Shown: positions 1 through 26,596 of the stretch, in pieces
Layout: every line of letters begins with the position of its first letter
Numbering within the stretch: the first letter of the stretch is position 1
Assembly: GCF_946479715.1 (NCBI RefSeq)
Contig: NZ_CAMLHF010000060.1
Span: forward strand, 1-26,596
Source: an uncultured Pedobacter sp.
GTDB taxonomy: Bacteria; Bacteroidota; Bacteroidia; Sphingobacteriales; Sphingobacteriaceae
Direction of reading: 5' to 3'
DNA: 26,596 bases
Notes under the pieces: model-generated
The model's database searches: none
Seen by the model: the letters and a program-made list of their open reading frames with translations, nothing else
What the model was told of the DNA's origin: nothing
Position numbers and translations under genes: made by a program

Positions 1-540
1 GTGTCTATTATGATTGCCTGCCTTACTTATAACAGATGGGCTAAGCATCATTCTATATTGGGCCCGCTTAATATGGGGTTATGCCGTGGATTAAATCTAT
101 TACTCGGTGTAAGTATTATTAGTTCTCAGGTGCAACAATGGTGGTTTTTAGCCCTTGTACCTATTATCTATATTGCATCTATTACCATGATTAGCAGAGG
201 TGAAGTACACGGAGGCAGCAAAAAGATGCTTTATTTTGCTGCGGTACTTTATGCTATAGTTATAGCCAGCATTCTTTTTTTCGCCACTACAAAAGGCGAC
301 TTACGCATCACATTGGCATTTATTGTACCTTTTGCTTTAATGATATTTATACCGCTGTTAAAAGCCATACAAAATCCAATAGGCCCAAACATATGCAAAG
401 CAGTAAAAGCAGGTGTTATTGCATTAATATTAATGAATGCTGCCTGGGCTAGTGTCTTCGCCGACTGGAAAGTAGCCCTATCAATTGTTATTTTATTACC
501 ATTATCAATATTACTAAGTAAAGCATTCGCCGTTACTTAG
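1..540 (+). CDS. eboC: EboC-like UbiA-family prenyltransferase (3' part, N-terminus outside window)
   Basis: C-terminal 179 residues of a polytopic membrane protein; the frame is open at base 1, so the true start lies upstream. About five hydrophobic segments are visible (roughly residues 28-45, 48-64, 76-94, 104-120 and 134-172). The early segment LGPLNMGLCRGLNLLLG is the Asn/Arg-containing signature I associate with UbiA-like EboC proteins. UbiA enzymes transfer prenyl groups to aromatic or polar acceptors in the membrane; the Ebo acceptor is not known. The Asp-rich N-terminal metal-binding motif cannot be checked because it is outside the window. The stop lies 16 nt before eboD and all following cluster genes are on the same strand. 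The assignment rests on both sequence and the diagnostic eboD-eboE-eboF order. Confidence 0.82.
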   Translation: MSIMIACLTYNRWAKHHSILGPLNMGLCRGLNLLLGVSIISSQVQQWWFLALVPIIYIASITMISRGEVHGGSKKMLYFAAVLYAIVIASILFFATTKGDLRITLAFIVPFALMIFIPLLKAIQNPIGPNICKAVKAGVIALILMNAAWASVFADWKVALSIVILLPLSILLSKAFAVT

Positions 541-556
541 ACAGGAATTTTCAACT

Positions 557-1735
557 ATGAGTTATTTAGAACAGTCGTTTAGCGTAAAATTTGAGTATAA
601 AATATACTTTACTGCTTCGCTATTTGATACAGGCAATCCCATCTTGGCAAACTTCTTTAAGGAGAAGCCTTCGGAGGCCTTGCGCAAAATATTTTTCGTA
701 CTGGACAAGGGTGTTGCCGATGCTCATCCTGACCTTGTACCATCAATTAAAGCTTACTTTGAGCAACATAAAGATGTGCAGCTGATCAAGGACATCATGA
801 TTGTTCCGGGCGGAGAAGCATCAAAAAATGACACTGCACTTTTTGACCAACTGGTTGAAGCAGTGAATATTTATGGAATTGACAGGCATTCGTACATTGC
901 TGCCATTGGAGGAGGCGCTGTACTTGATCTTGTTGGCTATGCTGCCGCAGTTTCGCACCGCGGTATTAAACATATCCGGATCCCTACAACTGTACTTTCG
1001 CAAAATGACTCTGGTATTGGTGTTAAAAACGGCATCAATTACAATGGTAAAAAGAACTTTCTTGGCACTTTTGCTCCACCATCAGCAGTATTTAATGATG
1101 ACCAGTTTTTGCTTACGTTAAGCGACAGAGATTGGCGTTCGGGTATTTCTGAAGCGGTAAAAGTAGCCCTTATCAAAGATCCCGAATTCTTTTACTGGAT
1201 TGAAGATAACGCAGCACAACTGGTTGCAAGGGATCTGGACACGATGAACTACCTGATCAAACGTTGTGCTCAATTGCATTTAAACCATATTGCAGGCGAT
1301 GATCCATTTGAAACAGGATCGGCAAGGCCATTAGATTTTGGCCACTGGAGTGCACATAAACTGGAGCAGCTAAGTAATTTCAGCGTCTTACATGGTGAAG
1401 CCGTGGCAATGGGCATTGCTTTAGATAGCACCTATTCTTTCCTGACAGGAATGCTAACAGAAGAAAAATTGCAGCGCATATTGAGTGTATTGCTTCACCT
1501 ATCTTTTGATATTTCAAATCCATTTATCCAGATTAACGATACTGAATCTCCAATACTTCGTGGATTGGCAGAATTTCAGGAACATCTTGGCGGTAAACTT
1601 ACCATTACCCTGCTTACTGATTTGGGTACCGGAAAAGAGGTGCATCAGATGGATCATCAGTTATTGATAGAAGCAAGCAACTATGTTTTAAACTTTACCA
1701 GTACACACGCTGGTTTACCTATAAGTAACCACTAA
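557..1735 (+). CDS. eboD: EboD, 3-dehydroquinate synthase-like sugar phosphate cyclase
   Basis: A 392-aa member of the sugar-phosphate cyclase superfamily (AroB fold, NAD and Zn dependent). The NAD-binding stretch IAAIGGGAVLDLVG is at about 114-127 and the PGGEASKND loop at about 84-92. Probable Zn ligands are E199 (SEAVK), H263 (DFGHWSAH) and H279 (LHGEA). It is not ordinary AroB: the LNxGHTxGHAxE block of dehydroquinate synthases reads LDFGHWSAHKLE here, and the Lys usually found about 20 residues before it appears to be His241. This suggests a substrate other than DAHP, possibly a heptulose phosphate as in the C7-cyclitol synthases; that part is inference. It is about 30 residues longer than typical AroB. 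Its stop is 2 nt before the eboE start, so translation is probably coupled. Start chosen at ATG 557, 16 nt after eboC. Confidence 0.9.
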   Translation: MSYLEQSFSVKFEYKIYFTASLFDTGNPILANFFKEKPSEALRKIFFVLDKGVADAHPDLVPSIKAYFEQHKDVQLIKDIMIVPGGEASKNDTALFDQLVEAVNIYGIDRHSYIAAIGGGAVLDLVGYAAAVSHRGIKHIRIPTTVLSQNDSGIGVKNGINYNGKKNFLGTFAPPSAVFNDDQFLLTLSDRDWRSGISEAVKVALIKDPEFFYWIEDNAAQLVARDLDTMNYLIKRCAQLHLNHIAGDDPFETGSARPLDFGHWSAHKLEQLSNFSVLHGEAVAMGIALDSTYSFLTGMLTEEKLQRILSVLLHLSFDISNPFIQINDTESPILRGLAEFQEHLGGKLTITLLTDLGTGKEVHQMDHQLLIEASNYVLNFTSTHAGLPISNH

Positions 1736-1737
1736 TA

Positions 1738-2946
1738 ATGAAAGTTAACACTGGCCATTTAACCTATTGCACAAACATACATCCGGGTAAAAACTGGGAT
1801 GATGATTTTAAAGCGTTACAAGAGAATTTTCCTGTTATCAAAAAATCGGTTTCACCAAATCAACCGCTTGGACTAGGACTTAGATTGTCCAATACCTCGA
1901 GTCTTGAATTGATAAATGAAGATGCTTTAACTGAGTTTAAGCAGTGGCTTGAGGAAAATGACGCTTATGTTTTTACCATGAATGGTTTCCCTTATGGCGA
2001 ATTTCACCGTACTGTGGTTAAAGAAGATGTACATACACCTGATTGGACAACCGACGCGCGAAGAGAATATACCATCAGACTTTTTAATATTCTCCAATCC
2101 ATATTACCTGAGGGGATGAATGGCGGAATTTCAACATCACCACTTAGTTACAGACACTGGTTTAAAACTGATGAGGATTTTGCGCAGGCAAAGCACACTG
2201 CTACCTTAAATGTAATAGAGGTTATAAAAGAACTGATTACAATTAGCGAGCAAAAAGGTAAAATTATGCACCTTGATCTGGAACCTGAACCTGATGGCAT
2301 ACTTGAAACCGGAAGAGAATTTATAGACTGGTTTGAGAATGATTTGTTGCCACTTGGCATTCCGGCAATTGAAAGTTCATTTAATGTTCCTGGCATTGAA
2401 GCCGAATCATTAATTAAAAAACACCTTTGCCTTTGCTATGATGTTTGTCACTTTGCTATAGGCTATGAAACTCATGATGAGGTTCTAAAAGAACTTGAAG
2501 CAAAAGGCATTAAAGTAGGTAAAATACAAATCAGCGCAGCTTTAAAAGCAAATCTTGATAAATCAGAAGCAGAAAGAGAAATCATAAAGAACAGCTTTCA
2601 GACCTTTAATGAGCCAACCTATCTGCATCAGGTAGTAGCCTTAAAGAAAGATGGTGGGCTGATTCGTTATTCGGACCTTACTCCTGCTCTTAATGACTTT
2701 GAAAACCAGGAGGCCATGCAATGGAGAGCACATTTCCATGTCCCAATATCAATTAAAGAGATCGGATTGTTACAATCTACTCAGGATGATATTACTACCG
2801 TTCTGGAACTTCAAAAGAATGCTCCTTTTACTGAACATCTGGAAGTAGAAACTTATACCTGGGAAGTATTACCGGAGCAATTAAAATTACCGATTGCCCA
2901 ATCCATCAGTAATGAACTGAATTGGGTAATTAAAACGAACATATAA
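1738..2946 (+). CDS. eboE: EboE, xylose-isomerase-like TIM-barrel protein (metabolite traffic protein)
   Basis: A 402-aa soluble protein that opens with the characteristic HLTYCTNIHPG (residues 7-17) of EboE proteins. The fold is expected to be a sugar phosphate isomerase/epimerase TIM barrel. Candidate metal or substrate residues are E182 and E184 (LDLEPEPDG), D235 and H238 (YDVCHFAIG) and Q264 (KIQIS). No signal peptide or membrane segment is seen, so it should be cytosolic. It starts 2 nt after eboD and ends 1 nt before eboF, so the three genes are very likely one transcript. In cyanobacteria the ebo genes are needed to move the scytonemin monomer to the periplasm; no such product is known in Bacteroidota, so the substrate here is unknown. 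Confidence 0.88.
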   Translation: MKVNTGHLTYCTNIHPGKNWDDDFKALQENFPVIKKSVSPNQPLGLGLRLSNTSSLELINEDALTEFKQWLEENDAYVFTMNGFPYGEFHRTVVKEDVHTPDWTTDARREYTIRLFNILQSILPEGMNGGISTSPLSYRHWFKTDEDFAQAKHTATLNVIEVIKELITISEQKGKIMHLDLEPEPDGILETGREFIDWFENDLLPLGIPAIESSFNVPGIEAESLIKKHLCLCYDVCHFAIGYETHDEVLKELEAKGIKVGKIQISAALKANLDKSEAEREIIKNSFQTFNEPTYLHQVVALKKDGGLIRYSDLTPALNDFENQEAMQWRAHFHVPISIKEIGLLQSTQDDITTVLELQKNAPFTEHLEVETYTWEVLPEQLKLPIAQSISNELNWVIKTNI

Positions 2947-2947
2947 G

Positions 2948-4300
2948 ATGAAGAAAACTGTAGTAATAGATGTTGTTGGCTTATCCTCGAACCTTATTGG
3001 CAAGCATACCCCCTTTTTAGAACAATATATAAAAGATAAAAACCTTGGGGCAATAGCACCAATGCTACCCGCAGTAACTACCAGTGTACAATCAACTTAT
3101 TTAACAGGAAAACAGCCAACAGAACATGGTGTTGTCGGAAACGGATGGTACGACCATATGGATTCGGAAATCAAATTCTGGAAGCAATCAAACAAGCTTG
3201 TGCTTGCAGAGAAGATCTGGGACAAAGCAAAAAAAGAAGACCCTGATTTTACTTGCGCCAATATGTTTTGGTGGTACAACATGTATTCAAATGCCGATTA
3301 CAGCGTAACTCCGCGTCCAAATTATTTAGCTGATGGCAGAAAACTTCCTGATTGCTATTCGGAACCTGCAGAACTACGCGATATTTTACAGGATAAATTA
3401 GGTCAGTTTCCGCTTTTTCAATTTTGGGGGCCAGGTGCCAATGTAAAATCGAGCCGATGGATTGCTGACGCATCTATGATTACGGAGGATCTTTACAATC
3501 CTACCCTTACCTTAATATATTTGCCACATCTGGATTATTGTTTACAAAAATTCGGTAGCGACTTTGATAAAATCAGTAAGGAGCTTGGTGAGATAGATGA
3601 ATTGATAAAGGACCTGGTAACATTTTATGAAAAAAAGGGAGCCAATATTATTATTCTATCCGAATACGGTATTGTTCCGGTAAGCAAACCGATTCACTTA
3701 AACAGAATTTTTAGAGAAAACGGACTGTTACAGATTCGTATAGAGCGAGGTTTGGAATTATTAGATGCGGGGGCTTCTAAAGCATTTGTGGTTGCGGATC
3801 ATCAGATTGCACATGTTTACATCAATGATCCATCCGTAGCCGATCAGGTAAAAATTATTCTTGAAAAAACTCCTGGCATTGCTATGGTTTTAGATAAAGC
3901 AGGCAAAAAGAAATACGGAATGGACCATGAAAGGGCCGGTGACTTTGTATTGGTTGCTGAACCTGCAAGCTGGTTTACTTATTATTTCTGGCTTGACGAT
4001 GCAAAAGCTCCTGATTATGCCAGGTGCGTAGATATTCATAAAAAACCAGGGTATGACCCTGTTGAAATGTTCATGTCTTCTAAACCGCGTGCGGCATACA
4101 AACTATTAAGAAAAAAAGCAGGTTTCCGTTATGTAATGGATGTTATTCCATTAGATGCCACCTTAATTAAGGGCTCACATGGCAGCATCAACACACCTGT
4201 AGAGTTTCACCCTGTTTTAATTACGGATCAAAAGCTAAACAACAGCAATTTACAGGCGACGGAAATTCATGATCTGATCTGGAAAGCGCTAAAGGGGTAA
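2948..4300 (+). CDS. eboF: EboF, nucleotide pyrophosphatase/alkaline-phosphatase-superfamily protein
   Basis: A 450-aa protein of the type I phosphodiesterase/alkaline phosphatase superfamily. Visible elements in order are D8 after the first beta strand (VVIDVVG), the nucleophile loop AVTTSVQSTYLTG (42-54) with T44/T45, TEHGVVGNGWY (58-68), LPHLDYCLQKFG (about 192-203), LSEYGI (about 237-242), ADHQIAHVYI in the second half, and a final KGSHGS near residue 415. The position normally reading S-D-H-G in nucleotide pyrophosphatases reads S-E-Y-G, while D-H pairs occur elsewhere, so metal coordination may differ from the textbook enzyme. There is no signal peptide. The gene is last in the ebo cluster, 1 nt after eboE. 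EboF proteins have no established substrate. Confidence 0.85.
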   Translation: MKKTVVIDVVGLSSNLIGKHTPFLEQYIKDKNLGAIAPMLPAVTTSVQSTYLTGKQPTEHGVVGNGWYDHMDSEIKFWKQSNKLVLAEKIWDKAKKEDPDFTCANMFWWYNMYSNADYSVTPRPNYLADGRKLPDCYSEPAELRDILQDKLGQFPLFQFWGPGANVKSSRWIADASMITEDLYNPTLTLIYLPHLDYCLQKFGSDFDKISKELGEIDELIKDLVTFYEKKGANIIILSEYGIVPVSKPIHLNRIFRENGLLQIRIERGLELLDAGASKAFVVADHQIAHVYINDPSVADQVKIILEKTPGIAMVLDKAGKKKYGMDHERAGDFVLVAEPASWFTYYFWLDDAKAPDYARCVDIHKKPGYDPVEMFMSSKPRAAYKLLRKKAGFRYVMDVIPLDATLIKGSHGSINTPVEFHPVLITDQKLNNSNLQATEIHDLIWKALKG

Positions 4301-4334
4301 TTCTATAGGGTTACCAACTTATTTCTATTCTTAT

Positions 4335-4342
4335 TACATTTG
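4335..4342 (+). promoter_or_regulatory. Promoter -7 element for phospholipase C
   Basis: TACATTTG matches the Bacteroidota -7 consensus TAnnTTTG and lies 31 nt before the plc ATG, predicting a start near 4349 and a 5' UTR of about 25 nt. No clear -33 TTG is present; TTA at 4311-4313 is at suitable distance. TGGTTC at 4341-4346 is complementary to GAACCA at 4365-4370, so the short UTR could form a weak hairpin just before the start codon. Confidence 0.5.
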
Positions 4343-4373
4343 GTTCAAACACACAACAAACAAATGAACCACT

Positions 4374-6725
4374 ATGGACTCAAGAAGAGACTTTCTTAAA
4401 AAAGCTGCCCTATTGTCTGGGGCAGTGGGTTTACCCAATGTAATTCCTATGTCTATCCAAAAGGCAATGGCAATTGAAGCAGATCCCGGATCTACATTTT
4501 ATGATGCAGAGCATATTGTAATCCTGATGCAGGAGAACCGCTCCTTTGATCATATGTTTGGTAAACTCAAAGGTGTCCGTGGCTTTAATGATCCAAGAGC
4601 TTTTACACTTCCTGATAAGGATAAGGTCTGGTTACAAAAGGATAATGAAGGCAAAACATACGCACCGTTTCACATAGACATTAATAAAACAAAAATAACC
4701 TGGCAAGGCGGCCTGCCTCACTCCTGGTCGGACCAGCTTGCTGCCCGAAACAATGGCAAGTATGATAAATGGGTGCCCGTAAAATCACTTATGTCTTTAG
4801 GGTATTATGACAGGACAGATATTCCTTTTTACTACTCAATGGCCGAAGCCTTTACGATTTGTGACCATAATTTCTGCTCATCTCTTACCGGCACTACTCC
4901 AAACAGGTTATTTTTCTGGACAGGTAACATCCGCCCCGAGTTAAACGGGAGTTCGGTAGCAGCTGTAAACAATTCTCAAGCAGAATCAAGAGATGGTGCT
5001 TTTGTAGATTGGGATACATTTCCAGAGGTATTGGAAGATAATGGCATTGATTGGAAGATCTACCAAAATGAAATATGGACAGCCGATTTACAAGGTGATA
5101 ATGTAGATGATTGGTTAGGTAATTACGGGGACAATGCAATTGAGTATGTAAAACGCTACAACGTTAAGCTTGCTGCATATTTCAGAAAGAATGGTGATTC
5201 GACAAGTAAACCTCCCCTCACTGCAGCGCAGGTAACCGAGAAATACAATAAGCTATCCACCCGTGAAAAGAATTTAATAGACAAAGCATTTGCCAGCAAT
5301 ATAAATGCTCCGTTTAACTATCTGGAACTTGCTCCATTTACCTTTACTAATGACCAGGGACAGGAAGAAACCATCAGCATCCCTAAAAATGATATCTTCC
5401 ATCAGTTCCGTTCTGATGTTGACAATGGCAAACTACCCACCGTTTCATGGCTGGTAGCTCCACAAAGATTCTCAGATCACACCAGTTCACCATTGTATGG
5501 AACGTGGTATGTATCTGAAGCGCTTGACATTTTAACAAAGAACCCCGAAGTATGGAAAAAAACAGTTTTTATCCTTACGTATGATGAAAATGATGGCTAC
5601 TTTGATCATATCCCTCCATATGTAGTTCCAAAACCTAACGACCCATCAAGCGGAAAAGTTTCTGAAGGAATCTCTGTTGATGCTGATTATGAGCTAAAAA
5701 AAGATAGCCCTATTGGTTTAGGCTATCGCGTGCCAATGATCATAGCCTCTCCCTGGAGCAAAGGAGGCTATGTAAATTCGCAAGTTTTTGACCATACCTC
5801 TTCACTGATGTTTTTAGAAAACATACTTAGCAAAAAAACCGGAAAGAAAATTCGCAGTAATAAGATTAGCAGCTGGAGAAGAGTAATTTGTGGCGATCTG
5901 ACATCAGCTTTCAGGCCTTCAGTAGGGATGTCATCTGTTACACCAACACCTTTAAAAAGAGAAGAAGTTGTTACCAATATTCAAAATGCAAAAAATAAAC
6001 CGGCACAGGTTAAGCCAAATCCTTTATCAAAAGCTGAAATAACCTCAGGAGCCTATTTGCCACAACAGGAGCGTGGAACAAGTAAGGCTTGCGCTTTACC
6101 ATACCAACTCTTTGCAGAATGTAATCTTGATAGTTCTAAGACCAAAGTAGAACTTCAGCTAGAAGCAGGGAGAGGCAATTTCGGACAAAAAATATTGCCT
6201 GTTGGGGCGCCCTTTAACGTATACACCACCAATCTATACAATGGGCAGTCGGGAAAGACCTGGGCATATGCAGTGAAAAATGGAGACAAAATTTTGGACC
6301 ATTTAATGTTACAAAACTTTGGGGATGGGCAATACAATTTATGCGTAAGTGCGCCTAATGGCTTTTTCCGTGAGTTTAAAGGCGATAAAAATGACCCTTC
6401 CTTAAATGTTAATTGCCATTATGAGGTTAAAGGGTTTTTAAACAAAAAGCCAAGTGGCAACATTGAACTTATCCTTCAAAATGAAGGTAATCAGGATTTA
6501 AAGATAAATGTTATCGACAACGCTTATAAAAGCGATATTACCAGATCGATATCATTAGATAAAAAAAGCAGGAAAACTTTCATTATTGACCTGCAAAAGA
6601 GCTCAGGATGGTATGATTTTACAATTCAATTAGAGGGCTACAGCGCATTTTCAAAGCAATATGCCGGGCATGTTGAAACAGGAGAAGATTCGATAACAGA
6701 TCCATACATGGGCGGGGTGGTTTAA
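4374..6725 (+). CDS. Tat-exported phosphocholine-specific phospholipase C (AcpA/PLC family)
   Basis: A 783-aa protein with a twin-arginine signal, SRRDFLKK followed by a hydrophobic stretch, processed after about residue 33. The catalytic domain (about 40-510) shows the family motifs QENRSFDHMFG near residue 55, GTTPNRLFFWTG near 175 and YDENDGYFDHIPP near 403. The C-terminal part (about 570-780) has two beta-rich repeats of the DUF756 type found in PlcN/PlcH-like enzymes. Members cleave the phosphodiester of phosphatidylcholine or sphingomyelin outside the cytoplasm; whether this one prefers phosphatidylethanolamine or another lipid cannot be read from sequence. It lies 73 nt after eboF with its own -7 element, so cotranscription with ebo is possible but not required. 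The stop overlaps the end of the convergent gene by 4 nt. Confidence 0.9.
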   Translation: MDSRRDFLKKAALLSGAVGLPNVIPMSIQKAMAIEADPGSTFYDAEHIVILMQENRSFDHMFGKLKGVRGFNDPRAFTLPDKDKVWLQKDNEGKTYAPFHIDINKTKITWQGGLPHSWSDQLAARNNGKYDKWVPVKSLMSLGYYDRTDIPFYYSMAEAFTICDHNFCSSLTGTTPNRLFFWTGNIRPELNGSSVAAVNNSQAESRDGAFVDWDTFPEVLEDNGIDWKIYQNEIWTADLQGDNVDDWLGNYGDNAIEYVKRYNVKLAAYFRKNGDSTSKPPLTAAQVTEKYNKLSTREKNLIDKAFASNINAPFNYLELAPFTFTNDQGQEETISIPKNDIFHQFRSDVDNGKLPTVSWLVAPQRFSDHTSSPLYGTWYVSEALDILTKNPEVWKKTVFILTYDENDGYFDHIPPYVVPKPNDPSSGKVSEGISVDADYELKKDSPIGLGYRVPMIIASPWSKGGYVNSQVFDHTSSLMFLENILSKKTGKKIRSNKISSWRRVICGDLTSAFRPSVGMSSVTPTPLKREEVVTNIQNAKNKPAQVKPNPLSKAEITSGAYLPQQERGTSKACALPYQLFAECNLDSSKTKVELQLEAGRGNFGQKILPVGAPFNVYTTNLYNGQSGKTWAYAVKNGDKILDHLMLQNFGDGQYNLCVSAPNGFFREFKGDKNDPSLNVNCHYEVKGFLNKKPSGNIELILQNEGNQDLKINVIDNAYKSDITRSISLDKKSRKTFIIDLQKSSGWYDFTIQLEGYSAFSKQYAGHVETGEDSITDPYMGGVV

Positions 6726-7054
6726 GCCTCTCCCATTTTTTCGTTTACCACAATTTTTTCAGTTACTGCATTTTCAGTTACAGGTTCTTCAGTTGTGGAT
6801 ACCTGTGCCTCTGCGGCAACCATTTCTTCTTGTAATTCAGGATCTAGTTCTACACACCCTTCTTTATCTTTTTTTGCAAAAAGAATGGGATAGATGAGCA
6901 TCAATGCTCCGGCAATAAATAAAATGCCCGCAAACGACAACATGTAATTACTTGATTCCATTTTGTTTGCACTCATAACTTTATACGCAATTAGTGCCAG
7001 TACGCCTAATATAAAGGCAATTACTGCTTTCTGAAGTTTTAGAATCTTAATCAT
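6722..7054 (-). CDS. Small membrane protein with two TM helices and acidic tail, unknown function
   Basis: A 110-aa protein that I do not recognise. Two strongly hydrophobic segments (about 10-28 and 38-59) are followed by KKDKEG and a tail of about 50 residues rich in Glu, Val and Thr (EEPVTENAVTEKIVVNEK). By the positive-inside rule a cytoplasmic tail is likely. It is convergent with the phospholipase gene, overlapping its stop codon by 4 nt, and diverges from the ArsR gene across about 160 nt. The start at 7054 puts the first helix right after a basic N-terminus (MIKILKLQK). The hydrophobic pattern and open frame support a real gene; no function is implied. Confidence 0.7.
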   Translation of the reverse strand: MIKILKLQKAVIAFILGVLALIAYKVMSANKMESSNYMLSFAGILFIAGALMLIYPILFAKKDKEGCVELDPELQEEMVAAEAQVSTTEEPVTENAVTEKIVVNEKMGEA

Positions 7055-7212
7055 GATAAGAGGTTATTAAATGGCATTAAACATTGAACAAAAATCAAAC
7101 CATTTCCATAAAGGCATCTAAAAAGGTAAGGTCGTCATTTTGAATTTATTTTTCTAATAATATTTGCGCAATCATATGATTGCATTTATATTTGCAACCA
7201 TATAATTGTAAA
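7055..7212 (+). promoter_or_regulatory. arsR-SRPBCC operator-promoter region
   Basis: TTG at 7164-7166 and TATATTTG at 7187-7194 match the Bacteroidota -33/-7 pattern with a 20-nt spacer. The spacer contains a perfect 16-bp palindrome, GCAATCATATGATTGC (7168-7183). A second, imperfect copy, CAACCATATAATTG (7195-7208), covers the expected transcription start near 7200. Both share CAAnCATATnATTG. Two operators, one between the promoter boxes and one over the start, are what a self-repressing ArsR dimer would use. The segment 7055-7160, between the two divergent genes, shows no other clear element. Confidence 0.75.
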
Positions 7213-7554
7213 ATGATAACAAGAAGAGATGTATTTCAAGCCATAGCTGATCCTACCCGCCGGGAAATTATTCAAAGAATAGCACAAGAGCCTTTGAATC
7301 TCAACGCCGTAGCCGAGGCTTTCGATATTAGTAGACAAGCCATATCCAAACACATACAAATCCTCACAGAATGTGGATTAGTAGTAATTAAGCAGGTAGG
7401 CAGAGAACGATTTTGTGAGCCTCAGCTTGATAAACTAAATGAAGTGGCTGACTGGGTTGAGCAATCCAGGAAACAATGGGTTAGCAAATTTGAAAAACTA
7501 GACAGTTACCTAAAAACAATACAAACTAAAGAGAAAGAAGATGGAACAATCTAA
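7213..7554 (+). CDS. ArsR-family winged-helix transcriptional regulator
   Basis: A 113-aa helix-turn-helix protein. It opens with RRDVFQAIADPTRREIIQRI, the typical start of the ArsR subgroup that precedes SRPBCC genes. The recognition helix region is FDISRQAISKHIQILTECGLV (about 37-57), followed by the wing VIKQVGRERFCEPQ. There are no Cys-rich metal-binding motifs, so this is not an arsenic or metal sensor of the classical kind. I chose ATG 7213 rather than the in-frame ATG at 7180, because 7180 lies inside the operator palindrome and upstream of the -7 element. The 3' end overlaps the SRPBCC gene by 14 nt, so the two are translationally coupled and probably form an autoregulated two-gene operon. 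Confidence 0.88.
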   Translation: MITRRDVFQAIADPTRREIIQRIAQEPLNLNAVAEAFDISRQAISKHIQILTECGLVVIKQVGRERFCEPQLDKLNEVADWVEQSRKQWVSKFEKLDSYLKTIQTKEKEDGTI

Positions 7555-8026
7555 AAAAGAACTTTTCATTACGCATCTTTTTGATGCCCCACGTGAAGTT
7601 GTATTTGAGGCTTGGACGGACCCAGAGCAATTAAAACACTGGTATGCACCAGATGGCTGTACCATCGAATTCAAGTACATCAATGTAAAGGAGGGTGGCA
7701 CCTTTCACTCCTGTATTCATGATCCTATACATGGTGATTGTTGGATAAAGGGCGTCTACAATCAGGTTATATTTCCCGAAAAACTAGTTTTCTCAATGAT
7801 TCTTACGAATGAAAACGGCGAGTCAATAGCATCTTTAGCTGCCGGAAAACCTGAAGACTGGCCAGAGGAAACCATCACTACAGTAACTTTTACCTCAATT
7901 GGAAATCAGACAAAATTAGCTATCCACCAAACTGTTTCTGAAGAGGGGGCAAAACAAACAGGTGCTTATCAAAGCTGGATCAAAATGTTTAATAAATTGA
8001 ATATTCTAATCGCAATTAAAAACTAA
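7541..8026 (+). CDS. SRPBCC/AHSA1-like protein
   Basis: A 161-aa single-domain START/Bet-v1-like protein of the AHSA1 group. Typical elements are the opening FDAPREVVFEAWTDPEQLKHWYAPDG (about 14-39), the central beta strands with GGTFHSCIHDP and the WIKGVYNQVIFPEKLVFSM segment. The last part, EEGAKQTGAYQSWIKMFNKLNILI, forms the C-terminal helix. The fold makes a hydrophobic cavity for small ligands; the ligand is unknown. No signal peptide is present. The ArsR gene overlaps its start by 14 nt, an arrangement common in many bacteria, so the pair probably responds to a shared small molecule or stress. Confidence 0.88.
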   Translation: MEQSKKELFITHLFDAPREVVFEAWTDPEQLKHWYAPDGCTIEFKYINVKEGGTFHSCIHDPIHGDCWIKGVYNQVIFPEKLVFSMILTNENGESIASLAAGKPEDWPEETITTVTFTSIGNQTKLAIHQTVSEEGAKQTGAYQSWIKMFNKLNILIAIKN

Positions 8027-8051
8027 AAAAAAGAGGATATATAGAAGTATA

Positions 8052-8083
8052 ACATTTAGCTGTCACAATGCAGCTATAAATGT
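8052..8083 (+). terminator. Imperfect hairpin downstream of the SRPBCC gene
   Basis: ACATTTA-GCTG (8052-8062) pairs with CAGC-TA-TAAATGT (8071-8083), leaving an 8-nt loop TCACAATG and a 2-nt bulge, giving 11 bp. It starts 26 nt after the SRPBCC stop. There is no run of T directly after it, so it could be a weak terminator, an mRNA 3' end stabiliser or an operator for the next gene. It overlaps the ATG at 8080, which argues against that ATG as a real start. Confidence 0.4.
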
Positions 8084-8136
8084 CTATTTATCATGACAAT
8101 AGATATATTCTACGTACCTTGTGCGTTATTCAAAAT

Positions 8137-8406
8137 ATGAGCGAAATTATAAACGAAACGCAGGTAGGAAATACTGACAAAAAAAAACTGGCTTTTGAAG
8201 AAAAGCTTCAGGAGATTGATAACAAATATTCTAGATGGTTTGGTACAAAAAACAATCCATTTACCGGAGCACCGGATAAAATAAACAACTATTTCCGTTA
8301 TTTCTATACCGCTGAAGGTGAGATTCAACTTTACTTAAAAGATGGATTACCTCTGGAAATAGGTAAAGATTGCAGAAATGCATTTAAGGCAGTTTTTAAT
8401 AACTAA
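8137..8406 (+). CDS. Small conserved-looking hypothetical protein (89 aa)
   Basis: An 89-aa soluble protein of unknown function. The N-terminal third is charged and helical (KKLAFEEKLQEIDNKYSRWFG) and the remainder aromatic-rich (NNYFRYFYTAEGEIQLYL), ending GKDCRNAFKAVFNN. No signal, membrane helix or known motif is seen. I chose ATG 8137 (MSEIINE) rather than 8080, because the extra 19 residues of the longer form are unlike the rest and its ATG lies in a hairpin. The gene is convergent with the methyltransferase gene, 16 nt apart. Codon use looks like its neighbours. Confidence that it is coding is moderate. Confidence 0.62.
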   Translation: MSEIINETQVGNTDKKKLAFEEKLQEIDNKYSRWFGTKNNPFTGAPDKINNYFRYFYTAEGEIQLYLKDGLPLEIGKDCRNAFKAVFNN

Positions 8407-8422
8407 AACCTAATTCACAGCT

Positions 8423-9157
8423 TTATTTTTTTAACGCTGAAACAATAAGAAAAATCGGTCTGCGTAATTCATCTTGCATTCCAGAAATAGTCTTTAAAGA
8501 TATTTCATCCGGCTCTGGTTCCACCAGGGCCGTTATTTCAAATCCATTTTTTAATAGCCCGTTAATATAGGTGGTTAAAGTCTTATGGTATTTGACAACT
8601 TCCTCTCCCAAAAATTTTGCCCTTCTAACTCCCTGATCGAAATATTTATCAACCGGCCAATGAATACGTTCACCAACTTCATTATAAATCCAGTCCTGAC
8701 TTCCATAGGCCGTAAATATTGGATGTTCAACTGAGAAAACAAAGATCCCTCCATTAGAAAGACTTCGGTGCACTTTACTGCACACCTCCTCAAAAGATTC
8801 TAAATAATGGAAAGCAAGAGAACTTATCACCACATCAAAAGAATCTTCAGGGAAATCAAAAGATTCAATTGCCATTCTCTTATATTCAACAAATGAAAAT
8901 TTATTCATTTCGTTGGCAGAATTCAGCATTTTTTCTGACAGATCTATTCCTAGTACTGATTTAGCACCATGTTCTGCAGCGTATTGGCAATGCCACCCAA
9001 AGCCACAACCTAGATCTAAAACACGTTTACTTTTAAAATCAGGGAGCATTTTTTGAAGAACGTGCCATTCGCCAGCTCCTTTCAACCCTTTTACTGAACG
9101 AGTTATTTGGCTATACTGCTTAAAAAAAGCAGGATTATCATATTTATTTTCTTTCAT
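8423..9157 (-). CDS. Class I SAM-dependent methyltransferase
   Basis: A 244-aa Rossmann-fold methyltransferase of the Methyltransf_11 type. Motif I is VLDLGCGFGWH (46-56), followed by the acidic end of beta 2 in VLGIDLSEKML. Motif IV is FDVVISSLAFHYLE and the post-motif region is GGIFVFSVEHPIF. The tail (about 165-244) includes YHKTLTTYINGLLKNGFEI and EPEPDE, as often seen in small-molecule methyltransferases of this group. The acceptor is unknown. It is cytosolic, with no signal. It diverges from the FKBP gene across 122 nt and probably has its own promoter at 9178-9185. Nothing in the neighbourhood points to a pathway. Confidence 0.88.
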   Translation of the reverse strand: MKENKYDNPAFFKQYSQITRSVKGLKGAGEWHVLQKMLPDFKSKRVLDLGCGFGWHCQYAAEHGAKSVLGIDLSEKMLNSANEMNKFSFVEYKRMAIESFDFPEDSFDVVISSLAFHYLESFEEVCSKVHRSLSNGGIFVFSVEHPIFTAYGSQDWIYNEVGERIHWPVDKYFDQGVRRAKFLGEEVVKYHKTLTTYINGLLKNGFEITALVEPEPDEISLKTISGMQDELRRPIFLIVSALKK

Positions 9158-9177
9158 AGGTTCTGTTTATTACTTGT

Positions 9178-9185
9178 CAAAGCTA
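9178..9185 (-). promoter_or_regulatory. -7 element upstream of the methyltransferase gene
   Basis: On the minus strand the sequence is TAGCTTTG, matching TAnnTTTG. It predicts a start near 9171 and a 5' UTR of about 14 nt. No TTG is seen at the usual -33 distance. Confidence 0.4.
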
Positions 9186-9265
9186 ATAAACTCAATCTAT
9201 TAAAAACAGACGTTTGCTTTTGCTAAAACGACTTATTAACTTCAAGTAATGATTTAAAAAAAACA

Positions 9266-9273
9266 TATATTTG
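9266..9273 (+). promoter_or_regulatory. -7 element abutting the FKBP gene
   Basis: TATATTTG matches TAnnTTTG and ends only 6 nt before the ATG at 9280. The expected transcription start would fall at or within a few bases of the ATG, implying a leaderless or nearly leaderless mRNA. No clear -33 TTG is seen. Confidence 0.45.
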
Positions 9274-9279
9274 ATTATC

Positions 9280-9759
9280 ATGACCAAAATAAACCATTTA
9301 TTACTTTTCATCTGCATGGCTGGATGCCTTGTAGCTTGCAAAAAAGATTTCCCCGAGGACGACCGTGATCCATACGCTCAACTTGCAATAGATACTGTAG
9401 CTATTAGAGCCTTTATTATAAAAAATAATATTAATGCACAAAAAGACTCAGAAACAGGAATATTTTATCAAATTATTGAAAGAGGAACAGGTAATATAAC
9501 CTATCAGGATACAACAAACATAACAGCAAACTATACAGGCAGATTATTAGATGGGACAGAATTTGACACCAAAACAGGTGCTAAATTTAAACTAAGCGAA
9601 GCAATTTATGGCTGGCAAGTGGGCATTAAGCAAGTTCAAAAAGGTGGTAAAGTCAGGATACTCATTCCTTCAATTTATGGTTTTGGAAATATACAGAATG
9701 GTCCGATCCCTGCAAATTCCATATTAGATTTTACAATGGAAATCACAGATTTAAAATAA
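9280..9759 (+). CDS. FKBP-type peptidyl-prolyl isomerase lipoprotein
   Basis: A 159-aa protein with a lipoprotein signal: hydrophobic residues 7-19, then LVAC with lipid-accepting C20 (C16 is an alternative). The Cys is followed by KKDFPEDDRD, a charged stretch like the Bacteroidota lipoprotein export signal, so surface display is plausible. The FKBP domain (about 55-158) shows YTGRLLDGTEFDTK, WQVGIKQVQKGGKVRILIPSIYGFG and the final NSILDFTMEITDLK. The usual F-D and I-P-A/Y-G elements are present, with IPANSILDF for the IPPNSxLxF block. It probably helps folding of outer-membrane or periplasmic proteins. ATG 9280 was chosen over the in-frame TTG 9271, which lies in the -7 element. A strong terminator follows at 9791. 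Confidence 0.9.
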   Translation: MTKINHLLLFICMAGCLVACKKDFPEDDRDPYAQLAIDTVAIRAFIIKNNINAQKDSETGIFYQIIERGTGNITYQDTTNITANYTGRLLDGTEFDTKTGAKFKLSEAIYGWQVGIKQVQKGGKVRILIPSIYGFGNIQNGPIPANSILDFTMEITDLK

Positions 9760-9790
9760 AAAACAAATTAAAATATTTATCAGATCATTA

Positions 9791-9816
9791 AAAGGAGGCA
9801 ATAGCCTCCTTTTTTA
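9791..9816 (+). terminator. Intrinsic terminator after the FKBP gene
   Basis: AAAGGAGGC (9791-9799) and GCCTCCTTT (9804-9812) form a perfect 9-bp stem with an AATA loop, and the T run continues to 9815. It lies 32 nt after the FKBP stop. Confidence 0.88.
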
Positions 9817-9856
9817 TGCATAGAATTATCATAATATTGTCATTTGAAAAATTACT

Positions 9857-9898
9857 TAGTGTATTTATTACACTATCTAAAAATAATTCTTACATTTG
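9857..9898 (+). promoter_or_regulatory. Inverted repeat plus -7 element (promoter of a possible sRNA)
   Basis: TAGTGTA (9857-9863) and TACACTA (9869-9875) are perfect inverted arms with a 5-nt spacer, lying where the -33 region would be. TACATTTG (9891-9898) matches TAnnTTTG. An operator for a dimeric repressor is plausible. There is no coding gene directly downstream on this strand. Confidence 0.5.
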
Positions 9899-9903
9899 TA
9901 TTG

Positions 9904-10041
9904 TTAATACAGCGTAGCTGATTATTAAACGATTAAAACAGACAATGGTGCGATTATTGTCTTAAAGAAAAAGATCCCGTTCATACTGGGTTTATATTTG
10001 GTTAAAAAGAGGTAGTGCTTGGATAAGACTACCTTTTTTTT
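9904..10041 (+). ncRNA. Candidate small RNA, about 138 nt
   Basis: The stretch 9760-10059 has no credible protein gene. From the predicted start after the -7 element at 9891-9898 the sequence holds three hairpins. TTAATA-CAGC pairs with GCTG-(at)-TATTAA at 9904-9928 and GACAAT pairs with ATTGTC at 9941-9961. The last is the terminator stem 10010-10034 with a T run to 10041. A weak CCCG/TGGG stem sits at about 9977-9991. A six-codon mini-ORF (MVRLLS) starts at 9946 and is probably meaningless. The next plus-strand gene is more than 1 kb away beyond an opposite gene, so this looks free-standing. It is inferred from layout only; no known RNA family was recognised. Confidence 0.45.
10010..10041. 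terminator. Bidirectional intrinsic terminator
   Basis: AGGTAGT (10010-10016) pairs with ACTACCT (10028-10034), with an inner CTT/AAG extension and loop GGAT. Eight T (10034-10041) follow on the plus strand. On the minus strand the same stem is followed by CTTTTT, so it could also end the minus-strand gene whose stop is at 10060. Confidence 0.8.
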
Positions 10042-10059
10042 GTGCCCTAATTTTAAGGT

Positions 10060-10794
10060 CTAGTTCTTCTTTTCTTTAAACACCTTCAAATCCGACTTAA
10101 TCTTCAACATCAAATTATAATCAGACAATTCCAATAACTCTTCTTTATAAGGCCTGTATTGTTCTATAAATAAATCAAGGGAATCACCTTCAAGTTTAGT
10201 AAGTGACGAAACAAAAGATCTCCCAAATCTCGAATCTATGTAAGCCTGCTTTTCATCCTCATAAAGTCTTTTCTTTAACTTATTCTGAATATCATTTTTT
10301 CGTCCTAATAACCTTACCAATTGCAATACGTCAATCTTTACAAACTCAAACCGGCCCCTTGGCTGATAGGAGTTTATAAAAACATCTTTAATACCAATAG
10401 GTTTATAATTGAACTCTCTTGCAAAATCTTTCCTTAGTTTTAGTGAATCCGCTTTGTGATTCCGTTGACCAAAAATAACAACTTCTTCAAGGTCTAAAGA
10501 AGTCGGAGTAAGCGCAATAGTCATTATAGGCGGTTTCCAATCTTTTACAAGAACATATCTTCTTTCATAGCCTAATCCTGAAAACCATACGGTATCTGTT
10601 ACAGAGGCAATTAATGAAAAATCTCCAGTAACGCCACTCATTTTTTTTGTGTATTTCAATTGTATTGAAATACCACCTAGCGGACGTTCTGTTTGCATAT
10701 CTATTATTTTACCTTTTATTAGCTGTGCGGAAACATCCAGATATAACAACATGAAAAACAAAAAGATAGAAATCCTTAGCATTAGATTTTTCAT
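10060..10794 (-). CDS. CarboxypepD_reg-like domain protein, secreted
   Basis: A 244-aa exported protein. A signal peptide (hydrophobic about 5-22, ending DVSAQ) is followed by a carboxypeptidase-regulatory-like beta-sandwich (about 26-105). That domain shows IKGKIIDMQTERPLGGISIQLKYTKK, then WFSGLGYERR and LDLEEVVIFGQR, as in Bacteroidota proteins of this group. The C-terminal half (about 110-244) is charged and helical, with no TonB plug or barrel, so this is a stand-alone member of about one quarter receptor length. Its role is unknown; it probably sits in the periplasm or at the envelope. The bidirectional terminator at 10010-10041 lies 19 nt beyond its stop. A partial -7 match (TAGTTTCG on the minus strand) lies just upstream of its start. 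Confidence 0.8.
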   Translation of the reverse strand: MKNLMLRISIFLFFMLLYLDVSAQLIKGKIIDMQTERPLGGISIQLKYTKKMSGVTGDFSLIASVTDTVWFSGLGYERRYVLVKDWKPPIMTIALTPTSLDLEEVVIFGQRNHKADSLKLRKDFAREFNYKPIGIKDVFINSYQPRGRFEFVKIDVLQLVRLLGRKNDIQNKLKKRLYEDEKQAYIDSRFGRSFVSSLTKLEGDSLDLFIEQYRPYKEELLELSDYNLMLKIKSDLKVFKEKKN

Positions 10795-10870
10795 TAATAA
10801 ACGAAACTAACACATTCTGTACAGGCAGATAAAATTTTAACAGTATTTAACTGATGACAATTCCATGATA

Positions 10871-10892
10871 AATAAATGTTTAAACATTTATT
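10871..10892. promoter_or_regulatory. Perfect 22-bp palindrome (candidate operator)
   Basis: AATAAATGTTT followed directly by its exact reverse complement, with no spacer. Its last base is the first T of the -7 element TACATTTG (10892-10899), so a protein bound here would block that promoter. It lies between the divergent genes at 10794 and 11138. No regulator gene is adjacent, so the binding protein is unknown. Confidence 0.55.
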
Positions 10893-10899
10893 ACATTTG
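10892..10899 (+). promoter_or_regulatory. -7 element for the GIN-domain gene leader
   Basis: TACATTTG matches TAnnTTTG. It is the only good -7 match found between 10795 and 11137 on the plus strand, and predicts a start near 10906 and a 5' leader of about 230 nt before the ATG at 11138. No TTG is seen at -33. Confidence 0.45.
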
Positions 10900-10918
10900 T
10901 CCCCGAGAGCGTTAATTT

Positions 10919-10959
10919 AAAGGGGGTAAGTCGAAAGGCCTATCCCCTTTTCTTATTTT
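10919..10959 (+). terminator. Strong leader hairpin with U-rich tail (attenuator or short-RNA terminator)
   Basis: AAAGGGGGTA (10919-10928) pairs over 10 bp (one G-U) with TATCCCCTTT (10941-10950). The top can extend to a GAAA tetraloop. The tail TCTTATTTT follows. It lies only about 13 nt after the predicted transcription start and about 180 nt before the GIN-domain ATG. CCCC at 10901-10904 could pair with the same G run as an alternative fold. The rest of the gap, 10960-11137, shows no further convincing element. Confidence 0.6.
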
Positions 10960-11137
10960 AAACCATTTCTGGGCGCAAACAATTCTATAATTTTCTTTTC
11001 TAGTTTGTCGATTCCTTTTGACCGTTCGTCGTATTTTAATGACCCATGGTATAAAACAGACAATACCTGTGCAACTTTTCTTTTGACGGAAGCATCTTAT
11101 TGATAAAATAATCAAAGAATCTTAAATACACACCGTC

Positions 11138-11725
11138 ATGAAAACCCTTACAAAAACCCTATTTGCTTCTGCGTTTACAGCAATCATTTTAACATCTTCC
11201 TCTATCTCAACTTTTGCTGCAAATCCCAGCCCTCAACTACTGTCATTTAAAACAGGTACTATTACGTTTAACAAGGTTGTTATTAGTGGAAACGTAAAAG
11301 TTATTTTAGTGAAAGGTCAAGAGGAAGAAGTCAGAATTGACGAATACTATAATCCTTCAAAAACTACAATCGCCAGAAAAGGTTATCATCTGCTAATCAA
11401 TTCTACTGATAAATATCCTGTGACCATTACAGTTACAGTAAAAGATTTAAACAGAATCCAGGCATCAGGGAATGCATCAGTAGTTACAAGGGGTACCCTG
11501 AACCTTACATGCTTGCAAATCTTTTTAAATGACAGTGCCACTGCTAATGTAAAAACCAATGCGAACAGCATGTATACCATTCTTAAAGGCGAATCTACAT
11601 TAAAATTAAGTGGTACTGCTGATTCACATACTTATATCGCCAATAATATGGAGAACATTAGCTTTGAAAATTTTGTATGTCAGAAAACAGATAGACTAAC
11701 GGATGAATCTATGGCCTCTAAATAA
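11138..11725 (+). CDS. GIN-domain (DUF2807-like) secreted protein
   Basis: A 195-aa exported protein. The signal peptide covers residues 1-28 (hydrophobic AFTAIILTSSSISTFA). The mature part begins with SFKTGTITFNKVVISGNVKVILVKGQEEEVRIDEY, matching the start of head GIN domains (F-x-x-V-x-I-x-G-x-x-V-x-L). This is followed by beta-helix-like strands with repeated short turns (RIQASGNASVVTRG, IFLNDSATANVKTNANS, LKLSGTADSHTY). The fold is a right-handed beta-helix expected outside the cytoplasm; function is unknown, possibly adhesion or envelope related. It has an unusually long 5' region with an operator-like palindrome, a -7 element and a terminator-like hairpin, so expression is probably conditional. 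It converges on the SGNH gene with a 14-nt gap. Confidence 0.78.
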   Translation: MKTLTKTLFASAFTAIILTSSSISTFAANPSPQLLSFKTGTITFNKVVISGNVKVILVKGQEEEVRIDEYYNPSKTTIARKGYHLLINSTDKYPVTITVTVKDLNRIQASGNASVVTRGTLNLTCLQIFLNDSATANVKTNANSMYTILKGESTLKLSGTADSHTYIANNMENISFENFVCQKTDRLTDESMASK

Positions 11726-11739
11726 AAAGATCCGGGCCA

Positions 11740-12564
11740 TTAATATTTCTTCATGATTTTAACTAGCATTTCTGCTATAATCTGATAACCTTTATCTGAG
11801 GGATGCAAACCATCGAAAGTATTGTCACTTGCTTCTATCGGATAAGGGTATTCATCAGTATCTGGATTAAAAGGAATATCTTTAAAATCAGGGTAGCTAT
11901 AATTTTTATAACTTCCTGTTTCAGGATTCTTTAATCTTTTATACTTTACCAGCGTTTTCAGCTGCATACCACTTTTATTATACAGGTCCACTACTTTATA
12001 ATGTTCATGACGGCCAATTTCATTAACAGCATCTGCAAATTGCGATAGCATCTGTCCTTTTTTCTCTTTATAAGAGCCCCATGCGTTATTATGACTATTG
12101 GCAATGTATACAAAATCTACACGTTGCATTGGAGTAATCAGAATAATTTTAGCATCAGGATTAAGGGTTTTAAGCTTGTTAATAATGATGCGATATGAGC
12201 CGTAAACTGTTTTGAGACCAGTATTATTGACATAGTCGTTTAAGGTTCCCAATGGTTGACCTGACCACCAATCATTTGTACCTAAAAAAACTGAATATAC
12301 ATCTGATTTTTGGAGGCCAAGATTTTCAATTTCTTTGGCAATACCAACAGCTGTCCAACCATTATGGCCCTGATTAATGTAACGAATATTAGGCAATTTG
12401 CTTACCACCCTGGTCATGTAACCACTGGTAACCCGGTTACCCGTTTCGTCCTGATGTTCATTTAAGTAGGTAATGGAGTCACCAATAGCAGTCCATGTAA
12501 TTTCCTTTTGTGTAAAAGATCCAAGGGTAACTATAATGGTAAGCAGCAATAATATTCTTTTCAT
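11740..12564 (-). CDS. Secreted SGNH/GDSL-family hydrolase
   Basis: A 274-aa exported esterase-like protein with a signal peptide of about 18 residues. All four SGNH blocks are visible: AIGDS with nucleophile S30, G66 in INQGHNGW, GTND with N97, and DGLHP with D251 and H254. The fold is alpha/beta hydrolase-like and acts on esters. In Bacteroidota such proteins often deacetylate polysaccharides or act on lipids; the substrate here is unknown. The inserted stretch at about 205-240 (KYKRLKNPETG to DTDEYPYP) is family-variable. An inverted repeat, TTTACT-TTAT-AGTAAA (12582-12597), lies 18 nt upstream of the start. It follows phyH on the same strand after 166 nt, so it is probably a separate unit. 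Confidence 0.9.
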   Translation of the reverse strand: MKRILLLLTIIVTLGSFTQKEITWTAIGDSITYLNEHQDETGNRVTSGYMTRVVSKLPNIRYINQGHNGWTAVGIAKEIENLGLQKSDVYSVFLGTNDWWSGQPLGTLNDYVNNTGLKTVYGSYRIIINKLKTLNPDAKIILITPMQRVDFVYIANSHNNAWGSYKEKKGQMLSQFADAVNEIGRHEHYKVVDLYNKSGMQLKTLVKYKRLKNPETGSYKNYSYPDFKDIPFNPDTDEYPYPIEASDNTFDGLHPSDKGYQIIAEMLVKIMKKY

Positions 12565-12581
12565 TTGAGATCAAATTAACA

Positions 12582-12597
12582 TTTACTTTATAGTAAA
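12582..12597. repeat. Short inverted repeat upstream of the SGNH gene
   Basis: TTTACT and AGTAAA arms with a TTAT loop lie 18 nt upstream of the gene at 12564. On the minus strand it follows TATGTTTA, a 7-of-8 match to the -7 consensus, so it may be a small operator or a 5' UTR hairpin. The remaining gap to 12730 shows nothing clear. Confidence 0.3.
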
Positions 12598-12730
12598 CAT
12601 AAGAATAAAATACGACTGCAATCTATCTGGCTATACTTCTTTTATATACCGTTTTTACAAACAAAATTGGTTTATCCAGTCGGCCAGACCTTACCAAATA
12701 ATTTATGATGATTAAGAATAACATAGCTAC

Positions 12731-13537
12731 TTATTTAACAATACCTGCAAAGCGCTGGTAAAACACGGTTGGACTATTTTCATTTTTAGGAGCATACTTG
12801 CCTGCGATGATTGGAATGTAAATTACCCTCCTACGACTTTGTTCACCAATTACGGTAGATTGTGCAACACGATGCCATAACCTTCCATCGTGGATAGTAA
12901 GATCACCAACCTCTGGCACTACTGCAATTTCTTCGGCGTCTTCATCATGGTCAAGAAAGTATTTTTTTCTGAAAAGCATCTGATAAAGCCCTTGCTTGTG
13001 TGTACCTGGAATTATTCTTAAACCACCATTTTCAGGTTCAAGATTATTTAAATGTATTCCCACATTAAGCATCGGATTTAACTTTTGACCATAAAAAACA
13101 TCTCTTAACCCATCAGTATGCCATCCCATTTTGGTGAATTTACTATCCGGGCCATTTACATAATGATTAAAAACCATTCCGTCTTTTTCGCTTTCACCAA
13201 GTCTGGCACCAGTACCAGCAAGCTCAAGTAATCCATTTAGTCTTGGATCAAGTAAAAGACCACTAAATGCCGAATGATGCTGGTTAATAAATGCAAATCG
13301 TTGTACGATAGAAGAACCATCGAGATCACGTCCATATTTAATTGGAACGCCATTAACCTTACTTACATCCTTTTCTAACCAATTTTTTTGCACTTCCAGA
13401 GAAGCATCTACAATTGATTTTACAGTTTGAGGTGTTATAAAGTTTTTGAAATGAATAAAGCCATTTGTATTAAAAAAGTTTTTTTGTTCAGCGGTTAAAG
13501 TTTCAGCTAATGAAAACTTTGGATATGAAGTTGCCAT
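12731..13537 (-). CDS. Phytanoyl-CoA dioxygenase (PhyH)-family Fe(II)/2-oxoglutarate oxygenase
   Basis: A 268-aa double-stranded beta-helix oxygenase. Iron ligands are H140 and D142 in MGWHTDGL and H222 in LTIHDGRLWHRV; R236 or R237 would bind 2-oxoglutarate. The N-terminus, LTAEQKNFFNTNGFIHFKNFI, is the standard PhyH opening. The family hydroxylates varied small molecules such as acyl-CoAs, ectoine and antibiotics; this substrate is unknown. There is no signal peptide. A 29-codon ORF rich in Met and ending in four Cys lies 71 nt upstream on the same strand behind a promoter. The enzyme may therefore be controlled by Cys/Met supply and take part in sulfur or one-carbon metabolism; this is inference from context only. 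Confidence 0.88.
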   Translation of the reverse strand: MATSYPKFSLAETLTAEQKNFFNTNGFIHFKNFITPQTVKSIVDASLEVQKNWLEKDVSKVNGVPIKYGRDLDGSSIVQRFAFINQHHSAFSGLLLDPRLNGLLELAGTGARLGESEKDGMVFNHYVNGPDSKFTKMGWHTDGLRDVFYGQKLNPMLNVGIHLNNLEPENGGLRIIPGTHKQGLYQMLFRKKYFLDHDEDAEEIAVVPEVGDLTIHDGRLWHRVAQSTVIGEQSRRRVIYIPIIAGKYAPKNENSPTVFYQRFAGIVK

Positions 13538-13608
13538 AGGTATATTTTGTAAAAAATTAAAAGAAGGTATTATTTGAAATCAGAGTTGGGCTGGGCGGCC
13601 CTTAGAAA

Positions 13609-13698
13609 TTAACAGCAACAACACTGCATGGGCTTCATCATCTGAAGCATTGCCATGGAGTGATTTAATGAAAAGTTGTTATCTGTTTTAATAGACAT
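13609..13698 (-). CDS. 29-aa Met/Cys-rich leader peptide upstream of phyH
   Basis: A short ORF from ATG at 13698 to TAA at 13609. The C-terminal part reads HSMAMLQMMKPMQCCCC, then stop; 6 Met and 4 Cys make up 10 of 29 residues. A promoter (TTG at 13751-13753 and TATGTTTG at 13726-13733, minus strand, 17-nt spacer) predicts a start about 20 nt before its ATG. The ORF lies 71 nt before phyH. Its Cys codons (TGT TGT TGC TGT) are in one arm of a long-range stem. Leader peptides with runs of a regulatory amino acid usually control the downstream gene by ribosome stalling, and Cys-rich uORFs are known in actinobacteria. A metal-binding micropeptide or a RiPP precursor for the oxygenase are less likely alternatives. 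Confidence 0.6.
   Translation of the reverse strand: MSIKTDNNFSLNHSMAMLQMMKPMQCCCC
13611..13687 (-). promoter_or_regulatory. Folded leader RNA spanning the Met/Cys-rich ORF
   Basis: In the minus-strand RNA, AACAG-AT-AACAAC (13687-13675, codons 4-8) pairs with GTTGTT-G-CTGTT (13622-13611, the Cys codons and stop), giving 11 bp with a small internal loop. Nested inside is CATGG-(caat)-GCTTCA / TGAAGC-CCATG, giving another 11 bp around a 5-nt GATGA loop. A ribosome on the Cys codons would disrupt the outer stem. After the stop only a short GGGC/GCCC hairpin is seen and no clear U-tract terminator. Confidence 0.5.
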
Positions 13699-13725
13699 AG
13701 TCTATGTGTTTAGTAGTTTATTTTA

Positions 13726-13753
13726 CAAACATATAAAATATATTGAATACCAA
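13726..13753 (-). promoter_or_regulatory. Promoter of the leader peptide-phyH unit
   Basis: On the minus strand TTG (13753-13751), 17 nt, then TATGTTTG (13733-13726) matches the Bacteroidota -33/-7 pattern. The predicted start is near 13719, about 20 nt before the leader ATG and about 180 nt before the phyH ATG. Confidence 0.6.
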
Positions 13754-13788
13754 GCATTTATTTTTTAAAAATATTTTCTGATTCCGGA

Positions 13789-14568
13789 TTATTTGATTTT
13801 ATAGATGCCCGCAGTAATCCTTTCTATAAGTGCTTTTGGTAAAATCCTATTCGCATATGCCGAGATAATATTGGTGAAACCGGGTATGACTTCTGCCTTT
13901 CGATTTAACATTGCCTTAACTGCAATCTCGGCAACAACATTTGCATCCATATTAAATTTTTCAGCTATATCGTTAATAGCCGAAAGTCCTGCTCTTTCAG
14001 CAAAAGCAGTTCCAACAGGTCCAGGACTGAGACAAGTTATCGATATGGATGAATCTTTAAGTTCGTACCTTATAGCCCTGCTAAAAGACAAAACATATGA
14101 TTTAGATGCCGCATACATCGCCAATGTAGGCACAGCCTGATATGCAGCCGTACTAGAAACATTAAGCACATAACCTTGTTTATTTTGTCTTAAAAGTGGA
14201 AGCATATAATATGTAAGCTCAGTAAGTGCTGTTACATTTAGTTGCAACATATTAAGCTGCTCATCTAAAGGAAGACTTTCAAATTTCCCCCAAACACCAA
14301 ACCCTGCATTATTAACAAGCACAGAGACCGGAAAAGCATTGTCTGTGCACCATTCCGTAACCCGCTTTGCAGCTCCATGCACAGATAGATCCAGTGCAAA
14401 AACTTCCACACTAACATTATACTGGGCAGAGATTTCCAGTTTAAGTGCATTAAGTTCAGGAGCTGATCTTGCCACAAGCAAAAGATTAAACTTTCTTTTC
14501 GCCAACGAAATGGCTATTGATCTTCCTATTCCTTTACTTGCTCCTGTTATTAATGCGAATTGATTCAT
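13789..14568 (-). CDS. Short-chain dehydrogenase/reductase (SDR)
   Basis: A 259-aa classical SDR, cytosolic, NAD(P)-dependent oxidoreductase. Motifs are TGASKGIG (8-15) for cofactor binding, NNAG (86-89), catalytic S139, Y152 and K156 (YAASK) and the PGPVGT loop. R16 after the Gly motif and the R34-type basic residue (VARS) suggest NADPH preference. It resembles the DltE/YqjQ-like SDR group; the substrate is unknown. It is divergent from the PAS protein gene with only 43 nt between starts, so promoters overlap. It precedes the leader-phyH unit on the same strand by 90 nt, but that unit has its own promoter. Confidence 0.9.
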   Translation of the reverse strand: MNQFALITGASKGIGRSIAISLAKRKFNLLLVARSAPELNALKLEISAQYNVSVEVFALDLSVHGAAKRVTEWCTDNAFPVSVLVNNAGFGVWGKFESLPLDEQLNMLQLNVTALTELTYYMLPLLRQNKQGYVLNVSSTAAYQAVPTLAMYAASKSYVLSFSRAIRYELKDSSISITCLSPGPVGTAFAERAGLSAINDIAEKFNMDANVVAEIAVKAMLNRKAEVIPGFTNIISAYANRILPKALIERITAGIYKIK

Positions 14569-14611
14569 AAGTCTAAAAATGTAAATTTACAATAAATCAG
14601 CTCTAATTATT

Positions 14612-15466
14612 TTGAAAAACAAAACGCTAATCACAATCATCTCCATTTATCTAGTTTTGGGTGGAATCTGGCTATTTACGGGGTCACAATTTATCGGTTG
14701 GCTCGATCGGCAATATCCGGCAACTGATTTAAGGAACTTATACTACCTTAAGAACTTTATATTTTTAATTGGCACTGCTATAGCGGCAGTAATAGGACTA
14801 AAGCATCATTACAGCAGCCTGTTAAACACAGAAAGGAAACATAAAAATGAGCTTATAGCACAAGAAAAGCAACTTAATGAACAGGTAATTCTATACAATA
14901 CTGTTACCAGAGCCACCAATGATGTAATCTGGGACTATGACATAGCCAATAATAAATTAACCTGGATGAGTGGGTATAAAGAGATTTTTGGATATGATGA
15001 TAGTAAGGAAATTCACAACTCTTTCTGGTCTATGACAAGGGTACACCCTGATGATCAGGCCCGCATTATTTATGAATTTGAGAAAATCGTAAAAACAAGA
15101 GGAACCAAGTGGAAAGCAGAATACAGATACCTTTGTCAAGATGGCAGTTACAAATATGTTTTTGATCGCGGCTATCTAATCTTTGACGATTCGGGCAACC
15201 CACTTAGAATGCTTGGCGCAATGCAGGATATAGATGTAAGGGTAAAGCATGAAGAGCAACTTATAGCTCAGAATGAAAAATTAAGGGAAATTGCCTGGCA
15301 TAACTCGCACGAAATAAGACGACCTTTGTCTAACCTGATAGGACTTATTCCTTTACTAAAGGATTCGATTGGCGACCAGGAGGCCCTTACAGGTTTAGTT
15401 AATTTCCTGGAGATCTCAGCAGGAGAACTAGACAATGCTGTACTGAAGATCAATGACCAAATTTAA
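14612..15466 (+). CDS. Membrane PAS-domain protein with HisKA-like DHp helix but no ATPase domain
   Basis: A 284-aa protein starting at TTG (14612); no in-frame ATG lies near. Two TM helices (about 5-23 and 45-64) flank a short periplasmic loop (LDRQYPATDLRN). A coiled linker (about 70-95) follows, then a PAS_3 domain (about 100-215, WDYDIANNKLTWMSGYKEIFGY and RYLCQDGSYKYVFDRG). The end, REIAWHNSHEIRRPLSNLIGL, is a histidine-kinase dimerisation helix with phosphoacceptor-type H233. The stop falls at residue 285, where an HATPase_c domain would begin, so it lacks catalytic activity of its own. The stop lies inside a strong palindromic terminator, so there is no sign of a frameshifted remainder. 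It may be a phosphotransfer or signal-input partner for another kinase. Confidence 0.8.
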   Translation: MKNKTLITIISIYLVLGGIWLFTGSQFIGWLDRQYPATDLRNLYYLKNFIFLIGTAIAAVIGLKHHYSSLLNTERKHKNELIAQEKQLNEQVILYNTVTRATNDVIWDYDIANNKLTWMSGYKEIFGYDDSKEIHNSFWSMTRVHPDDQARIIYEFEKIVKTRGTKWKAEYRYLCQDGSYKYVFDRGYLIFDDSGNPLRMLGAMQDIDVRVKHEEQLIAQNEKLREIAWHNSHEIRRPLSNLIGLIPLLKDSIGDQEALTGLVNFLEISAGELDNAVLKINDQI

Positions 15467-15508
15467 TAAAGAAGTCTGCACCGATATCGGTACAGGCTTC
15501 TTTATTAA
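15463..15508. terminator. 46-nt palindromic bidirectional terminator
   Basis: The stretch is symmetric about 15485/15486 with two mismatches (15475/15496 and 15479/15492). The outer arms TTAATAAAGAAG and CTTCTTTATTAA form 12 bp. The inner ACCGATATCGGT is itself palindromic. It lies between the convergent PAS and metalloprotease genes and includes the PAS stop codon. The T-rich 3' arm works in either direction. Confidence 0.8.
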
Positions 15509-15521
15509 AGCATTTACGAAT

Positions 15522-18149
15522 TTATTTAACTGCTAAAGCCTTATCAATTAAAAAAGTCAGGTTTGTGCGGTGAGCTTTAGTTTGTTCATTTGTTGAAACC
15601 GCACCACCGAGCTGGGTTTTTACCTTTTTTAAGGTGGATAATGCCGCAGCTTTACTTGCATTATCATATCCACCAGGTGAAGAAACGATGCTTGCCGAAG
15701 CTTTTACAAATTCAGTCTGCAGGTTTTGACGGAATAGATTCACATTCGATTTAAGATCTGCCGCAAAAATATCATTCGCCAAATCATTCATTACACTTGC
15801 TACAGAATATGTGTTACCATAAAGACCGCTATTGTTTATTCTGGTCAGCGTATTTGGATGCAGAATTTGCGCAAGCGTACTCAACTGTATAGACATGAAT
15901 GTATTCTGAGGCTTAAAGTCCTCATTGCTTCCAAAAAATCCAAATCCACGTCTCTGAATTTGAAGATAAGGGAATAGTGGGCTGTCAGCATCAAAAGCAT
16001 TAGGAGCGAACACATATTTGCCCAATAGCGCCATTGCCTTTTTTTGATAGGCAACAGGAACAGGGGTAAATGGGGCAACAGTTGTTTTTTGCCCCACAAA
16101 ACTTCTGTCTACATATACACCGCCAACAAAACGGCTTATCGCCGCTGCAATACTTGCACGCTGTCCGTTAAGCTGTTGATAGCGTAAGCGCAACTCCTGA
16201 TAGCTCTGACCAGTTCTGCTAAAACGAGACTTCAGCTTTGGCATCATTGTGTTAATCAATTTAAACCTATCCTCTCCATAAGCAACCATATCATTGGTCT
16301 GATCATTCACATTCACTCTTGGATCGATACCACCGCCCGGACTTCTCATATCATCTGCATCATTACCAAAGGCAAGCTGTGGATCTGTACTGCGACTCAA
16401 AATCTTATTTAATCCGGCTTCTTCTTCCGACTCACTAAATGGAGTATAGCCATACTCTATTGCCCATAAATCGTATGGACCTGCTTTAGTGGTATAATAA
16501 TCACCTTGTTTACTACGATCGCTACTTACATTTATAGCAGGGTAATCCATTACAGATCCTTGCAATCCAATTTTACGGGTAAGTGCTACATCATTCATTT
16601 GAGCAGGAGTTAACATCTGACTGGCCTTCATATTATGATTAAGTCCAAGTGTATGCCCCATTTCGTGCATGATAAGGTAGTATAAGAACTGTTTATGCAT
16701 TTCACGAACTGTCTCAGCTCTTTTCGCTTCCGGAACATCAGCATCCAGTGCTTCAATTGCTGTTAAACCAGTTTGATACTGCATACTTAACTCCTGGGCC
16801 AATGTACAAGAAGCCATATGGTTTTTATCGAAACTGTGCCCTTGACCTGATTTTGAAGACGTAGCCTCAATAGGATTTTCCCAAGGCAGCTTTAAAGCAG
16901 AATTGCCACCGTTGTAAAGGTCGTCGGTAATAATTGTGCCTGCTCCAGAGCGCCATTCAACAGTAATATCAGCACCTAAAATCTGGCCAGTTAACGGATT
17001 ATAAAAACTTGGCCCTATTGCACCATAAGAAGGATATGCCGAGGATACCCAACGGATTACATTGTAAGCAATATCAGCCGGATCCCAGCTAGCCGTATCA
17101 GGCATTTCTTTCATTACAACAGCATTCCTGAAACCTGCTTTTTCAAATGCTTCATTCCATTTCTCACCCGCTTCTTTTATAATCGGGCGATACTCTAGCG
17201 GCGTAGTATTCTCAATCCAAAATACAATTGGTTCTACCGGCTCGCTTAATGCGGCTGACGGGTCTTTCTTTTTAAGGCTCCAACGGCTAATAAAATCTTT
17301 GTATGGTGCTGGTGATAAAGAAGTCAGGTTGTCTACTTCCGACCCAAAATAACCTACCCTTGGATCATCACGACGGGCGCGAAAATCATTCTTAGGAACT
17401 TCAAGAAAAGAATGCTGCATTTTAACCCTTACATAGCGGGCATCAGTAATATCTTTTCCTCCACCATTCAAAGGCACAGGGTTATCATATGCAAGTTCCA
17501 CTACCACATCGGTATTTCCCGGAAATGAGCGTATCTTTTGGTACTTTGATTTAGAGGTATTTAGGTTTCCAAGATTAAATACGGCTCCAGGAGGCAAAGT
17601 CGGAGGGAAAACTGGTTTAACCGGATCCAGTTTGTCTCCAAGAAAAAGACCATCTACAGCAATCAGGTAACCTAATGAATCTTGTGCAGCTACCTTATCA
17701 CTATAGAAAACTGCATCTGATACATCAACATCTGCTGATTTACTTACCGGATTGGCTTTATCATAATAAAAATTAGTATTCTTTTGAAGGAGCTCAATTT
17801 TATCATCAGATTTCTGGATATAGAATAACCAGGTAGTTCTGATCATATTTTGGTTAAGGAATAAAGTTGTTGGCCCACCCATCGAGAAACTTTGATAAAT
17901 GTAATTCTTGCCTAACTGATCTTTCTTTATATACATCTGAAGGCTACCCGTTACGGTATCTCTATACATCGAAAAAAGACCGTCAATCTTTTTACTTGAT
18001 TTTATTTTGTCATTTATTGTTGGTTTAGCGGGCTTGGCCATCGCTTTTTTTAACGAATCAGCGGCCAGTTCTTTTTTCTTCTTTTTTTGGGCAAAAGCGC
18101 CCCCTGCCAAGAATAATACCAGCGTGAGCAGTGTAATGGTTCTTTTCAT
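15522..18149 (-). CDS. Secreted zinc-dependent metalloprotease (DUF5117/met-zincin family)
   Basis: An 875-aa exported protein with a signal peptide of about 20 residues, then a Lys-rich stretch after AQ. The metzincin site HEMGHTLGLNH has Zn ligands H495, H499 and H505 and catalytic E496. A Met-turn follows at SVM534DYP. The N-terminal part (about 40-300) corresponds to the DUF5118/DUF5117 region and the C-terminal third to the DUF4953-type tail. Length is normal for these Bacteroidota proteases. It presumably acts in the periplasm or outside the cell; the substrate is unknown. It is probably monocistronic: 135 nt separate it from the upstream nuclease gene, with a possible weak terminator at 18279-18291, and the strong palindromic terminator follows. 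No good -7 element was found upstream. Confidence 0.92.
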   Translation of the reverse strand: MKRTITLLTLVLFLAGGAFAQKKKKKELAADSLKKAMAKPAKPTINDKIKSSKKIDGLFSMYRDTVTGSLQMYIKKDQLGKNYIYQSFSMGGPTTLFLNQNMIRTTWLFYIQKSDDKIELLQKNTNFYYDKANPVSKSADVDVSDAVFYSDKVAAQDSLGYLIAVDGLFLGDKLDPVKPVFPPTLPPGAVFNLGNLNTSKSKYQKIRSFPGNTDVVVELAYDNPVPLNGGGKDITDARYVRVKMQHSFLEVPKNDFRARRDDPRVGYFGSEVDNLTSLSPAPYKDFISRWSLKKKDPSAALSEPVEPIVFWIENTTPLEYRPIIKEAGEKWNEAFEKAGFRNAVVMKEMPDTASWDPADIAYNVIRWVSSAYPSYGAIGPSFYNPLTGQILGADITVEWRSGAGTIITDDLYNGGNSALKLPWENPIEATSSKSGQGHSFDKNHMASCTLAQELSMQYQTGLTAIEALDADVPEAKRAETVREMHKQFLYYLIMHEMGHTLGLNHNMKASQMLTPAQMNDVALTRKIGLQGSVMDYPAINVSSDRSKQGDYYTTKAGPYDLWAIEYGYTPFSESEEEAGLNKILSRSTDPQLAFGNDADDMRSPGGGIDPRVNVNDQTNDMVAYGEDRFKLINTMMPKLKSRFSRTGQSYQELRLRYQQLNGQRASIAAAISRFVGGVYVDRSFVGQKTTVAPFTPVPVAYQKKAMALLGKYVFAPNAFDADSPLFPYLQIQRRGFGFFGSNEDFKPQNTFMSIQLSTLAQILHPNTLTRINNSGLYGNTYSVASVMNDLANDIFAADLKSNVNLFRQNLQTEFVKASASIVSSPGGYDNASKAAALSTLKKVKTQLGGAVSTNEQTKAHRTNLTFLIDKALAVK

Positions 18150-18278
18150 ATGAAATAATAGTTTGTTTTGGTTATGAATTTATCTTGTGTATGATGCTTT
18201 CACGCAATAAATGTTACTAAAAATATGAATTTTCAGGCAAAAAGAATATGTCAAAATCGCTTTTCAGAAAATTAACCT

Positions 18279-18291
18279 GGGCAATTAGCCC
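18279..18291 (-). terminator. Weak hairpin at the nuclease stop codon
   Basis: On the minus strand GGGC-TAATT-GCCC carries the TAA stop of the nuclease gene in its loop and is followed by AGGTTAATTTT. The 4-bp stem is short, so this is only a possible terminator. Confidence 0.25.
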
Positions 18292-18845
18292 TTTAACCGG
18301 TAATTTATACCCAGGACGATGAACATTACAACAAGTCCGCCAATCACATAGCGGTTCTCATATAAGTCTATTTGGGTAATGTTGGTTATAGGAGTATCCT
18401 GAGGTTCGTTTCTTTCAGCTTCACTATATTTCCACATACCCAGCAACCGACCTTGTGCTTCGGCCTCAGCATCGGTGTAGGCTGCAGCTCGATCAAAGCG
18501 AAACTTAAGTAAAGCATAAGCATATCCTTCACGGATCATCTGTTCATTTATGTCCACTCCATCAAGCACAACATACCTTAACAGTCTCGAGTATCTGTCT
18601 CTGTCTTTTGATTTATGATCTCTGGTCAGTTCAACATCTTTTCCTTCGATCAGTTCTGCTAAGTGTTCCTTTGCATCAACACCATAAAAATCCTTCATTT
18701 CAGGGGCATTTATACCTATTAACCTTACCCGCTCACCTGATTCAGTTACGAAAGTATCACCATCAACAACACGCTTAACCTTTGTGAATTGTCCAAAGCA
18801 CAGATTATGGCTTACAACAATTAAAAACAGAATTATATACTTCAT
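18285..18845 (-). CDS. SNase-like (thermonuclease) nuclease with C-terminal membrane anchor
   Basis: A 186-aa protein with an N-terminal signal (about 1-18, ending CFGQ), an OB-fold staphylococcal-nuclease domain (about 20-135) and a C-terminal TM helix (about 163-182). Active-site positions seen are VVDGDTF (D28, D30), R41 in VRLIGINAPE, E49 and R87 in RYSRLLRY. The calcium-ligand Asp of S. aureus nuclease (D40) corresponds to N46 here and T41 to A47, so metal binding may be altered. It probably degrades nucleic acid in the periplasm while tethered to the membrane. I chose ATG 18845 over the TTG at 18857, since it directly precedes the signal peptide. It lies 41 nt after the UspA gene and may be cotranscribed with it. 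Confidence 0.88.
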   Translation of the reverse strand: MKYIILFLIVVSHNLCFGQFTKVKRVVDGDTFVTESGERVRLIGINAPEMKDFYGVDAKEHLAELIEGKDVELTRDHKSKDRDRYSRLLRYVVLDGVDINEQMIREGYAYALLKFRFDRAAAYTDAEAEAQGRLLGMWKYSEAERNEPQDTPITNITQIDLYENRYVIGGLVVMFIVLGINYRLKG

Positions 18846-18886
18846 TTGAAGCGGCAATGATAAGCATAAAAAAATTCTGATTCAAC

Positions 18887-19711
18887 TTAGGAAATTGGGA
18901 GCGAAAGCAATGGTATTCTTAATCCTGACGCCATAATACGTGTTTTACTCCGGTGAATAATAGAAGCCCAGAACCCATATTTTTTTGGCACCATGATCAA
19001 TAGATCAGCTCTAAAATCGATAATTTCTTTTTCTATTTCCTTGATCACTGCATTGGAATTTACGTTCTTATAGTAGTAGGAAATGCCTTCAAGTCCATCA
19101 TCAATGGCACTTACTTCCGGTAAAGACCCATTTAACGTTTTTAGTTCTTCAACTTTCTGACTCACATTAAAAACTTCAACCTCGGCTTTCAGTGCTATTG
19201 CCAGTTCTTTAATATTGGCAAGTACCTTTTCTGATATCCCACGCAAAACATCACAAGCAAAAAGCACATTTTTTGTACCTTCAAACCTGGCACCCAGAGG
19301 CACAGCCATAACAGGCAGATTAAGTTTCTTAATTGCCGACGTTGTGGTGTTACCCCAAAGATCCTGTTCCAAAGTTTTAGTATTCATTCCAAGTACAACC
19401 AGAGCAGCCTGGTGCTTATCAATTAAACTTTTCAGCGCATCCTGAACAAAGGAAAGGTTTGATTCATGTTCTACCTCTATATCATAATCGATAGACAGGG
19501 ATAGTCCTCTTTCGATCAAACGAATCTCATTATCAGTTATCAATTTTTGTATGCTGGCTGCTGGCAAAAGGGTGTTTGCAGCATGGGTAGGAATTACAAA
19601 AGAATTATATAGTATGAGTTTTGCATCATTATGTTTGGCAACAGCAGCGGCATATTCAACAGCGTTTTCGGCTACCTCCGAAAAATCTGTGGCTACAATT
19701 ATGGGGTTCAT
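18887..19711 (-). CDS. Universal stress protein, two tandem UspA domains
   Basis: A 274-aa cytosolic protein of two USP domains. The first (about 1-145) opens with IIVATDFSEVAENAVEYAA and has the LVVLGMNTK strand-loop. The second (about 148-274) opens with NVLFACDVLRGISEKVLANIKELA. The typical ATP-binding G-x2-G-x9-G-S/T pattern is only loosely present (LGMNTK...WGNTTTS), so nucleotide binding is uncertain. This two-domain form is common in Bacteroidota and linked to stress or low-oxygen responses. It precedes the nuclease gene by 41 nt on the same strand. The upstream region on the minus strand has TAAATTTA, a 7-of-8 match to the -7 consensus, at modest distance. Confidence 0.9.
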   Translation of the reverse strand: MNPIIVATDFSEVAENAVEYAAAVAKHNDAKLILYNSFVIPTHAANTLLPAASIQKLITDNEIRLIERGLSLSIDYDIEVEHESNLSFVQDALKSLIDKHQAALVVLGMNTKTLEQDLWGNTTTSAIKKLNLPVMAVPLGARFEGTKNVLFACDVLRGISEKVLANIKELAIALKAEVEVFNVSQKVEELKTLNGSLPEVSAIDDGLEGISYYYKNVNSNAVIKEIEKEIIDFRADLLIMVPKKYGFWASIIHRSKTRIMASGLRIPLLSLPIS

Positions 19712-19861
19712 ATTTAAAGTATTAGTTATTTATAAATTTAGGCATATACTACTTTATAAAATAGGCCGAACCCCCGTTAAACCGTTATTTTACTTTAATC
19801 TTAGATTTCAATTGTAACATGGCAATGGCATAATGCACCAGCATAATCCGTGATTTCTCAA

Positions 19862-19959
19862 CTATAGGAGAAATCTCTTGAATTAGCATACCAAACTTGA
19901 ATTGACATAAGCAAGAGATCTCTCCTATCGTCGAGATGACGGCAGCCTTTGGACTGCCG
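19862..19959. repeat. BIME-like intergenic repeat: inverted GAGATTTCTCC-type motifs plus hairpin
   Basis: CTATAGGAGAAATCTCTTG (19862-19880) and CAAGAGATCTCTCCTATCG (19912-19930) are inverted copies with 2 mismatches in 19 and a 31-nt spacer. The second continues as TCGAGATGAC, then a hairpin CGGCAG-CC-TTT-GG-a-CTGCCG (19940-19959). AAGAGATTTCTCC...TCGAAATGAC-like units are, to my recollection, widespread multicopy intergenic repeats in Bacteroidota and other phyla. It sits downstream of the DUF4397 gene, where it may act as a 3' end. Confidence 0.6.
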
Positions 19960-19991
19960 CTTTAAGATTAAATAGCTGAACTGCGATAAGA

Positions 19992-20861
19992 TTACCTGCT
20001 ATGTGTAATTATGGTTGCACTTAGCCCATCACCACCAGGACTTCCATTTATAAAAATGGTATATATCTTTCCAGCCTCAAAAGTTATGTTAGATAACCCG
20101 TTGCCAGTAATAGGCAATACTGCCTGAGTCGTATTATTCCTCACCTCAAGATTCTTAGATGCAACAGCATCAATTTCCTTAAAGGGACCAAGCGTTTTCC
20201 AACTCAAACCCGGTATGGTTGCCGGAGCCTTCCCATTTGCATCATAGGTAATAAGGGTCTGATCGCCAAAATTACCATATGCAACATTAGAAAAAACCAC
20301 ACCACTACCTGCTATCGTTAAATCCACATTCGGTGCATCAGGAGAAAAGTTTGCAAACCGAACTTTCGCCTTACCGGAAACCGGCGCTGTTAAATCATCA
20401 TACACCAGTACCAGACTATCTCTGTTTCCCGGATTCAATTTACTAGGCTTACGTTTGGCTACCGCGAATAAAGTATGATAATAGCTTGCAATGGGACCAT
20501 TAGGAGCTGCAAAAGAAGCTTTATCAGTTTCCTGTACAAAAGTGGCACTTCCTCCAAATACATATGATGATTTATAGCTCGTATTACTCCCCTCCGTAGT
20601 ATTGTATTGCACTTTTCCGTATTGAGTATCCACATAATCGGTAGCGGCATTATGAACAATCAAAGCCGTATTTATTTGTCTCGTAAAGTCAAGGAAGTTA
20701 ATAGGTGCAGTAATAGACAATGCGTTTACCAGTTTAACTTTAGCACTTAGAGCCGACCTGTCGGCATTATCCGAATCCAGGTATCCCGTTTTTTTGCAGG
20801 ATGTAGACACAATAGCAATCACACCCAATATCCCTGCGAACTTTATATTTAAAAATTTCAT
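19992..20861 (-). CDS. DUF4397-type lipoprotein partner of the TonB receptor
   Basis: A 289-aa lipoprotein. The signal has lipobox STSC with C22, followed by KKTGYLDSDNAD, whose acidic residues resemble a surface-export signal. The mature protein has two beta-sandwich repeats starting KVKLVNALSITAPINFLDF (about 42-60) and KVRFANFSPDAPNVDLTIAGSGVVFSNVAYG (about 166-196). The second is the hallmark of DUF4397 domains. It lies 18 nt after the TonB receptor gene, so the two are cotranscribed and probably work together at the outer membrane, perhaps binding the receptor's ligand. The ligand is unknown. It is probably the last gene of the operon; a repeat with hairpins follows. Confidence 0.82.
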   Translation of the reverse strand: MKFLNIKFAGILGVIAIVSTSCKKTGYLDSDNADRSALSAKVKLVNALSITAPINFLDFTRQINTALIVHNAATDYVDTQYGKVQYNTTEGSNTSYKSSYVFGGSATFVQETDKASFAAPNGPIASYYHTLFAVAKRKPSKLNPGNRDSLVLVYDDLTAPVSGKAKVRFANFSPDAPNVDLTIAGSGVVFSNVAYGNFGDQTLITYDANGKAPATIPGLSWKTLGPFKEIDAVASKNLEVRNNTTQAVLPITGNGLSNITFEAGKIYTIFINGSPGGDGLSATIITHSR

Positions 20862-20879
20862 GATCTCTCTGTTTTATAA

Positions 20880-23648
20880 TTAGAACTTAGCCGATAATCT
20901 TACAAATGGCTGTATACCTGTATTTGTTCCGGCTTGTGTACCACCTGGGCCCGGGTTGCGTGTAATATTACTTCCTGGTGCAGGAATACTATAATCGCCC
21001 AGAACATTGAATAAGTTATTGGCACCAACCGTTGCCAGTAAACTTGGGGTAATTCTATATCCCGCCGAAACATCAGCTATCCAAATCGGACTAAAAACCT
21101 GGTAGTAGTAATCTGGTTTAGGAAAATTAGCATTAAGCTGCGATACAGATGTTACCGATCCAAAATATACTGCCCGCACCAAAAAATTAAACTTATCCAG
21201 ATTATAAGTTCCCTGCAAGGTTATTTTCTTTGATGGAATGTTGTTTGTTACCCTTGCTTTTTCCGATTCATCAAAAATTATGTATCGGTAAGCTTCTAAT
21301 CCTTTTGGCGTATTTACTTTGGTTAGCTTAGTATCTAAAAAGTTTGCACTGGCAAGAAATGTAGCATTTGCTCCATTATTGAACAGGAACTTGTAGCTTC
21401 CGGTAAACTCAATACCCTTTGTACTGGTACTAAATGAATTGTAAAAAAACTTTGCCTGTATGGTACCTGTTTGAACAAACAAGGCTCTAACATCGGCTGG
21501 CAAATTGGTATCAGTTGCCGAAAAGCGTCCGGTATTACCAACCCTGTCTTTAATGTCAATCTGGTAAGCGTCAACGGTAAGTTCCACATTTGGTATTGGC
21601 GATGCGGTTAAACCGGCCGTATATCCCTTAGATCTTTCTGCTTTTAATTCCGGAATCCCCAATGCTTTTGTAGCCGGATTTACATTGTTTGCGGTAACCT
21701 GATCTATGGCTACACCATTTTGAAAAGTTGTAGAGGTTTCAGTATAATAAAACTGCGCAAGGTCAGGCGCCCTGAATCCTGTGTTTATCGATCCCCTTAC
21801 TCCAAGCCAGTCGGTAACACTATAGCGTGTTGCACCCTTATAAGTAAACACACTTCCAAAGTCCGAATAATTCTCGACACGTACCGCACCTGACAATAAC
21901 CATTTTGAAGTAACATTTAACTCCAGATCTAAATATCCAGCAGAAATAGATCTGTTTACGTTAACCTCATTTGATGGGCGAAAACCTGCATGGATCTGCG
22001 AGCCTGGCGACAGGCCATTTAGTGGCGTTAAACCTAAAGAAGTAGTATAAGGAATACCTCCCGCTGTTGTATCTACTCCATAAATTGCCCTCAAATCTCC
22101 TTTTGAATATGACGCTTCCTCGCCTGCAATGATCTGATAGCTCTCTACACGATATTGACCACCAAACGCCACATTAAGCCCTTTTAACACTTTGTCAAAG
22201 TAGCGGCTAAAATCCAGACTGGTTGTATTCTGACTCGCATTATAACTACCTGCATCGAACTTGCGTGGTGTACGCTGACCCAAACTTGCATTCAAAGAGT
22301 TAGTGATCACATTCCCAAAATCATTAATCCCATACACATTTGAAATGTCAACTTTCCAGTCTTTTACCTTTGCTTTTACGCCCAAGGCAAACGACTTATC
22401 AGAAATGATGTTATCCATTGCTGGTAAAAACCCATCTGGATAAATAAAGGTATTGTTGCGTTCAGTCCAGCCCGGTAAACGGTATACTGCTGTAAATTGT
22501 GAATTACGGTGACTAATACCTCCAAACGAATACAACTCCACATCTTCCTTTAAAGGAACAGAAGCGTTAAAGAAAAGCAATCCATCTATGGCTTTATTTG
22601 TACTGCCTCGCTGATCAAAATAGTGCCTGTCAATACCTCTGCTGGCTATAATCGCATCGTCAATCTCTTTAGTATAGATCTGATCAAACCCCCTTGTATT
22701 AGCGCCGCCCCCATAGGCAGGTCCTATATACAACCCAGCATCATCATTACCAACCGGCAACGATACGGCCTGAGTAGCAAATTCTCCGGTTACGTTCAAA
22801 AAGCCGCCTTTATTTCCAAGCTTAACCCCATAATTACTGCTGGTTCTTGTGGTTAATCCATCGCCGCGTCTGCGTGCGCTTGCAGTTGAGCTAAGCGACA
22901 GCTGGTCGGTACTTTTCTTTAAAACTATATTAATAACACCGGCAATAGCATCAGAACCATATTGGGCCGCAGCACCATCGCGCAGTATTTCAATTCTTTC
23001 AATAGATCCTGTCGGGATGGAATTAAGGTCATAACCTGTTGCGCCATTACCTAATCCACCCCAGCTAATGTTTGAACTTTTATGTCTTCTTTTTCCATTA
23101 ATCAATACCAATAACTGATCTACACCAAGTCCTCTAAGCTGTGCTGTTGATGTTGCCGAAGCTGCATCTCCACCACCTGAAACAGAGGAATGAAATGACG
23201 GAGATACGTATTGCAGTAATTGTGTAACCGTTACCTGTGGTGCCGATTCCTGAAGCGCTTTTATATCAATAATATCAACAGGGTTTGCTGAGGTAAGCTT
23301 AGTTCTGTTTGCATTGTTGGAACCAACAATATTAACCTCACTCAGTGAACTCGACGAAGGTTTAAGACTAATATTTATTATTTCCTTACCATCAATCTCT
23401 GCCTCCTGCGTTTCATACCCGATGTAAGAAAAAATCAATATCCGTCCATTCTTAATCGTAACCTGGTAACTTCCATCCTCCTTTGTAGCGGGCCCTTCAT
23501 CAAGCCCTTTTACCCTTACCGAAACTCCCGGTATAGGCGAATTATCGTCTGCTGATGTAACCACCCCCTTAATTATGCGCCGTTGCGCATATAAATTTTG
23601 CCCATAAAAAAAGCTAAAGAACAACAGTACCGGTATAATTTTTTTCAT
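20880..23648 (-). CDS. TonB-dependent outer-membrane receptor
   Basis: A 922-aa receptor with a signal peptide (1-21, ending LYAQ), an N-terminal CarboxypepD_reg-like domain (about 24-105, IKGVVTSADDNSPIPGVSV), a plug domain (about 120-240) and a 22-strand barrel ending FVRLSAKF. The plug shows RGLGVDQLLVLINGKRRH and ERIEILRDGAAAQYGSDAIAGVINIVLKK. It resembles the iron or vitamin-type receptors more than SusC: there is no SusD gene, and the partner downstream is a DUF4397 lipoprotein. The substrate is unknown. It lies 79 nt after the cytochrome c peroxidase gene on the same strand. Linkage to TlpA, YceI and peroxidase genes suggests a redox-active or metal-containing cargo; that is inference. 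Confidence 0.92.
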   Translation of the reverse strand: MKKIIPVLLFFSFFYGQNLYAQRRIIKGVVTSADDNSPIPGVSVRVKGLDEGPATKEDGSYQVTIKNGRILIFSYIGYETQEAEIDGKEIINISLKPSSSSLSEVNIVGSNNANRTKLTSANPVDIIDIKALQESAPQVTVTQLLQYVSPSFHSSVSGGGDAASATSTAQLRGLGVDQLLVLINGKRRHKSSNISWGGLGNGATGYDLNSIPTGSIERIEILRDGAAAQYGSDAIAGVINIVLKKSTDQLSLSSTASARRRGDGLTTRTSSNYGVKLGNKGGFLNVTGEFATQAVSLPVGNDDAGLYIGPAYGGGANTRGFDQIYTKEIDDAIIASRGIDRHYFDQRGSTNKAIDGLLFFNASVPLKEDVELYSFGGISHRNSQFTAVYRLPGWTERNNTFIYPDGFLPAMDNIISDKSFALGVKAKVKDWKVDISNVYGINDFGNVITNSLNASLGQRTPRKFDAGSYNASQNTTSLDFSRYFDKVLKGLNVAFGGQYRVESYQIIAGEEASYSKGDLRAIYGVDTTAGGIPYTTSLGLTPLNGLSPGSQIHAGFRPSNEVNVNRSISAGYLDLELNVTSKWLLSGAVRVENYSDFGSVFTYKGATRYSVTDWLGVRGSINTGFRAPDLAQFYYTETSTTFQNGVAIDQVTANNVNPATKALGIPELKAERSKGYTAGLTASPIPNVELTVDAYQIDIKDRVGNTGRFSATDTNLPADVRALFVQTGTIQAKFFYNSFSTSTKGIEFTGSYKFLFNNGANATFLASANFLDTKLTKVNTPKGLEAYRYIIFDESEKARVTNNIPSKKITLQGTYNLDKFNFLVRAVYFGSVTSVSQLNANFPKPDYYYQVFSPIWIADVSAGYRITPSLLATVGANNLFNVLGDYSIPAPGSNITRNPGPGGTQAGTNTGIQPFVRLSAKF

Positions 23649-23727
23649 TATGATTTAGTTAAGTTTAGACAAAAGGATATCCCCTACATGCATCTAAGCA
23701 TATATTCCATTTGTCAGTTATATGTTT

Positions 23728-24684
23728 TTACTTGTTCAACAGGAACCTGTCGTCGGTAAGCGCACCCAGAAACGCTACAATATCATCCATTTCCTGGCTC
23801 GATAGATTTAGGGGTTTATCCAATGATAAATCTCTGTTAATACCATCATTAACCACTACCGACGGATTATTGTAGTATTCTACCACGCTTTTTAAAGTTT
23901 TAAATTTACCGTTATGCATGTATGGAGCTGTTAACGCCACATTACGTAAACCGGGTATTTTAAACTCTCCCAATACAGTACTGTCCTTTGTTATGCTGAA
24001 CCGGCCGGCATCATTCAACGTTTTTCCATTATACAAGCCGATATTTTTAAACCTATCGGCTGTAAAATCTTCACCTGAATGACAGTTGTTACAATTCCCC
24101 TTGCCTATAAACAGAAGGCGTCCGCGTATGGCGGCTTCCGACATGGCGTTGTCATCTCCATTTATGTATCGGTCATAAGGGCTGTTATTTGTTTCCAGCG
24201 TCCGTTCAAAAGCAGCCAGTGCTTTCAACAAATTATCTTTATTCGGCGCTGTTTTAAATACTTTTTTAAAAGCGTCTGCATAGAATTTATCGTTATTAAG
24301 TCGTTCAATTGCCTCATCAATGGTTAAGCCCATTTCATCAGGCGATGTTATTGGCCCTAAGGCCTGCTCCTCAAGTGATGAGGCACGGCCATCCCAAAAA
24401 AAGTGAGTACGGCCAGATAAGTTGGTTAATCCCGGAGAATTCCGGGATGTAAGTTTTCCACCAATACCTTTACTAAATACTGCAGTATCAGCAAAAGCAA
24501 ATTCCGGTCTGTGGCACGACGAACAATTAATTGTCCGGTCTTTCGATAGTATGTTATCAAAAAACAGCTTACTGCCAAGTTGCTCCCGGGTCTGTATCTC
24601 GTCGCTACCCGACATGAAACTTAACTGGGTGATCAACAGGAAAACAAAGGCTATCAGTATAAGTAGGGTATTTCTTTTTTTCAT
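23728..24684 (-). CDS. Di-haem cytochrome c peroxidase (CcpA/MauG family)
   Basis: A 318-aa periplasmic protein with an N-terminal signal or anchor (about 6-25). There are two CxxCH haem sites, CSSCH (54-58) and CNNCH (198-202), and M256 in APYMHNGKF as a likely distal ligand. The QLGSKLFFDNILSKDRTINCSSCHRPEFAFAD opening and FWDGRASSLEEQA are family hallmarks. Members reduce H2O2 using cytochrome c electrons, or modify proteins as in MauG. I chose ATG 24684 over the ATG at 24705, because the signal peptide starts there and the longer form would abut the YceI stop. It belongs to the minus-strand operon with the thiol, YceI and TonB genes. Confidence 0.93.
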   Translation of the reverse strand: MKKRNTLLILIAFVFLLITQLSFMSGSDEIQTREQLGSKLFFDNILSKDRTINCSSCHRPEFAFADTAVFSKGIGGKLTSRNSPGLTNLSGRTHFFWDGRASSLEEQALGPITSPDEMGLTIDEAIERLNNDKFYADAFKKVFKTAPNKDNLLKALAAFERTLETNNSPYDRYINGDDNAMSEAAIRGRLLFIGKGNCNNCHSGEDFTADRFKNIGLYNGKTLNDAGRFSITKDSTVLGEFKIPGLRNVALTAPYMHNGKFKTLKSVVEYYNNPSVVVNDGINRDLSLDKPLNLSSQEMDDIVAFLGALTDDRFLLNK

Positions 24685-24705
24685 GATTATTGTAAAGTCA
24701 TGCAA

Positions 24706-25371
24706 TTATTGAGCATTAGCAACCAGTGCCACATCGATATCAAAATCATCATAGATTACTTTATCGCCCAGGTTCTCAAAGAAGTTTTTAGAGCGGAATT
24801 TAATGTCGTATTTGGTACGGTCTATAGTGATCTTGGCATTAGCTGTTAACTTTTTACCATTTACAGCAATTGTTGCCGGGAAACTGACTTCGTTGGTTAT
24901 CCCTTTTATTGTTAGTTTACCTTTAACATTGTATTGGCTACCTGTAGTTTTGGTAGCAGAACTGATTACAAAATTCGCTTTAGGAAACTTCTCTGCACTA
25001 AAGAAATCTTCGCTTTTAAGGTGTCCTACTAATTTTGCATTCGCACTTTCATCAGTAAGGTCAGCGTTCGTTATTGTCCGGGTATCAATGTCAAAGCTCC
25101 CTGCTTTTAAAGTATTATTCTCTACCGTAAAACTACCGTTGCTAACTTTAACAGATCCACTATGTTCACCTGTAGCTTTTTTAGCCAGCCATGTTAATTT
25201 GCTGCCTTCATTGTCGACTTTAAACACCAATGCCTTAACAATGGCGCCTTTGCCTGACACTACTTTTTTAGCAGATAAAACTGTTTTATTAGAAGTTGTT
25301 GGTTTTACAGCTCCGGTAAAAACCAATAGTGAAGTTGCAGTAATTGCAGAAAGAGTTAGTATTAATTTCAT
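24706..25371 (-). CDS. YceI-family periplasmic lipocalin-like protein
   Basis: A 221-aa exported protein. The signal peptide ends about residue 22 (TGAVKP). The YceI beta-barrel (about 50-220) starts VDNEGSKLTWLAKKATGEHSG and contains SFDIDTRTITNADL, HLKSEDFFSAEKFPKANFVI, GKLTIKGITNEVSFPA and TIDRTKYDIKFRS. The barrel binds long isoprenoid or fatty-acid chains in known structures. In Bacteroidota YceI genes are often next to cytochrome c peroxidase genes, as here, with 21 nt to the next start. It may deliver a lipid or quinone-type cofactor within the envelope redox set. The long plus-strand open frame across it is only a shadow. Confidence 0.92.
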   Translation of the reverse strand: MKLILTLSAITATSLLVFTGAVKPTTSNKTVLSAKKVVSGKGAIVKALVFKVDNEGSKLTWLAKKATGEHSGSVKVSNGSFTVENNTLKAGSFDIDTRTITNADLTDESANAKLVGHLKSEDFFSAEKFPKANFVISSATKTTGSQYNVKGKLTIKGITNEVSFPATIAVNGKKLTANAKITIDRTKYDIKFRSKNFFENLGDKVIYDDFDIDVALVANAQ

Positions 25372-25404
25372 ATTCTTTGTTTAATTATTTAGTGGTTTTA
25401 AATT

Positions 25405-25434
25405 CCCTGGCACAAACCTAAGTCTGCACCAGGG
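25405..25434 (-). promoter_or_regulatory. Intercistronic hairpin between tlpA-like and yceI genes
   Basis: On the minus strand CCCTGG and CCAGGG arms extend with G-U pairs (TGCAGAC against GTTTGTG) to about 13 bp around a TTAG loop. It lies in the 78-nt gap, 16 nt after the TlpA-like stop, without a T run. It may be an mRNA processing or stability element that sets different levels of the two proteins. Confidence 0.45.
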
Positions 25435-25449
25435 GAAGAGGGATTTCTA

Positions 25450-26596
25450 TTATTTTCCTTTTAAAGTATTATCAGATTTTGCTGATGCATTAGAAGGTAC
25501 TTCTTCTGCAATCAGAACATCTAACAGATCATTAAACTTCTTTTCGTATTCTTTATAATATTTGCCGGTTACTGTGCCTGTATAACCCGTATAGATCTCG
25601 CGCACTTCGCCTTTTCTATCGATAATTATGGTAGTTGGAAAAGCAATGAATTTATTCAGCGCAGGCAGTTTCTGAGACACCACCTTTTTATCGGCAAGGC
25701 CGCCAAATAAAATGTCGTATTTAACATCATACTTGTCTCTCAATTTACCCAGTGTATACTGTGCATACTGTAAACTATCTTTTTGTTCAAAGCCAATAGC
25801 AATAGCCTCTACACCACGCTTTTGGTTCTTATTGAACCATGGCGAAAGAAATATAGTCTGATCAGTACAATTAGGGCACCAGGTGCCAACAATCTCAACA
25901 ATAACTACTTTGCCTTTATATTTATCATCACTTAAGGATACTGGTTTACCCGTAAGATCAGGAAAAGTAAAGTCGAGTTTTTTATAACCTTCCTTTAAAA
26001 AGGTAAGCTTATACGGATCAGGCAATTCAGCCTTGTCGTCCTTTACCCCATCAAACTTGGTATTATCGTAAATCCCTGCCGATATTACACCGCTAATAGT
26101 GCCATCTGCATTAATCTTACCCTTATAAATTTTAGGGCTTGGGCCTGTAAAACCCGACAACACAAACTCATCGCCTTGTACGGTACCTTCCAATTCACGA
26201 CTATCGCCTGTTACCTGCAAAATTACGCCGGTAAGTTTGTTTCCGTTTTGCTTTAATAAGGCCACCTTATTAGGAACCTGCTCTTTAGAATAAAACTTCA
26301 GTTCCCATTTGCCACTAATGTTTGCAGCCGGTGCAACGTCTTTACCAGGTTCAACAAAGCGGTAGTTCTTACCATGCTCTGCTGTAAATGGTAAAGAGTT
26401 ACCTCTAAAACCCGGTACCAGACTGCGGTACTCGCCGCTTAGTGTTCCATCATCTTCTATCTTGGCAACAAGTGCAGCGTCGTAGGTATTCATTTTAATA
26501 AAAATCGAATCCTTACCCAGGCGGGTTACATGGAAGTCATCGCGTCTGGTTCCATTTAACAGTGTAAATGTGCCGTGCTCAAGGTCTTTGCCTTTA
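25450..26596 (-). CDS. TlpA-like thioredoxin-fold disulfide reductase (5' end outside window)
   Basis: The frame is open to the window edge at 26596, so the N-terminus is missing; the ATG at 26493 is internal. At least 382 residues are visible. The N-terminal half is beta-rich (GKWELKFYSKE, KLTGVILQVTGD, GTISGVISAG), with repeats of a kind found before TlpA domains in Bacteroidota. The C-terminal AhpC/TSA-Redoxin domain begins FPDLTGKPVSLSDDKYKGKVVIVEIVGTWCPNC. The CPNC redox pair is encoded at 25867-25878, and the cis-Pro region is FIAFPTTIIIDRKG. It would reduce or exchange disulfides in the periplasm, for instance for the cytochromes encoded downstream. It is the most upstream operon gene seen. 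Confidence 0.9.
   Translation of the reverse strand, partial: KGKDLEHGTFTLLNGTRRDDFHVTRLGKDSIFIKMNTYDAALVAKIEDDGTLSGEYRSLVPGFRGNSLPFTAEHGKNYRFVEPGKDVAPAANISGKWELKFYSKEQVPNKVALLKQNGNKLTGVILQVTGDSRELEGTVQGDEFVLSGFTGPSPKIYKGKINADGTISGVISAGIYDNTKFDGVKDDKAELPDPYKLTFLKEGYKKLDFTFPDLTGKPVSLSDDKYKGKVVIVEIVGTWCPNCTDQTIFLSPWFNKNQKRGVEAIAIGFEQKDSLQYAQYTLGKLRDKYDVKYDILFGGLADKKVVSQKLPALNKFIAFPTTIIIDRKGEVREIYTGYTGTVTGKYYKEYEKKFNDLLDVLIAEEVPSNASAKSDNTLKGK

Follow-up and report, generated by a model that had tools for sequence, protein, structure and literature searches.

A short upstream open reading frame ending in cysteine codons as a candidate cysteine-responsive leader of a PhyH oxygenase gene in Pedobacter and related bacteria

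In an uncultured Pedobacter sp., the gene of a PhyH-family oxygenase (phyH) is preceded by a short upstream open reading frame (uORF) that ends in a run of four cysteine codons. Sequence comparisons make it very probable that this uORF is the gene of a cysteine-responsive leader peptide which, together with an adjacent dyad element, would place phyH in a sulfur- or cysteine-limitation regulon. In the proposed mechanism, the phyH mRNA would begin just upstream of the uORF and ribosomes would translate it; when Cys-tRNA is short, they would slow down on the Cys codons and phyH expression would go up. A repressor, probably a CymR-like protein of the Rrf2 family, may add a second, transcriptional layer by occupying the dyad when cysteine is plentiful. 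The joint regulon would comprise phyH, metY and a TonB receptor gene and, in Flavobacterium, also a sulfatase cluster. Slowed reading at low Cys-tRNA is argued from the Cys codons and the nature of the targets, and the link to sulfur limitation from the Cys-run uORFs before metY, the TonB receptor gene and the SusC gene of the sulfatase cluster, together with the dyads shared in Flavobacterium; we infer translation, stalling, the direction of the response and the identity of the repressor. These sister uORFs and shared dyads lend support to the initial annotation of this DNA, which had placed phyH in a sulfur-limitation response.

The window, i.e. the whole stretch of 26,596 nucleotides that was analysed (contig NZ_CAMLHF010000060.1), carries the uORF and phyH on the minus strand (Table 1). 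Translation and coordinates confirm what had first been described, a short ORF with four terminal Cys codons whose stop codon lies 71 nt before the phyH ATG (13537). The encoded peptide, MSIKTDNNFSLNHSMAMLQMMKPMQCCCC, has 29 codons, and the one third of sulfur-bearing residues attributed to it corresponds to ten of 29 (six Met and four Cys). Six runs of at least three TGY codons occur in the window, all on the minus strand; that of the uORF is intergenic and is the only one with four codons. Elsewhere in the window, an EboC-type gene (cut by the window edge) and an EboE gene, with a 3-dehydroquinate-synthase-like gene between them, occupy positions 1–4300 and presumably form part of an ebo cluster, and a phosphocholine-specific phospholipase C that scores over its NCBIfam cut-off is encoded at 4374–6725.

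Table 1. Features of the phyH leader and gene in the window.
Feature	Position	Strand	Evidence
uORF (putative leader peptide MSIKTDNNFSLNHSMAMLQMMKPMQCCCC) with stop codon	13609..13698	minus	translation; Cys-run uORF in 80/81 leaders
Run of four Cys codons, TGT TGT TGC TGT	13612..13623	minus	mostly synonymous change in relatives
phyH, PhyH-family oxygenase, presumed controlled gene	12731..13537	minus	PF05721, E 6.5e-17
TATGTTTG, −7 box (TAnnTTTG)	13726..13733	minus	sequence match; consensus presumed
TTG (possible −33 element), 17 nt upstream of the −7 box	13751..13753	minus	window sequence
Dyad CTACTAAACACATAG (CTA-N9-TAG), candidate repressor site	13702..13716	minus	sequence; putative site
Small hairpin GGGC-CGCCCA-GCCC after the uORF stop	13588..13601	minus	weak, mean z −1.09 (9 leaders)

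The phyH product matches its family domain over the gathering score, and its residues H140, D142 and H222, which we take to be the HxD...H metal triad of PhyH oxygenases, are invariant in 20 aligned orthologues. Structure searches with the protein returned the 2-oxoglutarate-oxygenase fold class alone and indicated no substrate.

To describe the distribution of the uORF, one-per-species GTDB genomes were scanned with the PhyH protein. This gave 163 confirmed relatives, the best 80 of which were kept; they span Pedobacter, Flavobacterium, Arcticibacter, Desertivirga, Xanthocytophaga and other genera. An ATG-started uORF with at least three consecutive Cys codons lies within 250 nt of phyH in 80 of the 81 leaders (the window and the best 80 of 163), against 15 of 8,100 dinucleotide shuffles, and one with at least four Cys codons in 77 of the 81, against none of 8,100, the 81 loci being related and hence not 81 independent trials. 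Loss of the ORF or its Cys codons in related genomes, which had been named as the outcome that would speak against a leader, is therefore not what is observed. The run comprises three to eight Cys codons and in most leaders stands at the uORF end or close to it, and the N-termini of the uORFs are unrelated between groups while the run is kept. The sole exception, from Xanthocytophaga (L061), has a uORF that ends in RCCS; in another leader (L026) the dyad-linked start is lost and an inner MRMCCCCA frame alone remains. Dyad, ATG and run could be located together by script in 68 leaders, and in all but one of these (67) the dyad-adjacent ATG shares its frame with the TGY run; the 13 others of the 81 were left out of this count. 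In 17 of the 80 uORF-bearing leaders, 16 from genomes named Flavobacterium or Flavobacteriaceae and one from [Flexibacter] sp., the uORF extends beyond the phyH ATG as far as +40, in a frame other than that of phyH, and the run is non-terminal.

A second, order-wide set, which overlaps the 80-locus set in species, contained a phyH match in 32 of 121 genomes and the uORF in 29 of the 30 loci given, the exception (L315) having a uORF that ends in YCCGA. Two order-wide phyH matches of 52–53% identity show no Cys run in three frames. Class-wide, 11 of 149 genomes had a phyH match, with ten new loci: two of these, 93% identical to the Flavobacterium query, carry the uORF, and none of the eight distant homologues (46–59% identity) does. 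Because these distant homologues are without it, the uORF is a feature of close orthologues (in the order-wide set, at least 68% identity to the protein of the window) and not of every PhyH protein. A plasmid origin of the leader was considered and rejected, as no match was found.

Selection on the Cys codons is strongly indicated by pairwise comparison. In 251 ungapped pairs of similar uORFs, which are not independent of each other, the codons of the Cys run were identical in 908 cases, synonymous in 395 and nonsynonymous in 67, against 3,850, 268 and 1,080, respectively, for the other uORF codons of the same pairs. It supersedes a count by codon position whose treatment of the Cys run was circular. 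The uORF shows two properties of a leader-peptide gene: it is a short ORF on the strand of its gene, rich in the codon that would be sensed, and the codons are kept while the peptide varies. A Cys run retained behind variable N-termini and placed before sulfur genes had been predicted for such a leader, and the leaders, the codon counts and the sister leaders described below agree with that prediction.

Unrelated Cys-run uORFs sit before sulfur genes in the genomes that carry the phyH leader. The metY gene, identified as the best O-acetylhomoserine sulfhydrylase match and over the NCBIfam cut-off in all 11 named genomes, has a uORF with three consecutive Cys codons (CCC uORF) within 500 nt in nine of them; of the two exceptions, L243 has a uORF ending in RCCQK and the Desertivirga locus L237 has no Cys-run uORF. 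In Pedobacter and Arcticibacter, the Cys uORF of metY is preceded by a SAM riboswitch (RF00162) in the four loci scanned of six. At L234, L235, L238 and L240 (about 1090–1470), the order of SAM riboswitch and Cys-run uORF apparently puts SAM and cysteine in series. All four Flavobacterium metY leaders carry an intrinsic terminator (−18.5 kcal/mol) after the Cys uORF, and from their sequence they look like classical terminator attenuators. Across the phylum, no CCC uORF was found at the best-scoring 30 of 58 metY places, which lean to other classes. Short Met- and Cys-rich ORFs without CCC precede metY at L362, L366, L367 and L368, one of them with MMCMCC.

A TonB receptor orthologue is present in ten of the 11 genomes and has a CCC uORF in five of the ten. 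The other five leaders have CC or CxC, namely CCYC in L332 and MCMC or MCIC near the end in four from Flavobacterium. In these Flavobacterium leaders (L335–L338), where MCMC or MCIC forms the uORF end, a TCTACTAATCACATATA site stands immediately before the gene, and in F. johnsoniae an Rrf2 gene adjoins the TonB receptor gene. In Flavobacterium, the SusC gene belonging to the sulfatase cluster is preceded by a uORF MK[TK]MQ[ST]CCCK at about −166 in four of four genomes, and MCSCC is found before the sulfatase gene of the cluster in both cases examined. A five-codon MCFCC ORF lies about 370 nt before the same SusC gene, again in four of four (L152, L277, L162 and L125). CCC uORFs are absent from the leaders of the cluster hydroxylase (0/2) and of a second SusC gene (0/4), two of the latter four containing MKKRMCCR. 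Both metY and the sulfatase cluster, as targets of such sister leaders, are consistent with a role in sulfur metabolism.

Among 39 control leaders no CCC uORF was found: none of 11 for cysD, which lies inside operons and is a weak control, none of 16 for PLP paralogues, from which L249, L251 and L252 were dropped because the match begins inside the protein, and none of 12 for Rrf2 genes, one further place without a locus having been dropped. A search of the 11 genomes for four TGY codons followed by a stop gave 58 sites, against five for the reversed pattern. Of these, 57 were examined, the other being the already known Desertivirga phyH leader (L012). Eight of the 57 are ATG-started short ORFs outside any open frame of at least 300 nt, and they precede phyH (four), the TonB receptor gene (two), metY (one) and a relative of the fatty-acid hydroxylase (one). 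Seven more ATG-started ORFs lie under long frames, one of which is the L174 phyH leader, and the rest have no ATG. The hydroxylase-type gene, from Desertivirga, encodes a protein 62% identical to the fatty-acid hydroxylase (PF04116) of the sulfatase cluster; at its locus (L215), two tandem Cys-run uORFs stand at −784 and −529. In genome G001, three Cys codons followed by a stop occur at 73 sites, against 18 for the reversed control, and no such uORF stood out among the 15 loci read of 30.

The initial annotation had also placed a promoter before the uORF. A scan for E. coli-type sigma-70 sites found none at the uORF and five over its 2 kb, where shuffles gave 7.7; what stands of the claim is TATGTTTG, which begins 35 nt before the uORF ATG. 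We take its form, TAnnTTTG, to be the Bacteroidota −7 consensus, and the box would thus be of the Bacteroidota type. Among the relatives, 67 of the 80 leaders have an exact TAnnTTTG and nine more have TAnnTTCG, usually at the same distance of 35 nt from the ATG. From the box we infer that the phyH mRNA starts just before the uORF. The dyad of the window, CTACTAAACACATAG, begins 18 nt before the uORF ATG. With a threshold of at least 11 of the 15 letters of CTACTAATTCTATAG within 90 nt of that ATG, a similar dyad precedes the uORF start in 78 of the 80 uORF-bearing leaders, in 69 of them at −18; the remaining two (L006 and L008) have CTA-N9-TAG sites with other letters, and some copies are longer palindromes, GTCTAC-N7-GTAGAC (L317 and L323). 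Since the dyad is mostly at −18 and the box some 35 nt upstream, the dyad falls between the −7 box and the ATG, a place where a repressor could act.

The 11 genomes contain 17 exact copies of TCTACTAATNNNATAGA, and the four from Flavobacterium account for 15 of these. The 15 copies belong to phyH (four), the SusC/sulfatase cluster (six), the second SusC gene (three, one of which was assigned by eye) and a Cys-rich glutamate dehydrogenase leader (two). The cluster encodes an alkyl sulfatase, a sulfatase, a rhodanese-thioredoxin and a SusC-type receptor, and its SusC gene is oriented divergently to a nitrate-transporter-type or moeA gene. In the glutamate dehydrogenase leaders of F. johnsoniae and F. 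sp. SLB02 (L157, about 5946–5573, minus strand, and L116), the order is dyad, Cys-rich uORF, a hairpin with a T-run (by eye) and a second Cys-rich ORF. With one mismatch allowed, 68 sites were found in the 11 genomes, against 57 for the reversed control, with 42 against 16 in Flavobacterium and 26 against 41 in the other seven genomes. Single matches outside Flavobacterium prove little, because such sites are no commoner there than the reversed control. In P. panaciterrae (L159, 1985–4690), TCTACTAATTCCGTAGA stands before the genes of a family 2A encapsulin and its cysteine desulfurase cargo, and in F. johnsoniae TCGACTAATTCGATAGA lies about 30 nt before the metY uORF.

A CymR-like Rrf2 gene lies within a sulfate-assimilation cluster in three of the four genomes in which Rrf2 genes were sought. 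In P. zeae, it directly precedes a sulfite/nitrite-reductase-type gene, followed downstream by siroheme genes, cysH and cysN (all read by eye), and then by cysD. The best specific NCBIfam match of the P. zeae protein is CymR (NF047409), at 87.2 bits and below the cut-off of 195, and the protein passes the cut-off of the Rrf2 superfamily (112.7 versus 73.3). The best Rrf2 genes of F. johnsoniae and F. defluvii are each situated between the gene of a Cys/Met PLP enzyme and cysD, and in P. panaciterrae the best Rrf2 gene and cysD are on different contigs. The repressor that would bind the dyad is probably this CymR-like Rrf2 protein.

The phyH leader of the window contains no terminator-like site of the kind found in classical attenuators, and the window has no Rfam match. 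The small hairpin after the uORF stop is found in all 11 leaders of the window's group (the window, L001–L008, L010 and L012), with differing letters, and was not seen in the other leader groups as a whole. An attenuator hairpin in the phyH leader was rejected, the post-stop hairpins being weak and confined to this group. In Flavobacterium, the stretch from the Cys run to phyH holds less structure than its shuffles do (21 leaders, mean z +0.98), and folding of whole leaders gave mean z values of −1.1 to −1.3 in all four groups. Sequestration of the phyH start site by the Cys codons looks plausible by eye in Pedobacter but gave a weak signal: base pairing between uORF and phyH start (mean z −1.0, −0.7, 0.0 and −0.4 in the four groups) hardly beats shuffles and is not apparent in Flavobacterium, whose uORFs match the phyH starts of Pedobacter better than the native ones. 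Exchanging the partners often does not worsen the pairing, and the exchange revealed no general fit between a uORF and its gene start. With no terminator visible ahead of phyH, control of translation initiation or Rho-dependent control would be likelier than hairpin attenuation. The 17 uORFs that read across the phyH start would fit an interference with initiation that is relieved by stalling; Rho-dependent control is equally possible.

The strong conservation of the run, kept in 80 of 81 leaders, could also be explained if the uORF encoded a functional small Cys-rich peptide for binding of copper or zinc or for redox binding, and not a codon-reading leader. Three to eight consecutive cysteines could bind metal, but the peptides otherwise differ: their N-termini are unrelated between groups, the run length varies and 17 of 80 have a long, different tail. 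Moreover, Cys runs recur, again with unrelated N-termini, before unrelated genes, several of which are sulfur genes. Metal-sensing leaders such as CruR have spaced Cys motifs, which also argues against a metal-binding peptide, and this explanation is considered unlikely.

Slightly less probable still is regulation by the dyad and its repressor alone, with the uORF as a by-product of a short 5′ leader. The dyad is indeed present in 78 of 80 leaders, mostly at a fixed place, and some dyad-bearing genes have no CCC uORF (second SusC, 0/4; hydroxylase, 0/2). The strong selection on the Cys codons opposes this, as does the recurrence of Cys-run uORFs elsewhere, some without a matched dyad (metY of L240, and L334). 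Of similarly low probability is a leader whose Met codons would make it a sensor of methionine, alone or together with cysteine. Six of the 29 residues are Met in the window, an MRM before the Cys run recurs in many relatives (Flavobacterium and part of Pedobacter), and the Flavobacterium metY leaders are rich in both Met and Cys. However, the number and place of the Met codons vary whereas the Cys codons are kept, and at the Pedobacter metY the SAM riboswitch already covers the SAM side. Of the two amino acids originally proposed, cysteine is accordingly favoured, and methionine as the main signal was rejected. Chance, or a simple TGY-repeat artefact, is hardly credible: these genomes are rich in TGY runs, and the majority of sites with four TGY codons and a stop are not ATG-started free-standing ORFs, but neither the shuffles (15 of 8,100 versus 80 of 81) nor the in-frame ATGs (67 of 68) nor the control leaders (0 of 39) can be reconciled with it.

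If the uORF is a cysteine-responsive leader, it would give sequence-based access to the sulfur-limitation regulon of a phylum that is important in the environment, and the PhyH oxygenase would be assigned to this regulon; no description of such a regulon of Bacteroidota was found in the literature searched. The poly-Cys leaders before unrelated Bacteroidota genes suggest a repeated origin of the cysteine gauge. In addition, a version with terminator (metY) and one without (phyH) occur in the same genomes, which makes the action of terminator-less Cys leaders directly testable. A bolder proposal, which we consider possible though doubtful, is an undescribed two-layer cysteine-limitation regulon, composed of a CymR-like Rrf2 protein on CTA-N9-TAG and separately arisen poly-Cys leaders, that governs, in addition to assimilation and scavenging, lipid-type enzymes (PhyH, its SDR neighbour and a fatty-acid hydroxylase). 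Were it true, these bacteria might save sulfur by remodelling their membranes, for instance under conditions that prevent sulfonolipid synthesis.

The CymR regulon, governed by a member of the Rrf2 family, belongs to the Firmicutes. The Rrf2 gene of P. zeae lies in the sulfate-assimilation cluster and its product has CymR as best specific match, but the score is under the CymR cut-off. Nothing on poly-Cys leaders of Bacteroidota was found in a literature search, which most subscription journals lay outside, in line with the earlier statement that no established equivalent is known from this phylum. Clues for leader peptides before amino-acid operons have been described in F. psychrophilum (PMC9723704), and leader-like short ORFs in B. 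thetaiotaomicron (PMC7366714); unlike the phyH leader, the relevant passages of these papers, supplements excluded, name no cysteine leader and no phyH.

In Rhodobacterales, the uORFC-8-2 motif before cysS is presented as a ribosome-mediated attenuator with tandem Cys codons (PMC8632094). Both this motif and the phyH leader are uORFs with tandem Cys codons but, as far as the cited passage goes, uORFC-8-2 has two Cys codons and an intrinsic terminator, and the Flavobacterium metY leader is closer to it than the phyH leader is. Poly-Cys leaderless short ORFs are known from mycobacteria (Canestrari et al. 2020, as cited in PMC9094748, PMC13236596 and PMC9031893). For Actinobacteria, leader peptides with Cys runs and without terminators had been predicted earlier, in 2005, and Rho-dependent control was proposed for them (PMC1262725). 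According to the passages available from these sources, the mycobacterial and actinobacterial leaders share with the phyH leader a Cys run near the stop codon, a position before sulfur genes and no reported terminator in between. Unlike them, the phyH leader belongs to another phylum, has a PhyH oxygenase as its target, is preceded by a dyad and, in part of Flavobacterium, overlaps the gene start. By this comparison, the phyH leader would work like the mycobacterial poly-Cys leaders and less like the cysS motif of Rhodobacterales. The kind of leader is already known; new here are its phylum, its target and its layout.
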